Positions 1-64,000 of a DNA stretch of 64,000 bases are shown in pieces. The translations under genes and the position numbers were made by a program. The first letter of the stretch is position 1, and every line of letters starts with the position of its first letter. The stretch is from Prauserella marina. GTDB lineage: Bacteria > Actinomycetota > Actinomycetes > Mycobacteriales > Pseudonocardiaceae. The notes below the pieces were generated by a model. It was not told the DNA's origin and made no database searches. It saw only the letters and a program-made list of their open reading frames with translations. Location: assembly GCF_002240355.1 (NCBI RefSeq), contig NZ_CP016353.1, positions 1,104,501 through 1,168,500 on the forward strand, read 5' to 3'.

Positions 1-2
1 TC

Positions 3-155
3 ATCGAGGAAATGAAGCGGATCGCCGCCGATCCCTCGCTGGAACAGACCTTCCCCGATGGGCAGCGTGGTTTCGGAACGCCCACCGTCGTGTCCGACGG
101 TTCCATCGTGTCCTTCTCCGACGCCCAGTGGCTGGACAAGCTGCTGGCCAACTGA
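3..155 (+). CDS. DsbA-like thioredoxin-fold protein, C-terminal end only
   Basis: The window opens inside this gene; only the last 50 residues and a TGA stop are present. The visible part carries a GTPTVV segment, which matches the cis-proline loop (GTPT/V) of secreted DsbA-like thioredoxin-fold disulfide oxidoreductases, followed by a short strand-turn (SDGSIVSF) and a C-terminal helix (DAQWLDKLLAN). In that family the protein has one N-terminal membrane anchor and an extracytoplasmic CxxC active site; neither can be seen here. Function is inferred from the cis-Pro segment only. Confidence 0.6.
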   Translation: MEEMKRIAADPSLEQTFPDGQRGFGTPTVVSDGSIVSFSDAQWLDKLLAN

Positions 156-270
156 TGTCGTTCCCGTGGTCCCGGTCCGCCGGGGCCACGGGTGGACGTC
201 GGGCCCCCCGGGAGAGGGGCGGGGAGGTGTCGGGTACAGTAGTTGGCACGTGAGTGAGTGATCGCTCCAC

Positions 271-343
271 GGGGCTATGGCGCAGCTGGTAGCGCACCTC
301 ACTGGCAGTGAGGGGGTCAGGGGTTCGAGTCCCCTTAGCTCCA
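271..343 (+). tRNA. tRNA-Ala (GGC anticodon)
   Basis: A full cloverleaf can be folded by eye. The 7-bp acceptor stem GGGGCTA/TAGCTCC has one G-T pair, the anticodon stem is CCTCA/TGAGG around loop CTGGCAG, and the T arm is GGGGTTCGAGTCCCC-like. The central loop triplet GGC reads the alanine codon GCC. The discriminator base is A and no CCA is encoded. GC-rich hairpin repeats and truncated foreign genes follow directly, so the tRNA may have served as an integration site, though no integrase or duplicated tRNA end was found. Confidence 0.95.
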
Positions 344-363
344 CTCGTTCTTGATGCCTGCCT

Positions 364-469
364 GTTCGGCGGGCACGCCTTCCCGACCGGCGATCTTCGT
401 CATCTCTCCTGGGGGCGTAGCCCCCAGACCCCGCCCGGGGAGTTCCCCGGACCCCCGTCGTGGTGGCTG
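364..469 (+). repeat. GC-rich double-hairpin repeat, copy 1
   Basis: First of two imperfect direct copies of a roughly 100-bp element. It begins with GTTCGGCGGGCACGCCTT and contains two adjacent hairpins: TGGGGGC/GCCCCCA (410-426, 3-nt loop), then CCGGGGA/TCCCCGG a few bases later, ending in CGTCGTGGTGGC. It lies just downstream of tRNA-Ala, so it may act as a terminator or be a dispersed palindromic repeat. Copy 2 is at 520-618. Confidence 0.7.
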
Positions 470-519
470 ATTGGTTCTTATGCTGACACGTTAGGTCCAC
501 TCGATCTCGGTGTCCGAGT

Positions 520-618
520 GTTCGGCGTGCACGCCTTGCCCGATCATCGTCATGTTTCCTGGGGGCGCGGCCTCCAAGCCCCGCCCGGGGTGTTCCCCGG
601 CCCCCTGTCGTGGTGGCC
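520..618 (+). repeat. GC-rich double-hairpin repeat, copy 2
   Basis: Second copy of the element at 364-469, sharing the same order of blocks: GTTCGGCG-GCACGCCTT, a TCATCGTCAT-like segment, CCTGGGGGCG, CCCCGCCCGGGG, GTTCCCCGG, TGTCGTGGTGGC. Base changes weaken its first hairpin (GGGGGCGCGGCCTCC) but the CCGGGG/CCCCGG hairpin survives. The copies are about 156 bp apart, start to start. Confidence 0.7.
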
Positions 619-629
619 GGAGCAGAGCG

Positions 630-782
630 TGACCCCATTCGATATGGGGTCATCCCCAATTGCTCCAGCGGTATCGAGCTCAGCTGGAGCACCCATGGCC
701 GTATGGTCGGCCGCTGCGTGGCTGGCGTCTGAGTGGGAGTCGCGAGCACGACGTGCCGTTGTCCAGCGGTACCAAGCTGGAC
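630..782. repeat. Three consecutive perfect inverted repeats
   Basis: Three separate perfect hairpins occur in 150 bp. TGACCCCAT/ATGGGGTCA at 630-652 has a 5-nt loop. GCTCCAGC/GCTGGAGC spans 662-690. GTCCAGC/GCTGGAC spans 761-782. The last two share the core CCAGCGGTA and look related. No gene of known family is in this stretch. They could be regulatory, transposon-end or attachment-site remnants; nothing decides between these. Confidence 0.6.
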
Positions 783-958
783 TTGGGGGAGGTGGGTCCC
801 GCGTAAACGGCGGCGGTGAACAAAGCCACCGAGCTTGGGCTCGGGGCGGGTTCGTGCCTGACATCGTGCGGCATATCGAGGTCACGCAGGCCTCCACCAA
901 GGCGGAAGGAGAAGCCCGCACGATCGTGATCGGCAAAGATCCATGGGCGGTCGATCCG

Positions 959-1243
959 ATGACCAACGTGGTGCTCCACGCGCAATATTGGGTCCACGAG
1001 CGGCGGTGCCCACCCGTGGAAAAGGTCGCCGAGCTCGCGACGCGGGATCAGGTCGACGCATTCGTCGCTCTGCTTGCCGGGGAAGACGTCAGCGATGCGA
1101 TCTTGATCCACAGCGGCCGTCCCCGCTTCGACACCGCGATCCCCGATGACGAGCACCCGGTCCGCTTCCTGACGATGCCTGATCACTCCATGAACGTGGG
1201 CATTCACGGAGGTCGGGGCGCACTGTCCTACCACGGTCACGGT
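959..1243 (+). pseudogene. Truncated Imm1-like immunity protein gene
   Basis: Reading from ATG 959 gives about 95 residues that resemble Imm1-type immunity proteins, the antidotes to polymorphic deaminase and nuclease toxins. There is an N-terminal strand, then a helix ([18 protein letters not shown]), a strand (AILIHSGRP), and the typical [20 protein letters not shown] pattern in which a pDH-vGv...G.lsY motif is expected. The homology stops near 1,231, where a truncated ABC-transporter gene on the other strand begins, so the C-terminal third of the domain is missing. The in-frame sequence upstream (about 850-958) also reads as coding and may be the tail of a cognate toxin, but I cannot identify it. 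Assignment rests on pattern, not a search. Confidence 0.5.
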
Positions 1244-1411
1244 GTCTGCCGTCGGCAGGTCCAGCCCCAGGATCATTCGCATCGTGGTGCTCGTACCGGC
1301 CCCGTTGGGACCGAGAAATCCGGTGACCTGTCCGGGTTGGACAGTGAAACTCAGGTCGTCGACGGCACGCAGGTCACCGAACTGCTTCGTCAAACCACGC
1401 GCCTCGATCAC
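1223..1411 (-). pseudogene. ABC transporter ATP-binding protein, N-terminal fragment
   Basis: From GTG 1411 the minus strand encodes the first 63 residues of a typical drug-export ABC ATPase: [20 protein letters not shown], a GPNGAG P-loop, then MILGLD-PTA-TVTV. Homology ends abruptly at about 1,223, before the Q-loop, signature and Walker B. The Walker A lysine is changed to threonine (GPNGAGTST instead of GPNGAGKST), so even the remaining piece could not bind ATP normally. It is a dead fragment, joined tail to tail with the Imm1 remnant. Confidence 0.8.
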
Positions 1412-1576
1412 GTTGCGGTTCTCCCGATCATCTCGCCCATTTCCCTCGGAGGTTGTCGCGCCGCCAACGCTAGGCAGGGAAACCCGGGAGAACATCGGTC
1501 CGTGAACCGAGGCGCAGTGCAGTCGAATGAACGGATGGCGCTGGGTGCGCTACCGCTTTCGTCATGCGTGTTGCTA

Positions 1577-1606
1577 CGACTTTCGTCGATGCACCAACGA
1601 AAGTCG
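1577..1606. promoter_or_regulatory. 10-bp inverted repeat upstream of DUF368 gene
   Basis: CGACTTTCGT (1577-1586) and ACGAAAGTCG (1597-1606) form a perfect inverted repeat with a 10-nt spacer. A further CTTTCGTC half-like copy lies just upstream. It sits 165 bp before the DUF368 start, in the otherwise empty stretch 1,412-1,770, and could be an operator or a stem-loop in the leader. Confidence 0.45.
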
Positions 1607-1770
1607 GCGTGGGCGGTACCCGTAAGCTGGAAGTCGCGCGATGCACGCATCCGTTCGGCCGGCGCCGGTATCGGCATCCCGACCGATGTCGAGCGGGCAT
1701 CGGTGAACCTAGGTGCAGGGTAAGGCGGGGCCGCCACCGGTCCAGTAGATCGTTCTTGATGGGAGAAGCC

Positions 1771-2772
1771 GTGACGAAATCGTCCGAACGCGACCGGGCG
1801 GCGCACTCGTGGCCGAGATATGGCATCGACATCGTGCGGGGCGCGCTGATCGGTACCGTGGAAACCGTTCCGGGCGTCAGTGGCGGCACGGTCGCACTCG
1901 TGGTTCGCGTCTACGACACCGTGATCACCTCGGCCGGTCATCTGTTCTCCGGCCTCCTTCGTGCGGCGTCCGATCTCCCGCGTCGTCGCGGATGGTCACG
2001 TGCGGCCGACGAGTTCCGTGCCGTCCAATGGCGCGTTGTCGTGCCGCTGGTTTTCGGGATGCTCGCCGCGCTGCTGCTCATGGCCCGGTTCATGGAGGGA
2101 TGGGTCGAGGACTACCCCGTACAGACCCGTGCCCTGTTCTTCGGCATGGTCCTGGCTTCGCTGTGGGTGCCGTTTTCGCTGAGTACCCAGACGTCGCGGG
2201 AACCCGGTGTCAAAGCACGGTGGGGATGGCGCGACGGCGTCGTCGCGGCCGGGACTGCCGCGCTGGCCTATGTCGTGGTGAGCCTGCCGCCGGGAGAGGT
2301 CAGTGTCACGCCGCCGGTCATCGTTCTCGCGGCGGCCGTAGCGGTGTCCGCACTGGTGATACCTGGCCTGTCCGGATCGTTTCTCCTCCTGAGCATCGGC
2401 CTCTACGAGACCACCCTCTCGGCGGTCAACAACCGAGATCTCGGCTACCTTGCACTGTTCGCGCTTGGCGCGGTCATAGGGCTCGCCTCGGTCGCCAAAC
2501 TGCTGCAGTGGCTGCTGGCGCATCGTCCGCGCATCACCCTGGTGGTCCTGACCGGGTTGATGGCGGGCAGTCTCCGGGCGCTGTGGCCATGGCAGGACGA
2601 CGACCGCGCGCTGCTCGCGCCCGGCGAGCACTCCGGCACCGCGCTGGCACTGGCGCTACTCGGGCTGACGATCGTCCTCACGGTGTTGCTCGTCGAGCAC
2701 CGCATGAGGACCGCCGCCGGGCGGGAAGCGAACCCGGTGGGCCAGCCGCCGACTGGCACGCCCGGCAGGTGA
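1771..2772 (+). CDS. DUF368 membrane protein, PopT-type polyprenyl-phosphate translocase
   Basis: About 333 residues, mostly hydrophobic, with roughly eight or more membrane spans. The duplicated family signature is clear: VETVPGVSGGTVALVVRVY near the N terminus and ALVIPGLSGSFLLLSIGLYE in the second half, reflecting an inverted internal repeat. DUF368 proteins (PopT) have been shown in other bacteria to recycle undecaprenyl phosphate across the membrane for cell-wall synthesis; here the lipid would be decaprenyl or undecaprenyl phosphate. I prefer GTG 1771 because GGAGA lies 5 nt upstream; ATG 1759 is also in frame but has no ribosome site. The last 20 residues are polar and Pro/Gly-rich. 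Confidence 0.85.
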   Translation: MTKSSERDRAAHSWPRYGIDIVRGALIGTVETVPGVSGGTVALVVRVYDTVITSAGHLFSGLLRAASDLPRRRGWSRAADEFRAVQWRVVVPLVFGMLAALLLMARFMEGWVEDYPVQTRALFFGMVLASLWVPFSLSTQTSREPGVKARWGWRDGVVAAGTAALAYVVVSLPPGEVSVTPPVIVLAAAVAVSALVIPGLSGSFLLLSIGLYETTLSAVNNRDLGYLALFALGAVIGLASVAKLLQWLLAHRPRITLVVLTGLMAGSLRALWPWQDDDRALLAPGEHSGTALALALLGLTIVLTVLLVEHRMRTAAGREANPVGQPPTGTPGR

Positions 2773-2857
2773 TCCCAGACGTCGATGGCTGCCGTGTCCG
2801 CGAAGTCGACGAACATGGATGGTGATCAATTGTGGGACACATGGGCGGACATCCGGG

Positions 2858-3499
2858 ATGTCGGCGTACAGTCGCCTGGTGCGTCCATTTCACTCCGTCC
2901 CGCGCGCAGTTCGGTGCAACCGGGGCTTCGGGTGGTACTTCTGGATGACGATGGCGATCCTCGGTGTCGTGACGCTTATCGCTGTCGCCGCCCTGTGGTC
3001 GAGCGGACCGGCCGAGGCGGTGCCCGTGCTCGGGATCGGCGTCATCGCAGTGGTGATCGTCGTCGCCGTGCGAGCCTTCGTCCTGCCGAGTCTGGAGATC
3101 AACCTCACCGACGGAGTGCTACGCGCCCGTCGCCGCACGACGCGGCTCTCCGCGCTCACCGCCGTCTCGATCACCGACCACGGTAGGGCCGGCGTCTGGG
3201 CCGAGTTCGCTGGAGTCGATGGGAAGCGCGTCGCGCGGATGTCGATCTCCGGGACCCTCTTCGCGAGCCCGGACAGCGTGCAGTGGACCGCCCTGCGCTA
3301 CGCGATCCACCAGGCCGCGGGCTCGGGCGGAGCCTGGCCCGGCATGCCTGCGCCGATCCCGGATGGTCAGATATCAGCGGGAGCCGTCTTGGAGATCCTC
3401 GACGCCCAGATCTCCTGGTGCCAGGCGGGAAACAGATCTGCCTCCCGGCGCGCCCCCGCCGCGGCTCTGATCAACCGCAGAACCGCCTTCCTCTCCTAA
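2858..3499 (+). CDS. Membrane protein with PH-like cytoplasmic domain, unknown function
   Basis: About 213 residues. An N-terminal arginine-rich stretch is followed by two close membrane helices (WMTMAILGVVTLIAVAALW and VLGIGVIAVVIVVAVRAFVL), then a soluble region with alternating strands (LEINLTDGVLRARRRTTRLS, AVSITDHGRAG) typical of bacterial PH-like membrane proteins. The C-terminal part has no recognised motif. It lies 85 bp downstream of the DUF368 gene and is possibly co-transcribed. The start is uncertain: ATG 2858 and ATG 2819 are in frame and neither has a strong ribosome site. Confidence 0.65.
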   Translation: MSAYSRLVRPFHSVPRAVRCNRGFGWYFWMTMAILGVVTLIAVAALWSSGPAEAVPVLGIGVIAVVIVVAVRAFVLPSLEINLTDGVLRARRRTTRLSALTAVSITDHGRAGVWAEFAGVDGKRVARMSISGTLFASPDSVQWTALRYAIHQAAGSGGAWPGMPAPIPDGQISAGAVLEILDAQISWCQAGNRSASRRAPAAALINRRTAFLS

Positions 3500-4014
3500 T
3501 ACGTGGCGTGGAACTGTATGCACGACCCCTTTGACTACGGGTATAGGTTTGGATGGAACAATTCTCGTAAGGGTCGCAGTTTAATGCCGTCATCGCCTGG
3601 GAGAACCTGGCGCGAGCTGACCAAGCTGTACAACTTGTGTCGCGACGTCGTACATGGAAACAAGACGCCCGACTCGCGGGAGATTGTTCCGAAGCCTCAG
3701 AGGGCGTTGGAGGTGCTGTAGCTTCGTTTCGTGCCTTGTTCACAGACCGGCTGGACCTACTGGCCGACTGCAAGGATGGCGACGCGCGTAGCAATCCGGA
3801 GCACGCCTGCGCGCACAACGGCATCCAACGGCTGCGAACTGCATTGAACGGCAGCGTTTTTCCTGAGGTTTCTCAGTTCGTGCAGGTGGAAAGGTCCAGT
3901 CCACCTGACGGCAGTGAGAGTCCGCTTGGTTTCACAGTTTTCATGTTTGCGCAGTCGGGCTTTGTTTTTTGCCGAGGCGAAAACTTGTCTATTGTGGACT
4001 TCGCTGAAGTTACG
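3500..4014. other. Non-coding or decayed stretch with HEPN-like remnant
   Basis: No intact gene is visible. A plus-strand frame at about 3,590-3,720 reads WRELTKLYNLCRDVVHGN, resembling the end of an Apea-like HEPN domain (LYxLRxDIVHG), but it has no convincing start, stops at 3,721 and is not continued cleanly in another frame. Base composition is lower in GC than the neighbouring genes, as expected for decayed foreign DNA. Confidence 0.4.
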
Positions 4015-4370
4015 TCAGTGAGACCCTTTTGGCGGGCGTGCTGTCGGGTTCTCGGTGGTCCTGCGGGTCGCGCTCGGATTTTTTGCGATCTCCGTGTTGT
4101 GCCGAGGGAGGCGCGGATCAAGGGCCCGCTGGTGCGTTTCGGCGATCGCGGTGGTCTGCATGCGCCGCTGATACAGGTGTCGGGGTTCGGTGTTGCCGAA
4201 CGAATTCCCCACTGCCTGCCGGGAGACGATGAGCCCTCGGCGCGCAATTCACGCGGGGCGCTCTGCACTGTCATCGGTGCGACGCCGAAAGCCGCTGCCA
4301 GTTCGCGTCGAGACGGCAGCCGCCGGAAATGGGGACGGTAGTCGTCCCAATCCAGCTCGAAGCCCGCCAT
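4015..4370 (-). pseudogene. GntR-family regulator, frameshifted remnant
   Basis: From ATG 4370 the minus strand encodes a GntR winged-helix pattern: RLPSRRELAAAFGVAPMTVQ then RELRAEG. The expected wing continues in the next frame as GLIVSRQAVGNSF (normally GLVxSRxGxGxFV), so one G is missing from a GGG run near 4,229. The N terminus is short and the effector domain is absent; the remaining frame to 4,015 has no family pattern. The regulator is dead. Confidence 0.7.
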
Positions 4371-4789
4371 GCTAGCTCACTGACCGCATTTTGCTTGCGG
4401 GGTTACGACGTCAGCCCTGAGAGCGTGCGGTGCTGCGGGCTGGCGTCACTATCGTCAGGTTTCCGCATAGGGCTCGACGAGATGCTGCTTTCCCCGGCGG
4501 TGCAACAGGCGTGCTCTGCGCGAATGATCCTGCCGATTGGGGTAGGGAAGCCGGTACAACTACGGTCCGAGTTCGACGCCTCGGTCGACCGAGGTGAGTC
4601 GGTCGTCTCGGCGGCGTCGGGGTTCGGAGTGGATGCCTCGCTGTGAATTACAGCAGAATTCATTGTCATCAGGAAAGATGCAGAGAAGGCGCTGGAGGGG
4701 TTTATGGCGAGGGTAATCCGGATTGACTTGGTCGCTATTTGACGGAACCGAGGCTGCGCAGAGTGTCGCTCATTACGTGCACCTTCAGG
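4371..4789. other. Gap without recognisable gene
   Basis: Between the GntR remnant and the transposase remnant no reading frame has coding character on either strand, and no tRNA-like or strong terminator structure was seen. It is probably further decayed mobile DNA. Confidence 0.4.
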
Positions 4790-5060
4790 AACTGGATGCC
4801 GTAGCTGATCCGATGATCACGTTCACCAACCCGCTCGCTTTGGTCGGCAGCGACGGCCAACTGTTTACGCAGGTGAGAACCAGCTGACGGTCTCCTCCGG
4901 GGTCGCGGTCGGTGGCCGGTGCGGGCGGCGCGAACGCTGCCTCGCCCTCGTGGTGGTAGCGAGCCAGGAGCTTGGACACCCGTGGGGGCGGGCGACTTCG
5001 GCCTGGGAACGACCCTCGACAACAACAGCAGTGATTACGAGCCTGGCAGTCGATACCCCC
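4790..5060 (-). pseudogene. IS481-family transposase, N-terminal remnant
   Basis: On the minus strand, reading from about 5,056, one frame gives LVITAVVVEGRSQAEVARPH, the start of the helix-turn-helix region of IS481-type transposases. A shift to the next frame gives RVSKLLARYHHEGEAAFAPP, the continuation of that domain, and another shift gives LRKQLAVAA further on. At least two frameshifts are needed and no DDE catalytic core follows, so only the first quarter of the transposase remains. No terminal inverted repeats were found. Confidence 0.75.
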
Positions 5061-5289
5061 GCAGCCGACCCGCACGGGTTTCCTATGACCCGACATGCTC
5101 GTTTCCGATGACCGGAGACAGAGGATTCGATGTTTTGAGACCAGACACCACCGCTACCGCTGCCGATCAGGGTAGTCGTGAGTTCTCGTGGCTGCGCCGA
5201 TCGCTTTCGTCACCTGATTATGGTCACGTTTTCGTTACGGTCTTGCTCGCTCTCTTGAGGGACTGAAACTCAAACGACGATGCGTCGGC

Positions 5290-7491
5290 ATGAGAATCGC
5301 TGGGAAACGGTTGCTTGGTCGCGCGTTCGCGCTATTGGGGACCACTCTGGTAGCCGTCGGGTTGCTCACTGTGGCGCCCGCACGCGAAGCCGCTGCCGCG
5401 CCGAGTCTTCCTTCGGGTTTCGTGCTGACCGAGCAGCCGAGTGGGCAGGAGCCGTGGAATCTGACTGATTTTGCGTATCTTCCTGACGGGAATGGTCTGC
5501 TGAGCACTGGTAAGGAGGGCAGGGTCGCGTGGGTCTCCCCGGAGGGGGCGGTGAGGACGATCGCGACGTTGCCGGTGGTCGCGGAGCAGGACCTTGGCCT
5601 TGTTGGTATTGGGGTGGCGGCGGATTACGCGACGTCTCGGCAGATTTATCTGGCTCGGTCGGTGCCGAGTGGTGATGGTTATGTCATCAGGCTTGCTCGG
5701 TGGACGGTCACGGGTGGGTATCAGCCGACTGGGCTTACTGGTGAGCGGATCTTGCTTGACCTGGCGGGGGATAGCAATGTTCACGGCATCACGGGAATTG
5801 TGCCGGCTGAGGATGGCACGGTGTGGGTGTCCGTGGGTGATATCGCCGGTTATACCGAGGTTGATCCGTTGGCGTTGCGGGCGCAGAATCGTGACCTTCC
5901 GCATGGGAAGATTCTGCACATCACGGCTGATGGTCTGGGGGTGCCGGGTAACCCGTATTACGACGTGGCCCGGCCTGGTGCTACGGCGAGTAAGGTGTTC
6001 GCGTCCGGCTTTCGTAGTCCGTTCCGGTTCTCCATCGACGAGCGCACCGGTCTTCCTGTTGTTGGTGATGTTGGTTGGAATACGTGGGAAGAGGTCAACG
6101 TGGTGCGGCCGGGCGCTAATTACGGTTGGCCGTGCTGGGAGGGTAAGGACAAGACGCCTGGTTACTCGAGGCTGGCGGGCTGTGCGAATGTCGGCAACAC
6201 CGATCCGATCGCAGTGTTTCGGCATGGCAGCGGGATCGATGGTGGTAACAGTGTCACTGGTGGGATCCATTACACCGGCACTAGTTATCCCGCGGCGTAT
6301 CGGGGCGCGTATTTCTTCGGTGATTACACGCGTATGAAGTTGTGGACGTTGCGCTACGACGAGCAGGGTGAGGTGACGACGCCACCGCAGAGTCCGCCGA
6401 TGGGTACCGGCATTGGTCGTCCGGTGAAGTTCGCCGCCGCGGCGAACGGGGACATCGTGTATGCCGACATCGAGGCGGGTGTGTTGCGCAGGCTCAGTTT
6501 CGTGGAAGGTAATACGTCGCCGGTGGCCAAGGTGCTCACGTCGACTGATCCGGCGACCCGCACGGTGACCTTCGATGGTTCCGGTTCCTTCGACTTCGAT
6601 GGTGACGCGTTGACCTACGATTGGGATTTCGGTGACGGTGGCACGGCGACCGGGCAGCGGGTCAGTCATTGGTATGCCGAGGGCACGGAGCGGTTCACCG
6701 CGAGTCTGACCGTGACCGACTCTCTCGGTGCGGAGGGGACGACCGAGGTCACGGTGGTTCCGGGTAATCATTCGCCGGTGATCACGCCGAACGTGTCTGA
6801 GCAGCGGTTTGCCGTTGGTGAGCCGGTGACGGTCGCGGCGACGGCGAATGATGTCGAGGACGGCAGGCTCGACATCGAGTGGACCAGCGCCGTTGTGCAT
6901 TGTCCGGAGGAGGCGACTTGCCATTCGCATCCGGGTCCGAGTCATTCCGGTGACGGTTTCACTTATCCGTTTACCGATCATCCGGATTCGCGGATGGAGT
7001 TCACCGCGACGGCGACCGACTCCGAGGGTGTTTCGGCGAGTTACACCTATGTCGCGTGGCCGCGTGAGCACCGGGTCACCTTGACCAGCAACGTGGCTGC
7101 TTCGCTGTCGATACCCAACGAGACGGGCGGCAGTTCGGCCATGGTCACCGAAGGTGCCGTGGTGAACATCGAAGCGGCGCCGGTTGCCACCGACGGTGTC
7201 TCCACCTTCGCGAACTGGTCCAACGGCGACACCGACCCCGCGACCACGATCGTCATGGGCGGATCCGACCTGACCCTGACCGCGAACTACACCACTCCCG
7301 TCGCCCAGCGGTATGCCGCCGACACCGCACTGAGAACAACACTCGGCGCACCGCAAGGGCCTGAAGGTACCCAGAGCGGGTTGCATTACCAGGGCTATGC
7401 CAACGGCGGCGCACCGAACGGCCGCGACGGGAATATTGGAGGTGCACGGGTCGACCTACCCTCGGTACCTAACGCTCGGCGGTCACGCTAG
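5290..7491 (+). CDS. Secreted PQQ-type sugar dehydrogenase-like protein with PKD and broken LGFP tail
   Basis: The 733-residue frame starts with a Sec signal peptide (KRLLGRAFALLGTTLVAVGL, cleavage near AAAA-PS). Residues about 40-410 are a beta-propeller of the glucose/sorbosone dehydrogenase type (GLVGIGV, VSVGD, FASGFRSPFRFSID, GANYGWPCWEG). A PKD domain follows (DGSGSFDFDGDALTYDWDFG), then a second Ig-like region and a WSNGD repeat module. The C terminus begins an LGFP repeat (LGAPQGPEGTQSGLHYQGYA) that breaks at about 7,410-7,425. The next frame continues the repeat (YLTLGG, TGETKTPDGVGRFNHF) to about 7,640. LGFP repeats usually attach proteins to the cell wall, so the anchor is damaged. 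T-ending codons are noticeably common, suggesting transfer. Substrate unknown. Confidence 0.8.
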   Translation: MRIAGKRLLGRAFALLGTTLVAVGLLTVAPAREAAAAPSLPSGFVLTEQPSGQEPWNLTDFAYLPDGNGLLSTGKEGRVAWVSPEGAVRTIATLPVVAEQDLGLVGIGVAADYATSRQIYLARSVPSGDGYVIRLARWTVTGGYQPTGLTGERILLDLAGDSNVHGITGIVPAEDGTVWVSVGDIAGYTEVDPLALRAQNRDLPHGKILHITADGLGVPGNPYYDVARPGATASKVFASGFRSPFRFSIDERTGLPVVGDVGWNTWEEVNVVRPGANYGWPCWEGKDKTPGYSRLAGCANVGNTDPIAVFRHGSGIDGGNSVTGGIHYTGTSYPAAYRGAYFFGDYTRMKLWTLRYDEQGEVTTPPQSPPMGTGIGRPVKFAAAANGDIVYADIEAGVLRRLSFVEGNTSPVAKVLTSTDPATRTVTFDGSGSFDFDGDALTYDWDFGDGGTATGQRVSHWYAEGTERFTASLTVTDSLGAEGTTEVTVVPGNHSPVITPNVSEQRFAVGEPVTVAATANDVEDGRLDIEWTSAVVHCPEEATCHSHPGPSHSGDGFTYPFTDHPDSRMEFTATATDSEGVSASYTYVAWPREHRVTLTSNVAASLSIPNETGGSSAMVTEGAVVNIEAAPVATDGVSTFANWSNGDTDPATTIVMGGSDLTLTANYTTPVAQRYAADTALRTTLGAPQGPEGTQSGLHYQGYANGGAPNGRDGNIGGARVDLPSVPNARRSR

Positions 7492-7663
7492 GGGCTCGCC
7501 AATCACCGGCGAGACGAAGACGCCCGACGGTGTCGGCAGGTTCAATCACTTCGCGGATACTCCAGGGACCCTCGTCGCCTCCGTGTACGAGGACGACGCC
7601 AAGGTCGTCGCCTGTCCACGCGGCTGCGTGCAGTGTGACGCGGTGCGGCAGACCCCGCGGTGT

Positions 7664-8741
7664 TCATTGGTTGGTGAGGTCGAATACCGGTTTGATGCCT
7701 TCGTCCAGGCGGGTGGGGTTGTTGTTGATCTCGGTGAGGAGGGGGCGGGTGAGGTGGCGTGGTGTGTGGCCGTCGTCGGTTCCGTTGCGGACGCAGCCGG
7801 AATAGCGGAGCACGATGTCCTGTGGTGGCTGTTCGTCGTGGAAGTGCAGGCGTAGCACCATGAGGCGGTTGCCGAGGCTGGCCTCAGGTGCGCAGTTGCC
7901 GGGTTCGTTGGGGCCGCTGCCTGTGGGTGCGGTGCGCAAGGCCGTGAGCAGGTTCTGGGTGTGGTTCCCGGTGGTTCGGGCCGAGGCGATCAGCGGCGCG
8001 GCTTGGGCCTGATTCGGGCTGGTGCTGGTGGTGTAGTGGCAAATCGATATCGATTCCACGGCGTGCGTACTGTCTGCGGGACGGGGTGGGGTGGGTCGGT
8101 AGCTGGGGTCGTGGGTTGCGGGGTGGTCAGGTGGGCAGCCGTAGTGGTCTTCGGTGTTGATGGGGCGGGCGGTGGCGAGGATGGCCTCTCCTAGTCGGGG
8201 GTCGTTGCTGAGTACGGTGATGGCGGTGCCGGCGATGATGCGGGTGCGCAGTTTCCAGCCGTTGCCGATGTCGCGGTGTTCTGGCTGGTTGTTCATGGCG
8301 AACGCGAGCAGCGGGATACGGTGCTCGGGGGGGCGGGAATTCCGCGGCGCAGCCGATGAGAACGGATGCTATGGGACGCTGCACGGCCCCGCGGGCGGTC
8401 GGGCGGGGTGTGTCTGCGTTGTAGCACCACTGGGGCCCGTGGCCGTCGTAGGCCCAGTCGGCCGGGACCTGGACTTCGACGTTGCCGTAGGACTCCCATC
8501 GGGCCGGGCCTGGTAGCGACGCCACGGGTTCAGACTCGGGCCGGTTGACCACGAACAAGGCGATCGCGGCGATCGCGGCGACAGCGAGTGCCGTCAGCGT
8601 GATGGCGGTCCAGGCACGCCGAACACGGCGGCGACGCCCGGCGGCGAGGACATTGTCGGCCAATCCTGCGGCGGCGGGGGCATTGCGGGCGGCGAGTTCG
8701 CGTAGTGCACGTCGTAGCTCTCGGCGGCTGGGTGTGGTCAT
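7664..8741 (-). pseudogene. Membrane-anchored partner of SigE-type sigma factor, frameshifted at G7 tract
   Basis: From ATG 8741 the protein has a cytoplasmic segment (RRELRRALRELAARNAPAAA), one membrane helix (AWTAITLTALAVAAIAAIAL) and an extracytoplasmic domain (VQVPADWAYDGHG). At a run of seven G on the plus strand (8327-8333) the frame is lost. The neighbouring frame continues the same protein (PEHRIPLLAFAMNNQPEHRD to VLRYSGCVRNGTDDG) and ends at 7,664. Removing one base from the run restores about 358 residues. Its start overlaps the sigma gene stop by ATGA, so it is probably the cognate anti-sigma or sensor. The frameshift may be decay, slippage-based switching or a sequencing error. 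Confidence 0.75.
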
Positions 8742-9298
8742 GATGTCTCCTGTTCCGCAGTCGCCCAGCGGCGTAGCGACTGGAGCGCGTGGTGGATCTG
8801 GGAACGCACCGTGCTGACCGAGCACCCCAGGATCTGGGCGATATCGGCGTCGGGGAGGTCGTCGTAGTAGCGCAGCACGATCGCCGCGCGTTGCCGCAAC
8901 GGCAATCGCTGGCACAGTTGCTGCACCTCGGCCACCGTGACCACCATGTCGGCGTGATCGTTCAGGTGGGTGTCCGCGTGTGCGGGGAGGTCGGCGGTGA
9001 GGTGTTCGTGGCGCAGTACTCGTCGCCAGCGGGATGTGCGGCCATTGATGACGCAGCGACGCAAATATCGGGCGGGGTCGCCGGTTGCGGTGATGCGTGA
9101 CCATCGTGGGTAGGCGGCGGTGAGGGCTTCCTGCACGGCGTCAGCGGCTTGGTCGTGGTCGCCGGTGACGAGGTAAGCGAACCCCAGCAGGGCATCACCG
9201 TTGTCCGCGATCCAGACTTCCATGGCCTGCTCGTCCACCGGTACCTCCACAGATACACACGCCGCAGACGCCCGGTTCATTGCATCCCGAATCACCAT
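8738..9298 (-). CDS. SigE-family RNA polymerase sigma-70 factor
   Basis: 186 residues. Region 2 carries LLGFAYLVTGDHDQAADAVQ and YLRRCVINGRTSRWRR; region 4 carries LPLRQRAAIVLRYYDDLPDA followed by the helix-turn-helix ILGCSVSTVRSQIHHAL. These match the SigE (SigM-like) subgroup of ECF-type factors common in Pseudonocardiaceae and Streptomyces. The stop overlaps the start of the membrane partner gene. ATG 9298 is the longest start; ATG 9280 or ATG 9223 are alternatives, and no start has a strong ribosome site. It directs polymerase to unknown stress promoters. Confidence 0.85.
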   Translation of the reverse strand: MVIRDAMNRASAACVSVEVPVDEQAMEVWIADNGDALLGFAYLVTGDHDQAADAVQEALTAAYPRWSRITATGDPARYLRRCVINGRTSRWRRVLRHEHLTADLPAHADTHLNDHADMVVTVAEVQQLCQRLPLRQRAAIVLRYYDDLPDADIAQILGCSVSTVRSQIHHALQSLRRWATAEQETS

Positions 9299-10293
9299 GA
9301 ACCTTCAAGAAGGTCTGCTGACAACCTGTCCATCCGCACCGCATGAAGGCACGGTTCTAGGTCAGCACTCTGACGTGAAAGTAGTTCGTCATCGCGAAGA
9401 CTTTCTTGCGCAAGGTTCTGCCTGTCACGACCTGTCGGTGATCGCCGGGCGTCAAGGAAACGTGCTATCACCGGAGTCTCTGAATAGGGGCACACGCGCG
9501 ATCGTCCGAGGGGAGGCAGCCGACTCACAGCAGCAAAAGGCGATGTTGCCCATTCGTAGTCGGGCGTGACCTGGCCAAGGCGATCACCAAGAGCGAGTCC
9601 GCAAGGGACTGTGCCCGCCGCGGCGTGGGGTGGCCGACGGGAGTGGAGTCGGTTCGGGAGTTGGATTAGCGCCTTCAGGGCTTCTACCTGAGGATTTGTG
9701 TTGTAGTTAGTTCCCTTAAGAACCTTGCATAAGCGGTCCTACCTGCGGAGGGCGCGGGCCTTTCGGCGTAGAGTTCCTGCGTCTTGCAGGGGTGTAACCC
9801 TGCACCGGTCGGGGCGAGCAAGCGGCCGTCGTCCCTTTGTTCGCGTAGCTCCTCTAACGTCTACGCGCGGAGAAGTTCGCCTCCGGGTGACCATTTTCGT
9901 TATCGGAGTTCTAGGGGTGTTCGGCCGCTTCGCGGGCATCGGCCAGGGCCGAATCTCGATCGCGCAATGGTCCACTACCTCGTCTTGGGCGCAGGCACGG
10001 ACCCTATACCTCATCCCCGCCAGGTAGCGAGGAACAGGTTATGGTGAGCGTCCATTGTGGTACGACGATCAATGTTGACACATAACGATTATTGACCGTG
10101 ACTTTCCGACACGTTTTCGGCTGGCACGGGTCTCGACGGATTCGGGGCCTGAAATTGAGATTGTCGTCAATCCTGTTGCGGTTTCGATAAGAACGGGATG
10201 AACGGTTTTTCGTCTCCGGTGAGATATCTTATTGTACTTTCGTGGAAGGGGTATCCGACGGTCGTCATGTCCACTTAACTGTGGGGTGTGAAG
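9299..10293. other. One-kilobase gap with no supported gene
   Basis: Short frames exist on both strands but none has family resemblance or a good start. Plus-strand 9,560-9,668 reads RDLAKAITKSESARDCARRG to a stop, but no start or homologue is recognised. From 10,020 to 10,260 the DNA is relatively AT-rich (ACATAACGATTATTGACCG) and may hold a promoter. The serine recombinase remnant follows, so this is probably the inside of a lost element. Confidence 0.4.
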
Positions 10294-10759
10294 TTAGCTC
10301 TGCATTGGGTGCGGTAGAAGTTGGTAAGCGCGCGGGTGACAGCGTGTCTTTGCGTCGGCGTGTATGCGTTCCATGCCGTTGATGACGCGGTCGATGATGG
10401 TGTCGCGTTCGAACCGGGCGAACAAGCCGAGTATTTGCACCAGCATCCGGCCCATGGGGGTGGCGGTGTCGAACGGTTCGGCGGCCGAGCGGAGCACCAC
10501 GCCGCACTCTTCCAGTTCATCGAGCAGGGTCACCATGTCGGACAGGTTCTGGGAGAACCGATCTGCCCGGTAGACCAGCGATACGTCGATGAGCCCGGCG
10601 CGTGCGGCGGCGAGTCGCGTTGCGGCCCGGGCGGTCGGTGTTCGGGCCGGAGGCGTCGTCGGTGGAACGCCGGACGTAGATGCCGACTCGTACCGTGTCG
10701 AGGTCTTCGAGTGTGCGGGTGGTTTTGTGGCCACGCCGTTTCGTCGCTGATCGCGCCAT
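10294..10759 (-). pseudogene. Serine recombinase, truncated and frameshifted
   Basis: From ATG 10759 the frame gives a basic leader and TVRVGIYVRRSTDD, the start of a resolvase catalytic domain with the nucleophile serine. The frame then shifts. The second frame gives RAGLIDVSLVYRADRFSQNL, LLDELEECGVV, and TPMGRMLVQILGLFARFERD, the conserved middle and end of the same domain. The segment between the two parts is largely deleted, and the protein stops shortly after IIDRVINGMER instead of continuing into the DNA-binding and zinc domains of large serine integrases. It is inactive and marks a former integrative element. Confidence 0.85.
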
Positions 10760-10965
10760 GGTGTGCCGACTCCCAGTCTGGTGTGGCGCCAGCAGTACCA
10801 CCACATTTGAACTCGTGGTCTGGTGCGCATGCGCCCGGCACGAGACATGCGCCCGAACCAGCAAACTAGCGAGGACGGACTTGAGCAGGGCTCAGGTAAA
10901 CCTGGTCCATACCGGCGGGGGAGCCAGTAGCATCGGCCGACGATCACGATGCTGACGGGAGCGAG

Positions 10966-11283
10966 GTGGTACGGGTGTTCCCGGTCGCTGCTGTCCGGTG
11001 GTCCGGAGCGGGCTGTCTGGTGGCGCCTTTGCTGTTGCTCGGCCTCATCGTCGGCGTCGTCGTCCAAGATGTGTTCGACGGGATGCGGCTGATCACCGAT
11101 GTCGGCTGGGTGGCGGGCTTCCTGATCAGCGCAGTGCTGATTCAGAGCGTCGGCCGCAGGCTTAATAGACAGAGCAACCGGCACACGCTCTACGACTCGC
11201 CGATGCAGAACTACTGGTGGCTGGCGTTCGTCTGCGCCATCCTAGCTGCCGGGATCGTCCTCCTGACCCGACTGCCAGGCTGA
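10966..11283 (+). CDS. Small three-helix membrane protein, unknown function
   Basis: 105 residues from GTG 10966, preceded by GGGAGCGAG as ribosome site. Three hydrophobic segments are visible: WSGAGCLVAPLLLLGLIVGV, VAGFLISAVLIQSVG and WLAFVCAILAAGIVLLT, separated by short polar loops with a basic patch (GRRLNRQSNRH). No family motif is recognised. It stands alone between the recombinase remnant and the LCP operon. Confidence 0.6.
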   Translation: MVRVFPVAAVRWSGAGCLVAPLLLLGLIVGVVVQDVFDGMRLITDVGWVAGFLISAVLIQSVGRRLNRQSNRHTLYDSPMQNYWWLAFVCAILAAGIVLLTRLPG

Positions 11284-11511
11284 TCAACAACCGGCAAGCC
11301 TTGGCGCGAACCTCGCCGCACTGGCCGGATCACTGCGAGTGCGATCTCAAGCCGTTCGCTTGAAGTCGGCACCAGCACGCTGGCTGTACGTGCCCGACTT
11401 GCTTTCCAGCGGCGGCGACTATGACCAGTGAAGGACGGCTCCGCCTGCCGTTCTGCAAGGCTTCGACTCCCAGGTTGCCGCTTCTTCCACTTCACCAGCC
11501 TAGCCACACCG

Positions 11512-12465
11512 CTAGTTCACGCACTCCGCGTCGTCCGCCGGTGGCGGAGCGGCGGTGAAGTCCCGCACGAACTGTCGCACCTGCTCCGGCTCGATACCGA
11601 TACCAGCACCGCCGGTGGGCGTCGGGACTTCCGCGGCGGCGAGCGGGATGGTGGCGGTGCTGAGAGTGCCGCGCAGCATGTCCGCGGCCTCCAGCGGGTT
11701 CCAACCTGGATCCGTGTGCACGCTGTCCTGGACGGCGGCGACCACACGACTGTCGGAGAGCTTCCCGAGCGTCTGCTTCACCAGCGACCGCAGGAACACC
11801 TGGAGTCGCGCGATCCGGTCAAGGTCCCCGTTCGGCAGGCCGTTTCGCTGCCGGAGGAACGCCAGCGCCTGTGTGCCCGACAGGGTATGGGTGCCCTCGG
11901 CCAGCGAGAAGCCGGTGATCGAGTCGTTCGTCGGAGCGCGCAAGCACACCGGCACCCCGCCGACGGCCGTACTGAGTTGCGCCACCCCTGGCATGTCGAC
12001 GATCGCGTAGTGGTCGACAGCGGTGCCGGTGAGCACTCGCACCGTGGCCACCAGCTTGTCGGCCCCACCGAGCCGGTAGGCCGAACTGAGCGTGCCCTGG
12101 CCGTGGCCCGGGATGTCCACCACCGCGTCGCGCGGCAGCATGATCGCCGACGCCGAGCCGTCCTTGCCGAGGTGGGCGAGCACGATCGAGTCGGCGGATC
12201 CGTTGTCATCCAGCCCAGCGACGAGCACGTTCTGGTCGGCCGCGGACGCGGCGGCCGGCGGTGCCTGGTCACGCAACACCTGCGGAACGGCGATTCCCAC
12301 AGCGGCGATGAGCAGCACGGCGAACGCGGCGAGCGCGATCGGCGCGCGAAGTCGCCTGCGGGGCTTGCGCCGCTCCAATTCGGCGAGCACCGCACGCGAA
12401 TCGGTGGCACGGTCGGCCTCGGCCTCGAACGCCTTGCGAATCAGGTCTTCGGTGTTGTCGGTCAT
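11512..12465 (-). CDS. LytR-CpsA-Psr (LCP) family protein with cytoplasmic N-terminal region
   Basis: 317 residues. Residues 1-45 are charged and cytoplasmic, residues 45-65 form one membrane helix (ALAAFAVLLIAAVGIAVP), and the rest is an extracytoplasmic LCP domain. Family landmarks include SIVLAHL, IMLPRDAVVDIPG (catalytic Arg-Asp segment), LSSAYRLGGADK, VDHYAIVDMPG, GVPVCL, GTHTLSGTQALAFLRQR and GDLDRIARLQVFL. LCP enzymes transfer glycopolymers from lipid carriers to peptidoglycan. Its start overlaps the sigma gene stop by four bases, and the unusual cytoplasmic head may bind the sigma factor as an anti-sigma module. Confidence 0.88.
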   Translation of the reverse strand: MTDNTEDLIRKAFEAEADRATDSRAVLAELERRKPRRRLRAPIALAAFAVLLIAAVGIAVPQVLRDQAPPAAASAADQNVLVAGLDDNGSADSIVLAHLGKDGSASAIMLPRDAVVDIPGHGQGTLSSAYRLGGADKLVATVRVLTGTAVDHYAIVDMPGVAQLSTAVGGVPVCLRAPTNDSITGFSLAEGTHTLSGTQALAFLRQRNGLPNGDLDRIARLQVFLRSLVKQTLGKLSDSRVVAAVQDSVHTDPGWNPLEAADMLRGTLSTATIPLAAAEVPTPTGGAGIGIEPEQVRQFVRDFTAAPPPADDAECVN

Positions 12466-12971
12466 GAAATGGCCTCCGTGGCGGAAAGACGGGTTTCCCC
12501 GGCGCGCAACGCACTCAGCGCGCGAGAGATGTGACTTCGGACCGTGCCGCTGGTGCAGCCGAGCACCTCGGCGATCTCCTCGTCTGTGCAGTCCTCGTAG
12601 TAGCGCAACAGGATCGCTGCCCTTTGTTTACGTGGCAGCTTCGCTATCCGCCCGCGCATCGCGTCGCGTTCGGCGTAGCGGTGTGCGTGGTCGTCGGTCG
12701 GGGTGCCGATCTCGTCCAGGGTGCTGTGCGCCGAGGCGACGGTGCGGGCCGCGCGCAGGCGCCGCCATGACAGGTACTCGTTGGTCACCATGCGCCGCAG
12801 GTAGGCGTCCGGCGCGCGCATGGCCGAGATACGTTCCCAGCGGGTCTGTGCCCTCAGCAGCACCTCCTGCACGACATCCTGTGCGAGATGCGGATCGCAG
12901 GTCAGCGCGGTGGCGTAGCGCAGGAGCCAGCCCAACCGGCCGACGACGAACTGCTCGAAGCGTTCCGGCAC
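12462..12971 (-). CDS. SigE-family RNA polymerase sigma-70 factor
   Basis: 169 residues with region 2 (DPHLAQDVVQEVLLRAQTRW, YLRRMVTNEYLSWRR) and region 4 (LPRKQRAAILLRYYEDCTDE then VLGCTSGTVRSHISRAL). It is translationally coupled (ATGA) to the LCP protein, which is probably its membrane partner. A cell-envelope stress role is inferred from that coupling. It is divergent from the flavin monooxygenase at 13,130, with about 160 bp between them. Confidence 0.87.
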   Translation of the reverse strand: MPERFEQFVVGRLGWLLRYATALTCDPHLAQDVVQEVLLRAQTRWERISAMRAPDAYLRRMVTNEYLSWRRLRAARTVASAHSTLDEIGTPTDDHAHRYAERDAMRGRIAKLPRKQRAAILLRYYEDCTDEEIAEVLGCTSGTVRSHISRALSALRAGETRLSATEAIS

Positions 12972-13114
12972 GCAAACTCCTCTTCGTTCTCATGACCAAC
13001 CCGAAGGGATAACGCACCGGCACCACCGATCTGTTGAACCCCGTCACGTTTTTTCGGGGAGAAGCTCGCCTAGCGGCGGAGCCGCCGGCTCACCGACACT
13101 CCCACGGCAGCGCG

Positions 13115-13130
13115 TGTACCATTTGGTACA
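13115..13130. promoter_or_regulatory. TetR-type operator over leaderless start of monooxygenase
   Basis: TGTACCA-TT-TGGTACA is a perfect 7-bp inverted repeat whose last base is the A of the ATG at 13130. Inside it, TACCAT (13117-13122) fits a TAnnnT -10 box placed 7 nt before the ATG, and no ribosome site is present, so the mRNA is probably leaderless. A repressor bound here would cover both the -10 box and the start. The TetR encoded downstream is the obvious candidate. Confidence 0.75.
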
Positions 13131-14659
13131 TGAAGACGTTGATCGTTGGTGCGGGACCCACCGGAATGACCGCTGCCCTGGTCCTTGCGGCGAACGGCGT
13201 GGACTCCCGAATCATCGACAAGCGGCCGGAACCGCAGCACACTTCCCGCGCGCTCGGCCTACAGGCGCGATCCATGGAGGTACTTGCCGGGCTCGGCGTC
13301 TCGGAGCAGGTCGAACGGGTCGCCTACCGGCTCTTCGGAGCGTCGATCATGAGCGGCGACCGGCCGATCGCCGAGATGGACTGGGTTCCGCCGGAGAGCA
13401 GATACCCCTACACCTATGTGGTTCCGCAGGCTGGTCTTGAGGCGATCCTTCGCGGGCGCCTGGACGAGTTCGGGGTGCGCATCGACCGCGGCGCCGAGGC
13501 TGTCGACGTCACCTCCTCCGGTTCCGGTGTGACCGCGACGCTGGACGACGGCCGGACGATCGAGGCCGACTGGGCCGTCGGCGCGGACGGCGCCCGCAGC
13601 CGCGTTCGTGAGGCGGCTGGCATCGCGTTTCCGCAGCGGAGCACCGGTGAGGTCTACTATCTCGCCGACGCGATCCTCGATCTCCCCGCGAGACTGAGAG
13701 CTCAAGTCGAAGGTCCCGCCGAGGACGGCGAGCGGTCTGGCAGCGCGATGTGGCTCGGACCGCACGGGCCGTTCATGCTCATGCGCCTGCCGGGCGATGA
13801 GCGATTGTGGCGAGTGTTCGTCGACATGTCCGACACTGCCGCCGATGGCGATCTTCCCCCGCTGACCACGCGGGCCCTCGAAACCCTCATCGCCGAACGC
13901 GGTCCCCGAGGTACCCGGGTGGACGCACTCCAGTGGACCTCCGTGTTCCACACCCGGCTGGGACTCGCGGACGCTTATCGCTCCGGCCGGGTCTTCCTGG
14001 CGGGCGATGCCGCGCACGTCTTCCCGCCGTTCGGTGGCCAGGGAATGAACCTGGGCATCCAGGATGCGGTCAATGTGGCCTGGCGGCTGGCCGGTGTCGC
14101 CAATGGCGCGCCCGCGACACTGCTCGACGGGTACGAGTCCGAGCGCAGGCCGATCGCTGCCGCCACCATCCGCGACGTCGAGGCACGCCGCCGCCTTTAC
14201 GCCCTGCGCAACTCACTCGCCAGGGGGGCGCGCGATCTCCTGTTCCGGGCCGGTGCCAGCAGCCGGGGCGCGAAGCGGAAGGCCAGTTTGCAGAACTCGC
14301 AGCTGGCGACCAGCTACCGGGACGTGATTCCGGGAGGTGACGGCGGACCGCTTCCGCGTGCCGGTGACCGGGCGCCGGACGGGCGGCTGGGCGAGACCAC
14401 CGTGCACGATTTGCTCGCGCCCGACCATGTCACGCTGCTGTGCTTCGATCCGAGTGCGCACGAAACGACCATCGAACGCGAGCCGGGGCTGACCACGGTG
14501 ACGATCGCCGGTCAGGACAGCCTGCTTCGCCGTGCCTACGGACTTGCCAAGGGGCGAAGCGATGTCGTTCTGGTCCGACCGGACGGTCACGTGCAGCGCC
14601 GGGGCTCGGACCTCGAAGGGGCGCGTCGCGAGATTCCGGCTCTGGTCGGCAGGCGGTGA
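13130..14659 (+). CDS. FAD-dependent aromatic-ring monooxygenase (PheA/TfdB type)
   Basis: 509 residues from ATG 13130. The N-terminal dinucleotide fold is LIVGAGPTGMTAALVLA, the DG motif is VGADGARSRVREAAG, and the GD motif is GRVFLAGDAAHVFPPFGGQG with MNLGIQDAVNVAWRLA. The C-terminal third contains a thioredoxin-like region (GDRAPDGRL). This is the group A flavoprotein hydroxylase layout used on phenols, polyketides and rifamycin-like drugs; the substrate cannot be told from sequence. It is followed 7 bp later by its probable TetR regulator. Confidence 0.9.
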   Translation: MKTLIVGAGPTGMTAALVLAANGVDSRIIDKRPEPQHTSRALGLQARSMEVLAGLGVSEQVERVAYRLFGASIMSGDRPIAEMDWVPPESRYPYTYVVPQAGLEAILRGRLDEFGVRIDRGAEAVDVTSSGSGVTATLDDGRTIEADWAVGADGARSRVREAAGIAFPQRSTGEVYYLADAILDLPARLRAQVEGPAEDGERSGSAMWLGPHGPFMLMRLPGDERLWRVFVDMSDTAADGDLPPLTTRALETLIAERGPRGTRVDALQWTSVFHTRLGLADAYRSGRVFLAGDAAHVFPPFGGQGMNLGIQDAVNVAWRLAGVANGAPATLLDGYESERRPIAAATIRDVEARRRLYALRNSLARGARDLLFRAGASSRGAKRKASLQNSQLATSYRDVIPGGDGGPLPRAGDRAPDGRLGETTVHDLLAPDHVTLLCFDPSAHETTIEREPGLTTVTIAGQDSLLRRAYGLAKGRSDVVLVRPDGHVQRRGSDLEGARREIPALVGRR

Positions 14660-14666
14660 TCGGCTG

Positions 14667-15263
14667 ATGCGAAGGGACACGCGGGAAAGTGACTCGTCGC
14701 CGCGAGAAGATCTCGTGCGCAGGGCCATCGGCCACTTCACGGTGCACGGGATCGGCGATACGAGCCTTCGCGGGATCGCGGCCGCGCTGGAAACCAGCCA
14801 TCGCATGCTCATTTACCACTTCGGTTCCCGCGAGGGGCTGCTCGCCGCGCTCGTGTCCAGTCTGAGACGCGACCTTGAGAACGCGCTCGTGGAAATGGCC
14901 GGTACGCCGGGGGAGTCCCTTCGCGACGTCGTCTGGCGGTACTGGTCGACGTTGATCGCGCCGACGTCGATCGCCCCGCTGCTCTTCGAGCTCTCCGTGC
15001 CCGCGATGCGCGACGCTCCCTGGGCGGACTCGTTCCGCGAGGGCAGCGCGGCGTGGACGGCGGGCCTTGCCGCGCTGCTGAGGCGGGCAGGGGAGCCGGA
15101 GGAACGCGCCGTGATCGTCGCGAGGATGAGCATGTCCGTGGTACGCGGGGTGCTCTGGGAACTCGCGATCACGGGTGACAGGACGGCGGCCGACGCGACG
15201 ATGCACGCGTTTGTCGACGCCCACTGGCCGAACCGGCCCATCGGTGACCCTGCCACGTCATGA
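14667..15263 (+). CDS. TetR-family regulator, probably of the adjacent monooxygenase
   Basis: 198 residues. The helix-turn-helix lies in IGDTSLRGIAAALETSHRML followed by IYHFGSREGLLAAL, and the rest is the helical ligand domain. It begins 7 bp after the monooxygenase stop and is likely in the same transcript, giving autoregulation through the palindrome at 13,115-13,130. The ligand is probably the monooxygenase substrate; this is inference. Confidence 0.87.
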   Translation: MRRDTRESDSSPREDLVRRAIGHFTVHGIGDTSLRGIAAALETSHRMLIYHFGSREGLLAALVSSLRRDLENALVEMAGTPGESLRDVVWRYWSTLIAPTSIAPLLFELSVPAMRDAPWADSFREGSAAWTAGLAALLRRAGEPEERAVIVARMSMSVVRGVLWELAITGDRTAADATMHAFVDAHWPNRPIGDPATS

Positions 15264-15288
15264 CCCGGTATCCCGCTGGTGAACGTGC

Positions 15289-16155
15289 TCAGAACAGCGT
15301 CGCCGGCCCGATGGGCTCTGGCTCGGGCAGCGCGTCGAGTCCGGGTACCAGTGTTCGCACGTCGTCGTGGAACCGGCGGGCGAGTGCTGGTGCGTCGTTG
15401 TTGTCGGGAGTGTGCAGGAAAACCGTCGGTGACCGGCCTTCGCGCAGCCAGCCGGCGACCACCGTCGTCCACGGCTGCCACCCCTCGACGGTCTCCTCGA
15501 CCGAGTCACGGCCCAGGTAGCGGACGATCGGCTGGTCGGTCAGTGCCCTGGTCCGCCGGGGCAGCCTCGGTTTCTTGGCCCAGGCGTCCTGCTCCGCCTC
15601 GCTGGTCGGCGGGCTCTGGAAGAAAACGGTGGTGTCGAACGGCACCCACTCGGTTTCCGTGTCGGCGAGCGCGCTCTCCAGCAGCGAGGTCGAGCCGGGG
15701 TCGGTGAAGAAGCCGGGGTGGCGCACCTCCACGGCGCGCCGGCGGCCGGCGGGAAGACGGCGCAGGAATCGGCTGAGGGCATCGACGTCGGAAGGGCCGA
15801 ACGAGCCGGGCAACTGGGTCCACAGGACCGCTCGCTCGCCGAGTGGTTCGATCGCGTCGAGGAACGCCCGCATCTGGGTTTCGACCCCGGCGAACCGGCG
15901 CTCGTGCGTGACGAGCTTGGGCAGCTTGACCACGAACCGGAAGCTGGGACCGGTCTGTTGTGCCCATGTGGCGACGGTGTTTCTGGCGGGAGTCGCATAG
16001 AAGGTGGTGTTGCCCTCGACCGCGTTGCACCAGCCCGCGTAGGCCCGCAGGCGCTCGCCTGCCGGCAGCGAGCGCGGCAGGAACCGCCCTGGCCACGCCT
16101 TGTGGGTCCACATCGCGCAACCGACATGAAGACGTGCCACTCCGCCAGCTCCCAT
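15289..16155 (-). CDS. DUF72 family protein
   Basis: 288 residues with the DUF72 TIM-barrel pattern: HVGCAMWTHKAWPGRFLP at the N terminus, NAVEGNTTFYATP, FVVKLPKLVTHERR, WTQLPGSFGPSDVDALSRFL, AVEVRHPGFF and VFLHTPDNNDAPALARRF. The family is widespread, its biochemical role is not established, and it is thought to act on nucleic acids or nucleotides by fold. It is convergent with the TetR gene, and its start is about 85 bp from the small gene at 16,188-16,451 on its upstream side. Confidence 0.88.
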   Translation of the reverse strand: MGAGGVARLHVGCAMWTHKAWPGRFLPRSLPAGERLRAYAGWCNAVEGNTTFYATPARNTVATWAQQTGPSFRFVVKLPKLVTHERRFAGVETQMRAFLDAIEPLGERAVLWTQLPGSFGPSDVDALSRFLRRLPAGRRRAVEVRHPGFFTDPGSTSLLESALADTETEWVPFDTTVFFQSPPTSEAEQDAWAKKPRLPRRTRALTDQPIVRYLGRDSVEETVEGWQPWTTVVAGWLREGRSPTVFLHTPDNNDAPALARRFHDDVRTLVPGLDALPEPEPIGPATLF

Positions 16156-16187
16156 CGATCGGGAGTCAAAACTATCCTGCGACCGAT

Positions 16188-16451
16188 TCAGCCGACCGCG
16201 GCGCCGGGGGTGTTTGCCACGGCGGACTTGATCGCGGCGACCGCCGTACCCGGCTCGTCGGCCCGGAACCGCAGTATCTCGGCCTTGCCGGTGGTGCCGT
16301 CAGGCTCGGTCACGGTCACCGGCGCGGAGAGCGTGACGGTCACGTCGGTCTGGTTGCCGATCACGATCCTCAGCTCCGGAACTTCCTGCTGGGCAACGAG
16401 CTGGAGAGTGCGCCCACTGTGGTGTTTCCGTTCGACCATGACCGTCACCAC
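16188..16451 (-). CDS. Small hypothetical protein
   Basis: 87 residues rich in beta-branched residues (ELRIVIGNQTDVTVTLSAPV, EILRFRADEPG). No signal peptide or membrane helix is present. It could be a small beta protein of the effector-associated or immunity type, but no family is recognised. It lies immediately upstream of, and on the same strand as, the DUF72 gene. Codon third positions look coding. Confidence 0.5.
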   Translation of the reverse strand: MVTVMVERKHHSGRTLQLVAQQEVPELRIVIGNQTDVTVTLSAPVTVTEPDGTTGKAEILRFRADEPGTAVAAIKSAVANTPGAAVG

Positions 16452-17061
16452 CGACGCATCGGCGATCCGGGTTTCTGAACCGGACGATTGGTTACTCGCA
16501 CGGTCGCCCGGTGCATGAGTTCTGTCGCCGATCTGCCGCGCGGGCCTTGGGAGCCCGCGAATCCGAAGCCGATACCGTCTACATCAGACATTCGGATAAG
16601 TCTGGGGGTGAAAGGGGCGCCCCTTTCCGCGACAGAGGTTCGACGAGTCGAGATCAACCAGCACCCGAGGGTTGGCCGAGCCGTTTCGCTTGCGGCGGAT
16701 CGCCTTCGGCGAAGGTCTGTACGCGAAAGCGCTGGGAGTGCCCCGCGACGATGCCGGAGGAAGGGAGTCCTACCATCGCCGCGACTGACGGCGGCGTGAC
16801 CGGTGCCTAGGCAGTGATGGGTGAGTGGCCGGTGAAGGGTTTCCGGTCACGAGTACCGGTGCGGCGAATAGCCAGTACGTGTTTAGGCCCTTGGTATTTC
16901 GGGTATTGCCGATCAGACCACCGATGGTGGGCTCTGGCCTAGACCCCGGCAGACGTCGAGATTGATCCGGTTTCAAGTGCCGCGAGGGACAGGGCTGAGT
17001 TCGAAGGACAACGGCTCCCTCGCCCGCGGAACCGGAAGCGGGAGGCAGGAAGCAAATCCTC
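16452..17061. other. Intergenic region with palindromic repeat
   Basis: No gene is supported in these 610 bp. The stretch holds the 18-bp perfect palindrome at 16,610-16,627 and presumably the promoter of the desaturase. Confidence 0.5.
16610..16627. repeat. 18-bp perfect palindrome GAAAGGGGC/GCCCCTTTC
   Basis: The two 9-bp arms abut without a spacer. From memory, intergenic palindromes of the form (GT)GAAGGGGCCCCTTC are scattered through Amycolatopsis-like genomes, so this is more likely a dispersed repeat or terminator-type hairpin than a specific operator. It lies 435 bp before the desaturase. Confidence 0.6.
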
Positions 17062-18147
17062 ATGGAGACAGACACATCGACGCAAGCTGCTTCCGGTGCG
17101 CTTACTCGTCAGCAGCGGCATATCAGTACGTATTCCGCGTTGTCGCGCAAGGTGCGACAAGAGGGTCTGTTGCGCCGCCGTTACGGCTTTTACTGGACGC
17201 GCATCGTAGCGGTGGTCACCGCGTTCGCGCTGGTGTGGATCACAGTACTGCTGCTCGGCGATACGTGGTGGCAGCTCGTCCCGGCGGCGGCGCTGGCCAT
17301 GGTCAGCGCCCAGTTCGGCTTCCTCGGCCACGATTTGGCACATCACCAGGTGTTCGCCTCGACGCGGTGGAACGTGTGGTCGGCCCGGGTGGTCTCCGGG
17401 TTGTTCGCCGGGCTGAGCTACCTCTGGTGGAAGGGCAAGCACAACAAGCATCACAATGCCCCCAACCAGGAAGACCGGGATCCGGACATCGGGCCGGGTG
17501 TGCTGGCGTTCACCCCGGCCGAGGCGGCGCGGAGGAGCGGCTTCGTGGCGCGGTTCACCCGTCACCAGGGCTGGGCGTTTTTCCCGCTGCTCACGCTGGA
17601 GGGGTTGCAGCTGCATGTCGCGAGTGTGCGAACACTGCTGCGACACAAAATGGACCGGTACCGCTGGGTCGAACTGTCGTTCATCATCGCGCGGTTGGGC
17701 GGATACGTGGCGGTGCTGCTCGCGTTGTTGCCAGTGGGTAAGGCCGCGGCGTTCGCCGGGTTGCAGTTGGCGTTGTTCGGAGTGCTGCTGGGTGGAGCGT
17801 TCGCGCCGAACCACAAGGGCATGCCGATCGTGCCCGCCGGGATGAAGGTGGACTTCCTGCGTCGCCAGGTGATGATGTCCCGCAATATCCGCGGCAACGC
17901 GGTCACGGACTTCATGATGGGCGGGCTGAACCGCCAGATCGAGCATCACCTTTTCCCCAGCATGCCCCGCCCGAACCTCAAACGGGCCAGACCGCTCGTG
18001 CGGGCCCACTGCGCCGAACACGACGTGCCCTACACCGAGACCAGCCTCTGGCGCTCGTACCGGATCGTGGTGCGCTACCTGAACGCGGTGGGATTACGCG
18101 CACGCGATCCCTTCCAATGCCCTCTCATCCAACGGTACCGAGCCTGA
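17062..18147 (+). CDS. Membrane fatty acid desaturase (DesA3/front-end-like)
   Basis: 361 residues with four predicted membrane helices and the three histidine boxes of di-iron acyl desaturases: HDLAHH (residues 90-95), HNKHHN (127-132) and QIEHH (292-296). The Q in the third box and the following LFPSMPR are typical of actinobacterial DesA3 and of front-end desaturases. It would introduce a double bond into phospholipid or CoA-bound fatty acids at the cytoplasmic face. There is no fused cytochrome b5. It stands as a single transcription unit. Confidence 0.92.
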   Translation: METDTSTQAASGALTRQQRHISTYSALSRKVRQEGLLRRRYGFYWTRIVAVVTAFALVWITVLLLGDTWWQLVPAAALAMVSAQFGFLGHDLAHHQVFASTRWNVWSARVVSGLFAGLSYLWWKGKHNKHHNAPNQEDRDPDIGPGVLAFTPAEAARRSGFVARFTRHQGWAFFPLLTLEGLQLHVASVRTLLRHKMDRYRWVELSFIIARLGGYVAVLLALLPVGKAAAFAGLQLALFGVLLGGAFAPNHKGMPIVPAGMKVDFLRRQVMMSRNIRGNAVTDFMMGGLNRQIEHHLFPSMPRPNLKRARPLVRAHCAEHDVPYTETSLWRSYRIVVRYLNAVGLRARDPFQCPLIQRYRA

Positions 18148-18310
18148 TCGAACACACCTCAGCTCAGCACGCGATCGTTCCGGCGACAGCACCCTTCGGA
18201 GATGAGTTCAGGTGCCGATCTCACGCCGGATCCGCTTCGTGGCCTTCCCGGCAATACCAGTCAGATTCCACGTGAGGCTTTCCCGCAACGACAACCCGAA
18301 AGGACAAACC

Positions 18311-19126
18311 GTGACTACGACGAACAGAACGAACACCGGCCAAGATGGCCCGGCGGCCATGATCGGCGCCGAGGTGCGCGACAGCGACGACAACAAGTTC
18401 GGCGAAGTCGCCGAGATATACCTGGGCAACGAGACCGACCAGCCCGAGTGGGTCGCGGTCAAGAGGGGACTGTTCGGCTCGCACGTGTCGTTGGTACCGC
18501 TGGCCAAGGGGCACTGGGACGGCGCGATGCTGACCATGCCGTTCGACAAGGCGACGCTGAAGAACGCGCCACACCACGACCCTGGCACCGACCTCAGCGC
18601 CGCGGACGAGCGAGAGCTGTACCGGTACTACGGAATCGCTCCGGCTCCGCGGCAACCCGAGGCGGGCGTTGCAGACGCACAGGGCGACGGCACGGCCGGG
18701 CAAAGTGGCGATGACGCGATGACACGTTCCGAGGAACGACTTCACGTCGGCACCGAGCAACATCAAATGGGCCGTGCCCGGTTGCGCAAGCACATCGTGA
18801 CCGAGAACGTCACCGGGACGGTGCCGGTGAGCCACGAAGAGGCCGTGGTCGAACGTGAGCCGATCACCGAAGCCAACCGCGGCAAAGCGACCTCGGGCGC
18901 CGACCTCACCGAGGGGGAGTACGAGGTCACGCTGCACGAGGAACGCGTGGTGACCGCCAAGGAGACCGTGCCCGTCGAACGGGTCCGGCTCAGCACGGAG
19001 ACCGTCACTGACGAGCAGACCGTCAGCGAGAACGTCCGCAAAGAGCAGATCGACATCGATAGCACCGAGGGTGTCGACGTGGATCGGACCGGAAGCGGAA
19101 GCGACGGCACGGGCACCACGAAGTAA
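18311..19126 (+). CDS. PRC-barrel / DUF2382 stress protein
   Basis: About 271 residues from GTG 18311, with AAAGGAC as ribosome site. Residues 1-100 form a PRC-barrel (IGAEVRDSDDNKFGEVAEIY, WVAVKRGLFGSHVSLVPL). A linker leads to a DUF2382 domain (RSEERLHVGTEQHQMGRARL, VRKHIVTENVTGTVPVSHEE-like repeats, EVTLHEERVVTAKETVPVER). This pairing occurs in cytoplasmic proteins induced by desiccation or oxidative stress in actinobacteria and Deinococcus-like bacteria; the molecular role is unknown. The tail is Asp/Thr-rich and disordered. Confidence 0.85.
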   Translation: MTTTNRTNTGQDGPAAMIGAEVRDSDDNKFGEVAEIYLGNETDQPEWVAVKRGLFGSHVSLVPLAKGHWDGAMLTMPFDKATLKNAPHHDPGTDLSAADERELYRYYGIAPAPRQPEAGVADAQGDGTAGQSGDDAMTRSEERLHVGTEQHQMGRARLRKHIVTENVTGTVPVSHEEAVVEREPITEANRGKATSGADLTEGEYEVTLHEERVVTAKETVPVERVRLSTETVTDEQTVSENVRKEQIDIDSTEGVDVDRTGSGSDGTGTTK

Positions 19127-19245
19127 CAGCGCGGCACACGATGGTCACCACCTGGCCATCGTGTGCACTCACCGGCTCGGCTCTGCCATCGCCGAGCAGC
19201 CAGGCCGGTGGCGTGAGGTCACCTTTTCGAAAGGCGGAAGCTCAA

Positions 19246-19404
19246 ATGTTGGTCCTGATCATCATCTTGCTGGTTTTGTGGCTCATCACCGCGGTCATCG
19301 GGTTCGCGGTCAAAGGGCTTGTGTGGCTTGCCATTATCGGCATCGTCTTGTTCGTGGGGACCGCCGCGATCGGGTTCGTCCGGCGTAAGACCCTCCGCCG
19401 CTGA
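19246..19404 (+). CDS. Small hydrophobic two-helix membrane peptide
   Basis: 52 residues from ATG 19246, with AAGGCGGAAG upstream. The sequence is almost entirely two membrane helices (LVLIIILLVLWLITAVIGF and LVWLAIIGIVLFVGTAAIGF) ended by a basic tail RRKTLRR. Such peptides are common beside stress-protein genes in actinomycetes and have no known function. It sits 119 bp after the PRC-barrel gene. Confidence 0.7.
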   Translation: MLVLIIILLVLWLITAVIGFAVKGLVWLAIIGIVLFVGTAAIGFVRRKTLRR

Positions 19405-19577
19405 TCCACGGGCGTTGGCGACGTAGGCTCAATGCGTTCGTCGGCTCGGGGTCCGAGCTTGGCCGTCGCCGCCGCGATCATGGGTCGTGCCTCGGCTGCT
19501 GACGTTCCCGTCAGCGAGACTAATCGCCCCCGGCCTCTGCGGGGCTGCCCGGACCTGGACACGTGCGAACGCCCCGC

Positions 19578-20348
19578 TCATGAGGGACGTGGGTGCTTCA
19601 AGATGGCGGCCAGGTCACCGGTGCCTCCGGCGACGGTGCGGGCGAGGTCGGTCAGGCGCCGGTTATGGGCGCGGGCGTAGCCGCGCAGTTGCGCGAACGC
19701 CTCGTCCATCGAGACCGCGCCATGCTCGGCGAGCACACCTTTTGCCTGCTCGATCACGACGCGGCTGCGCAGCGCGGTCTGCAACTGCCCGGTGAGCTGG
19801 TCTCCGCGTTCGATGGTGCGCTGTTGCAGGATTCCGATGGTGGCAATGTCCGCCAGCGCCTGGCCGAGTTCGAGGTCGCCGCGACCAGCGCCGCCAGGCG
19901 TGGTGTTCAAGAGCGTCAATACTCCGACGGCCTGCTCCCGTAGCCGCATCGGCAGGGCCTGCGCGGCGCGGAATCCGCACTCCTCGGCTGCCGTGGTGAA
20001 CCTCGGCCAGCGGTGGGTCTGGGTCGCCAAATCCGGGCAGGACACCGCTGAACCGCTGCGGGCGCAGTCGACGCACGGACCGTCGTCGGTCTCCACCGCG
20101 AACAGCCCAAGCAGTTCGGCCCGCTGTGAGGAGGTGGCGGCGACCCGCAGACTTCCGTCGGGGGCGAGCAGAATCACTCCGGCAGCGGAGACGTCTAGGA
20201 GGTCGATGCACTTCTCGGTGAGCATGTGCAGGAAGTCGGAGATGTCGAAGTCGGCCACCAGCGTGTCGGCGAGACTGACGAACGTGCGCGACACCCGCCG
20301 CTCCCGATCACGCGAAGGTTCCGTCAGCGACTCCGGTGTGTGCGTCAC
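19578..20348 (-). CDS. GAF-ANTAR RNA-binding regulator (third of three)
   Basis: 256 residues. The N-terminal GAF domain spans about 25-165 (LLDVSAAGVILLAPDGSLRV, GPCVDCARSG, ALPMRLREQAVGVLTLLNT). The C-terminal ANTAR domain covers about 180-245 (RVVIEQAKGVLAEHGAVSMD, AFAQLRGYARAHNRRLTDLA). ANTAR domains bind paired RNA stem-loops and act by transcription antitermination; GAF senses a small ligand. It is last in a run of three paralogues transcribed from 21,885. GPC-DC is the usual GAF ligand-pocket segment in this subfamily. Confidence 0.92.
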   Translation of the reverse strand: MTHTPESLTEPSRDRERRVSRTFVSLADTLVADFDISDFLHMLTEKCIDLLDVSAAGVILLAPDGSLRVAATSSQRAELLGLFAVETDDGPCVDCARSGSAVSCPDLATQTHRWPRFTTAAEECGFRAAQALPMRLREQAVGVLTLLNTTPGGAGRGDLELGQALADIATIGILQQRTIERGDQLTGQLQTALRSRVVIEQAKGVLAEHGAVSMDEAFAQLRGYARAHNRRLTDLARTVAGGTGDLAAILKHPRPS

Positions 20349-20375
20349 GGGCTGTACTCCTCTGTCGTTCGCGGA

Positions 20376-21125
20376 TCATGGCCGAGAGACGTCGGTGGTC
20401 CCGGTGACCAGTTCGTGCGGGTCGAGGACCGAGGTCGCGATATCGCGGGCAACCTCGGACAGTCGCAGCTGGTGGGTGCGGGCGTAGTCACGCAGCGCGA
20501 GATATGCCCGATGCATGTCCAGCCCGCCGACTTCGGCGAGCACGCCTTTGGCCTCTTCGACCACCGTACGGTGATGCAAAGTTGCCTGAAGCTGCTCGGA
20601 CACGACCTCGTCGTGTCGGATCGCGCGCTGTTGCAGAATCCCGATGGTGGCGATGTCGGCCAGCGCCTGCCCCAGCGCGACACTGGCTTCGTCGATCGCG
20701 ACGGGGCTCGTGCCCAGCAATGTCAGGGCACCGATGACGTCCTCACGCAACCGCATCGGCACCGCGCACGCCGCTCGGAAGCCCGCGTTTACCGCTGCGG
20801 GTGCGAAATCCGGCCAACGATCCGACTCGGCGCCCAGGTCCGCGCTGGCCACCGTCACCCCGCTGCGGACGCAGTCCAGGCACGGCCCCTGACGGGTTTG
20901 CGCGGCGAGTACCTCGATCAGTTCGGCCTGCTCCGATGACCCGGCCGTCGGCCGCCACCCGCCTCGCTGATCGGAAAGAATCACCCCGGCGGCGTCGACG
21001 TCGAGCAGATCGACGGCCCGTTCGGTGAGCAGGCCGAGAAAGTCGAGGACGTCGAAGTTGGCGACCAGCGTGTCGGCCAGCGACACGAAGGTGCTCGCGA
21101 GTTGCTGGTCTCTGGCATTGTTCAT
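20376..21125 (-). CDS. GAF-ANTAR RNA-binding regulator (second of three)
   Basis: 249 residues from ATG 21125, with GGGCGACGAG upstream. The GAF domain has LLDVDAAGVILSDQRGGWRP, GPCLDCVRSG and AVPMRLREDVIGALTLLGTS. The ANTAR domain has RTVVEEAKGVLAEVGGLDMH and AYLALRDYARTHQLRLSEVA. It is close in sequence and length to the gene at 19,578 (shared SLADTLVA-FD, WP-F, ALADIATIGILQQR), so the two are recent tandem duplicates. The gap to the downstream copy is 27 bp. Confidence 0.92.
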   Translation of the reverse strand: MNNARDQQLASTFVSLADTLVANFDVLDFLGLLTERAVDLLDVDAAGVILSDQRGGWRPTAGSSEQAELIEVLAAQTRQGPCLDCVRSGVTVASADLGAESDRWPDFAPAAVNAGFRAACAVPMRLREDVIGALTLLGTSPVAIDEASVALGQALADIATIGILQQRAIRHDEVVSEQLQATLHHRTVVEEAKGVLAEVGGLDMHRAYLALRDYARTHQLRLSEVARDIATSVLDPHELVTGTTDVSRP

Positions 21126-21141
21126 CTCGTCGCCCTTTCCC

Positions 21142-21885
21142 TTACTGCGCATTGTTCCCGTCCCCGGCATTGGTGAAGCGCAGGGAGCGTCCTACGACCT
21201 GCCGGGCAACGTCGGCCAGTGGTATACCGAGGGTGAAGGCGTGGCCGCGTAACCGCATCAGCGCGACCTCCGTGGTTGATCCGAGTTGGACCTGCACCAT
21301 GCCCGCGGCTTGATGCACCTGGAGGTGCGGGTCGGCCAGCCAGCTCACATCCTCGACGTTGTGCCCGTCCAGGTCAGCCACCACGCCTTGCGTGGCCAGA
21401 TCGCTCAGGATCAGCGCGTCGGCCAGCTCGGTGCGAGTGAGCGGGCCGGTCGTATCGCGATACAGGTCCAGGGAACCCAGCCGCACCACTCCGAATTGCA
21501 GCGGGAAGGAAAACACCGCCGCCGCGCCGAGCTCACACGCCACAGGCGTGAACGCGGGCCACCGTGCGATCTCCGCCGCCAAGTCAGCGATCAATACTGG
21601 CCCGCCGGTGACGAACGCGTCGAGGCACGGCCCTTCACCGACGGTGAGCTGTAGATCCTCCAACCCCGCACTGACGGGGTTCGTCGCGTGCACCAGACCA
21701 CGGCTCGGGCCTGCGTCACCATCGCCGTCTTCCGTCGGCAGGTCGCTCAAGACGGTCGCACCCGCACCGGATACCGCCAACTCCAGCACACATCGATCGC
21801 ACGCCAAACTGACGGCCGAGGCCGGGCGGGCGGCATGATCGGCGGCCAGCAATTCCCGCATCCGCTGACGCCGGTTCTCCACCAT
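21142..21885 (-). CDS. GAF-ANTAR RNA-binding regulator (first of three)
   Basis: 247 residues, a more distant relative of the next two genes. The GAF part shows SLACDRCVLELAVSGAGATV, VGEGPCLDAFVTGGPVLIAD and WPAFTPVACELGAAAVFSFP. The ANTAR part is QVHQAAGMVQVQLGSTTEVA with LMRLRGHAFTLGIPLADVA, matching the one-component GAF-ANTAR form in which AxGMVxxQLG replaces AKGVLAE. It heads the operon, with 16 bp to the next start. Confidence 0.9.
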   Translation of the reverse strand: MVENRRQRMRELLAADHAARPASAVSLACDRCVLELAVSGAGATVLSDLPTEDGDGDAGPSRGLVHATNPVSAGLEDLQLTVGEGPCLDAFVTGGPVLIADLAAEIARWPAFTPVACELGAAAVFSFPLQFGVVRLGSLDLYRDTTGPLTRTELADALILSDLATQGVVADLDGHNVEDVSWLADPHLQVHQAAGMVQVQLGSTTEVALMRLRGHAFTLGIPLADVARQVVGRSLRFTNAGDGNNAQ

Positions 21886-22138
21886 CAGTCCTCCACGCGC
21901 TCGACCCTCGTGCGACTGCCCACAGCCTACGACCGGTCCGCCCGCGGTTGCCGTGGACGAACTCGTCCGTGCTGGCTTAGCTCAGCCGGGCGACCGGAAA
22001 CCCTGCCCCGTGGACCTGATCGTGTCTCCGGGCCGGATGCGTGCGAAAACCCCGGACGATCAGCACAGTGCGCCGACCACGGGCCTCGGCGAAGGGACGA
22101 ACCCGTGGCACCGCCGGTCGCGATACCCGTGAACGGCC

Positions 22139-22657
22139 CTAGCCTTCGACATGGCCGGTTTCGATGGGCGAGGTCAGCGCCGCGTCGAGTGAGTCGTACA
22201 CCGTCAAGCGCTGGTCCAGGCCGGTGAGTTCCAGCGGCCGCCGCGTGACCCTGTCGGTGGCCACGACCCGCAGGCAGGTCCGCCATCCGGCATGCAGCTT
22301 GGCTGTGACCAGTACCGACAATCCGGCACAGCCCAGGAACTCGACCTTCGACAAGTCCACCACCAGCAGGCGCGGACGCTCGTCCACGGCCTGTTCGATG
22401 GCCTCGTGCATGTCCGGCGCGGTGAGGACGTCCACTTCGCCCTCCGGCCGCACGACCACTGACCACCGATGGCGCTGCACCGTCACGGTCAGCGGCGCTG
22501 GGTGTCGATGTCTGATGGTGGGATGCCTCGCGGCCACTTGGCGGCTCTCGGTCGCAGGCGCCTGTGCACTGGCCGCGACTACACGCGGCGCTGGGTCATG
22601 GTTCTGGGCGGGGACGGGGCTGAGTTGACGATTGGTGTCGTGTCCGAAATTTGTCAC
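22139..22657 (-). CDS. STAS-domain anti-sigma factor antagonist-like protein
   Basis: About 172 residues. A polar, probably disordered N terminus of 70 residues precedes a STAS domain (VVVRPEGEVDVLTAPDMHEA, LLVVDLSKVEFLGCAGLSVL). GTG 22657 is chosen because CAGGAGC lies about 8 nt upstream; a longer ATG start at 22810 is possible. In anti-anti-sigma factors the loop reads DSSG or GSAG with a phosphorylated serine; here it is GCAG, so the usual phospho-acceptor is a cysteine. It lies upstream of the three GAF-ANTAR genes on the same strand, 253 bp away, suggesting one signalling locus. Confidence 0.85.
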   Translation of the reverse strand: MTNFGHDTNRQLSPVPAQNHDPAPRVVAASAQAPATESRQVAARHPTIRHRHPAPLTVTVQRHRWSVVVRPEGEVDVLTAPDMHEAIEQAVDERPRLLVVDLSKVEFLGCAGLSVLVTAKLHAGWRTCLRVVATDRVTRRPLELTGLDQRLTVYDSLDAALTSPIETGHVEG

Positions 22658-23071
22658 GACCGGCTCCTGACCTGGCCGACCGCTACCCGCCCATGCCACA
22701 CTATGTTGGGCGTTGCCCTGGGACGGGCGCGGACCGCTCACGAAATGCTGATCGTCGTGAGAGCGAGATCTGGGCACTCCCGGCGCTGGCCTCACCATCC
22801 TACTGGTCATTGATTCTTCTGTTCAACGTCCGGGACAGAACGTGGTCGCGCCCGCGCACGAATCGGAAGCGGTGTCCGCCGACCGGCGCACCACCCAAGG
22901 CTATGGGGTTGCCGCGTTTCCGCCCGTTCCACGGAGTCGCGGACCTATTGGGAGACAACGGTTCTGGCCTCGGCAACACGAGCAGTTCCACGCGGCCTTT
23001 CCTCCGTTCGGCCGGATGAGGTAGCGACTGTCAAGGTCGGTGTGTCCACCTCCCGGCCGCCGGGTGCGCCA
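22658..23071. other. Gap without recognisable gene
   Basis: No frame with family resemblance is seen on either strand in these 414 bp. The region presumably contains the promoter of the STAS gene. Confidence 0.4.
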
Positions 23072-23413
23072 TCATGCCGGTGAGTAGTCCGGCGCCGTAC
23101 CGAATCCGAGCGCGCCGGGGAGCCTGGCGACCGAGGCGGGCGCGGACTCGCCTCGGCTGTCGGCGGTGGCGATGTCGGGCTGACAGCCCCATACGCCGAT
23201 GATTCCCGCAGTCGCCAGGCTCAGGTTGAACACCACAGCCGCGAGCGTCAGCGGGCCGTGCTCCTCCAGAGTCTGGGCCGCGGTCCGGTTCCACCCGGAC
23301 ACGGTGCACCCCGCTGCCACGATCGACCATACGGCCACGCTCGCCGCCGCGGCCGTCTTGTGACGGACGCGGTGCCCGCGCACCGGTCCAGGAAGTCGCG
23401 TGTGGACACTCAT
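23072..23413 (-). CDS. Small two-helix membrane protein downstream of TetR
   Basis: 113 residues. Two hydrophobic segments (TAAAASVAVWSIVAAGC and LTLAAVVFNLSLATAGIIGV) flank a short extracytoplasmic loop, and the tail is Ala/Pro-rich. The start overlaps the upstream TetR stop by four bases (ATGA), so it is co-translated with the regulator. No family is recognised. Confidence 0.6.
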   Translation of the reverse strand: MSVHTRLPGPVRGHRVRHKTAAAASVAVWSIVAAGCTVSGWNRTAAQTLEEHGPLTLAAVVFNLSLATAGIIGVWGCQPDIATADSRGESAPASVARLPGALGFGTAPDYSPA

Positions 23414-24126
23414 GTCGAACCGCCACCTCCCACAGAGGGACAGGACCTTGACGAACGGGCGCCGGTGACCATGCCCAGCGCGAGGTCGGCGTAGAACTCC
23501 CCGAGCTGCTCAGGTGAGTCGGGACCGTCCGAGCGGTACCAGCGCACCAGGTCGACACCGAGCGACAGGATGGCCCGCACGACCCGGTGCACGTCGACGT
23601 CAGCGAAAGAGCGCTCCGCGACACCCCGCGTCACGGCGTCCTGGAACGTCGCCGTCGATCGCCTGCGCAGCTCGCGGATCTCCTCGTAGTGCGCTGGTGA
23701 AAGGGCGGCGAGTTCGTACTGGCAGACGCGGGCGACCACGTGGTGATGCGCGTGCCATGCGACGAACCGCCTGACCAGTGATCGCAGGTGTTCGGACGCG
23801 TCGTCGGCCGGGTCGTCGCCGAGCACGTCGAGGGATCTGCGGTGACCGGTGCGGATGATCTCGAACAGGACGTGTTCTTTCGACCGGAAATGCACGTACA
23901 GCGCGCCGGGCGACAACCCGACAGCCGAGGTGATGTCCCGCGTGGTCGTAGCGTGAAAGCCGCTGGCTGCGAAACAGCGCACGCCGGAGGACAGCAGATT
24001 GCGGGCGACCTCGCCACGGTCGTCGTCCCACAGCTGTCGCGATACGCCGGAACCGGGCGCTGGGCCATCGCCGTTCGTTCGCGCACCGGCAGGCATGCCG
24101 TCCATGTGCCACCTCTCCGCCAGCAC
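23410..24126 (-). CDS. TetR-family regulator
   Basis: 238 residues. The HTH is in FHATTTRDITSAVGLSPGAL with YVHFRSKEHVLFEI, like TetR proteins that control lipid or steroid catabolism. Residues 1-40 are a polar extension; ATG 24105 or later is possible. It is divergent from the F420-type oxidoreductase and SMP-30 genes, and a palindrome at 24,150-24,164 lies between them, making it their likely repressor. Confidence 0.85.
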   Translation of the reverse strand: MLAERWHMDGMPAGARTNGDGPAPGSGVSRQLWDDDRGEVARNLLSSGVRCFAASGFHATTTRDITSAVGLSPGALYVHFRSKEHVLFEIIRTGHRRSLDVLGDDPADDASEHLRSLVRRFVAWHAHHHVVARVCQYELAALSPAHYEEIRELRRRSTATFQDAVTRGVAERSFADVDVHRVVRAILSLGVDLVRWYRSDGPDSPEQLGEFYADLALGMVTGARSSRSCPSVGGGGST

Positions 24127-24149
24127 GGGTCAAACGTGTGGCTTGCGTC

Positions 24150-24164
24150 ATAGTAGTCGACTAT
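24150..24164. promoter_or_regulatory. Candidate TetR operator between divergent genes
   Basis: ATAGT-AGTCG-ACTAT is a perfect inverted repeat whose core TAGTCGACTA is a 10-bp palindrome. It lies 24 bp upstream of the TetR start and 78 bp upstream of the oxidoreductase start. Confidence 0.5.
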
Positions 24165-24241
24165 CGTACCCTCCCACCAGGCTAAATGTGCGCTTAGTCA
24201 GCGTCGACCCATTCGCGTTCATGAGCCGGAAGGAGGCACCG

Positions 24242-25273
24242 ATGGAGGTGTCGTGCGCGTTCCCCACCGCCCTGGACACGCCTGCCAACATCGCCATGGC
24301 CGAACAACTCGGCTTCCACCGGGCGTGGGTCTACGACACGCCGCAGCAGAGTCCCGACGTGTGGATGACGCTGGCGCTGGCCGCCGAACGCACCGACCGG
24401 ATCGGCCTCGGCCCCGGGGTGCTCGTGCCGAGCCTGCGCCATCCGATGGTCAACGCGTCGGCGACAGCGACGCTCTGCGCGCTCGCGCCCGGCAGGGTGG
24501 CTGTCGCGTTCGGCACCGGATTCAGCGGCCGTAGAGCGATGGGCTACGGCGCCGTCCGCTGGTCGTTCATGGACGCCTACCTTCGCGCCTATCGCGGGCT
24601 GCTACGCGGCGAGGTGGTCGAATGGGAGGGCGCGCGCATGCGGATGCTGCACCCCGAGGGCCACGCGCCGTCCCGTCCCTTCGACGTTCCGGTGCTCGTC
24701 GGCGCGCTCGGCCCCAAGGGCGGCGAGGTCGCGAGGGAACTCGGGGACGGGCTGTTCGCCACACTCCGGATTCCGGACTATGCCGGTGAGTTCTCGTGGT
24801 CGGCGTACCTGCTGTGGGGCACGGTGCTCGACGACGACGAACCCGTCGACTCGGCGCACGCGCGCTCGGCAGGAGGTCCGGGCTGGGCGCTGTCGTTCCA
24901 CGGCGCCTACGAATTCGGCGGTGCCGAGGCCGTGCGCGCGCTGCCAGGCGGTGACGAATGGCTCGGCGTCGTCGGGAAGGCAGGGGACGGCGAACGCCAC
25001 CTGTCCGTCCACGACGGACACTGCGTCGAACTCAACGAAGCCGACGACGCGGCCTGGCAGGCCGGAGGTCACTCCACGCTGCGCGACGTCACGCTTTCCG
25101 GAACCACCGGGGAAGTCCGGCGCGGCCTCGACGACCTCGCAGCCAGAGGCGTCACCGAGGTCGTGTTTCAGCCGTGCGGACCGGACGTGCGCACCGAACT
25201 CGAACGCTTCCTCGACGTGGCGCGCGCTGAACCACCTATCTCGGAGCCGATCACCTCGAAGGAGAGCCCATGA
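24242..25273 (+). CDS. F420-type luciferase-like (LLM) oxidoreductase
   Basis: 343 residues from ATG 24242 with an AAGGAGG ribosome site; ATG 24221 upstream is in frame but overlaps that site. The TIM-barrel features of LLM flavin/F420 enzymes are present: AEQLGFHRAWVYDTP, LALAAERTDRIGLGPGVLVP, HPMVNASATATLCALAPGR and VAFGTGFSGRRAMG, with a C-terminal VTEVVFQPCGPDVRTELERF. It probably oxidises or reduces a small hydrophobic substrate using F420 or FMN. It overlaps the SMP-30 gene by four bases. Confidence 0.88.
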   Translation: MEVSCAFPTALDTPANIAMAEQLGFHRAWVYDTPQQSPDVWMTLALAAERTDRIGLGPGVLVPSLRHPMVNASATATLCALAPGRVAVAFGTGFSGRRAMGYGAVRWSFMDAYLRAYRGLLRGEVVEWEGARMRMLHPEGHAPSRPFDVPVLVGALGPKGGEVARELGDGLFATLRIPDYAGEFSWSAYLLWGTVLDDDEPVDSAHARSAGGPGWALSFHGAYEFGGAEAVRALPGGDEWLGVVGKAGDGERHLSVHDGHCVELNEADDAAWQAGGHSTLRDVTLSGTTGEVRRGLDDLAARGVTEVVFQPCGPDVRTELERFLDVARAEPPISEPITSKESP

Positions 25274-26163
25274 GCCGCACGGTCAACACCATCGTGACCG
25301 ACATGTCGTACACCGAATGCCCGCGCTGGCATGAAGGACGCCTCTGGTTCTCCGACTTCTACACCTACCGCGTGTACTCGGCCGCCGAGGACGGTGGCGA
25401 TCTGAGGGTCGAGGCCGACGTTCCGGAGCAGCCGTCGGGGCTCGGCTGGCTGCCGGACGGGCGGTTGCTGATCGTGTCCATGCGCGACCGCCGCCTGCTG
25501 CGCCGCGAGGCGGACGGCACCCTCAGCACGCACGCCGATCTGTCCGAGCACGTCGGCGGTCATCTCAACGACATGGTGGTGGACGAGCGGGGCAGGGCGT
25601 TCGTCGGCGAGTTCGGCTTCGACCTGATGGGAGGGGCGGCGCTGGAGCCGGCAGGGCTGGTGCGCGTCGACCCGGACGGCACGGTGGAGAAGGTGGCCAC
25701 CGGCCTGTGGTTCCCCAACGGCAGCGTGATCACCGGCGACGGCACCCTGCTGGTGTGCGAGACGTTCGGCAATCGCGTGACGGCGTTCGACATCGCCGAC
25801 GACGGCACCCTCACCGGGCGCAGGGTGTGGGCGACGTTCGGCGAGCGACCCACCGAGGTGGAGTTCGGCGCGATGCTTGGCCAGGTCGTTGTCGGTGCCG
25901 ACGGATGCTGCCTCGACGCCGACGGTTCTTTGTGGATCGCCGACGCCGTGGGCGGGCGGGTCGTCCGCGTGCGTGAAGGCGGCGACATCGTCGAGGAGTT
26001 CCGCACCGGCAGCGGTGTTTTCGCGTGCATGCTCGGCGGGCGGGACGGGCGGACGTTGTTCCTTTCCGGCGCGCCGGACTTCCACGAGGAAGCACGCAAA
26101 CAGGCACGCGAGGGCAGCGTCCTGAGTGTCCGCGTCGATACGCCCCGCGCCGGTCGTCCATAG
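25270..26163 (+). CDS. SMP-30/gluconolactonase-like beta-propeller lactonase
   Basis: 297 residues of the SMP-30 family. Metal ligand segments are visible: TECPRWHEGRLWFSDF (Glu), LNDMVVDERGRAFVGEFGF (Asn-Asp), WFPNGSVITGDG (Asn) and GCCLDADGSLWIADA (Asp). These enzymes hydrolyse lactones with a divalent metal. Translation is coupled to the LLM gene (ATGA), so the pair probably opens and oxidises the same lactone-type compound. Confidence 0.9.
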   Translation: MSRTVNTIVTDMSYTECPRWHEGRLWFSDFYTYRVYSAAEDGGDLRVEADVPEQPSGLGWLPDGRLLIVSMRDRRLLRREADGTLSTHADLSEHVGGHLNDMVVDERGRAFVGEFGFDLMGGAALEPAGLVRVDPDGTVEKVATGLWFPNGSVITGDGTLLVCETFGNRVTAFDIADDGTLTGRRVWATFGERPTEVEFGAMLGQVVVGADGCCLDADGSLWIADAVGGRVVRVREGGDIVEEFRTGSGVFACMLGGRDGRTLFLSGAPDFHEEARKQAREGSVLSVRVDTPRAGRP

Positions 26164-26164
26164 G

Positions 26165-27386
26165 TCAGAGGTCGGTGGCCCGCTTCTCGCGCCGCAGGAC
26201 GACGAGCAGGACCGTGCCGGTGAGAAGCAGCAACGCGCCCGCGCCGAGCATCGGCCCGGTCGGCACACCCGTCGCGGCCAGCGGGGCAGGGCCGTTGCCG
26301 GACGACCCTGATGGGGGGACGGCGAGTGCCTGCGTCGCGGGGCCGGTGCCGGTGGTGGTGGGCGGTTGCGTCGTGGTCGGGTCCGAGGGGGTGGTGGTTC
26401 CCGGCGGCGGCGTCTCGCACCGCACGGTGAAATCGGCGCGGTCGACGTCGTCGTCCGTGGCGTCCGCTTCGACGGGGTTGGCGCCGTCGACCTCCAAACC
26501 GCTTGCCGGAGTGAGCTTCACTTCGTAGTCACCGGGGGCGACCGAAGGGAACGCGTAGCCGCCGTCCGTTTCGGCCTCCGTGGTGACCGGCGCGCCTTCG
26601 GCATCGAGGACCGGTGTGCCCTCGCCGTCGAGCAACGCGACCGTGCCCGTTGCCGCGCTGCCCTCGCAGTCACCGGCGAGCCGTCCCGCGATCGTCCTGG
26701 GTGGCGAACCAGAGCTGGTAGACCCGAGAGCCCTGGAGGACCGAGAATTCGAACGTCAGCGAGCTCAGCGGGACCGTTGGCTTGAACCAGCCGGAGGCAC
26801 CGTGGGTGTCCGGGCCGTTGCCGGTCAGCACGGCGGTGTCGCCGGTTTCCGAGTATGCGGGCACGTCGTTGCCGGGGTCGGAAGCGCAGGTGCCGGGCTT
26901 CGGCACGTTCTCGCAATAGTTAAACCCGCCCTGGAAGCCGAGCTGTGCCGCGCTGACCGGGTTCCCCTCGGCGTCGGCCCCGGAAATCTGGATCGTGTCC
27001 GCATCGATGTCGCCGGTGGCGAAGCCCCAGCCCGAAGCCGGTGTCGGGCCGGAGAAGGTGAACGTCGTTGTCGATGGTTGATTTCGGGGCGCGGGCCGGA
27101 TGAACGCGTATTCCTGCCCCTGGGAGCTACCGAATTCCGCGCCGAAGGGCGTGTCGGCGCCGAGGAACGTCGTGGCGCCGCTGTGAATCTGAGGGCCGCT
27201 GCTGTCGGTCTCCCATTCGGCGAGCGGGAACCCCGTCGTGGGCAGGGTGACGGTTCCGCTCGTGCCGCTCAGCTGCCAATCGGCGTACTCCGGCTCGGCT
27301 GCCGCGGCGGGCGAGGCCGTCACGACGGTGGTCGCCGCCGTGAGGAAGCAGCAGAAGCCGAGCGTGGCTGGATGGCGAAAACGCAT
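26165..27386 (-). pseudogene. Sortase-anchored surface protein, one frameshift
   Basis: From ATG 27386: signal peptide (LGFCCFLTAATTVVTASPAA), then a choice-of-anchor-like beta domain (GWGFATGDIDADTIQISGAD). The frame ends at about 26,670 just after VYQLWFATQ. Removing one base near 26,696 (an extra C in CCTGG on the plus strand) joins TQ to TIAGRLAGDCEGSAATGTVA and a SpaA-like module (GGYAFPSVAPGDYEVKLTPA), a Pro/Thr stalk, then LAATG, a membrane helix (GAGALLLLTGTVLLVVL) and RREKR. LAXTG is the signal used by class E sortases of actinomycetes. The gene is otherwise whole. Confidence 0.8.
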
Positions 27387-27627
27387 GGTCGGAAGCCTTT
27401 CGGACAGCTTCGCGGGAGCGCTCAAGCTACCGGCGCCATGCCGCGGAAACGGTCCGTTGAGCGCTCGCGGCGGCCGAATAGCCACGATTGAGCGAGGGCT
27501 GGGCAGACCGATGTGGACTTTCGTGGCCAGGCGAAGACCATGCGCGAGCCGGATGAAAGCGACAGGTAAGCGCACGGTGGAATGCTTCGGGCCCGTCGGG
27601 AAGTTCTGGGCCCATGAGAAGGAATCC

Positions 27628-28047
27628 ATGTCGCGCAAGGTTCTGTTCGGTTGCCGCGTTCTGGCCGGTTCGCTGGTTGTCTGGGCGCTGTATCTCTTTC
27701 TGTCGCCGACCACGTTGAGCTACCGCCGTACCGGAGTCGAGATCTCCTGTCACTCGGTCGCCAGGACAGGCTGGGGTGACGAGCCGTATCTGGACAAGCC
27801 GAATTCGCGTAGTTACAAGTACTTCGTGGAAGCCGGTGATACCGAACTCGACGAGGTCGAGGACGAAGGGATGACGGAGTACCACTCGCTATGGGAGGTG
27901 ACCGACCGGATGGACAACGACTGCAACCAGAAGCGTACGAACACGACGGCACTCATGAGCCTGGTGCTCGCTCCCGCGGTGGTGCTCGGAATCGTCGGAT
28001 TCGTCGTACCCGCGCGGCGGGAACCCGAGGCGGCACCGCGTTACTGA
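27628..28047 (+). CDS. Two-helix membrane protein with extracytoplasmic Cys pair
   Basis: 139 residues from ATG 27628 with AAGGAA upstream. An N-terminal helix (VLAGSLVVWALYLFLSP) and a C-terminal helix (MSLVLAPAVVLGIVGFVVP) enclose about 80 acidic extracytoplasmic residues with two cysteines (ISCHSV and NDCNQK) that could form a disulfide. No family is recognised. It is divergent from the surface-protein gene. Confidence 0.6.
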   Translation: MSRKVLFGCRVLAGSLVVWALYLFLSPTTLSYRRTGVEISCHSVARTGWGDEPYLDKPNSRSYKYFVEAGDTELDEVEDEGMTEYHSLWEVTDRMDNDCNQKRTNTTALMSLVLAPAVVLGIVGFVVPARREPEAAPRY

Positions 28048-28091
28048 GCCGGGCTCACCCAATCCTCAATGGACGAACGAACGGGAGCCCG

Positions 28092-29039
28092 CTACCACGA
28101 TTCGATCAGCGGGACGTCATGCTCGCGCCGCCGCCAGATCTCGGTGAGCCTGCGCAGCCGGTCCGGGGCGGTGATGCCGCGCACGCCCGCGATCTTGTCA
28201 CCATCGACCTCCAGGATCGTGACACCCGCGACGCGGTCGCCGAGCGCGACGAGCACGGCGGGGCAGCCGTTGACCATGGCGGCATGGATCGAGGGCGAGC
28301 CGCCCGCGAGTTTGCGCTTGGCGGGCGAGGGTTTGAAACCGGCCCGCACCGCACTGGCGATTCGCTCTGGGGTCGGGTACCGGAGCGGCTTTCCCGCCAG
28401 GCCCATCGCCGCGCTGTCGGTGACGCCGGTCGCGTCGTCGGTCAGCAGGGCCACCAGCCGTTCGGTCCGGCCGGACGCGGCGGCGGCGACGAATGCCTCG
28501 ACGACGTGACGCGCGGAGACCTGGTCGATGCCGGTGCTGTTTCCGGCCGCGGCGACTCGCCGCCGCGCGCGGTGGGTGTGTTGCTGGCTTCCGGACTCGG
28601 TGATGCCGAGAATCCCGGCTATTTCGGCGTGGCTGTAGGAAAACGCTTCGCGCAGTACGTAGGCGGCCCTTTCCACCGGCGAAAGACGCTCCATGATGGT
28701 CAGTACCGCCATGGTCACCGATTCGCGTTGCTCGACGGTGTCGGCGGGGCCGAGCATCGGATCGCCTTCGAGGAGTGGTTCGGGCATCCAGGTGCCGACG
28801 GCGCGTTCACGCCGCACCTTCGCCGACCGGAGCCGGTCGAGCGCCAGGTTGGTGACGATCTTGGTCAGCCATGCCTCCGGCACCCTGACGGAGGCATGGT
28901 CGGCGGCCTGCCACCGCAGGAACGCGTCCTGCACCGTGTCCTCGGCGTCGGCGGCCGAGCCGAGCAGACGGTAGGCGAGCGAGGCCAGCCGATCCCGGCT
29001 GGCCTCGAAACGTGCCACGGTGGCGGCGTCCATGGACAC
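28092..29039 (-). CDS. ECF41-type sigma factor with SnoaL-like C-terminal domain (cassette 1)
   Basis: 315 residues. Region 2 is LASLAYRLLGSAADAEDTVQ with DAFLRWQ, the linker motif WMPEP (usually WLPEP) is present, and region 4 includes LSPVERAAYVLREAFSYSHA and ILGITESGSQQHTHRARRR. A SnoaL/NTF2-like domain follows from about residue 190. In ECF41 factors this extension regulates the sigma activity in place of an anti-sigma. The usual DGGG motif is diverged here. It lies 4 bp after the flavin oxidoreductase gene and is co-transcribed with it. Confidence 0.88.
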   Translation of the reverse strand: MSMDAATVARFEASRDRLASLAYRLLGSAADAEDTVQDAFLRWQAADHASVRVPEAWLTKIVTNLALDRLRSAKVRRERAVGTWMPEPLLEGDPMLGPADTVEQRESVTMAVLTIMERLSPVERAAYVLREAFSYSHAEIAGILGITESGSQQHTHRARRRVAAAGNSTGIDQVSARHVVEAFVAAAASGRTERLVALLTDDATGVTDSAAMGLAGKPLRYPTPERIASAVRAGFKPSPAKRKLAGGSPSIHAAMVNGCPAVLVALGDRVAGVTILEVDGDKIAGVRGITAPDRLRRLTEIWRRREHDVPLIESW

Positions 29040-29043
29040 GGCG

Positions 29044-30243
29044 CTATGCGGCGACCACGTCGGACGAGGGCTCCTCGGCGGTCGTCAAGCGGTACTTGTG
29101 CCCCGGCTTTCCGAGGTTCGGGTGGCTCAGTGCCCAGACGGAGAGATGCAGGATCGCCGACTTGACGCGCGCGGCTTTCCGGCCCCGCAACGCCCACGAT
29201 TTCGAACGCGCTTCGGCGTCGACGAACTGGTAGATCGCGTCCTTGCGGCCGAGGCTGATGTGGTTGCCGACGTAGGACATCGGGATCTCCGGGATCTCGC
29301 GTCCTGTCCGGTCGCCGATGATCGCGGCGGCGGCCTGCTTGCTGGTCGGCCCAGCGGAAGCGCACGACATCGGATACGGCAGGCCGTTCTCGCCGATGGT
29401 GAAGACACTGTCACCGGCGACGTAGACGTCAGGATGCGAGACCGAGCGCATCTGCCGGTCGACGGTGATCTGGCCGTTGGCTTCCACCGCGAGTCCGCTG
29501 TCGGCCGCGATCGGGTGGACGGCGAAGCCCGCGGCCAGCACGGTCGCGTCGGAGCCGAACGCGGTGCCGTCGGCGGCGAAGGCCGCCGACTTCTCGACGC
29601 GCGCGATGGTGGTGTTCTCGTGGACCGCGATCCCGAACCGGTCGAAGGCCAGCCGCAGGTGGCGGTGGGCCTTCGGGCCAAGCCAGCCGCCCAGTTCGCC
29701 GCTGGTGACGAGGCTGACCCGCAGTCCTGGACGGGATTCGGCGATTTCGGTGGCGGTCTCGATCGCGGTCAGATTGCCGCCTGCCACCAGTACCGTCCCT
29801 TCCTCGCCCAGTTCGTCGAGGCGCGCGCGCAGGCGCACTGCCGCCGGTCGCGCGGCCACGTGGAAGGCGTGTTCGCTCGCGCCGGGAATGCCGTGGTCGG
29901 CGGCGGTGCTGCCGAGCGCGTAAAGCAGGGTGTCGTACGTGAGCCGGTCCGTGCCGCCCGTGCCGTCGTTGCCGGTGATGGTCACCATCCGGTGGTCGAC
30001 GTCGATGCCGGTCACCCGCGCCAGCCTGAGCCGGATGCCGGTACCGGCGAACACCTCCGCGAGCGGCCGGTTCCGAAGTTCCTGCCCTGCGGCGAGCTGG
30101 TGCAGGCGCAGTCGCTCGACGAAATCGGGTTCGGTGTTGACGACGGTGATCTCGAAGTCGTCGGAGTGGAGCTGGCGGGCCAGGTATCCGGCGGAGAAGG
30201 CTCCGGCATACCCGGCCCCGAGTACGACGATGCGGTGCTTCAT
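29044..30243 (-). CDS. NDH-2-like FAD/NAD(P) oxidoreductase (cassette 1)
   Basis: 399 residues. The FAD fold is IVVLGAGYAGAFSAGYLARQ, the second nucleotide fold is VLVAGGNLTAIETATEIAES (the usual GGGxxG is weakened), and the FAD-ribityl segment is PDVYVAGDSVF. It resembles single-subunit NADH dehydrogenases but lacks a C-terminal membrane helix, so it may be a soluble diaphorase. It is followed directly by an ECF41 factor. The same gene order recurs at 30,333-32,426. Confidence 0.85.
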   Translation of the reverse strand: MKHRIVVLGAGYAGAFSAGYLARQLHSDDFEITVVNTEPDFVERLRLHQLAAGQELRNRPLAEVFAGTGIRLRLARVTGIDVDHRMVTITGNDGTGGTDRLTYDTLLYALGSTAADHGIPGASEHAFHVAARPAAVRLRARLDELGEEGTVLVAGGNLTAIETATEIAESRPGLRVSLVTSGELGGWLGPKAHRHLRLAFDRFGIAVHENTTIARVEKSAAFAADGTAFGSDATVLAAGFAVHPIAADSGLAVEANGQITVDRQMRSVSHPDVYVAGDSVFTIGENGLPYPMSCASAGPTSKQAAAAIIGDRTGREIPEIPMSYVGNHISLGRKDAIYQFVDAEARSKSWALRGRKAARVKSAILHLSVWALSHPNLGKPGHKYRLTTAEEPSSDVVAA

Positions 30244-30332
30244 GGTGCACTCCCTTCTGGTTCGCTTGCTGTCTGAACGAGACAGCCACCAAAGCCCTGA
30301 CAGCCGCGGCCGGTGGCGTGGATCACTGGCGT

Positions 30333-31220
30333 TCAGCGCAGGCTGAGTGGTGTTTCGGAGCCGAGGTAGGCGAGCTTGCGTGGGTTGCGGACGTAGTAGA
30401 GGCCGGTGATGCGGGTGTCCTCGACGTGCATCGCGATGACCCCGTCGAGTTCAGAGTCCAGGTAGAGGGCCAGTGCGGGGCTGCCGTTGACGGTGGTCGC
30501 CTCGACGGCGAGCGTGATGACGTTCTTGGTGAGGCCGCCGACGATGAAGCGAGCGACCTTGCCCGCGCCGAGGATCGGGCGCGAAGACGCCTGTTTGATG
30601 CCACCTCCGTCGCTGATCGCCACGACGTCGGGGGCCAGCACGTCGAGCAGGCCCTGTAGGTCCCTTGTCTCCAGCGCGCGCCGGAACGCCTCCGCGACCG
30701 CCGAGGCTTGGCGCGGGGTGACCGTGCGGCGTGGACGGCGGGCCTCGACGTGCTTGCGGGCCCGGTGGGCGATCTGGTGCACGGCGGAGGGAGTCTTGCC
30801 GACCGAGGCCGCGATCTCGTCGTAGCCGACCCCGAATGCCTCGCGCAGCACGAACACCGCGCGCTCGACGGGGGTCAGCGTTTCGAGCACCAGCATCAGG
30901 CCGATCGACACGCTGTCGGCGAGTTCGACGTCGGCGGCCACATCCGGGGCGGTGAGCAGTGGCTCCGGCAGCCAGGCGCCGACGTAGGACTCCCTGCGGC
31001 GTTTCACCGTCCGCAGCCGGTTGAGCGCCTGGCGGGTGGTGATCCGAACCAGGTAGGCGCGGGGGTCGTTGACGTGTGCCGCCTCGACGTCGACCCAGCG
31101 CAGCCAGGTCTCCTGTAGGACATCGTCGGCGTCGGCCGCTGATCCGAGCATCTCGTAGGCGACGGTGAACAACAGGCTGCGGTGGCCGACGAACGTTTCC
31201 GTCGCCTCGGCGGCGTCCAT
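30333..31220 (-). CDS. ECF41-type sigma factor with SnoaL-like C-terminal domain (cassette 2)
   Basis: 295 residues. It shows the full ECF41 hallmarks: VAYEMLGSAADADDVLQETW, WLPEP at the linker, LTPVERAVFVLREAFGVGYD, VGKTPSAVHQIAHRARKH, and AISDGGG in the C-terminal SnoaL-like domain. It lies 6 bp after its flavin oxidoreductase partner. Sequence identity with the cassette 1 sigma factor is moderate, so the duplication is old. Confidence 0.9.
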   Translation of the reverse strand: MDAAEATETFVGHRSLLFTVAYEMLGSAADADDVLQETWLRWVDVEAAHVNDPRAYLVRITTRQALNRLRTVKRRRESYVGAWLPEPLLTAPDVAADVELADSVSIGLMLVLETLTPVERAVFVLREAFGVGYDEIAASVGKTPSAVHQIAHRARKHVEARRPRRTVTPRQASAVAEAFRRALETRDLQGLLDVLAPDVVAISDGGGIKQASSRPILGAGKVARFIVGGLTKNVITLAVEATTVNGSPALALYLDSELDGVIAMHVEDTRITGLYYVRNPRKLAYLGSETPLSLR

Positions 31221-31226
31221 GAAGTC

Positions 31227-32426
31227 TCACGTGTCCCGCGCGGCCGGTGCGGCCGATTCGCCACGCTGAGCCGCCAGCACCACCGGCCTGTGCTTACCGG
31301 CCTTGGGCCAGTGATGCGAGCCGGGCTTGCGTGCCTCGTTCACCAGGTGCTCGACGCTGGATTCGCAGGAGAATTCCTTGAGCTTCCTTCCGGCGGCACC
31401 GGTGAAGTAGAAGGGCACCGCGACATCGTTCTTGCGGGCGAGCTGGAAGATCGCGGTGCGACGACCGAAACTGACGCACATCGCGGGGAACGACAGATCG
31501 ACCGGTGCCGGTTCGTCGCCCGCGATCCGGCTCAGCACGGTGTCGGCGGCGTGCGCGCCAAGGCATCCCGCGATGTAGGCACCCATCCGGAACGGCAGAT
31601 CCGACGGTGCGGCGGCGTCGCCTGCCGCGACGATCCGCTCGTCGTCGACGCTGGTCAGTGTTTCGTCGGTGAGCAGCCGCCCGGCGGCGTCGGCGCGTAA
31701 CCCGCTGCGCTCGGCCAGACCGGACACGCTGAAACCGGCTGCCCAGATGGTGACCTGACTGGCCACCGTGCGGCCGTCACCGAGTTCCACCGCGTCCCGC
31801 TTCACCGAGGTGACGGTCGTATCGGAACCCTCGATGACGCTGACCCCCAGCCTGGCGAGGTACTTGCGGGCCGTTCGCCGAGCCCTCGGATGCAGGTAAG
31901 GGCCGAGCGCGCCGCCGCAGACCAGCGTGACAGCGCGGCCCCGCTCCGCCAGTTCCGAGGCGGTCTCGATGCCGGTCGGTCCGGCCCCGACGACCGTCAC
32001 CGGCGCGCTCACGGGCGTGTCGCACAGTACCGACCGCAGTCGCCGCGCCGCCTCCAGTGTCGCGACCGGATAGCCGAACTCCGCCGCCCCGGGAACGCGG
32101 GGGCTGGGGCTGCCGCTGCCGGTCGCGTAGACGAGGTAGTCGTAGCCGATGTCGCCGCCCTCAGCCAGCTTCACGCGGCGCGTGGCCGCGTCGATTCCGG
32201 TCGCGCTGTCGAGAACAAGCCGGACCCCTTCGGCAAGGACGGTCTCGTAGTCGACGACCGCGTCATGGGTCTCGCCCACCAGCTGATGCAGCCGCAGTCG
32301 CGGGACGAAGACCGAGCGGGGGTTGACGACGGTCACCGCGACATCGTCACGTCGCGTCAACCGGTTGGCCGCCATCACGCCCGCGTATCCCCCACCGATC
32401 ACGACCACATCGATGTTCTCGCCCAT
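31227..32426 (-). CDS. NDH-2-like FAD/NAD(P) oxidoreductase (cassette 2)
   Basis: 399 residues from ATG 32426 with GGAGG upstream. The FAD fold is VVVIGGGYAGVMAANRL, the NAD(P) fold is VTVVGAGPTGIETASELAER, and ERIVAAGDAAAPSDLPFRMG holds the FAD segment. A conserved CVSFGR segment and a long C-terminal tail (HHWPKAGKHRPVVLA) match carotenoid- or quinone-linked NDH-2 relatives in actinomycetes. It heads the second cassette. Confidence 0.88.
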   Translation of the reverse strand: MGENIDVVVIGGGYAGVMAANRLTRRDDVAVTVVNPRSVFVPRLRLHQLVGETHDAVVDYETVLAEGVRLVLDSATGIDAATRRVKLAEGGDIGYDYLVYATGSGSPSPRVPGAAEFGYPVATLEAARRLRSVLCDTPVSAPVTVVGAGPTGIETASELAERGRAVTLVCGGALGPYLHPRARRTARKYLARLGVSVIEGSDTTVTSVKRDAVELGDGRTVASQVTIWAAGFSVSGLAERSGLRADAAGRLLTDETLTSVDDERIVAAGDAAAPSDLPFRMGAYIAGCLGAHAADTVLSRIAGDEPAPVDLSFPAMCVSFGRRTAIFQLARKNDVAVPFYFTGAAGRKLKEFSCESSVEHLVNEARKPGSHHWPKAGKHRPVVLAAQRGESAAPAARDT

Positions 32427-32545
32427 GGTGCCTCCTTCGTTCAGAGTGGCCTGAGCACAAGACACCGCGCCATCGGAAACCCTGACAGGATGTGAAGCAG
32501 ATCACTCGTTGGGGTTGCCGTGATCTGCTCCGGAACGAGTGGACG

Positions 32546-32578
32546 CCTCCGGAGGTCCAGTGTGTGTACATTGTGTGT
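32546..32578 (+). promoter_or_regulatory. Promoter and operator of the vapBC pair
   Basis: CCTCCGGAGG is a perfect 10-bp palindrome at 32546-32555, followed by TGTGTGTACAT and TGTGTGTA direct repeats. TACATT at 32567-32572 fits a TAnnnT -10 box about 7 nt before ATG 32579, and no ribosome site is correctly placed, suggesting a leaderless transcript under antitoxin autoregulation. Confidence 0.55.
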
Positions 32579-32806
32579 ATGGCACGGCTGAACGTGTACC
32601 TGTCTGACGAGCTGGCCGAGCGGGCCAAGGTCGCCGGCTTGAACATTTCCGCTCTCGCGCAGGCCGCGATCGCCGACGAGTTGCGCCGCCGGGATACGAA
32701 CTCGTGGTTGGCCTCGCTGCCCGAGCCGCGCGGCACGGTCTCCCATGGCGTCGCCCTTGAGGCGCTGGATGATGCTCGCGAGGAGTTGGCGGGCGCGGAT
32801 GACTGA
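32579..32806 (+). CDS. VapB-like ribbon-helix-helix antitoxin
   Basis: 75 residues. The N-terminal MARLNVYLSDELAERAKVAG and LNISALAQAAIADELRRRD form a ribbon-helix-helix DNA-binding domain (CopG/MetJ-like). The acidic C terminus (ALDDAREELAGADD) would wrap and inhibit the toxin. It overlaps the toxin gene by 8 bp. Confidence 0.87.
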   Translation: MARLNVYLSDELAERAKVAGLNISALAQAAIADELRRRDTNSWLASLPEPRGTVSHGVALEALDDAREELAGADD

Positions 32807-33227
32807 GCCGCCCGCCGAGCTCGTGGTAGTCGACGCGTCGGTTCTCGTCGATCTGCTTGCCGGTACCGACTATGCGGCACCGGCGAAGGAGCGGCTGGTC
32901 AACACCGTCCTGCACGCGCCGGCGCACATGGACGCCGAGGTGTTTTCCGCTATCGGTCGACTTCAGCGTGCTGGAAAGCTGACCACGGCCGATGTCGACG
33001 CGGCACTGTCGGCGTTGGCCACGATCCCCGTGAAGCGCCACCCCGTTGCCGAGTTGACGGTCGGTGCGTGGACACGCAGGGCGGATCTCCGCTTGACTGA
33101 CGCGCTGTACATCGAACTCGCCGCCCGGCTACGGGTGCCGGTCCTCACCACCGATCACCGCCTCGCGCGCGCGAGTTCGCTTGCCGAAGGCATCGCACTC
33201 GGATCACCGCGTGGGGCGTCAGGCTGA
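32799..33227 (+). CDS. VapC-like PIN-domain ribonuclease toxin
   Basis: 142 residues of the PIN fold. The acidic metal-binding positions are visible in VVVDASVLVDLL (Asp), HMDAEVFSAIGRL (Glu), RLTDALYIELA (Asp) and LTTDHRLA (Asp). VapC toxins cleave tRNA or rRNA. It is coupled to the antitoxin upstream; the pair is convergent with, and 7 bp from, the asparagine-synthetase-like gene. Confidence 0.9.
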   Translation: MTEPPAELVVVDASVLVDLLAGTDYAAPAKERLVNTVLHAPAHMDAEVFSAIGRLQRAGKLTTADVDAALSALATIPVKRHPVAELTVGAWTRRADLRLTDALYIELAARLRVPVLTTDHRLARASSLAEGIALGSPRGASG

Positions 33228-33234
33228 TCTCGCT

Positions 33235-34959
33235 CTAGCCGCCGACGTCGAACGAGCGCAACCACAACTCCAGCGTGAGCACGAGCCACAGTTTCCCGCC
33301 GTGCCTCGGCAGCAATGTCCCTTCCTTGCGCAGCCAGGACCGGATCGTGTCGGGACGGAACAGTCCCCGCTGCCGGGTGGCCCTGCTCAAGAGCAGATCG
33401 TTGCCCAGTTCCCGCAACGGTCCCGCGAGCCACTGTTGCACCGGCACCCGCATGCCGCTCTTCGGCCGGTCGACGACCGTGGCGGGGAGCAGGTCCCTCA
33501 CCGATTCCTTCAGCACCCATTTCTCGGTGGTACCGGCCAGTTTCCAGCGTGGAGGTATCCGGAACGCGTGGTCGATCACCGGTCGCGCGAACAGCGGCGA
33601 CCTGCCCTCCAGCCCGCTTGCCGCCGTGATCCGCTCGACCTTGGTCAGGATGTGGTGCGCCCCCTTGGTGCGCAGGTTCGCGTGCAGCAACTGGTTGAGC
33701 AGGCTGTGCATCCCGCCCTGACGCAGGTAGGGCTCGACGAGGTCAGCGGGGTGCGGCGCGCCGTCGAGTTCGGCGAGCACGTCACCGGTCAGCAACACCG
33801 GAAGATCGGCATGGCATTTCCGGTAGGAATCCAGGTATGCCATGGCTCGCGCTCGTGGATCGGGGTCGTCGCGGTGCAACTCCGAGATCAGCATCGGCAG
33901 GTTCTTGGGCCCGCCGAACACCGGATCACCACCCTCACCGTTGAGCACCACCGGCATCCCGTCGGCCGCGACGGCTTCGGCGAGCAGCCGGTTGGGCACG
34001 GTGAGCGGGTCACCCACGGGACTGTCGAGCAAAGCGACCGTGTCCGGCAATCGCGCCGCGACCGTCTCGCCCGCGACCGTCAGCACGCGGTGTTCGGTGT
34101 GGCAGTGCGCGGCGACCAGCCCCGAATAGCCGAGCTCGTTGGGCAAGGTGTCGCCGAAGCTGATCGAGTAGGTGCGCACGGGCTGGTCGTGCAGTTTCCT
34201 GGCCAGCGCCGTGACGAGGCTGCTGTCGACCCCGCCGGAAAGCAGGACGGCGGCGGGCTCGCCTTCGGGGAGGCGGCGAGCCGTGGCCTCCTCAAGCAGC
34301 GCGCGCAGCGCGTGCGCGTGGTCGGCGGCTGGCCGCTCGTCGGCGACCTCGCGAGGTTCCCAGAACACCTCCTCCTTCGACGAACCGTCGGCACGCAGCC
34401 GGAGGCAGCGGCCAGGCAGCACCTCGCGGATCCCCCGCAACAAGGTCTCCGTGCCGGGGAGGTAGGCGAAGGTGAGAAACGACCGCACGGCGGACAGATT
34501 CAGTCCGCTGTCGAGCGCGGGCCAGCGGTGTACCGCTCGCAACGACGTCGAGGCAAGCCAGGTCCCGTGTGCTCGTGCGTGGAAGAGGGTGCGCGCCCCG
34601 GTGTGGTCGCGGACGAGCACCAGGTCGCTGCCGTCGGCGATGGCCAGCGCGAACATGCCGTCGGCTTGGGCGAGCCCCGCCAGCCCGAACCTGGCGTAGC
34701 AGTGCAGCAGCAGCTCGATGGCCGAACAATCGGACCGTGGCGCGTCGCGGCCGAGACTCGAGCGCAACGCGGCGGCGTTGAACAGCGTCACCTCACCGAC
34801 GGCCGTCACACCGGCGGCTTCGACCGGCGCGCTCGCGGCCCCCGGCTCGTCGAGCAGCCCGAACGCGAGCCTTCCCTGCCTCGTCTGCTCGCGCGCTCCC
34901 ACCGAGGCGAGCGTCCTCGTCGGATCACCGTCAGCCGAGCAGGCACACCAGCGCGTCAT
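33235..34959 (-). CDS. Asparagine synthetase-like amidotransferase lacking the glutaminase cysteine
   Basis: 574 residues. The C-terminal synthetase domain is intact: PPi loop VLLSGGVDSSLVTALARK, YSISFGD, NGEGGDPVFGG, KVERITAASGLEGRSPLFA and RPKSGMRVPV. The N-terminal class II glutaminase domain is degenerate: it starts MTRWCACSADGD, so residue 2 is Thr rather than the catalytic Cys, and no alternative start gives Met-Cys. Such enzymes (lasso-peptide cyclases, beta-lactam synthetases) adenylate a carboxylate and amidate it with free ammonia or an internal amine. It is the last of four coupled genes and starts 9 bp after an Asp/Gly-rich protein that could be its substrate. Confidence 0.85.
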   Translation of the reverse strand: MTRWCACSADGDPTRTLASVGAREQTRQGRLAFGLLDEPGAASAPVEAAGVTAVGEVTLFNAAALRSSLGRDAPRSDCSAIELLLHCYARFGLAGLAQADGMFALAIADGSDLVLVRDHTGARTLFHARAHGTWLASTSLRAVHRWPALDSGLNLSAVRSFLTFAYLPGTETLLRGIREVLPGRCLRLRADGSSKEEVFWEPREVADERPAADHAHALRALLEEATARRLPEGEPAAVLLSGGVDSSLVTALARKLHDQPVRTYSISFGDTLPNELGYSGLVAAHCHTEHRVLTVAGETVAARLPDTVALLDSPVGDPLTVPNRLLAEAVAADGMPVVLNGEGGDPVFGGPKNLPMLISELHRDDPDPRARAMAYLDSYRKCHADLPVLLTGDVLAELDGAPHPADLVEPYLRQGGMHSLLNQLLHANLRTKGAHHILTKVERITAASGLEGRSPLFARPVIDHAFRIPPRWKLAGTTEKWVLKESVRDLLPATVVDRPKSGMRVPVQQWLAGPLRELGNDLLLSRATRQRGLFRPDTIRSWLRKEGTLLPRHGGKLWLVLTLELWLRSFDVGG

Positions 34960-34968
34960 TCCCGTTCC

Positions 34969-35496
34969 TCAGCCGAAATCGCCGGCGTCATCCAAGCCAC
35001 CGTCGCCGTCGGACCAGCCGTCGTCATCGGAGGCGGTCTCCCCGGTGCTTCCGGCGTCGCCACCGCCGCCCTGCTGCTGCCGGAGCGCTTCTTCTTCCTC
35101 CGGCGTCATCGTCATCGGGGGCATGGCCAGCCCGGCGACGAGCGCGCCACCGGCCACCCCGGCGAGCACGGCGCCGACCTTGCCGCCGAAGGACGACCTG
35201 TTGACCGTGAGCACCCCGTCGCCCCACAGGGTGCGGCCGTAACCGGCCTCGCGGCCGTAGAGCACGCTCCCGTCCGAGTGCGTGCGCTTGACGATCTTGC
35301 GGCCGAGCGGTTCGTCGGTTCCGGTCGTGTTGGCGTTGTCCCGCCAGGACACCGCGCCGCTGTCGGCGCGGGTGCGCCATTCCAGCCGTCCGTCCGAGTA
35401 GCGCCGGTGCACCGTTCCGTCGGCAAGTAACTCGTCGGTGTAGCTGGTTTCCCGTTGTGGCCGGGTTCCCGCCATGATCGCCTCCGCCTTTCTCAT
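34969..35496 (-). CDS. Beta-hairpin / glycine-zipper protein with Asp/Gly-rich tail, unknown function
   Basis: 175 residues from ATG 35496, which overlaps the previous stop as ATGA. Residues 20-95 are beta-hairpin repeats (DGTVHRRYSDGRLEWRTR, DGSVLYGREAGYGRTLWGDG). A glycine-zipper hydrophobic stretch follows (GAVLAGVAGGALVAGLAMPP), then EEEEALRQQQ, and an acidic tail of D, G, S, E and one W (SDDDGWSDGDGGLDDAGDFG). No signal peptide is seen. The layout resembles membrane-inserting peptides or toxins with a modifiable acidic tail, but no family is recognised. Confidence 0.7.
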   Translation of the reverse strand: MRKAEAIMAGTRPQRETSYTDELLADGTVHRRYSDGRLEWRTRADSGAVSWRDNANTTGTDEPLGRKIVKRTHSDGSVLYGREAGYGRTLWGDGVLTVNRSSFGGKVGAVLAGVAGGALVAGLAMPPMTMTPEEEEALRQQQGGGGDAGSTGETASDDDGWSDGDGGLDDAGDFG

Positions 35497-36290
35497 GCGC
35501 TCGGCCAGCTCAGGAAACCGGATTCCCTCGCCTTGCGCGGACTCGGCTGCCGCGTTCGGACCGGCCGGACCTCGCGGACCAGCCGGTGCACGGTGCGCAG
35601 CAGCGACGCGGGCCGGACAGCGGCGACCTCGGCGAACCTGCCAAGGGCGCACCACTGCTCTTCCCGTTCGGTCATCGTGCCGCGCGGCCCGCTCGGGTGC
35701 TCCCTGCCGTGGGCGAGGTGCAGTGCGCGGGCGTGGTGCGGCCGCAGGCCGACGCCCGTGACTCGGACTCCGTCAGGGGTGAGCCGTCGCACCAGGCCGG
35801 GAAAGGCCAGTCCCACCGCACCGGCGTCGTGCAGGACGTACACGGTGGCCCGCTCCGCGGTGCGGAGCATCCTCAGCACTCCTTCGGCGAGCGGCAACTC
35901 GGCCGCCCCGAAGACAGGGCAGGCCGATTCCATCGGAATCCCGTTGGCGCGCAGCATGTTCGCGATCGCGTCCGACTCGCAGACAAGCACCCTGGGTAGC
36001 CCGTAGTCGAACAGATCCGGTTCCGGCGTGTGCCTGCCGGCCCCGCGCCGCACCGGTCGCGGTTCCGGCAGCAGACCGGGCAGCGGCCCCGCTTCGAGCA
36101 GCGCTTCGCGGAAACGCGGGTAGCGCACCGAGGGGGCGACCGTGAACGGAAACCGTCGCGGGATGTGCTGCGCGGGGCGCGGCACTCTGCACAGTTCGTA
36201 GTAGAGCTGGCGCTCGGTGAAGCGCACGCCGCCCGGCTGCCCCGCGCGTTCGGCCGCGAGCCGCAGTGCGAGGTCCAGCAGCCCTTTCAT
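35493..36290 (-). CDS. TOPRIM/topoisomerase VI A-like protein B, unknown function
   Basis: 265 residues from ATG 36290, overlapping the upstream stop. RFTERQLYYELCR near residue 25 resembles the winged-helix entry of Topo VI-A/Spo11-like proteins (RxLYYxL). RVLVCESDAIANMLRANGI and ATVYVLHDAGAVGLAFPGLV look like the two halves of a TOPRIM core, with Glu and one Asp kept and the second Asp of DxD missing. The C terminus ends ESGFLSWPSA, nearly the same as the next upstream protein. Catalytic competence is doubtful; the fold call is inference. Confidence 0.6.
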   Translation of the reverse strand: MKGLLDLALRLAAERAGQPGGVRFTERQLYYELCRVPRPAQHIPRRFPFTVAPSVRYPRFREALLEAGPLPGLLPEPRPVRRGAGRHTPEPDLFDYGLPRVLVCESDAIANMLRANGIPMESACPVFGAAELPLAEGVLRMLRTAERATVYVLHDAGAVGLAFPGLVRRLTPDGVRVTGVGLRPHHARALHLAHGREHPSGPRGTMTEREEQWCALGRFAEVAAVRPASLLRTVHRLVREVRPVRTRQPSPRKARESGFLSWPSA

Positions 36291-37354
36291 GCGCCGGGCC
36301 AGGTGAGGAAGCCGACGCGTTCCGCCGTCGCCGTTTCGGCGCCGGGCCCCGAGGTCGCCCGGGTGATCGCCCTGGTGAGCGCGGCGAGCAGTTTCGCGGG
36401 CGGCACCGAGGCCAGCGGCGTGTACCAGCCGTTGCCGAGCCAGGTGAGTTCGTCCTCGGTCAAGCCGGGGCGCAGGTCGCGCAGGCTCCGCATCTCCGCG
36501 CCGGTCGGGCGCCGCTCCCTGAGCTTGATGGCCTTTTCCTGGCCCATGACGGCGTTCGGGCGCAGCCCGGGCGTCACCGTCCGCGCGCCGAAGGCGGCCC
36601 GCGCCTCGCACGCGAGCCGGATGCCCTGTGGGCTCGCGTCGTGCAGCACGATCACCGGAACGCCGGGTGGAACGTGGGCGAGCGACCCGACGAGCGCCGC
36701 CTCGTGCTCGCCGGGTACCCCGCTCGCGGCGAGGCAGGCGAGCACGGCGCGATCCGGCACCACGATCGCGACCCGTGGTTCGGCTATCTCGGGCACGACG
36801 AGGTTCGTCTCGTCGGCCATCCGAGGCGGTGGTTCGCGGTAGACGACCTCCCAGCGCCGCACCCGGGACCGGAACTTTTCGAGTTCCTCCGGCATCGGTA
36901 CTTTCCCGTTGCGCTTGCACCACGGCACGAGGGCGAACTTCAGCACGAGGTACGTGACGATCCAGACGCCCACCATGATCAGCACGGCGGACAGGATCAG
37001 GCCCCAGTCGAAGGAGGAGATCACGGCGATGGGCAGTTGCACGAACACGCTGAGGCCCACCACGGTGCAGCCGATGACGCCCGCGGTGTCCACGGGGTCA
37101 CGCAGTCGGCCACGGGCGGCGGCATACCACAGTTGCGGCAGGGTGTAGCGCAGCCTGCCGCCGTCGGACAGCTTGTCGGCGAGCTTGCGCACGCGCACGT
37201 CGTGCATGACGATGTCGCCCTCTTTGGGCTCCAGCGCGAACTGCCGTCTGCAGTAATAGCAGCGGTAGTCGGAACGTTCCTTGCGCTTGAGGTCGCGCTG
37301 ACAGTGTGGACAGATCATCCGGTCGTCTTCCGCGGTGTCAACTCGGTCACCCAT
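36287..37354 (-). CDS. Zinc-ribbon, two-helix membrane, TOPRIM-like protein A, unknown function
   Basis: 355 residues. CPHC (15-18) and CYYC (32-35) form a zinc ribbon. LRYTLPQLWYAAARG (68-82) parallels FTERQLYYELCR in the next gene. Two membrane helices follow (GVIGCTVVGLSVFVQLPIAV and LILSAVLIMVGVWIVTYLVL). Then comes a TOPRIM-like region (RVAIVVPDRAVLACLAASGV; VPVIVLHDASPQGIRLACEA). The last residues are RVGFLTWPGA. It therefore looks like a membrane-tethered paralogue of protein B. It is first gene of the four-gene operon and divergent from a cupin gene. Confidence 0.65.
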   Translation of the reverse strand: MGDRVDTAEDDRMICPHCQRDLKRKERSDYRCYYCRRQFALEPKEGDIVMHDVRVRKLADKLSDGGRLRYTLPQLWYAAARGRLRDPVDTAGVIGCTVVGLSVFVQLPIAVISSFDWGLILSAVLIMVGVWIVTYLVLKFALVPWCKRNGKVPMPEELEKFRSRVRRWEVVYREPPPRMADETNLVVPEIAEPRVAIVVPDRAVLACLAASGVPGEHEAALVGSLAHVPPGVPVIVLHDASPQGIRLACEARAAFGARTVTPGLRPNAVMGQEKAIKLRERRPTGAEMRSLRDLRPGLTEDELTWLGNGWYTPLASVPPAKLLAALTRAITRATSGPGAETATAERVGFLTWPGA

Positions 37355-37372
37355 GCCTCCCCAGCCCGAGGT

Positions 37373-37387
37373 AGATCATAAAGATCT
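37373..37387. promoter_or_regulatory. Inverted repeat in divergent promoter of the four-gene operon
   Basis: AGATC-ATAAA-GATCT, perfect 5-bp arms, lies in the 59-bp gap between the zinc-ribbon gene (minus) and the cupin gene (plus). The short shared region suggests coordinate control of both directions. Confidence 0.45.
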
Positions 37388-37413
37388 TCACATCTGACCG
37401 TAAGGTGCGGAGT

Positions 37414-38145
37414 ATGTCCGATGTGCGCATCAAACACGATGCGGATGACGAGAACGAGGTCCACGACGTCGCGACCTTCGCCGACCAGGCGCGCAACGTC
37501 GTCACCCCGGTGCTGCGGTTGCCTGAGGACGCGGCACTCGCGGTGGTCACCGCCTTCGCCGGGATCGTGCGCGCGGCCAAACGCAGCACGGCCGCCACGA
37601 CGAGGGACCGCGACGGCATCGTGCGGTCCCAGGTCTTCGAGGAGGGTGACGTGTACATGCTGGAGTCACCCTTCGACGGGTTTTTCGCCGACCGCTACGT
37701 GATGGACTTCTACAACGTCACCGAACGCGGGGTCTGTTCTCGCATGCATCTGCACACCGGACTGAGGTTCGTGCGCATGATGACCGGTCCGGACACGCGG
37801 ATCAGGGTCAGCAGCCTTTCCCCGTTCGAGGTGACCGACATTCCCGGCGTGACACCGTTCGTGCCGGAGGCTTTCGACGACGAATTGCCCGGCGCGCCGG
37901 AAGGCGTACGGCGCACTCGTCACAATCTCGTGGTGCCACCGTGTTCGTTCGTGGACATGCAGATCCCCAGGGGAGTCAGCCATCAGTTCAACGCCATCGG
38001 CGAGCACGCGGTGATCGATTCGGTTCACCCCGAGGAATCCGTCGAGACGTTCAGGGAACGGATGTCCGGCTACCGGATGATGGCGCAGACGGTGTTCCTC
38101 GCCGACGAACTGCCCCCTTCGGACTCGTGTGACTTGCGTGCCTGA
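37414..38145 (+). CDS. Cupin-like protein, unknown function
   Basis: 243 residues from ATG 37414 (AAGG 8 nt upstream). After a helical N terminus, residues 80-235 alternate strands with cupin-type features: SRMHLHTGLRFVRMMTGPDT (His-x-His), VVPPCSFVDMQIPRGVSHQF and IDSVHPEESVETFRERMSGY. It could be a metal-binding sensor or a non-haem oxygenase. It is divergent from the four-gene operon and its end is 5 bp from the convergent ECF41 gene at 38,151. Confidence 0.6.
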   Translation: MSDVRIKHDADDENEVHDVATFADQARNVVTPVLRLPEDAALAVVTAFAGIVRAAKRSTAATTRDRDGIVRSQVFEEGDVYMLESPFDGFFADRYVMDFYNVTERGVCSRMHLHTGLRFVRMMTGPDTRIRVSSLSPFEVTDIPGVTPFVPEAFDDELPGAPEGVRRTRHNLVVPPCSFVDMQIPRGVSHQFNAIGEHAVIDSVHPEESVETFRERMSGYRMMAQTVFLADELPPSDSCDLRA

Positions 38146-38150
38146 GCTGC

Positions 38151-39050
38151 CTATCGCGTGGTCGCCGTCCATGGCCTGAGCTTCTCGGGGTTGCGGACGG
38201 CCCAGATGTGCTTGATCTTCTCGGCCGCGATGTCGAACGCGTACACCGTCACGGTGACACCGTCGTGCTGGGCGATGAGCCCAGGCTGACCGTTGACCGT
38301 GCGCTCCAGAAGCGTGAGGTGGGCTGCCGCGTGCGCGATCTCGACGCTGGCGTGCGCGATCCGTTCGCCGCCGTGAATCGGTTCGAGGAAGGCGATGACG
38401 AGACCCCCGCCGTCGGCGACCGAGGTGGCTTCCGGGTCGAGCAGGCCGATGAGCGCGTCGATGTCCTTGGCTTCCCACGCCGCCTTGAAGTTCCGCACGA
38501 TCTCGGCATGCCGGGCGGCGGGAGGCGCTTCGGTCCGCGCCGCGCGGATGCGGCGGCGAGCCGAGGTCGCGAGCTGGCGGCAGGCACCAGGGGTGCGACC
38601 GACGATCTCGGCCACTTCCGCGAAGGGATAGCGGAACACGTCGTGCAGGATGAACGTGACGCGCTCGGCCGGGGTCATCGACTCCAGCACGACGAGGAAG
38701 GCCATGTTGACCGATTCGTCGAGGGTGACCCGGTCGGCCGGATCGCCCGCTTGCCCGCTGATCCACTCCCTCGGCTCGGGCAGCGGCTCGGGGATCCATT
38801 CGCCGACGTAGCGTTCGCGCCTTGCGCGGGCGGAACCGAGCACGTTGAGGCAGATGCGGCTCGCGACCTTGGTCAGCCAGGCGCCGGGGGAGTCGATGGC
38901 TTCCCGCTGCCGGGGAGTCATGGCGTACCAGCGGGCATAGGTCTCCTGCACGGCGTCCTCGGCGTCGGCGAGGGAGCCGAGCAGCCGGTAGGCGACGTTG
39001 ATGAGCTGGCGCCGCTCGCTCATGACCGCGCTCAGGCCGGGAGAGTTCAT
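38151..39050 (-). CDS. ECF41-type sigma factor with SnoaL-like domain (third copy in window)
   Basis: 299 residues from ATG 39050. Region 2 (LINVAYRLLGSLADAEDAVQ), the linker WIPEP, region 4 (MTPAERVTFILHDVFRYPFA, IVGRTPGACRQLATSARRR) and the DGGG motif (VADGGGLV) are present, followed by a SnoaL-like domain. The start codon sits inside a 12-bp palindrome at 39,048-39,059. It is divergent from a stand-alone SnoaL gene, its likely target. Confidence 0.88.
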   Translation of the reverse strand: MNSPGLSAVMSERRQLINVAYRLLGSLADAEDAVQETYARWYAMTPRQREAIDSPGAWLTKVASRICLNVLGSARARRERYVGEWIPEPLPEPREWISGQAGDPADRVTLDESVNMAFLVVLESMTPAERVTFILHDVFRYPFAEVAEIVGRTPGACRQLATSARRRIRAARTEAPPAARHAEIVRNFKAAWEAKDIDALIGLLDPEATSVADGGGLVIAFLEPIHGGERIAHASVEIAHAAAHLTLLERTVNGQPGLIAQHDGVTVTVYAFDIAAEKIKHIWAVRNPEKLRPWTATTR

Positions 39051-39059
39051 ACCGGTATG
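39048..39059. promoter_or_regulatory. CATACCGGTATG palindrome over the ECF41 start
   Basis: A perfect 12-bp palindrome whose left half contains the ATG (minus strand) of the sigma gene. It may be an operator on a leaderless transcript or a coincidence; no ribosome site is seen for the start. Confidence 0.4.
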
Positions 39060-39166
39060 ACCGGACAGCTCGCCGGAATGTGACGTGGGTCGTGGTCCCT
39101 CACATGCGCCGGCGCCGCGCTGTCGGACTGGTGAACGCCACGAATCCGACAACCTGGAGGACCAAG

Positions 39167-39646
39167 ATGGCTGATCTCACGATCGTCGCCGACCGGATGG
39201 ACATCGAGGTGCTGCGAGCGGAGCACGTCGACGCGCCCATGGTCGGCGACTACGACCGGTTCGCGTCGCTGTTCACCGACGACGCCGTGTGGCGGATCCC
39301 CTTCGCCGACGTCGAATTCACCGGGCGGAAGGAGATCAGAGCCGGGATCGAGCGATTGCAGAACGCGTGGGAGTTCTGGGTGCAGAACACGCATCCCGGC
39401 GCGATCCGGCTCGACGGCGACACCGCGACCGGCAGGGAGTACGTGTTCGAGACCGGCCGTCAGCGCGACGGCGGATCGGTTGTCATGTACGGCCTTTTCC
39501 ACGACCGCTACGCGCGCACCCCGGATGGCTGGAAGTTCGCGGAGCGCGTCCTCGAACCCAGGTATCTCGACACCACCCCGCTGACGGGCGGCCCGCCCCA
39601 GGGGACCTGGAGCGACATCCAGCCGCCGTCGGCCGCGAAGCGGTAA
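39167..39646 (+). CDS. SnoaL-like (NTF2-fold) protein
   Basis: 159 residues from ATG 39167 with TGGAGG upstream. It has the polyketide-cyclase/ketosteroid-isomerase type fold: ADRMDIEVLRAEHVDAPMVG, YDRFASLFTDDAVWRIPFAD, FTGRKEIRAGIERL and a C-terminal GWKFAERVLEPRY. The family includes isomerases, dehydratases and ring hydroxylases; the activity is unknown. Its position beside an ECF41 factor matches the common pairing of ECF41 with small oxidoreductase or SnoaL genes. Confidence 0.85.
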   Translation: MADLTIVADRMDIEVLRAEHVDAPMVGDYDRFASLFTDDAVWRIPFADVEFTGRKEIRAGIERLQNAWEFWVQNTHPGAIRLDGDTATGREYVFETGRQRDGGSVVMYGLFHDRYARTPDGWKFAERVLEPRYLDTTPLTGGPPQGTWSDIQPPSAAKR

Positions 39647-39660
39647 GGGCGGCGGAGTGC

Positions 39661-40680
39661 TCAAGCCGGTTCGTCGCGGGTCGCGCAGTGGATGCCCCCG
39701 CCTCCGGACATCAGCACGTCGAGATCGAGGGCCACGACGTCCCTGCCCGGGTAGCAGTCGCAGAGGACGCCTGCCGCGTGGTCGTCCGCCGTCCGGTCAC
39801 CGAAGCTGGTCATCAGCACCGCGCCGCCTGCGACGTAGTAGTTGACGTAGCTCGCCACGAATTGTTCCAGCAGTGCCGGATCGCCGACCCTGAGCTCGCC
39901 CGGCTCGGGCAGCGGGATCGTCGTGAATGGACGACCGTCCGCGTCGGTCGCCGTCGAGAGGGTCGCCAGTGTTCGTTCGGTGACGCGTTCCCAATCCGGG
40001 TCGGTGCCCGGCCTCGCCTGGTGCACGAGGACGACGCCGGGCCGGACGAACCTGGCAAGCCCGTCGACGTGGCAGTCGGTGATGTCCAGTCCGGGCGCTC
40101 CGTCCAGCCAGACGACCTTGCGGATGCCGAGCAGCGCGGCGAGTTCGCGTTCCACGTCCGCCTCGGTCGCGCCGGGATTGCGGTTCGGGTTGAGCAGGCA
40201 GCCGCGGGTGGCCAGCGCGGTGCCTGCCCCGTCCACCTCGAACCCGCCCTGTTCGATGACCATCGGCGTCGCGGTCCGGCGAACGCCCGCGTGATCGAGC
40301 AGTCGCCGTGCTACATGCTGATCATCCACAATGGACTGTCTACCGCCCCAGCCGTTGAATCCGAAGTCGACGCCGACGACTTCGTCGTCGTGCAGGGCGA
40401 AAGTCGGCCCGGTGTCCCGGATCCACAGGTCGTCGACAGGGATGGGGACGACCTTGACGTCGCGGCCGACGGCCACACTTGCCGCCTCGGCCTGCTCTGG
40501 CCTGGCAAGTAGCAGAACCTGTTCGTAGCGAGCGATGGTGCGGGCCAGCAGCGCGATGTCGTCGCGTACCGCCGGAAGCAGTTCGCCCCACACGTCGTAC
40601 CGGGCCGGCCAGGCGAGCCAGCACCGGTCGTGTCGTTCGCTCTCGGCCGGCGTGGAGATCACCGGTCTTGCTCCCAGCAT
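39661..40680 (-). CDS. Agmatine deiminase family protein
   Basis: 339 residues from ATG 40680. The pentein catalytic segments are clear: PVDDLWIRDTGPTF (Asp), GLDITDCHVDGLARFV (His) and a C-terminal GGGGIHCATRDEPA (nucleophile Cys). Agmatine deiminase converts agmatine to N-carbamoylputrescine; related enzymes act on peptidyl-arginine. It overlaps the end of the APH-like gene by 22 bp, so they are co-transcribed. Confidence 0.9.
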   Translation of the reverse strand: MLGARPVISTPAESERHDRCWLAWPARYDVWGELLPAVRDDIALLARTIARYEQVLLLARPEQAEAASVAVGRDVKVVPIPVDDLWIRDTGPTFALHDDEVVGVDFGFNGWGGRQSIVDDQHVARRLLDHAGVRRTATPMVIEQGGFEVDGAGTALATRGCLLNPNRNPGATEADVERELAALLGIRKVVWLDGAPGLDITDCHVDGLARFVRPGVVLVHQARPGTDPDWERVTERTLATLSTATDADGRPFTTIPLPEPGELRVGDPALLEQFVASYVNYYVAGGAVLMTSFGDRTADDHAAGVLCDCYPGRDVVALDLDVLMSGGGGIHCATRDEPA

Positions 40681-41471
40681 GCTCGGATCGCTTTGTGCAG
40701 TGTGCCGAACAGGCCGGTAGCGGCGAGTTCGGCCTCGGTGAGAGGAACCTGTGCCAGGTAGCCCGAAAGCAGCCGGTCGGCCATCCCCGGTTCGCCGGGA
40801 CGGGCCTGCTCGGCGAACCGTTGCCAGCACACGAGATCGTGCAACAACGGGCCCCGGCTTGGGGCGCCCCAGTCGATCAACGCCAGTTCGCCGGTGTCCG
40901 CGTCGCGCAGCACCTCGGGTGCCGGATCGCCGTAGAGCACGCCGTGGCTCAGGCCGGTGAGTCGATCGAACTCGTGTATCCCGGCGAGTGCTTCGGCGAG
41001 TGCCGCGCCGGATGAACCGCCCACTCGGTCAGCTTCGGTGGCGTAGAAGTCGAGTAGCCCGCCCGCGGGCGGCACCTCGATCGCCTCACGCAAGATCGTG
41101 TGCACCCTGCCGAGCAGGTCGCCGCCCGATTCCGGTGCCGCCCAGTCGAACGGGGCGCCATCGACGAATTCGAGCACGGCCAGTGTCCACGAGCCCCGCC
41201 GCACCGAAACGCTCAGCGCGCCGTCACCGGTCGGCACCGGTGCGCCGGTGCGGATGCCCGCGCGGTCGAGTGCCGCCGCGATCAGCAGACCCGGTTCCAC
41301 GAATTCGCGGGCGTCGAAGGTCAGTTTCGCGACGTGATTCCGGCCGCCCGCGTGTATCCGCCAGACTCGCGCGCGGTCACCGAGGTCGGTCAGTTCACTC
41401 TCGACCCGGACCGAGGGAAACGACCACGCCCGCAGCAACCGAGGCAACCGCGCGGCGATGTCCCTTCCCAT
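40659..41471 (-). CDS. Aminoglycoside phosphotransferase-like kinase
   Basis: 270 residues from ATG 41471 with GGGAGG upstream. An APH/choline-kinase fold is indicated by LSHGVLYGDPAPEVL (catalytic loop) and LALIDWGAPSRGPLLHDL (metal-binding Asp and DLV segment). The loop keeps the catalytic Asp, but the usual Asn (HGDxxxxN) is replaced, so activity may differ from drug-inactivating APH. It may phosphorylate a small alcohol or amine. It is upstream partner of the agmatine deiminase gene. Confidence 0.8.
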   Translation of the reverse strand: MGRDIAARLPRLLRAWSFPSVRVESELTDLGDRARVWRIHAGGRNHVAKLTFDAREFVEPGLLIAAALDRAGIRTGAPVPTGDGALSVSVRRGSWTLAVLEFVDGAPFDWAAPESGGDLLGRVHTILREAIEVPPAGGLLDFYATEADRVGGSSGAALAEALAGIHEFDRLTGLSHGVLYGDPAPEVLRDADTGELALIDWGAPSRGPLLHDLVCWQRFAEQARPGEPGMADRLLSGYLAQVPLTEAELAATGLFGTLHKAIRACWEQDR

Positions 41472-41567
41472 GTCGTTCCTCCCTTTCCGGCAGGATCGTC
41501 GCACCTCGGTGCCCGGAATCAAACCGAGTTGACGGAGGCTGACCGCGCGCGAAGGGCGGGTCGCTCG

Positions 41568-42170
41568 TCAGGAGCGGCTCGACGGCGGGGTGATGGAGCT
41601 CAGGGCGGTATCGATCACCGTCGTCAGGCGCTGGGGGTCGGCTTCCGCGCGAGCGGTGACGTGCAGACCCTGGAGCAGGACGACGAGCAGCCGCGCTTGC
41701 GCCGCGCAATCGACATCGGCGGATATCTCGCCGGTGTCCCGTGCGCGCAGCAGAGCCTCTTCGATGCCCCGCTCCAGTGCGTGCAGCCCCGACTCGACCA
41801 ACTCGCGTACGGGTTCGTCCTGTGGCGCGAGTTCGAGTGCGGAGTTGCCGAGCATGCAGCCCCGCCCCGGGGTGGCGCTCGCGGATTCCAGCACTTCCCC
41901 GAGTAGCGCGCGGAGGGCGGATAGGGGCGAAGCCGCGCCCGAGATCTCGGCCGCGGCTTCGCTTGCGTCGTTCACGTAGTCGCGCAAGGCCCGCAGGTAC
42001 AGGTCGTGCTTGCTGCCGAAGGTCGCGTGCAGGCTTCCCGGTAACACGTCGAGTTCCTTGGCCAGCTCGCGCAGCGAGGTCGCCGCGTAGCCGCGCTGCC
42101 AGAAGACACCTTTGGCGCCTTCGACGACGTGGTCCTCTTCGAAGCCGCGTGGTCGGCCGGTTCGGGTCAC
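41568..42170 (-). CDS. TetR-family regulator of the adjacent reductase gene
   Basis: 200 residues. The HTH is in YAATSLRELAKELDVLPGSL with HATFGSKHDLYLRAL, as in TetR proteins that sense electrophiles or drugs. The C-terminal domain has a Cys (GRGCMLGNSALELAP) typical of the NemR/AcuR-like group. It is divergent from the DHFR-like gene, with strong inverted repeats between them. Confidence 0.88.
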   Translation of the reverse strand: MTRTGRPRGFEEDHVVEGAKGVFWQRGYAATSLRELAKELDVLPGSLHATFGSKHDLYLRALRDYVNDASEAAAEISGAASPLSALRALLGEVLESASATPGRGCMLGNSALELAPQDEPVRELVESGLHALERGIEEALLRARDTGEISADVDCAAQARLLVVLLQGLHVTARAEADPQRLTTVIDTALSSITPPSSRS

Positions 42171-42186
42171 GGTGACATCCTACTTC

Positions 42187-42228
42187 TTCTTGACCACTCG
42201 ACCAAGAAGTGCCACAGTGTTCTTGGTC
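42187..42228. promoter_or_regulatory. Operator array between TetR and reductase genes
   Basis: GACCAAGAA (42200-42208) and TTCTTGGTC (42220-42228) are a perfect 9-bp inverted repeat with an 11-nt spacer. TTCTTGACC (42187-42195) adds a third half-site that is 7/9 identical. Their position between the divergent starts makes this the TetR binding region. Confidence 0.75.
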
Positions 42229-42287
42229 GGGCGTTCATAAAGTGAGGCTTCGACCGTCACGGTCCATTGCTCAGGAAGGAACAGCAG

Positions 42288-42842
42288 GTGCGTCGCATCT
42301 TCTCGCACATCAACGTTTCGCTGGACGGATACATCGACGACGCGGAAGGCAACATCGACTGGCACTTCGCGGACGAGGCGTTCCAGCGGTACCTGGACGA
42401 ATTGCTCCAGTCGATCGACGGAATGGTGTTCGGCCGCGCCGCGTACGAGCAGCTCGCCGCCTACTGGCCGACGGCGGGAGACGAGGTCACCGCCGTTCAA
42501 CGGTCCGCGATGCGGGAGCTGCCCAAGTACATCCTCTCCCGGACGCTCGAAACAACCGGCTGGCACAACTCCCACCTGCTCGGCGACGACCCGGTCGCGG
42601 CGCTCGGGCAGCTCAAACAGCAGCAGGGACGGGACATCGCCGTGTTCGCGGGCGGCTCGGCCGCGAGTCAGCTACTGCGATCGGGCGTGCTCGACGAGAT
42701 TCGTCTCGTCCTCAACCCGGTACTGCTGGGTGAGGGGACGCCACTCTTTCAGACTCCATATCCGAAGAGCACCTGGCGGCTGGCGGGGCGCCGCGAGTTC
42801 GCCTCCGGCGCCGTGGTGCTCTCGTACGAGCGAGGGGAGTAA
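42288..42842 (+). CDS. Dihydrofolate reductase/RibD-like reductase
   Basis: 184 residues from GTG 42288 with AGGAAGGA upstream. RibD C-terminal features are present: FSHINVSLDGYIDDAEG, DGMVFGRAAYEQLAAYWPTA, YILSRTLETTGWHN, VFAGGSAASQLLRSGVLDEI and VLLGEGTPLF. The fold binds NADPH; members include riboflavin pathway reductases and uncharacterised DHFR-like proteins. Control by the adjacent TetR suggests a detoxification role. Confidence 0.87.
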   Translation: MRRIFSHINVSLDGYIDDAEGNIDWHFADEAFQRYLDELLQSIDGMVFGRAAYEQLAAYWPTAGDEVTAVQRSAMRELPKYILSRTLETTGWHNSHLLGDDPVAALGQLKQQQGRDIAVFAGGSAASQLLRSGVLDEIRLVLNPVLLGEGTPLFQTPYPKSTWRLAGRREFASGAVVLSYERGE

Positions 42843-42953
42843 TGCTTGCCTTTCCCCTTTCAGTTTATACCGGAATCGCGAACCTCATGAGGCGCTGAAT
42901 TCTGATCCATACTGCCGGTCTCACACCGAACCGGCTAACGATGGAGCAGCGAA

Positions 42954-45590
42954 TTGGGTCGCGAAACGGAATTTGGCGGCGTGCTGCCGCTCGAAGGTAT
43001 CGGCACGGCGGACGTCGCTGACGTCGGCGGCAAGGCGGCGCACCTCGGCGAACTCTCACGCATCGAGGGCATCCACGTGCCGCGGGGCTTCTGCGTGACG
43101 ACGGAGGCGTTCAGCGGGGTCATGGCAGGAGTGCCGTCGATCGAGGACCAGCTCGGTCGGCTGTCGCGTGTGGACCCGGCGGACCGTGCCGCGATCGCGG
43201 CACTGAGCGCGGACATTCGCCGCACCGTCGAGGGCGCCGCGCTGCCTGCCGCTCTGGTCGCGGAGATCAGCGAAGCGCTCGCCCCTTTCGGGGAGCGGGC
43301 GGCCTTCGCGGTGCGGTCGAGCGCGACGGCGGAGGACCTGCCCACCGCGTCCTTCGCGGGCCAGCAGGACTCGTATCTGAACGTCGTCGGCGCCGACGAG
43401 GTGATCCTGCGCATCCGGCGCTGCTGGGCATCGCTGTTCACCGCTCGGGCGGTGACCTACCGGCTGCGTAACGGTTTCGGTCAGCGGAGCGTGCGGATGG
43501 CCGTCGTCGTGCAGCGGATGGTGTTTCCTGACGCGGCGGGCATCCTGTTCACCGCGGACCCGGTGACCTCGAACCGGAAGGTCGCGACCGTCGGGGCCGC
43601 GTGGGGGCTCGGCGAGGCACTGGTGTCAGGAACGGCGAGTGGCGACGTCTACACGGTGCGCGACGACGAGGTGGTCGGCACGTCGGTGGCCACGAAACGG
43701 GTGGCCGTGCGCGCGGTAGCGGGAGGCGGCACAGAGCGGACACCTGTCGAACCGGAACGAAGGACGACACCGGTACTCACGGACGAACAGGCCGTGCGCC
43801 TCGTGCGGCTGGGACGACGTGCCGAGGCACATTTCGGCGGGCCACAGGACATCGAATGGTGCATTGTGGACAACGAGTTCCACATTGTCCAGAGCAGGGC
43901 GATCACGACGCTGTTCCCGCTGCCGGTGATCGAGGACGAGGACAATCACGTTTACGTCTCCGTCGGTCACCAGCAGATGATGACCGACGCGATGAAGCCG
44001 CTTGGGCTGTCCATGTGGTTGCTGACCACGATGGCCGAGATGCACGAGGCAGGCGGACGGTTGTTCGTCGATGTCGCTCCCTTGCTCGCCACGCGAAAGG
44101 GGCGCGAGGGCCTGCTGGGGACGCTGGGCAGATCCGACCCACTGACAAGGGACGCGCTGCGGGCGATCGTCGAAAGAGGCGACTTCGTCCCATCGCTTTC
44201 CGACGGTGCCGACAATGCCGATGACGGCAGGGCGCTTCCCGGCACCACGCCTTCCACCATCGAGACCGACCCGGCCATCGTCAGAGAACTGATCACGAGT
44301 AGCGAGGACTCGATTGCCACTCTGCGGCGCGAGATCGAGCCCCTTTCGGGACCGGCTCTGTTCGACTTCGTCCTGGCCGACATCGCGGAAATGAAGCGGA
44401 TCCTTTTCGATCCGCGCAGCAATCAGGCGATCGCCGCCGCGATGGAGGCGACCTTGTGGCTGAACGACAATCTCGGTGAGTGGCTCGGTGAGAAGAACGC
44501 CGCCGACGTGCTCAGCCAGTCCGTGTCCCACAACGTCACCTCGGAAATGGGACTCGCGCTGCTCGACGTCGCCGACGTCATCCGGCCGCACGCCGACGTC
44601 GTCGCCTTCCTGCGGAAGGTGGCCGACGAGGAGCGCGAGGGCGAGCGCTTCCTCGGCGAACTCGAAGCGCTCGAAGGGGGAAGCCAGGTGAGGGAGGCCA
44701 TCGCGGGGTTCCTCACCGACTACGGCATGCGCTGTCCAGGCGAGATCGACATCACCAGGACGCGCTGGAGCGAACGGCCCTCCATGCTCGTGCCCATGAT
44801 CCTCGGCAACGTCGCCAACTTCGAACCCGGCGAGAGCAAGCGACGATTCGAGCTGGGGCTTGAGGAAGCACGCCGGAAGGAACAGGAACTGCTGACCCGG
44901 TTGCGTGCCGTGCCGGACGGCGAGGACAAGGCCGAGCGAACCAAGCGGATGATCGACCGCATCCGCACCTTCGCCGGATACCGCGAGTACCCCAAGTACA
45001 GCATGATCAGCCGGTACTTCTGCTACAAGCGGGCTTTGCTGCGGGAAGCGCGGCGTCTTGTCGAAGCGGGCGTGCTGCGTGCCGAAGAGGACGTCTTCTA
45101 CCTGAAATTCCAGGAGTTCCACGACATCGCGCGCACGGGGAAGGCGGACGGCGCGCTCATCGAGGAGCGCGGAGCCGCGTTCCGGTCCTACGAGGCGCTC
45201 ATGCCGCCGAGGGTCGTCACCTCTGATGGTGAGGTCATCGTGGGCGAGTACCGGCACGAGGATCTGCCGGAAGGCGCGCTCGCCGGACTGCCCGTCTCGG
45301 CAGGTGTCGTCGAGGGGAGGGCGAGGGTCGTCGTGGACATGGCGAAGGCCGACCTCAGGAAGGGCGACATCCTGGTCACCTCCTTCACCGATCCGAGCTG
45401 GACGCCGTTGTTCGTCGCCGTCGACGGCCTTGTGACGGAGCTGGGCGGCCTGATGACGCACGGAGCGGTGATCGCGAGGGAGTACGGCCTGCCCGCCGTC
45501 GTCGGGGTCGCGCGAGCCACTCGGTCGATCAAGGACGGGCAGCGGATTCAGGTCAACGGCACCGAGGGGTACGTCCGGATTCTCGACTGA
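42954..45590 (+). CDS. rph: Rifampin phosphotransferase (RPH)
   Basis: 878 residues, the normal length for RPH. The ATP-grasp domain comes first (GGKAAHLGELSRIEGIHVPR, SFAGQQDSYLNVVG, AVVVQRMVFPDAAGILFTAD). A rifampin-binding central domain follows (ENDHVYVSVGHQQ-like start, GEKNAADVLSQSVSHNVTSE, GEIDITRTRWSERP). The swivelling His domain is last (GGLMTHGAVIAREYGLPAVV, His near 836). RPH transfers the beta-phosphate of ATP to the C21 hydroxyl of rifamycins. TTG 42954 is the start, with GGAG 7 nt upstream; an ATG at 42941 is out of frame. No long inverted repeat is evident upstream in 42,843-42,953. Intrinsic rifamycin resistance is expected. Confidence 0.93.
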   Translation: MGRETEFGGVLPLEGIGTADVADVGGKAAHLGELSRIEGIHVPRGFCVTTEAFSGVMAGVPSIEDQLGRLSRVDPADRAAIAALSADIRRTVEGAALPAALVAEISEALAPFGERAAFAVRSSATAEDLPTASFAGQQDSYLNVVGADEVILRIRRCWASLFTARAVTYRLRNGFGQRSVRMAVVVQRMVFPDAAGILFTADPVTSNRKVATVGAAWGLGEALVSGTASGDVYTVRDDEVVGTSVATKRVAVRAVAGGGTERTPVEPERRTTPVLTDEQAVRLVRLGRRAEAHFGGPQDIEWCIVDNEFHIVQSRAITTLFPLPVIEDEDNHVYVSVGHQQMMTDAMKPLGLSMWLLTTMAEMHEAGGRLFVDVAPLLATRKGREGLLGTLGRSDPLTRDALRAIVERGDFVPSLSDGADNADDGRALPGTTPSTIETDPAIVRELITSSEDSIATLRREIEPLSGPALFDFVLADIAEMKRILFDPRSNQAIAAAMEATLWLNDNLGEWLGEKNAADVLSQSVSHNVTSEMGLALLDVADVIRPHADVVAFLRKVADEEREGERFLGELEALEGGSQVREAIAGFLTDYGMRCPGEIDITRTRWSERPSMLVPMILGNVANFEPGESKRRFELGLEEARRKEQELLTRLRAVPDGEDKAERTKRMIDRIRTFAGYREYPKYSMISRYFCYKRALLREARRLVEAGVLRAEEDVFYLKFQEFHDIARTGKADGALIEERGAAFRSYEALMPPRVVTSDGEVIVGEYRHEDLPEGALAGLPVSAGVVEGRARVVVDMAKADLRKGDILVTSFTDPSWTPLFVAVDGLVTELGGLMTHGAVIAREYGLPAVVGVARATRSIKDGQRIQVNGTEGYVRILD

Positions 45591-45616
45591 GCTTTGCCGC
45601 GCCGGGCGCGGCGTGG

Positions 45617-46366
45617 TCAGCCGGCGAGCCGCCTCCTGTGGGCACGCTGGCGACAGGCTGGACCGCAGTAGCGGGGTGGCCTGCCGGAGGCTCGGATCCG
45701 CAGCCGCGCCCCGCATTCCTCGCAGTGTCGCGGGCCGTCCGCGGTTTCGTGACGCGGGTGCGGATGGTTGTCACGAAATCTGGCTGCTTCCGTGACGGCG
45801 GGCGCGCGCAACCCGTCCAGCAGGAGCCGGACGAACCGCATGCCGCGCGCGCGGTTGCGGTGTGCCGAGTACAGCGCCGCGCCGCCGGAAGCGAGCGCGA
45901 CCAGGTCCTCGGTTCGCACGTCGGCACGGATCGCTCCGGCCCGTTCCGCGTTGCGCAGCAAGACGTCCAGCGCTTCGTCGAAATGCCGTTTCGCGGCGTC
46001 GAGCACCGCGTGCGGCCAGTCCCGGTCCGTGGTGAGCGCGTCGCAGGCGTTGTGCCTTCCCGCCGACGTTTCGATGACTTCGAGCAGGAATCCGAACAGC
46101 GCGTCACCGGGCGTGGCCCGGGTCCGCCACCGGTCCGCCGCGCGCACGAGACCTTCGATCTGTTCGGCGAGCACGGTCTCGACCAGGATTTCCTTGCTGG
46201 GAAAGTGCCGGTAGACGGTACCGGCGCCGACGTCGGCGCGCCGCGCGATCCGGCTGAGCGACACCTCCAGTCCTTCCTCGGCGAATACCCTCGCCGCGGT
46301 GCGCAGCACGATCTCCCTGTTGTGGCGCGCATCGGCGCGTCCGGCGCCTGCGGGGGACGCTGTCAT
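45617..46366 (-). CDS. TetR-family regulator with C-terminal zinc-finger-like motif
   Basis: 249 residues from ATG 46366. The HTH is in LEVSLSRIARRADVGAGTVY with RHFPSKEILVETV. After the ligand domain a distinct tail carries CEECG...YCGPACRQRAHRRR, a four-cysteine zinc-binding motif often fused to actinobacterial TetR proteins. The tail may bind DNA or metal. It is divergent from the NmrA-like gene. Confidence 0.87.
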   Translation of the reverse strand: MTASPAGAGRADARHNREIVLRTAARVFAEEGLEVSLSRIARRADVGAGTVYRHFPSKEILVETVLAEQIEGLVRAADRWRTRATPGDALFGFLLEVIETSAGRHNACDALTTDRDWPHAVLDAAKRHFDEALDVLLRNAERAGAIRADVRTEDLVALASGGAALYSAHRNRARGMRFVRLLLDGLRAPAVTEAARFRDNHPHPRHETADGPRHCEECGARLRIRASGRPPRYCGPACRQRAHRRRLAG

Positions 46367-46449
46367 GTCACGTAATCCTTGTTCGGGGAAGGCAACCGGG
46401 TTGACCATTCCGGATCATGCCAGTATCCACCAACCACGGAACGGACGTC

Positions 46450-47400
46450 ATGACCGCTCGCAATGCCCTTGATCCCGGTTCCCCAGTCGTCGTCACCGGC
46501 GCCACGGGCAGACAAGGAGGCGCCACCGCGAGGCGGCTGCTCGCCGAGGGGCGCCCGGTGCGGGCCCTTGTCCGCGACGCGAGCGCTCCATCGGCAAGGG
46601 CGCTGGCCGCCGCCGGTGCTCAGCTCGCGCGTGGTGACCTCGACGATCAGGAGAGCCTGCTCACCGCCCTCGACGGTGCCGCCGCCCTGTTCGCCATACC
46701 GCCCCTTCCGTACGGGGCCACCGGAATCGAACCCGAACTCGAAGTGGCACGAGGCAAGAGGCTGATCGACGCGGCGACCGCGAAGGGTGTCGAGCAGGTG
46801 GTGTTCAGCACCGTCGCGTCGATGGCGGACGACTCGCCTGGCAGGGAAGGGAAAGCGCTGATCGAGCGATACCTGCTCGATCAGGTCGCGCTGCCCACCG
46901 TGCTGCGCCCGGTGCGGTTCATGACCAACTATCTCGGCTTCGCGGGCATCGGCATCGACGGCATCCGCCGAGGCAACGGCACCGAGTGCGTGCACCGGCA
47001 CCTGTTCTCGCCGCACGAGCCCATGCAGGTCGTCGCGTTGGAGGACATTGCCGAGTTCGCCGCGCTGGCGTTCGCCGATCCGGCGCGGTTCGCGGGCCGG
47101 ACGCTGGAACTGGCGGGCGATCAGCCGACGCCCGTCGAGGCCGCCGCCGCGATCGGTGACGCGATCGGCATCCCGGTCCGGTATGAGCAACTCACCGGCA
47201 ACGAGGTCGCCGCGATCGGCCCTGACGTCGCCGAAACCCGGCGCCGCTGGCTTGCCGGAGACCGCTGGCACGCCGACATCGAAGCCCTGCGGGTGATCCA
47301 CCCCGGACTGCGGACTCTCACCGGCTGGCTCGCCGAATCCGGCGCGGCGGCCATCCGCGAACATGTCGTTGCGCAAGGGGGCATGATCGCGAGCCGATGA
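46450..47400 (+). CDS. NmrA-like NAD(P)-binding oxidoreductase
   Basis: 316 residues. The Rossmann motif is VVVTGATGRQGGATARRL, followed by RALVRDASAPSARALAAAGA and GDLDDQESLLTALDGAAALF. VRFMTNYLG, the LELAGDQPTPVEAAAAIGDA segment and the C-terminal helices fit the atypical SDR (NmrA/HSCARG) group, redox sensors or quinone reductases. ATG 46450 gives a family-typical start; ATG 46417 is 11 residues longer. It is divergent from a TetR gene, its probable regulator. Confidence 0.88.
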   Translation: MTARNALDPGSPVVVTGATGRQGGATARRLLAEGRPVRALVRDASAPSARALAAAGAQLARGDLDDQESLLTALDGAAALFAIPPLPYGATGIEPELEVARGKRLIDAATAKGVEQVVFSTVASMADDSPGREGKALIERYLLDQVALPTVLRPVRFMTNYLGFAGIGIDGIRRGNGTECVHRHLFSPHEPMQVVALEDIAEFAALAFADPARFAGRTLELAGDQPTPVEAAAAIGDAIGIPVRYEQLTGNEVAAIGPDVAETRRRWLAGDRWHADIEALRVIHPGLRTLTGWLAESGAAAIREHVVAQGGMIASR

Positions 47401-47445
47401 TTTCTCCGTCGGACCTCGTCCGTGCTTTCGCGACCGCGATCGTGT

Positions 47446-48990
47446 CTACTGTGGACTGACAGTGTGGTCGCCGATCGCGAGCGTGATGAGCATCGCGAGG
47501 CGTTTACGTGGATCGTCGAGGCGGAGGTCGGCGATTTCGGTCATCTTCTTGAGGCGGTAGCGGACCGTGTTGGGGTGGACGCCGAGTCGCCCGGCCGCGG
47601 TGGCGAGGTCGCCCTGCGCCTCAAGCCACGCGTGCAGTGTCGTCAGCAACCGGGCCGAGTGTGTCTCGTCGTACCTCGCCAGTTCCGCGATCGGGCCCCT
47701 CGACGGAATGCGGCCGACGGTCGCCGCGGTGCGCAGCCGCTGCAAAAGGATCTCGTCCCACGATTCGTCGTAACACACCGGGGTGGTGCCGGTGCGGGTC
47801 GTGTGGAGCGCGAGACTCTCGTCGGCCTCTTTCCTGCCAGCGGGCAGTTCGCCTGGGTCGGCGGGAGCGCCGATGCCGACCGCGAGCGAGACGTGGCCGG
47901 GCAGTCCACGGGCGAGTTCGCTGATCCAGCCGAACGCGGGCGCCGGATCGTCGTCGCAGGGCAACAGCGTGTAGACGGTGTTGCCGAACAGGGTCGTCCT
48001 TCCTGGACGCGACCAGCCGAAGCCCGTGGTGGCGCGCTCGAAAGCCAGCAGTACCGCCGCGTTGCGCTCACTCGTGTGCGCCTGCAACGCGATGACCCTG
48101 TGCTTTCGGGGAGGCAGGCCGAGCTTGCCGATGACGGCGGCAGCGTCAGGGGTCCCTTCGAGAAGCTGGATCACCAGTTCGCCCTCGACCTGCCGTTCGA
48201 GGTCCGCACTCACGCGGGAGCGCAGCAGGTGCAGCGCGACCGTGTGCGCGCCGTCGGCCAGCGCCCGTGTTCTTCCGGCGTCGAGCGGGGTTTCGGACGC
48301 GATCCACACCGAGCCGAGCAGTTCCCTGCCCGCGCGCACCGCGGCGACCGTGCGCCCGCGCATTCCGTGATCGGGGGCGTCGGCGACGAAGAGCGGTTCG
48401 TCGGAGGCCGCGAGGTGGGTGAACACGCCGCGCCGCTCGAACAGCGCCCGCACCGGGCCCGGCACCCGCCTGCCGAGGATCGTGTCGAGCCTCGCGGGGT
48501 CGGCGTCGCGCTGAACACTGGAATAGGCCATGACCCGGGAGAGCTGGTCCTCGATGGTCACCGGCGCGCCCACCGCGATGGCGATGCTGTCGGCGAGGGT
48601 GAACAGGTCGCTGGGACCTCTCCCGGCCTCCGTCTCCCTGCCCTCAAGCACCAGCCCGTACACGACGCTGGCGATCTGGCTCCACGACACGCGCGGATCG
48701 ACGAGCAGCAGGCAGATCTCGTGCTCCTTCGCCAGCGCGAGGGCGTCCTCGGTGCCGGGTTCGCCGGTGCGCAGCAGGACCACCCTCGACCGTGCCGCGA
48801 TTCCCAGTTCGACAGCATGGGCCGGTTCGGGAACGCCGACCGTCAGCAGCGCGTCGCCGACCGAAGGGCTGTCGGTGGCCGGATCGTGCATGGCGACGCT
48901 GTGCAGTTCGGCGTCGCGACCGCCGAGGTGGCCCGCGACCCGCACACCGTAGCCGCCCAGCACGTTGATCAGACGATCGAGCCTGACCAT
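47446..48990 (-). CDS. PucR-family transcriptional regulator
   Basis: 514 residues. The N-terminal PucR domain (residues 1-130: VAMHDPATDSPSVGDALLTV, CLLLVDPRVSWSQIASVVYG) is followed by a GAF/CdaR-like middle (LFTLADSIAIAVGAPVTIED) and a C-terminal HTH (GDLATAAGRLGVHPNTVRYR with LKKMTEIADLRLDD). PucR proteins regulate purine, amino-acid or amine catabolism. It is divergent from a D-amino-acid-dehydrogenase-like gene, with a long interrupted inverted repeat between them. Confidence 0.9.
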   Translation of the reverse strand: MVRLDRLINVLGGYGVRVAGHLGGRDAELHSVAMHDPATDSPSVGDALLTVGVPEPAHAVELGIAARSRVVLLRTGEPGTEDALALAKEHEICLLLVDPRVSWSQIASVVYGLVLEGRETEAGRGPSDLFTLADSIAIAVGAPVTIEDQLSRVMAYSSVQRDADPARLDTILGRRVPGPVRALFERRGVFTHLAASDEPLFVADAPDHGMRGRTVAAVRAGRELLGSVWIASETPLDAGRTRALADGAHTVALHLLRSRVSADLERQVEGELVIQLLEGTPDAAAVIGKLGLPPRKHRVIALQAHTSERNAAVLLAFERATTGFGWSRPGRTTLFGNTVYTLLPCDDDPAPAFGWISELARGLPGHVSLAVGIGAPADPGELPAGRKEADESLALHTTRTGTTPVCYDESWDEILLQRLRTAATVGRIPSRGPIAELARYDETHSARLLTTLHAWLEAQGDLATAAGRLGVHPNTVRYRLKKMTEIADLRLDDPRKRLAMLITLAIGDHTVSPQ

Positions 48991-49051
48991 TCCACCGACC
49001 TGCCTCGCGTACTCGATATCAAGGGCGTCCCACGGATCCGTTCAGTGTAGC

Positions 49052-49098
49052 TGTCCGAATTGAACAAGCTGGTCGGCAACTTTTGTTCGTTCTGGACA
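49052..49098. promoter_or_regulatory. Interrupted inverted repeat between PucR and DadA-like genes
   Basis: Arms TGTCCGAATTGAACAA (49052-49067) and TTGTTCGTTCTGGACA (49083-49098) match at 12 of 16 positions, with perfect outer TGTCC/GGACA and inner GAACAA/TTGTTC. This is a plausible PucR operator. Confidence 0.55.
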
Positions 49099-49160
49099 AC
49101 CGTGCCGTGGCTGTCTTCGCCCATGCTCACGGAGAAGGGTCCGGCACAGGGAAGGCGATC

Positions 49161-50423
49161 ATGACGGGGCAGGGTTGGAGCGCGCGCGGTCCGAGGACGG
49201 CTGTCGTCGTCGGCGCCGGGGTGCTCGGGTTGTCCACCGCGTGGTTCCTACAGGAACGTGGTGTCGAGGTGACGGTCGTCGACCGTGCCGGTGTCGGCGC
49301 CGGTGCCTCGTGGGGGAACGCGGGCTGGCTTTCGCCTGCGCTGGCGCTGCCGCTCAACGAGCCGGGCGTCCTGCGGTTCGGGATCCGTTCCCTGTTCGAC
49401 CGCGCGGCACCACTGCACGTGCCCATGACGCCCAACCCGGCTCTCTGGCGCTTTCTGCTGCGCTTCGCGGTGCGCTGCCGGTGGCCGGAATGGGAACGCG
49501 TCGCGAAAGCGAACCTCGCGCTGAGCGGCAAGAGCCTTGAGGCGTTCGACCAGCTCGCGGGGGCCGGCGTCGACGTCGGCGCCATGCAGGCTCCGGTAAC
49601 GGCGCTCTTCGAGAACCAGAAGGGCGCGGCGGGCCTGATCGGTGAGCTTGAACGGCTCCGTGACGTCGGCCAGGACGTGTCCTATCGCGGGCTGACCGGT
49701 TCCGAGCTGGCCGACTGGCTGCCGCAGGCATCCGGGCGGATGGGCGCCGCCGTGCGAGTCGACGGGCAACGCTACGTCGACCCCGGCGCGTTCACCGCCG
49801 CCCTTGCCGACTCCGTTCGCGCGAGAGGCGGTGTCATCCGCAGCGGTTTCGAGGTCGTGGACGTGCGCCCGCGGCGCTACGCCGTCTCGGTGCGCTCAGC
49901 GTCGACCGGTTCGGTTTCCGCGCAGGTCGTGGTGCTGGCGACAGGGGCGTGGCTCGACGGTCTGTCCCGCCGTTTCGGGGTCGCGGTGCCGGTGAGGGCC
50001 GGTCGTGGCTACTCGTTCACCGTGCCGGTCGACGAACCCGTTCCCGGACCGGTCTATCTGCCGGGGATCCGGGTGGCCTGCACCCCGTACAAGGGGGCGC
50101 TGCGCGTCGCGGGAACCATGGAGTTCCGGGGTCCGGACGCCGCGATGCGGCCCGCCCGGATCGAGGCGATCGTCGCCTCGGCGCGCCCTTTTCTCTCCGG
50201 TGTCGACTGGGACCGGCGCACCGACGAGTGGGTAGGGCCTCGCCCGGTCACTCACGACGGCAAACCCGTCATCGGCGCGACGGCGGCGCCCGGCGTCTAC
50301 GTCGCGGGCGGCCACGGGATGTGGGGCCTCACCCAGGGCCCCGTCTCGGGGCGATTACTTGCCGAGCAGATCACCACCGGCGACCCGCCTGGCGAACTGC
50401 GCGACTTCGATCCACTGCGTTGA
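49161..50423 (+). CDS. DadA-like FAD-dependent D-amino acid dehydrogenase
   Basis: 420 residues from ATG 49161, with GGGAAGG upstream. The FAD fold is TAVVVGAGVLGLSTAWFLQE; ASWGNAGWLSPALALPL and the C-terminal GVYVAGGHGMWGLTQGPVSG match the DadA/glycine oxidase group. It would oxidise a D-amino acid or related amine to the keto acid. Its regulator is probably the divergent PucR protein. Confidence 0.88.
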   Translation: MTGQGWSARGPRTAVVVGAGVLGLSTAWFLQERGVEVTVVDRAGVGAGASWGNAGWLSPALALPLNEPGVLRFGIRSLFDRAAPLHVPMTPNPALWRFLLRFAVRCRWPEWERVAKANLALSGKSLEAFDQLAGAGVDVGAMQAPVTALFENQKGAAGLIGELERLRDVGQDVSYRGLTGSELADWLPQASGRMGAAVRVDGQRYVDPGAFTAALADSVRARGGVIRSGFEVVDVRPRRYAVSVRSASTGSVSAQVVVLATGAWLDGLSRRFGVAVPVRAGRGYSFTVPVDEPVPGPVYLPGIRVACTPYKGALRVAGTMEFRGPDAAMRPARIEAIVASARPFLSGVDWDRRTDEWVGPRPVTHDGKPVIGATAAPGVYVAGGHGMWGLTQGPVSGRLLAEQITTGDPPGELRDFDPLR

Positions 50424-50455
50424 CCGGACAGGGAGCCGGGTAGGGAGCGGACACC

Positions 50456-50701
50456 ATGAGTGACGACAGTGCCGACCACGAGCGCACGGACCCCGCCGAG
50501 ACCCCGAACACCCCAGGCACCACCGAGAAGCCGCTCGCCGAAAGCGAGCGAGCCGAACTGGAGTGGCTGCGCCGCGAGAACGTGTTGCTGCGTACTCAGC
50601 GCACCATTCTCGAACGGGTCGCGGCCGGCTTCGCCGAGGACGCCAACGCAACGCTGCTCAGGCGCAATACGCCGGGCACCCCATTCGACGAGGAAAAATG
50701 A
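50456..50701 (+). CDS. Small acidic coiled-coil protein
   Basis: 81 residues. After a Pro/Glu/Thr-rich N terminus, ELEWLRRENVLLRTQRTILE forms a leucine-heptad coiled coil reminiscent of the C-terminal end of IS3-type OrfA transposases. No HTH precedes it, so it is not a transposase. Its stop overlaps the GreA-like start as ATGA, suggesting a joint role in transcription. Confidence 0.65.
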   Translation: MSDDSADHERTDPAETPNTPGTTEKPLAESERAELEWLRRENVLLRTQRTILERVAAGFAEDANATLLRRNTPGTPFDEEK

Positions 50702-51162
50702 TGAACGAGACCAAACGTGTGTGGCTCACCGCCGACGCCTACGACAGGGTCAGCAGTGAATACGAGGCGCTGTGCAGGCAGCGGGACGAGGCCGACGCGC
50801 CTGACGACGGGGAGCGCCTTGTCGACGGCAGGCACCTCAGGGCCCGGATCCGGCAGCTTGAGGACTTGCTGCACAACGCGGTGGTCGGCGAGACGCCGCC
50901 CGACGACGGCGTCGCCGAGCCGGGCATGGTGCTCACGGTGCGGCTGGACGACGATCCGGAGCCGGAGACGTTCCTGCTCGGCGTGCGCGACGGCGGGAAG
51001 GCGGACGAGCTGGAGGTGTACTCGCCGGATTCGCCGCTCGGCCGCGCGCTGACCGGGGCAAGACAGGGGGAGGAGCGGTCCTATGTCGTGCCCAGCGGTG
51101 CCACGGTGCGGGTGACGCTCGTGCGTGCCGTGCCCTACGGAAGCCACCAATCGGCCGGGTAG
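50698..51162 (+). CDS. GreA/GreB-like transcription elongation factor
   Basis: 154 residues. A short N-terminal coiled coil (WLTADAYDRVSSEYEALCRQ, HLRARIRQLEDLLHNAVVGE) precedes a GreA C-terminal FKBP-like domain (GMVLTVRLDDDPEPETFLLG, YSPDSPLGRALTGARQGEER, YVVPSGATVRVTLVRAVPY). The coiled coil tip DEADAPDDGERL contains acidic residues, as in factors that stimulate RNA cleavage in RNA polymerase. It could be an accessory Gre-type factor or inhibitor (Rnk-like). Confidence 0.82.
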   Translation: MMNETKRVWLTADAYDRVSSEYEALCRQRDEADAPDDGERLVDGRHLRARIRQLEDLLHNAVVGETPPDDGVAEPGMVLTVRLDDDPEPETFLLGVRDGGKADELEVYSPDSPLGRALTGARQGEERSYVVPSGATVRVTLVRAVPYGSHQSAG

Positions 51163-51177
51163 CCCTTCGCGCCGCGT

Positions 51178-51864
51178 TCAGGCGCTGTCCGGGTTGCCGA
51201 TCAGGCGCTGTACCCGCTCGACGACCGGCAGTGGCAAGCCGCGCTCGCCCTGTTCGGGCGCGGTTTGCTCCGGCGAGAGCAACCTGCGTAGCCCGGTGCG
51301 CAGCAGCGTGCCGTCCATGGCGGTGATGCCGCTGAGCGTCAGCATGGACGCTCCCTGGTCGAGCGCGGCCATGAGGCGCGCGACATCGTCGGCAGCGAGA
51401 GTTTCGTCCTCTCGCACGGCTTCGGCCGCGACCTGCTGGTAGCTGTCGACCATGGCCTGGACGCGTCGGCGCAGCGCCTCGGCGAGGGTTTCGTCCCTCG
51501 CGGCGGTCGCGATGAACTCCAGTGTCGCGAGCCCGACTCCCCGCACCATCGTCGCCGCGTCCGCTTCGGGCGCGGCGGCCGTGTCGCGCGCGTGCTCGGC
51601 GGTGAGCGGGTCCCAGTCGTCGCTTCGCAGCGCTTCCAGGTTGTAGTCCATGACCGCGAGGAACAGTTCCGCCTTGCCGGTGAAATTCGAGTAGATCGCG
51701 CCTTTCGAGTACCCGGCCTCGGTGGCGATCGCCTCCAGGCTCGCGGCGTGGTAACCGTCCCGCGCGAACGCGTACAGCGCCGCGAGGACGAGCGCGTCCT
51801 TCGTCTCCCGCTTTCGTTCGGCGAGCGTCATCCGTACCCGGGGAGCCGTGCGGCGTTGATCCAT
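51178..51864 (-). CDS. TetR-family regulator of the ABC exporter
   Basis: 228 residues from ATG 51864. The HTH is in YHAASLEAIATEAGYSKGAI with YSNFTGKAELFLAV. A longer start at 51906 would run into the operator. The perfect palindrome at 51,902-51,926 lies between it and the divergent ABC genes, so it almost certainly represses both. Confidence 0.9.
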   Translation of the reverse strand: MDQRRTAPRVRMTLAERKRETKDALVLAALYAFARDGYHAASLEAIATEAGYSKGAIYSNFTGKAELFLAVMDYNLEALRSDDWDPLTAEHARDTAAAPEADAATMVRGVGLATLEFIATAARDETLAEALRRRVQAMVDSYQQVAAEAVREDETLAADDVARLMAALDQGASMLTLSGITAMDGTLLRTGLRRLLSPEQTAPEQGERGLPLPVVERVQRLIGNPDSA

Positions 51865-51901
51865 TCCCGGATCATACCTCCAGCATGTAGATACTGACGA
51901 T

Positions 51902-51943
51902 ATCAAGATACCGATGGTATCTTGATTCCATTGGTATCTTGAT
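51902..51943. promoter_or_regulatory. TetR operator: 11-bp palindrome plus third half-site
   Basis: ATCAAGATACC (51902-51912) and GGTATCTTGAT (51916-51926) form a perfect 11-bp inverted repeat with a 3-nt spacer. A further identical GGTATCTTGAT occurs at 51933-51943, just before the exporter start. Confidence 0.85.
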
Positions 51944-51956
51944 GGAGGTGAGGAAC

Positions 51957-52928
51957 GTGGTCCAGGGAGTACTTGAGGTCGAAAACCTCAGCAGACGATT
52001 CGGCGCCGTGGCCGCGAACGACGGCGTGACGCTGCGGGTGCGGCCAGGCGAGGTCGTCGGCCTGCTCGGGCACAACGGCGCGGGCAAGACCACGCTGGTC
52101 TCCCAGGTCGTGGGGCTGCTGCGGCCCGACGAAGGGGCCATCACCGTGGCCGGGACCGACGCGATCGCCGAACCGGGCACGGCCCGCCGGTGCGTGGCGT
52201 TGCAGGCCCAGGCTCAGGCACCGCTGGACGGGCTGACCCCGCGGACGGCGATCGAGATCGCGGCGAGGCTTCGCGGCATGTCCCGCGCGAAGGCCGCCGC
52301 CGCGGCGCGAGCCGTCGCCGAGGAACTGGACATCACCGAGTGGTTCGACCGCAGGGCGATGCCGGACGGCGGCGGGCTTTCCGGCGGGGTCCGCAGGCTC
52401 ACCGCGTTCGCGATGGCCGCCGTGGCACCCGTACCGCTGGTGATTCTCGACGAACCGACCAACGACGTCGACGCGGCTCGCAGAAGGCTGCTGTGGAAGA
52501 AGGTCCGAGGTCTCGGCGACGCGGGAGCGGGGGTACTGCTGGTCACCCACAACGTGGCCGAGGCTGAGCGCGTCGTCGACGATCTGGTCGTACTCGACAA
52601 GGGCAAGGTCGTCGCGGCCGGTTCGCCGAGCGGGCTTCGCGGAGCGGGCGATCACGATCTGCGGCTCGAACTCGCACTCACCTCGGACGGTATCGATCCC
52701 TCGGAAACCGGTGCCGAGATCCCGTTCCCCGTCGCCCGGCGGGTCAGGGCGGGAAGGCGCGTGCTGCTGACCGTCCGCGCCGAGGACGCGGAGAAGGCCG
52801 TCGCGTGGGCCTCCGCCCAGCGCGAGGACGAGCGCGTCGAGGGCTACGCGCTGGCCCCGGTCACGTTGGAGGACGTCTACCTCGCCGTCACCGGCGGGAA
52901 CAACGCGAAGGAGTCCGGCGATGCCTGA
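51957..52928 (+). CDS. ABC exporter ATP-binding protein
   Basis: About 323 residues. Walker A is GLLGHNGAGKTTLVSQVVGL, the signature is GGLSGGVRRLTAFAMA, Walker B is VPLVILDEPTNDVD, and the H-loop is LLVTHNVAEAERVV. The C-terminal extension (residues 225-320) is typical of drug-export ATPases. GTG 51957 has GGAGG 8 nt upstream; ATG 51942, inside the operator, is also in frame. It overlaps the permease by 8 bp and is controlled by the divergent TetR. Confidence 0.9.
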   Translation: MVQGVLEVENLSRRFGAVAANDGVTLRVRPGEVVGLLGHNGAGKTTLVSQVVGLLRPDEGAITVAGTDAIAEPGTARRCVALQAQAQAPLDGLTPRTAIEIAARLRGMSRAKAAAAARAVAEELDITEWFDRRAMPDGGGLSGGVRRLTAFAMAAVAPVPLVILDEPTNDVDAARRRLLWKKVRGLGDAGAGVLLVTHNVAEAERVVDDLVVLDKGKVVAAGSPSGLRGAGDHDLRLELALTSDGIDPSETGAEIPFPVARRVRAGRRVLLTVRAEDAEKAVAWASAQREDERVEGYALAPVTLEDVYLAVTGGNNAKESGDA

Positions 52929-53724
52929 GCACACCGCGGCCGTCGAAACACCGTCCACTGTGGCTCGCGTGGCCGTGCCGCCGCGTACCGGCCTATGGAC
53001 CACCTACGCGACCCTGCTGCGCTGGACGTTCGGTCAGACGGGGCCGATGCTGCCGTTCGTCATCGCCGTGGAGGCCCTGCTCGCCGCTGGGATCATCATC
53101 GGTTTCGGGTTCCTCGTTCCCGGTATCGACACCGCGTCGGCCCAGTTCCTCTCGACCGGCGCGCCCACCGTGCTGCTCATGGTCGTGGGACTGGTCATCG
53201 TGCCGATGGGCGTCGCGCAGGCGCGCGCGAGCGGCACCTTCACCTACCTGCGCGCGCAACCGGTGCCCCGGCAGTTGCTGTTGCTGGCCGATCTGACCGT
53301 GTGGCTGGGCGTCGCGCTGCCCAGCATCGCCGTCGCCATGATCGTGGCGTGGCTGCGCTACGACTTCGGCTACGTCTTCGACTGGCCGCTTCTCGTCGCC
53401 ACCGCCGCACTGACCTCGGTGACCGCGGCCTCGGTCGGTTATGCGATCGCCGTGGTCCTTCCTCCGTTGCTGACCCAGATCACCACTCAGGTACTGGTGT
53501 TCTTCGTGATGCTGTTCTCGCCGGTGACCTTTCCCGCGAGCCGCCTGCCGGAGTGGTTCCAGACCGTTCACGACTGGCTGCCGTTCCGGCCGGCAGCGGA
53601 TCTGCTCCGCGCGGGACTGATCTCCGACAGCTACACAGCGAGCTGGCGAGATCTCGCGGTGCTGCTGGTGTGGTGCGTGCTCGGGTTCGCGATCAGTCTC
53701 CGCGCCGTCGTGCGGCGGGCTTGA
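52921..53724 (+). CDS. ABC-2 type exporter permease
   Basis: 267 residues with six predicted membrane helices (for example MLPFVIAVEALLAAGIIIGF, AAGIIIG-type first segment and VLVFFVMLFSPVTFPASRLP). The SPVTFPxSRLPxW motif is typical of ABC-2 drug or polysaccharide export permeases. The substrate is unknown. It is coupled to its ATPase gene. Confidence 0.88.
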   Translation: MPEHTAAVETPSTVARVAVPPRTGLWTTYATLLRWTFGQTGPMLPFVIAVEALLAAGIIIGFGFLVPGIDTASAQFLSTGAPTVLLMVVGLVIVPMGVAQARASGTFTYLRAQPVPRQLLLLADLTVWLGVALPSIAVAMIVAWLRYDFGYVFDWPLLVATAALTSVTAASVGYAIAVVLPPLLTQITTQVLVFFVMLFSPVTFPASRLPEWFQTVHDWLPFRPAADLLRAGLISDSYTASWRDLAVLLVWCVLGFAISLRAVVRRA

Positions 53725-53752
53725 CCTTCGAGCGGGGTCGAAGGTTTACCTT
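53721..53752 (+). promoter_or_regulatory. MerR-type promoter with 20-bp spacer
   Basis: TTGACC (-35, 53721-53726) and TACCTT (-10, 53747-53752) are separated by 20 bp, too long for normal sigma-70 use and characteristic of MerR-controlled promoters. A perfect inverted repeat ACCTTCGA/TCGAAGGT (53724-53731, 53738-53745) fills the spacer. The -10 ends 7 nt before ATG 53759, suggesting a leaderless, autoregulated merR transcript. Confidence 0.8.
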
Positions 53753-53758
53753 CGGGGA

Positions 53759-54469
53759 ATGGGCAGCATGATGCGGATTTCGCAGCTCGCCGAGCGCACC
53801 GGAGTCCCGGCGACGACCCTGCGGTTCTACGAGACCGAGGGACTGCTTCCGGCGAAGCGGACCGCGGCCGGTTACCGCGCCTACGACGAGCGGGCCGTCG
53901 ACCGGCTTGCCTTCATCGGTGCCGCGAAGCACCTCGGGTTGCCACTGGAGGAGATCGCCGATCTGTTGCCGCTGTGGGAATCGGGCGGGTGCGGACAGGT
54001 CAAGGCCGGTCTGCGGCCACGGATCACGGCCGGGATCGCGCGAGCCGAGCGGCGCGCGGAGGAACTGGCGGCGTTCATCTCCACCGCCCGCGGGGCGCTG
54101 GAAGGGCTCGAAGCCCTGCCGGACGACGAAGGCCCGTGCGGTCCCCGGTGCGCCTCGCTCGCCGATGGCGAGCGCTGGCGAAGCGCGCCGGTGGCGTGCT
54201 CGCTCACCGGTGCCGAGGTCGCCGAGCGCGCCGGACAGTGGGAAGCGGCGCTGTCGGGAGCCTGCCACGAGCAGACCTTCGACGGCGTGCGCCTCGTCGT
54301 ACCCGCCGAGCGCGCCGCGCGCATCGCCGAGCTCGCCGCCTCGGAACAGCGGTGCTGCCCGTTCTTCGACTTCCGGCTCCACCTCGACGGTCCCGTGCTG
54401 CGGATCGAGGTCCGCGCGCCAGCCGAAGCGGCGGCGCTGCTGGCCGAGTTGTTCGTGTCCCCGGCCTGA
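53759..54469 (+). CDS. MerR-family metal- or stress-responsive regulator
   Basis: 236 residues. The MerR HTH is MRISQLAERTGVPATTLRFY with ETEGLLPAKR, then LGLPLEEIADLLPLWESGGC and a dimerisation helix. Cysteines at CGQ, CGPRC and EQRCCPFFDF give a metal- or thiol-reactive tail, so mercury, copper or organic thiol signals are possible. The tail is longer than in mercury MerR proteins. Its own promoter is described above; no separate metal-resistance gene is adjacent. Confidence 0.85.
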   Translation: MGSMMRISQLAERTGVPATTLRFYETEGLLPAKRTAAGYRAYDERAVDRLAFIGAAKHLGLPLEEIADLLPLWESGGCGQVKAGLRPRITAGIARAERRAEELAAFISTARGALEGLEALPDDEGPCGPRCASLADGERWRSAPVACSLTGAEVAERAGQWEAALSGACHEQTFDGVRLVVPAERAARIAELAASEQRCCPFFDFRLHLDGPVLRIEVRAPAEAAALLAELFVSPA

Positions 54470-54481
54470 CTCCCGGGCTCC

Positions 54482-55129
54482 CTACCCGGGCGGGAACAGC
54501 ATCGGGACGAGGAACCTGCGGGCGACGTCGCGCACCTGGTGTTCGTCGTCGAGGTCGACGAGCAGGCTCGGCGTGACAAGGAACGACGCTGACAGCCGCA
54601 CCATCAGCTCGGCCACCAGATCAACGTCGACGCCGGAGGCCACGTTGCCCGCGCTCTGCTCGCGGCGGAGCTGGCCCGCGACGAACTTTCGCACCGTGGC
54701 CATGGTCTGCCCGCCGTCGCCGACCATGGAAGGGATGACGACGTCGGGCTCGACGTCCATCAGGCCACCGATCAGCGGGTTGCCGCGAATGGCCCGCAAC
54801 GCGCTCGCGAAGCCGATCGTCACGCGATCGGCGACGTTCTCGGCCCGCTCGATGTCGATGAGGAACTGGTCGAAGTAGCGGCGGAACTCGCGCCGGACGA
54901 CGTGTTCGACAAGGGCGTCCTTGTTGGCGAACCTGCGGTAGACGGTGACGCGGGAAACGCCTGCCCTTCTCGCCACATCCTCCATAGTGGACTTTCGGAT
55001 TCCGGTGCGGCGGAACTGATCGTAGGCCGCGGTGAGCAGGCGCTCGGTGGTCTCGTCGTGATCGTCGGCGCGCTCGGTGGCTTCCGCGAACGCGCGATCC
55101 AGCAAGGACTCCGATTCCGAGGACGCCAT
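54482..55129 (-). CDS. TetR-family regulator of the rubber-degradation cluster
   Basis: 215 residues from ATG 55129. The HTH is in IRKSTMEDVARRAGVSRVTV with YRRFANKDALVEHV. It is divergent from the first latex-clearing gene, and operator-like palindromes lie between them. In Gordonia, TetR proteins encoded beside lcp repress it; the same role is inferred here. Confidence 0.87.
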   Translation of the reverse strand: MASSESESLLDRAFAEATERADDHDETTERLLTAAYDQFRRTGIRKSTMEDVARRAGVSRVTVYRRFANKDALVEHVVRREFRRYFDQFLIDIERAENVADRVTIGFASALRAIRGNPLIGGLMDVEPDVVIPSMVGDGGQTMATVRKFVAGQLRREQSAGNVASGVDVDLVAELMVRLSASFLVTPSLLVDLDDEHQVRDVARRFLVPMLFPPG

Positions 55130-55220
55130 GACAGCGGACAGTACAGGTTCCACGGTTGCCTTTCCTGATCGAACAATCGAAGCGCGACGTCTGGTCTTTT
55201 CTTCCCGTCTGTGGTCTCCT

Positions 55221-55256
55221 TGATACAAGGTTCCACGCCGTGTATCAGAGTATCAA
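55221..55256. promoter_or_regulatory. Operator-like repeats upstream of lcp
   Basis: TGATACA (55221-55227) and TGTATCA (55241-55247) are a perfect inverted repeat with a 13-nt spacer, and GTATCAA at 55250-55256 is another half-site. They lie about 30 bp before the ribosome site of the first latex-clearing gene. Confidence 0.65.
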
Positions 55257-55288
55257 CTGGGGTTTCCTGGCTCAAGGAGGAGTCCGGC

Positions 55289-56512
55289 ATGGAAGAGCTC
55301 AACAGGCGTAAGGCACTGAGAGTGGGCGGGGCGTTCGGCGCGCTCGGCGCTCTGAGCGTGACGGCTCCCGCACAGGCACAGTCGCTGTGGACCTGGTCGG
55401 CGCGAGGCTCCGTCGCGGGTGCCGGAAACGGCGCCGATCCAAGGTGGGTATGGGATCCCGAAGCGGATCCGCTCGTCGCTTCACTGCTCGACCGGGGTGA
55501 CGTCCCCGCCGTCAACAAGCTGTTGCGGACGTGGACTCGCAACGACCAGCCCCTTCCCGAAGGACTGCCGAACGACCTGCGGGACTTCATGGAGAACGCG
55601 CGCCGTCTTCCGTCCTGGGCCGACGAGGGCAAGCTCGCTAAAGCGGTGGATTTCAACGAGAAGCGCGGCCTTTATCTCGGCGTGTTGTACGGGCTCGCGA
55701 GCGGCATGATGAGCACGGTCATCCCGAAGGAAGCCCGCGCGGTGTATTACTCGCAGGGCGGCGCGGACATGAAGGACCGGATCTCCAAGACCGCCAAGCT
55801 GGGCTACGACATCGGTGCCCGCAACGCCTACCGGCCCGACGGCGAGATGATCGTGACCTGCGTCAAGACGCGGCTGGTGCACGCGGCCGTCCGGCACCTG
55901 CTGCCGCGGTCGCCGTACTGGTCGGGCGCGGCCGACGAGGACATCCCGATCAGCCAGCGGGACATGATGGTCACCTGGCACAGCCTGCCGACGACGGTCA
56001 TGCAGAAGCTCACCGCGTGGAAAGTCCCGATCGCCTCGGCCGAATCCGAAGGTTTCCTGCACTCGTGGCAGGTGGGCGCGCACCTGCTCGGCATCATGGA
56101 CGAGTACATCCCCGCCTCGTGGAACGAGGCCAACGCACAGGCCAAACAGGTGCTCGACCCCGTGCTCGCCCCGACGCCGGAGGGAATCCGGCTTGCCGAG
56201 ATCCTGCTCAACCTCGGCGCCGAGATCGACGCGGGCATCCTCAGCAAACCCGTTCTCGGCGCGTTCACCCGATTCATGCTCGGCGACCGGATCGCGGGCT
56301 GGCTTGAGATCCCGAGGGAACCACTGTGGGATCCGTTGCTGCGCACGGCATGGGGGCCGTTCGTCGCCGTCCGCGAAGGTCTGCTGCCGTTCCCGCTCGC
56401 GCCGGAGGCCTACTGGACCTTCGACGAGTTCCTGCGAAGGGCGGCGCTGCTGTTCCTGTCGGAGGCACGGCCGATCAGCATCGAGATCCCGGAAGGCAAC
56501 CGGCCCTTCTGA
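55289..56512 (+). CDS. lcp: Latex-clearing protein (rubber oxygenase), copy 1
   Basis: 407 residues, Lcp family (DUF2236). A Tat signal (NRRKALRVGGAFGALGALS, cleavage near AQA-QS) exports the folded haem protein. Haem-pocket residues match Streptomyces K30 Lcp: MKDRISKTAKLGYD places Arg164, Lys167 and Thr168, and CVKTRLVHAAVRH places His198. Lcp is a b-type cytochrome that cleaves cis-1,4-polyisoprene by oxygen addition to oligomers with aldehyde and ketone ends. AAGGAGG lies upstream of the ATG. It heads the cluster lcp-lcp-Mo hydroxylase. Confidence 0.95.
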   Translation: MEELNRRKALRVGGAFGALGALSVTAPAQAQSLWTWSARGSVAGAGNGADPRWVWDPEADPLVASLLDRGDVPAVNKLLRTWTRNDQPLPEGLPNDLRDFMENARRLPSWADEGKLAKAVDFNEKRGLYLGVLYGLASGMMSTVIPKEARAVYYSQGGADMKDRISKTAKLGYDIGARNAYRPDGEMIVTCVKTRLVHAAVRHLLPRSPYWSGAADEDIPISQRDMMVTWHSLPTTVMQKLTAWKVPIASAESEGFLHSWQVGAHLLGIMDEYIPASWNEANAQAKQVLDPVLAPTPEGIRLAEILLNLGAEIDAGILSKPVLGAFTRFMLGDRIAGWLEIPREPLWDPLLRTAWGPFVAVREGLLPFPLAPEAYWTFDEFLRRAALLFLSEARPISIEIPEGNRPF

Positions 56513-56578
56513 CCCCGCACGGCACCACCGTTTCTCACGCTCGATTCACGAATTTCCGGCTCGGAGAGGAGTCAGCAC

Positions 56579-57799
56579 ATGGCGAGGCTCAGCAGGCGTT
56601 CGGCGTTGATCTCGGGTGGCGCGCTGGGGGCACTCGGCGCGCTGGGGACGAGTTCGCCCGCACAGGCGCGCTCGCCGCTGCGGTGGACGTGGCAGCCAAG
56701 CGGCTCCGTCGCGGGATCGGGGGCCGGTGCCGACCCCCGCTGGGTGTGGGACGAGGAAGCCGACCCGTTGCTGGCTTCACTGCTCGACCGTGGCGTCATC
56801 CCGAAGGTCAACGAACTGTTGTGGAACTGGGAACGCAACGAGCAGGCGCTGCCTGCGGGGCTGCCATCGGATTTGCGGGACTTCATGGAACACGCCCGCC
56901 GGATGCCACCGTGGGCCGACAAGAACAAACTCGAACGCGCGGCTGAATTCAACAAGAGCAGGGGGATCTACCTCAACCTGTGCAACGGTCCGGGCGGCGG
57001 CATCCTCGCGACCGCCATTCCCAACGAGGCCCGTTCGGTCTACTACTCGGCGGGCGGCGCCGACATGGAGGACCGGGTCGCGAAGACGAGCCTGTTCGGG
57101 TTCGCCGTCGGCTCGCTCGACGCCTACCGGCCGGGAGGCTCGTGTGTGATCGAATGCGTCAAGACCCGGCTCGTGCACGCGGCGGTGCGGCATCTGTTGC
57201 AGCAGTCTCCACATTGGAAGGGCGACATTCCCATCTCGCAGGAGGACATGCTCGTCACCTGGCACACGCTGCCGACCTTCGCGATGAGGAAGATGCGGGA
57301 GTGGAACGTTCCCATCAGCAAGGCGGACTCCGACGCGTACCTGCACGTGTGGCAGGTGACCGCGTACTTGCTGGGAATAAAGGAAGAGTACATTCCGGCC
57401 GACTGGGAAGCGGCCTACGCGCAGTCCGACCAGATCCTTCCCCGCAACATGGGCCCGACCCCGGAAGGCGTCAAACTCACCGACATCCTGCTCGGCCAGC
57501 TCGCCGAGCAGACCAGTCCGGCGAGCATCAGCCGTCCACTGTGCAACGCGCTCGCGCGCTACCTCGTCGGCGATCAGGTGGCCGACTGGGACGGCATCCC
57601 GCGCGAACCCGTGTGGGACAGGCTGCTTCCGCAGATGTGGCCGCTGCTGGTGAGATTCCGTGAGGGGCTGGTGCCGTTGCCGCTGGTTCCGGAAGCCGCG
57701 TGGACCATCGACGAAGCTCTTCGCCAGTACATTCTCTTCTACCTCACCAAAGGCAAGGAGACGAAGATCGAGATTCCCACGCACAACCGGCCGGAGTGA
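56579..57799 (+). CDS. lcp: Latex-clearing protein, copy 2
   Basis: 406 residues, a tandem paralogue of the gene at 55,289. It has a Tat signal (SRRSALISGGALGALGALG), the DPRWVWDEEADPLLASLLDR region, MEDRVAKT placing Arg166, Lys169 and Thr170, and CVKTRLVHAAVRH placing His200, all offset by two from copy 1. The region around 130-145 (NLCNGPGGGILATA) differs from copy 1 (GVLYGLASGMMSTV), so substrate access may differ. Two rubber oxygenases in tandem may give different product lengths. Confidence 0.93.
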   Translation: MARLSRRSALISGGALGALGALGTSSPAQARSPLRWTWQPSGSVAGSGAGADPRWVWDEEADPLLASLLDRGVIPKVNELLWNWERNEQALPAGLPSDLRDFMEHARRMPPWADKNKLERAAEFNKSRGIYLNLCNGPGGGILATAIPNEARSVYYSAGGADMEDRVAKTSLFGFAVGSLDAYRPGGSCVIECVKTRLVHAAVRHLLQQSPHWKGDIPISQEDMLVTWHTLPTFAMRKMREWNVPISKADSDAYLHVWQVTAYLLGIKEEYIPADWEAAYAQSDQILPRNMGPTPEGVKLTDILLGQLAEQTSPASISRPLCNALARYLVGDQVADWDGIPREPVWDRLLPQMWPLLVRFREGLVPLPLVPEAAWTIDEALRQYILFYLTKGKETKIEIPTHNRPE

Positions 57800-57805
57800 C
57801 GCGGG

Positions 57806-60106
57806 ATGCGGCACGTCATCGGCAGGCGGCGGTTTCTCGGCTACGTGCTGGCCGCCCCGACACTCGTCGCGGCGGCGGAGTTCGGCAGGACACCGGCGGC
57901 GCAGGGAAAGGCCGGTGTTCCGGGATCGCTCGGATTGCCGTCACCGGAGATCACCGACGTCGTCGACCTCAACGACATGATGACCCTCGCGGCATTGCCG
58001 ACGGCCAACCTGATCACCGTCGAGGTCGGCGGGGACGGCACCGTGTCGTTCGCGTTGCCGCGAGCCGAGGTGGGGCAGGGGATCACCACCTCGACGGCCA
58101 TGCTGATCGCGGAGGAACTCGGCGTCCCGGTGCCGAAGGTGCGCGTGACGCTGGCCGACGCGCGGCCGGAGCTGGTATTCAACCAGCTCACCGGCGGTTC
58201 CAACACGACGATCTCGACCTACGTCCCGGTCAGGGTCGCCGCGGCCGTGGCACGGCTGCGGTTGTTCGAAGCGGCGTCGGCGAGACTCGGTGTCCCGGCC
58301 ACGCGACTGGAGTCGCGCGAAGGGATCGTCTCCGTCCCCGGCCGCGCGGGCGGTATCGGTATCGGCGAACTCGCCGTCGCGGCGGCGAGCGCCCGCACCG
58401 AACCGGTCACCGTGGAATTGCGCCGCCGCGAGGCGTTCACGGTCATCGGAACACCGCACAACCGGGTCGACGCGCTGGAGGCGGTCACCGGGCGCAAGGT
58501 CTTCACCCTCGATCTCGACATTCCCGGCGCGTTGCCGACGATGGTGTGCAGGGCGCCGACCATCAACGGAAAGCCGGGTGCGGTGGCGAACCTCGCCGAG
58601 GTCCGCGCGATGGAAGGGGTCACCGACGTCGCCGCGATCAGCACCGGCGTCGCCGTGCGCGCGAGGACGTTCGGGCGCTGTATCGACGCGGTTCGGGCAC
58701 TGCGGGTGTCCTGGAAACCTGGTACCGCGGAAGGCAAATCCGACGACACCGTGCTCGCCGAGCTACGGGCCGCCGAACTTCCGCTGGCCCCGAAACCACC
58801 GCTCGTCGGCGCGGTGGAGGGCAGGTTCACGTTCCATTTCCGGGGCAACAGCGCGCTCGAACCGAACTGCGCCATCGCCGACGTCCGGCAAGGACGCGCC
58901 GAGATCTGGTCGTCGCTCAAGTCGCCCATCGTGGCCAAGCAGGCCATCGCGGCCCGGCTCGGGTTGCCGCAGAACGCGGTCACCGTGCACGTCACCGAAG
59001 GCGGGGGTTCCTTCGGGCGCAAGCTGTTCTTCGACGCGGCACTGGAAGCCGCCGAGGCGTCCCGGAAGTTCGGCAAGCCCGTCAAACTGATGTGGCATCG
59101 CGCCGACGACACGAGACAGGGCCGCACCCATCCCATGGCCACCTCGCGAATCCGGGCGACCTACGTGGGCAACACGGTGACCAGCTTCGGCCAGCGGCAC
59201 ACCAGTGTCTCGACCGATCTCGGCCACGGCCTCGGTGAGATCATCACGGCCACGGCGGCGCGACTGCCGGTCGGCGACATCGGTTTCGCCGAGACGTTCT
59301 TCCAGCTGTCCCAGACGATGTCCTACGACTTCGGGCTCAGCACGCGGTTGCTCGCCGAGACGGATCGCGGCTTCAACACCGGCAGTATGCGCAACGTCTA
59401 CTCGCCCGACGTGACGTGTGCGAGGGAACTGATCGTCGACCAGCTCGCCGCGAGAATGGGAAAGGATCCCTACGAGTTTCGTCGTGACTTTCTGAGGGAC
59501 GCGCGCTCGCGCGCGGTGCTGGAGCGAGCGGCGGAAGCGGGCGGCTGGGGCGCGCCGGAACCGGAGGGCATCGCGCACGGCATCGCTTTTCACGCCGAGT
59601 ACAAGTCGGTCAGCGCGTGTTTCGTCGAACTGGATTGCCGTCCCGAGACCGTCGAAAGGCCCGTCCGCGACGGAGTCGCGGGACCCCGCGTCACCAGGGT
59701 CGTCTTCGCCGTCGACACCGGCCTCGTCGTCAATCCCCGTGGGCTGCGAGCGCAGATGATGGGCGGCATCATGGACGGCATCGCGCTCGCCCTGACCTCC
59801 AGCCTGCACCTGCGCGAAGGACACTTCCTCGAAGCGAGCTGGGACAACTACTTCTACACGCGACAGTGGAACACCCCGCCACGACTGGACATCATCGTCG
59901 TACCGAGCGCGAGCGACGAACCGGGCGGGGCGGGGGAACTCGCCGTCGCGGCCTCCACGGCGGCCGTCGCCTGTGCCTACGGCCGTGCGACGGGGACCAT
60001 GCCGACGAGTTTCCCCGTCAACCACGCGCGGCTTTCCTTCGAGCCCAAACCTGCTGTCCCGCCGGTTCCCCCTTCGCCGACGGACGGGATTTCCCATGCC
60101 TGGTAA
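57806..60106 (+). CDS. Molybdenum hydroxylase, molybdopterin-binding subunit (Tat-exported)
   Basis: 766 residues of the xanthine dehydrogenase/CoxL-like class. A Tat signal starts GRRRFLGYVLAAPTLVAAAE. Molybdopterin regions include PRAEVGQGITTSTAMLIAEE, GGGSFGRKLFFDAALEAAEA and a C-terminal GGAGELAVAASTAA (with the Glu of the active site). This resembles the OxiA/OxiB enzyme found beside lcp in Streptomyces K30, thought to oxidise isoprenoid aldehydes made by Lcp. It starts 6 bp after copy 2. Confidence 0.9.
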   Translation: MRHVIGRRRFLGYVLAAPTLVAAAEFGRTPAAQGKAGVPGSLGLPSPEITDVVDLNDMMTLAALPTANLITVEVGGDGTVSFALPRAEVGQGITTSTAMLIAEELGVPVPKVRVTLADARPELVFNQLTGGSNTTISTYVPVRVAAAVARLRLFEAASARLGVPATRLESREGIVSVPGRAGGIGIGELAVAAASARTEPVTVELRRREAFTVIGTPHNRVDALEAVTGRKVFTLDLDIPGALPTMVCRAPTINGKPGAVANLAEVRAMEGVTDVAAISTGVAVRARTFGRCIDAVRALRVSWKPGTAEGKSDDTVLAELRAAELPLAPKPPLVGAVEGRFTFHFRGNSALEPNCAIADVRQGRAEIWSSLKSPIVAKQAIAARLGLPQNAVTVHVTEGGGSFGRKLFFDAALEAAEASRKFGKPVKLMWHRADDTRQGRTHPMATSRIRATYVGNTVTSFGQRHTSVSTDLGHGLGEIITATAARLPVGDIGFAETFFQLSQTMSYDFGLSTRLLAETDRGFNTGSMRNVYSPDVTCARELIVDQLAARMGKDPYEFRRDFLRDARSRAVLERAAEAGGWGAPEPEGIAHGIAFHAEYKSVSACFVELDCRPETVERPVRDGVAGPRVTRVVFAVDTGLVVNPRGLRAQMMGGIMDGIALALTSSLHLREGHFLEASWDNYFYTRQWNTPPRLDIIVVPSASDEPGGAGELAVAASTAAVACAYGRATGTMPTSFPVNHARLSFEPKPAVPPVPPSPTDGISHAW

Positions 60107-60116
60107 GGAGAATCGC

Positions 60117-60602
60117 GTGCCGGAACACACCTTCCGCGTCAACGGCGAGCAGGTCGTCGTCGACGTCGCCGACGAAGAACGCCTGCTGTGGGTACTGCGG
60201 GACATCCTCGGCATCACCGGGCCGAAGTACGGCTGCGGCATCAACGTGTGCAAGGCGTGCACGAGCCATCTCAACGGCCGGGCCGTGAATCCCTGCGCGA
60301 TACCGGTCGCCGACCTGCGGCCGACCGACGAGGTCACCACCATCGAAGGGCTCGCGGCGACCTCGGGCGAGCAGCTGCACCCGATGCAGCGGGCGTGGCT
60401 CGATCACGACGTCGCCCAATGCGGCTACTGCCAGCCCGGCCAGATCATGGCCGCCGTCGCGCTGGTGCGCCGGGCGGCGGCCGAGGGAAGGGAGATTACC
60501 GAGGCCGATCTCGACGGCCTGCGCAACATCTGCCGCTGTGGCACGTACTTCCGGATCAGGGAAGCCATCAAGGACGGTGCGAAGAGGATGTCCGAAGCGT
60601 GA
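60117..60602 (+). CDS. Molybdenum hydroxylase, 2Fe-2S subunit
   Basis: 161 residues from GTG 60117 with AAGGAG 8 nt upstream; ATG 60096 is an alternative that overlaps the previous gene. The N-terminal plant-type cluster is YGCGINVCKACTSHL with CAIPVADL, and the C-terminal cluster is QCGYCQPGQIMAAV with CRCGTYFRI. It transfers electrons from the molybdenum subunit. No FAD subunit gene is present, as in two-subunit enzymes with an external acceptor such as a cytochrome. Confidence 0.93.
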   Translation: MPEHTFRVNGEQVVVDVADEERLLWVLRDILGITGPKYGCGINVCKACTSHLNGRAVNPCAIPVADLRPTDEVTTIEGLAATSGEQLHPMQRAWLDHDVAQCGYCQPGQIMAAVALVRRAAAEGREITEADLDGLRNICRCGTYFRIREAIKDGAKRMSEA

Positions 60603-60611
60603 ACGCGGGGC

Positions 60612-61442
60612 TCAGCTTTCGAGCTTCGCCTCGATCGCCTCGTACACGGTCGTGATGTACTCCCCGGTCGTCCACTCGGCGATCTCCTCGTCGGTGAACG
60701 GCAGCTCTCTGCGGCTTTCGATCTCCTCCTCGCTGAAGCCGGTCGAACCGTTGCGCTCCCGGCTCTGGGAGGCGTCCCTCGCCATTCTGACCTCCCGGTC
60801 CATCGGGTAATCGACGGTCACGAACAGCGCGTAGTCCTTCGTGCGGATGGCGGCGAACGCCGAACCGTCGTACACCCCGGCGGCGTTGATCGCGTAGGCG
60901 TGGCCCTCTTCCCACGGGCCTTCGATGGCCTCGTCGAGGAACGGAGTCAGGGCGTCGTTCTCCTCACGGTTCGTGCGTTGCGGACCGGGTTCCAGCTCTT
61001 CGTAGTATTCGGTCCACTTTGCCAGGCGTTCCCGGTAGTACGCCTCGACTCCGCTCCTGGCGGGTTCCTTGCCGTTGTACACCGCGATGGCGACGTAGCC
61101 CTTGTAGTCGTTGCGCGCGTCGGGCACCTTGATGATCGGCTCGGCCTCGCAGTCGAAGGTGTTGGGTGTCCTCGCGTTGCCCATCGGCATATAGGTGGGG
61201 CCGAATCCGAACTCGGAGGACGACATCCGTTCCGCCGCGAGTTCCGGCTGCACGGTCGGGCAGAACTCGTCCTGCCAGGAGCCGATCACCTGGGCCCTGT
61301 CGCCACCCTCGCCCGAGCCTTCGGCGCCGGTGCCACCGCCGGTGCCCGGCGAGCCGCCACAGGCCGCCAGCAACAGGCCCAGCGCGCTCACTGCCGTGGT
61401 GCGGCGAAGCGCCGCTCGTATCGTCATCGTCGAGATCCCCAT
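60612..61442 (-). CDS. Secreted lipoprotein, unknown function
   Basis: 276 residues. A lipobox is visible in SALGLLLAACGG, followed by a Gly/Glu-rich linker and an extracytoplasmic domain (YKGYVAIAVYNGKEPARSGV, KDYALFVTVDYPMDREVRMA, EIAEWTTGEYITTVYEA). It may be anchored after signal peptidase II. No family is recognised. ATG 61442 is the longest good start; ATG 61427 is also possible. Its 3' end meets that of the Mo-hydroxylase gene. Confidence 0.75.
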   Translation of the reverse strand: MGISTMTIRAALRRTTAVSALGLLLAACGGSPGTGGGTGAEGSGEGGDRAQVIGSWQDEFCPTVQPELAAERMSSSEFGFGPTYMPMGNARTPNTFDCEAEPIIKVPDARNDYKGYVAIAVYNGKEPARSGVEAYYRERLAKWTEYYEELEPGPQRTNREENDALTPFLDEAIEGPWEEGHAYAINAAGVYDGSAFAAIRTKDYALFVTVDYPMDREVRMARDASQSRERNGSTGFSEEEIESRRELPFTDEEIAEWTTGEYITTVYEAIEAKLES

Positions 61443-61649
61443 GTCGTTTTCGTGAACACCGGAGCACTCCGGGTACGGGCCGTTCCCGTAGACCAGGATC
61501 ACGGGGCGGCTTTCCCCTGGCTTTCGCGGCGAGGAAAGTCGCCGCACCGGTGGTCGTGGCCGGATGTGGCACGACCGAGGTGCGAGGAACCGCGGCGATG
61601 CCGTCAGCCGTCGAGGAGAACGGGCCTGTCCGCGTACGGGCGGCACGGT

Positions 61650-61925
61650 GTGGAAGAACCTCCGCGAGGTGGCATCGCGACCGCGCTTCGCCAGCTGGAC
61701 CCAGAGCAGTACGCCGAATTCGAGGAGCTGGAGGTCGACGGCCAGAAGGCCGTTGTCTTCAAAGCGGAGGCCGACGACCGTAGCTGTGTCGTACTGGCTG
61801 CGATGGACGAGCGGACGACGTTCGCCGTGCGGACCGTCTACGAGCGCGACGCGACCGGCCGGAGCCAGGGTTGCTCGCTCGCGGTCCAGTTCGCCGAAGA
61901 GTTCACTCCGAGCACCACCACGTGA
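61650..61925 (+). pseudogene. DUF3558-like lipoprotein, C-terminal remnant
   Basis: About 91 residues from GTG 61650 read as the end of an actinobacterial DUF3558-type protein: YAEFEELEVDGQKAVVFKAE, SCVVLAAMDERTTFAVRTVY and SQGCSLAVQFAEEFTP, with two cysteines spaced as in that family. No signal peptide, lipobox or N-terminal half is present in any frame upstream, so it is probably truncated. Confidence 0.55.
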
Positions 61926-61985
61926 TCGTCGGCCGTGGCGGTTACGGTGGGGGCGTGAGGCCGAGCCACCCGAGGAAGGCGCCCG

Positions 61986-62762
61986 ATGGACATCAAGGAC
62001 TTCTCCCTCGACCTGTTCTCGCTGCGTGGCCGTAATGCCGTCGTCACGGGCGGCAACACCGGTCTCGGCCGTGCCTTCACCGTGGCGCTGGCCAAGGCAG
62101 GGGCGAACGTCTTCGCGCCGAGCGTCGCCGACGACGGCGGCGAGACGCTGGGGTTGGTCGAGGAGGCTGGGACGCGCCTCGAAACGATGGAGATCGACCT
62201 CACCGAGCAGGACGCGCCCGAGCGGGTCGTGCGGTCCTGCGTGGACACCCTCGGCTCGGTCGACATCCTCGTCAACTCGGCGGGCGTGTCGAAGCTGGCA
62301 GCCGTCGACGAGTTCGGCCGCGACGAGTGGGACCCGATGGTGGCGTTGAACCTGACCGCCCCGTTCGAACTCGGCAGGCTCGCCGGACGGCACATGGTGA
62401 ACCAGGGCCACGGCAAGATCATCAACATCGCCTCCCTCTTCTCCTTCCTCGGCGGCCGGATGTCTCCCGCCTACGCGGCGACCAAGCACGGCATCGTCGG
62501 CTTCACCAAGGCCTACTGTGACGAGCTCGGCGCCCACAACGTCCAGTGCAACGCCATCGCGCCCGGCTACTTCGCGACGCCGCTCACCGAACGGACCCGC
62601 TCCGACCCCGCCACCAATCAGCGGGTACTCGACCACATTCCGGCCGGTCGCTGGGGAGAACTGGGTGACCTGATGGGCGCGGTGGTGTTTCTCGCCAGCA
62701 GAGCGTCGGACTATGTGAACGGGCACGTCCTCACCGTCGACGGCGGCTATCTCACCCGGTAA
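61986..62762 (+). CDS. Short-chain dehydrogenase (KduD-like)
   Basis: 258 residues. The cofactor motif is TGGNTGLGRAFTVALA, NSAGVSKLAAVDEFG contains the NxAG segment, and the catalytic Ser and YxxxK are in NIASLFSF and YAATKHGIVGFTKAY. The sequence is closest to 2-dehydro-3-deoxy-D-gluconate 5-dehydrogenases (KduD) and related sugar-acid dehydrogenases. The C terminus GGYLTR is typical. It is followed by an FAD-linked oxidase gene in the same direction. Confidence 0.88.
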   Translation: MDIKDFSLDLFSLRGRNAVVTGGNTGLGRAFTVALAKAGANVFAPSVADDGGETLGLVEEAGTRLETMEIDLTEQDAPERVVRSCVDTLGSVDILVNSAGVSKLAAVDEFGRDEWDPMVALNLTAPFELGRLAGRHMVNQGHGKIINIASLFSFLGGRMSPAYAATKHGIVGFTKAYCDELGAHNVQCNAIAPGYFATPLTERTRSDPATNQRVLDHIPAGRWGELGDLMGAVVFLASRASDYVNGHVLTVDGGYLTR

Positions 62763-62803
62763 CCCGAAGCCCGATGTAGGAACCCGAACGGAGCGCACGA
62801 GAA

Positions 62804-64000
62804 ATGGACACGACCGCGATCATCGACCGGCTGCGCGAGATCGTCGGCCCTGAGCGGGTCGACACCGATGAGCAGGCGCTGCGCGAGGCCAGCGTCGACC
62901 GGTTCAAGAAGTACACCGCCGTCAACGGGATCTACGACGGTCCTCTCCCGGTCGCGATCGTCAACGCGGGAAGCACCGAGCACGTGGCACGAGTGCTGGC
63001 TTTCGCCAACGAGCACGGCGTCAACATCGTGCCGAGGACAGGGCGTACCGGTACCGAGGGCGGGCTGGAGACCAGCTTTCCCCGCACCGTCGTGCTCGAT
63101 GGGTCCGAAATGGACGAGGTGCTGGACGTCGATCCGGTGAACATGCAGGCAACCGCCCAATGCGGCGTCCCGTTGCGGGTACTCGAAGAGCGGGTGCGCG
63201 AACTGGGGCTCACCACAGGCCACTCTCCACAGTCCAAACCGCTCGCCCAGCTCGGCGGTCTGGTCGCCACCCGCTCGATCGGCCAGTTCTCCACGCTCTA
63301 CGGCGGCATCGAGGACATGGTCGTCGGCCTGGAGGCGGTGTTTCCCGACGGTACGGTCGGCAGGATCAAGAACGTGCCGCGTCGTGCGGCCGGGCCGGAC
63401 ATCCGGCACGTCGTCATCGGCAACGAGGGCGCGCTGTGCTTCGTCACCGAGGTTACCGTCAAGTTGTTCACCTACCAGCCGGAGAACAACCGCTTCCACG
63501 GCTACCTCATCGACGACGTGCGGACGGGCATCGACATCCTGCGCGAGATCGTCACCGGCGGCTACCACCCGTCGGTGGCCAGGGTCTACTCCGAACAGGA
63601 CGCCGCGCAGCACTTCTCGCACTTCGCCGGAGGCAAGTGCGTGGCCGTGTTCCTCGCGGAGGGACCCGCGCCGCTCGCCGAGGCGACGAGCGCCGAAATC
63701 GAAAAGGTCGTGGGCGGCTACCGGCATCAGCGGGTCGACCCCGAACTGATCCGAGATTGGTTCGACAACCTCAACTGGGGCGAGGACAAGATCCGCGCCG
63801 AACAGGAAGCCATGCTCACCGAACGGCATCTCGGCTACACCACCGAGATCTCGGCGAACTGGTCGGTGATCGGCGACATCTACGACGCCGTCATCGCACG
63901 GATCACCAGCGAATACCCGCACGCCGACGACCTCACGATGCTCGGAGGGCATTCCTCGCACAGCTACCAGACCGGAACCAACATGTACTTCGTGTACGAC
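62804..64000 (+). CDS. FAD-linked oxidase (glycolate/D-lactate dehydrogenase type), 3' end missing
   Basis: 399 codons from ATG 62804 (GGAG about 14 nt upstream) run to the end of the window without a stop. The PCMH FAD-binding domain includes VPRTGRTGTEGGLETSFPRT, MNMQATAQCGVPL-type segments (VDPVNMQATAQCGVPL), and GLTTGHSPQSKPLAQLGGLV with YGGIEDMVVGLEAVFPDGTV. It probably oxidises a 2-hydroxy acid. It lies 41 bp after the KduD-like gene and is likely in the same operon. Confidence 0.88.
   Translation, partial: MDTTAIIDRLREIVGPERVDTDEQALREASVDRFKKYTAVNGIYDGPLPVAIVNAGSTEHVARVLAFANEHGVNIVPRTGRTGTEGGLETSFPRTVVLDGSEMDEVLDVDPVNMQATAQCGVPLRVLEERVRELGLTTGHSPQSKPLAQLGGLVATRSIGQFSTLYGGIEDMVVGLEAVFPDGTVGRIKNVPRRAAGPDIRHVVIGNEGALCFVTEVTVKLFTYQPENNRFHGYLIDDVRTGIDILREIVTGGYHPSVARVYSEQDAAQHFSHFAGGKCVAVFLAEGPAPLAEATSAEIEKVVGGYRHQRVDPELIRDWFDNLNWGEDKIRAEQEAMLTERHLGYTTEISANWSVIGDIYDAVIARITSEYPHADDLTMLGGHSSHSYQTGTNMYFVYD

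Follow-up and report, generated by a model that had tools for sequence, protein, structure and literature searches.

Gene content and conservation of the cassette

Four genes lie on the minus strand of a 64,000-nucleotide stretch of Prauserella marina DNA (contig NZ_CP016353.1; hereafter the window): A (36287–37354), B (35493–36290), C (34969–35496), and D (33235–34959), each an open reading frame. B encodes a soluble paralogue of A, C a protein with a beta-hairpin domain and an acidic, D/G-rich tail, and D an asparagine-synthetase-like protein. We observed that A and B, and likewise B and C, overlap by 4 bp (ATGA) and that C and D are 9 bp apart, confirming the compact operon described in the initial annotation. 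The reading frame of A was also upheld; its start may be ATG 37354 or ATG 37318, the latter corresponding to MICPHC, with which homologues begin. A ribosome-binding-like GGGGAGG lies upstream of ATG 37354. The four genes had been taken as the full extent of the unit, but the cassette continues to a cupin-like gene, cup3 (37405–38145, plus strand), which is divergent from A here and had been missed.

We scanned a genome collection with B as the query and kept 80 loci, the best 80 of 91. This set has the P. marina genome itself outside it and contains species repeats (Nocardia carnea three times, N. flavorosea twice) as well as loci from the same genomes (L032 = L009, L052 = L011, and L069 = L026). 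Using profiles built from 4 to 9 sequences to find A, C, and D beside B, we found C and D after B in 80/80 loci and A before B in 78/80. The same 78 loci keep the ABCD order on one strand; of the remaining two, one is cut by a contig end and the other has A inverted nearby. Furthermore, B, C, and a signature motif of D were found in the same six of 394 genomes of the class (own genome counted). The initial annotation had made its proposal depend on homologues of A–D being co-located in other genomes, and in the 80-locus survey they share loci, in one order in 78/80, while B, C, and the D motif coincide in the class genomes. The four-gene operon is real, far beyond what chance would give.

Neighboring genes were surveyed with a simple ORF caller (at least 80 residues) and single-linkage clustering, with partial annotation. 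A cupin gene was found in 76 of the 80 loci, either as cup3 (40 loci) or as cup6 (36 loci) and never as both; the cupin is the fifth component of the cassette. Most cup3 loci have the cupin gene downstream of D. An aldehyde dehydrogenase gene sits 14–156 bp downstream of D in 32/36 cup6 loci but directly downstream of D in 0/40 cup3 loci, two of which have it upstream of A (at 171 and 2794 bp). cup6 came close to the Pfam Cupin_2 cut-off (E 9.1e-6, 25.7 of 27.2 bits); cup3 had no cupin match in Pfam at E 0.1, and we take its HxH and IPRGVSHQFN motifs to resemble cupin motifs. Every other neighbor family occurred in at most 14/80 loci, the next commonest being a short-chain dehydrogenase cluster (14/80) and, judged by eye, a transporter-like protein (11/80), both at median distances above 1 kb. 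No leader peptidase or exporter recurs among the neighbors of the 80 loci. The locus in the window represents a cassette, conserved in actinobacteria, that is made up of a cupin and A-B-C-D; no comparable cassette was found in the literature searched, and the cassette is apparently undescribed so far.

Within the family, 4 of 120 genomes carry the cassette (own genome counted), and the Streptomyces loci fall in both clades of the tree. One of 72,556 plasmid records holds a relative of B, and this record is a large linear Streptomyces replicon. Viral contigs searched with B patterns gave 25 matches, with no relative of B among them, phage records searched with C gave no match, and the best probability for A in BFVD was 0.38 among the matches listed. 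The cassette has probably spread horizontally. Two minor observations concern single genomes. The search of the 394 class genomes with C returned one extra, low-complexity match (G310), which we rejected as a bearer of C because by eye it resembles an acidic stretch of an unrelated frame, and G012 has a weak match to A that contains an internal stop.

Paralogy and predicted fold of A and B

A and B had been described as TOPRIM-like paralogues. Comparison of 63 A and 64 B sequences by hhalign identified them as true paralogues (probability 99.8, E 5.5e-28), and the shared segments pointed out earlier, QLWYAAAR/QLYYELCR, VIVLHDAS/VYVLHDAG, and GFLTWP/GFLSWP, are present. The zinc ribbon of A also held up, all four cysteines (C3, C6, C20, and C23 from the MICPHC start) being invariant in 63/63 sequences, as did its membrane helices, with a best 19-residue hydrophobic mean of 1.91–3.35 in 63/63 and, in six sequences inspected, a pair of distinct hydrophobic windows. 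A consists of the zinc ribbon, a winged helix with Tyr65, an inserted two-helix membrane hairpin, and a Toprim-like domain with D227, in which DxS stands for DxD. B consists of a winged helix with T25-E-R27-Q-L-Y-Y31 and a Toprim-like domain with E105 (Gln in most relatives), D155, and G157 (Ser in most relatives), and it carries E221.

Conservation of these residues was uneven. In B, R27 is kept in 60/64 sequences, Y31 in 59/64 (Phe in four, His in one), D155 in 58/64, and E221 in 55/64; the Toprim Glu position is Glu in 24/64 and Gln in 35/64, and the second Asp of DxD is Ser in 54/64 and Asp in 1/64. In A, D227 is present in 63/63 sequences and the second Asp of DxD in 12/63, while Tyr65 is found in 53/63 and an Arg four residues before it in 2/63. 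Judged by these residues, the predicted Toprim metal site of B is eroded. Searches by sequence gave no Topo VI-A assignment. A and B of the window had nothing above cut-off against Pfam, NCBIfam, and PADLOC models. Against Pfam, the 64 B members hit seven chance families, with no Topo VI-A, and for the 63 A members, 25 of 80 families were listed, mostly zinc ribbons and with no Topo VI-A among them. B gave two chance-level matches and no Topo VI-A against PDB sequences. TP6A_N (PF04406) has no match in the own genome, and the control genomes that do have it yielded no loci. The own genome likewise gave no match to JetD_C, for which eight loci were collected and three aligned.

AlphaFold models of A and B reached pLDDT 91 and 88, and with both models the first PDB entry returned by Foldseek was Topo VI-A. 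A matched Topo VI-A (9o0g, probability 1.00; 1d3y, 0.99), JetD (7til, 0.94; other chain, 0.57), and Spo11 (8uru, 0.93). B matched Topo VI-A (2zbk, 0.89), the next-highest probability being 0.51 among the 50 matches listed. The E-values were modest, at best 1.5e-3 for A and 0.095 for B with none reaching 0.001, and two unrelated chains matched B at the same E of 0.095 (probabilities 0.44 and 0.38). For the matches cited, query-based TM-scores were low (0.22–0.36), and the top two matches of A had an rmsd of 14–15 Å. Overall, the models suggest that A and B are likely relatives of Spo11, each predicted to combine a winged helix with a Toprim domain in the manner of Topo VI-A/Spo11, which makes the TOPRIM-like assignment more exact. 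Their relationship to this known superfamily is distant and degenerate at most, and they do not, as the initial annotation had allowed for, belong to a well-described unrelated family.

The residue spacing in B partly recalls that of M. mazei Top6A. In PMC13040014, Top6A has a clasp Arg102 and a catalytic Tyr106, the same spacing as R27 and Y31 of B, and the distance from E202 to D254 (52) is close to that from position 105 to D155 in B (50). However, the other spacings differ, with 74 residues from Y31 to position 105 in B against 96 in Top6A, and 66 from D155 to E221 against 88. More broadly, A and B share the predicted winged helix plus Toprim fold with Topo VI-A, Spo11, and JetD, and B shares Arg-x3-Tyr, the first Asp of DxD, and a Glu at the presumed clasp Glu. 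They differ in having mostly DxS for DxD, in the Gln or Glu of B at the Toprim Glu position, and in being short and paired, with A adding a zinc ribbon and a membrane hairpin. No GHKL partner of the Top6B type recurs beside A/B among the neighbors of the 80 loci, nor does an SMC-like JetABC partner, as in Wadjet, recur at these loci or find support in PADLOC. Mini-A presumably has no Top6B partner, and we know of no Mini-A that comes as two paralogues, has membrane helices, or is partnered by an asparagine-synthetase-like protein. Mini-A is Topo VI-A-like, as A and B are predicted to be, but it sits on mobile elements (PMC8185306 and PMC11302465), whereas a B relative occurred in just 1/72,556 plasmid records.

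Asparagine-synthetase-like D and the tail of C

D matches Asn_synthase (PF00733, 6.6e-74), with the signature GEGGDPVFGGPKN and K500 kept, and S241, G242, G243, D245, S246, and S247 of its SGGxDSS ATP-pyrophosphatase loop are invariant among 44 sequences. Residue 2 is Thr in the window, as noted initially. With starts assigned by motif, 78 homologues have Ala (37), Ser (27), Thr (5), Pro (5), or Arg (1) at this position, with three unassigned; Cys2, which the initial annotation had asked after in homologues elsewhere, was found in 0/75 with an assignable start. Four other PF00733 genes of the own genome have Cys directly after an apparent Met/Val start and keep Glu and Tyr. The best NCBIfam match of D was TIGR03104 (N-acetylglutaminylglutamine amidotransferase, AsnO-type), at 253.8 bits against a cut-off of 570.1, and the lasso cyclase models NF033535 (97.7/525 bits) and NF033561 (83.1/300 bits) were also below cut-off. 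Against the PDB, phmmer ranked beta-lactam synthetase 1jgt best (3.2e-19), and the D profile placed hydroxyamidotransferase 7ylz first and 1jgt second.

The analogy to lasso cyclases and beta-lactam synthetases drawn earlier was borne out in part. We take those enzymes to be PF00733 proteins without the glutaminase Cys, and D shares this feature; however, its lasso scores are far below cut-off, the Glu-Tyr dyad is absent, and no peptidase or B-protein gene of lasso systems recurs around D. Of the earlier interpretation, Toprim paralogy, co-location, and a Cys-less D stood; an action of D on the tail of C and contact of A/B with nucleic acid are conjectural. By its sequence, D is an unplaced branch of asparagine-synthetase-like enzymes, with a predicted amide-ligase core that lacks the glutaminase nucleophile.

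The dyad position, putatively mapped onto D by alignment to 1ct9 for Glu and by the same spacing for Tyr, is Pro-Pro in 76/76 readable homologues (2/78 were not read), so D appears not to be simply one more C-terminal amidase. In PMC13060819, this dyad (Glu363 and Tyr368 of PesC) is conserved in AsnB, AsnO, TsrC, ScdTA, and PesC; the asparagine-synthetase-like TsrC, ScdTA, and PesC modify ribosomal peptides at their C-terminal carboxylate, and the PesC precursor has a conserved C-terminus, comparable to the DFG of C. D belongs to PF00733 like these amidases and nitrile synthetase (AsnO, TsrC, ScdTA, and PesC), but it differs from them in lacking Cys2 and the dyad, in having a folded partner, C, and in having no recurring peptidase or exporter.

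The features attributed to C are all present: DG repeats resembling hairpins, one hydrophobic stretch rich in glycine, and an acidic tail. C is a folded protein of about 160–190 residues whose beta-hairpin domain shows weak similarity to Tcp10_C (G-box). The tail ends in DFG in 78/80 loci, with a short fixed acidic tip preceded by a variable linker. A W.DDDFG-type tail (our own pattern) was found in 27/32 loci with cup6 and dehydrogenase versus 0/40 cup3 loci. Tail type and cupin type follow two clades of the tree, so this correlation is not independent support, and we rejected it as proof that the enzymes act on the tail.

A proposed model and competing readings

We propose that A and B would form an asymmetric heterodimer, with A holding the pair at the membrane. 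A:B may bind or gate DNA, probably without cleaving it, and would not relax DNA, since no Top6B-like partner recurs beside A/B. C would be a dedicated substrate of D, which could adenylate one of the carboxylates of the acidic tail, most probably close to its DFG end, before joining ammonia or another amine to it, thereby changing the charge or the partner of the tail. The cupin, accompanied in cup6 loci by the aldehyde dehydrogenase, may provide the amine or aldehyde partner or detect it, and the modified tail would switch the docking of C on A:B. We give this explanation as a whole a probability of roughly 40%. Counting against it, the hydrophobic stretch of C may place the tail outside the cell, apart from cytoplasmic D. 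A more specific picture seems to us quite improbable, namely a membrane-tethered Spo11-like A:B that works with no Top6B ATPase and whose hold on DNA is switched when D puts an amide or isopeptide mark on the tail of C.

Two other roles for C appear unlikely. As a carrier protein, C would receive a small amine or amino acid from D on its acidic C-terminus, the cupin and dehydrogenase would tailor the load, and the product would be released, with A and B as regulators or scaffold. This fits the nearly constant cupin and the dehydrogenase that closely follows D in most cup6 loci, and the fixed acidic C-terminus parallels amino-group carrier proteins and pearlins, acidic carriers amide-modified at a C-terminal Glu (PMC9303977). 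However, C ends in DFG and not Glu. A releasing hydrolase or exporter recurs in none of the neighbor families of the 80 loci, the cup3 loci lack a dehydrogenase directly downstream of D, and A and B are left unexplained. The ligase of these carriers presumably also differs in fold from D. Alternatively, D might make a small molecule and never touch C, which would be an adaptor that docks on A:B through its acidic tail with the aromatic tip, like an SSB tip or a DNA mimic. The short fixed tip beyond a variable linker indeed looks like a docking tip such as single-stranded DNA-binding protein has, and A and B resemble DNA-gate proteins, but the constancy of D (80/80) would then be unexplained.

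Slightly more doubtful is a system for defense or inter-bacterial conflict, in which A:B would be a nuclease-like effector, like JetD in Wadjet, and C, D, and the cupin a sensor or brake. The patchy spread (4/120 family and 6/394 class genomes, own genome in both), the occurrence of Streptomyces loci on either side of the tree's two-clade split, and the high rank of JetD in the fold matches of A are consistent with such a role. However, PADLOC gave one match for six proteins (E 0.036 over 33 residues), the Toprim acids are eroded, no neighbor family beyond the cupins and dehydrogenase exceeds 14/80 loci, and phage records and viral contigs held no relatives of C and B, respectively. That D is an ordinary asparagine synthetase beside unrelated genes, as PF00733 membership might suggest, we regard as practically negligible; co-occurrence and gene order already refute it, Cys2 is absent, and four other PF00733 genes of the own genome keep Cys, Glu, and Tyr.

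Bacterial Top6 relatives form the nuclease part of the Wadjet, MksBEFG, and Gabija defense systems (PMC13040014), and Topo VI is sporadic in bacteria (PMC11302465). If the proposed model is true, the fold would have a new use here, in a degenerate Top6-like pair that is anchored in the membrane and linked to an amide ligase, and the cassette predicts a protein substrate for an unplaced asparagine-synthetase-like branch. Many Streptomyces records carry the cassette, so the system can be studied now.

Co-occurrence of A-D and their partners

The four minus-strand genes described by the initial annotation are present in the window exactly as claimed: A (36287-37354), B (35493-36290), C (34969-35496) and D (33235-34959). 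A/B and B/C overlap by ATGA, and a 9 bp gap separates C from D. C is single-copy in the 6.99 Mb genome. A gene of the cup3 cupin-like family lies outside the coordinates first given, at 37405-38145 on the plus strand, upstream of A and divergent from it.

Co-location of the A-D families in other genomes had been named beforehand as a test, and it held. Among 120 genomes of the bacterial family, the window's own counted, B and C were each confined to 4, the same for both; A was in these too and gave one further, weak match containing a stop. D adjoins A, B and C in 3/3 family relatives examined, and a same-genus relative, G053, carries the cassette. Of 394 genomes from the class, again counting the window's own, 6 matched the B profile; the C profile matched those 6 plus one low-complexity sequence, and an exact DNA pattern for a D signature matched once in each of the 6. 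When B was used to scan a genome collection covering 84,980 species, 91 relatives were returned, the best 80 of which were kept for locus counts. Profiles detected B, C and D in 80/80 of these loci, and the one-strand order A-B-C-D was observed in 78; the other two are B-C-D loci, of which one adjoins the end of its contig and the other has an inverted A downstream. All 80 loci belong to genera that we take to be Actinomycetes. We are nearly certain (probability about 0.97) that the cassette exists and is one unit.

Clustering the neighbor genes of the 80 loci identified recurrent partners. A cupin-like gene is present in 76/80. The cup3 family occurs in 40/80, either on the same strand downstream of D (32 loci) or divergently upstream of A (8 loci), the latter being the placement in the window. 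A second family, cup6, occurs in 36/80 and overlaps A or lies ≤8 bp from it in 30 of the 36; the two families were found together in 0/80 loci. Four loci have no cupin: the contigs are short in two (L064, L091), and the other two (L048, L094) lack the gene. In 32/36 cup6 loci, and also in L064, D is followed at 14-156 bp by an aldehyde dehydrogenase gene; for the one member scanned, the best NCBIfam model was aminobutyraldehyde dehydrogenase, below cut-off. In a FastTree tree of B and D with a midpoint root, the cup3 clade was separate from the cup6 clade. Streptomyces loci occur in both clades, which suggests that the cassette moved by horizontal transfer.

A-type sequence occurs twice in 24/80 loci, counting long fragments as well as genes. 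The cup6 cupin follows the first A match instead of preceding it in L072, L077 and L084, and in L077 a full A lies on one side of it and a short A fragment on the other. Two copies are broken, by decay or sequencing error: in L049, a Rhodococcus draft, C stops prematurely and D is scattered over several frames, and in L043, from Nocardia crassostreae, D is split between two frames. A linear Streptomyces replicon of 1.6 Mb that is catalogued as a plasmid encodes a B relative with 41% identity (NZ_CP108509.1, about 1091328-1092107).

Predicted fold and active-site positions of A and B

The earlier proposal that A and B are paralogues was borne out by their sequences. AlphaFold models had mean pLDDT values of 90.9 for A (63-sequence alignment) and 88.0 for B (64-sequence alignment). 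A motif likeness to Topo VI-A had been noted ahead of the Foldseek search against the PDB, in which Topo VI-A ranked first for both proteins; Topo VI-A, Spo11 or JetD filled five of the top six rows for A. The E-values (1.5e-3 for A, 0.095 for B), the TM-scores (0.22-0.36) and the rmsd of A's best matches (14-15 Å) are all at the level of a remote match; two unrelated chains have the same E-value as B's Topo VI-A match, with lower probabilities.

The catalytic Tyr106 of M. mazei Top6A is reported to lie four residues after Arg102, which clasps Glu342; E202/D254/D256 form its metal site (PMC13040014). In B, R27 (60/64) and Y31 (59/64) are spaced as in Top6A; position 105 is Gln in 35 and Glu in 24 of the 64 sequences, and B further has D155 in 58/64, Ser at position 157 in 54/64 and E221 in 55/64. 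We infer from context, without superposition, that E221 is equivalent to Glu342; the longer spacings differ between B and Top6A (74 versus 96 and 66 versus 88). A retains the Tyr in 53/63 and D227 in 63/63, with Arg at the clasp position in 2/63 only, Pro301 (60/63) at the position matching B E221, and DxD in 12/63. Plant SPO11-2 is reported to have DxN, so the second Asp of the motif can vary (PMC11302465). A also has a four-Cys zinc ribbon (63/63) and a hydrophobic helical hairpin placed between its two domains.

We think it very probable that A and B descend from a Topo VI-A-like ancestor. Given the remote fold match, the residue losses and the hydrophobic hairpin of A, A:B resembles a degenerate, Topo VI-A-like pair held at the membrane. 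The pair is unlikely to cleave DNA, with a small probability left for B.

D as an amide-ligase branch and C as its candidate substrate

D is asparagine-synthetase-like and has the ATP loop. The Lys of its RPKSG motif, K500, is invariant in 44 sequences, and we take it to be the catalytic-type Lys. The lack of Cys at residue 2, noticed earlier in D, extends to its homologues (Cys in 0/75 assigned starts). AsnB and peptide amidases have a Glu and a Tyr where D has Pro and Pro (76/76 readable sequences). In PesC, Tyr368 is reported as essential, and Glu363 loss impairs (PMC13060819). The genome has four other PF00733 genes in which Cys follows the apparent start and both Glu and Tyr are conserved; a fifth, on the small second contig (L126:880-2676), is without the N-terminal Cys, keeps the Glu, and is nearest the albusnodin/ikarugamycin macrolactam cyclase model (lasso-type; 207.1 bits, below the cut-off of 300). 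D's best model is AsnO-type, with a score far below cut-off. Without Cys2, and with Pro-Pro instead of Glu-Tyr, D is by sequence a branch of its own.

DG-turn hairpins recur in the N-terminal half of C, and 6/9 members matched Tcp10_C weakly (best E 0.0039, below cut-off). Next come a glycine-rich hydrophobic stretch (best 19-residue mean 1.6-2.3 in 9 members), a short run of acidic residues and a tail rich in D, G and S. Both the length and the composition of this tail vary, yet it ends in DFG in 78/80 loci; the non-DFG cases are L092, which ends in HFG, and L049, with its early end where D is broken too.

C's tail would be the most economical substrate of D, because D and C are inseparable, D is without an ammonia source of its own, and a fixed C-terminal motif follows a variable acidic linker. 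Relatives of D are reported to convert the C-terminus of ribosomal peptides to an amide or a nitrile (PMC13060819). We put the chance that D acts on C slightly below even. The missing Glu-Tyr dyad argues against plain amidation and in favor of a different amine or a different carboxylate. A small-molecule partner is suggested by both the cupin and the dehydrogenase. A:B would bind DNA at the membrane; this is the least certain part of the scheme, suggested solely by the modeled fold.

The window's A, B, C and cup3 cupin gave no match above cut-off in PADLOC, Pfam or NCBIfam, and a literature search, mostly outside subscription journals, found no publication on this gene combination. The parts belong to known superfamilies; the whole system fits no known kind to our knowledge.

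Genes flanking the cassette

Convergent with the end of D, a small protein gene and then a PIN-domain protein gene (PIN 2.1e-12) occupy 32492-33227 on the plus strand. No NCBIfam model matched the small protein at E 1e-5; the two are possibly a VapBC-like toxin-antitoxin pair. Beyond them, at 28092-32426 (minus strand), a SigJ-type sigma factor and an FAD-type pyridine nucleotide oxidoreductase occur as two tandem pairs, and the homology of one pair to the other suggests a duplicated regulatory unit. On the other side, a third SigJ-type sigma factor gene is divergent from a SnoaL-like protein gene (38151-39646), followed by a gene for an agmatine deiminase-like protein (39661-40662, minus strand; NCBIfam score 251.8 bits, below the cut-off of 381.8).
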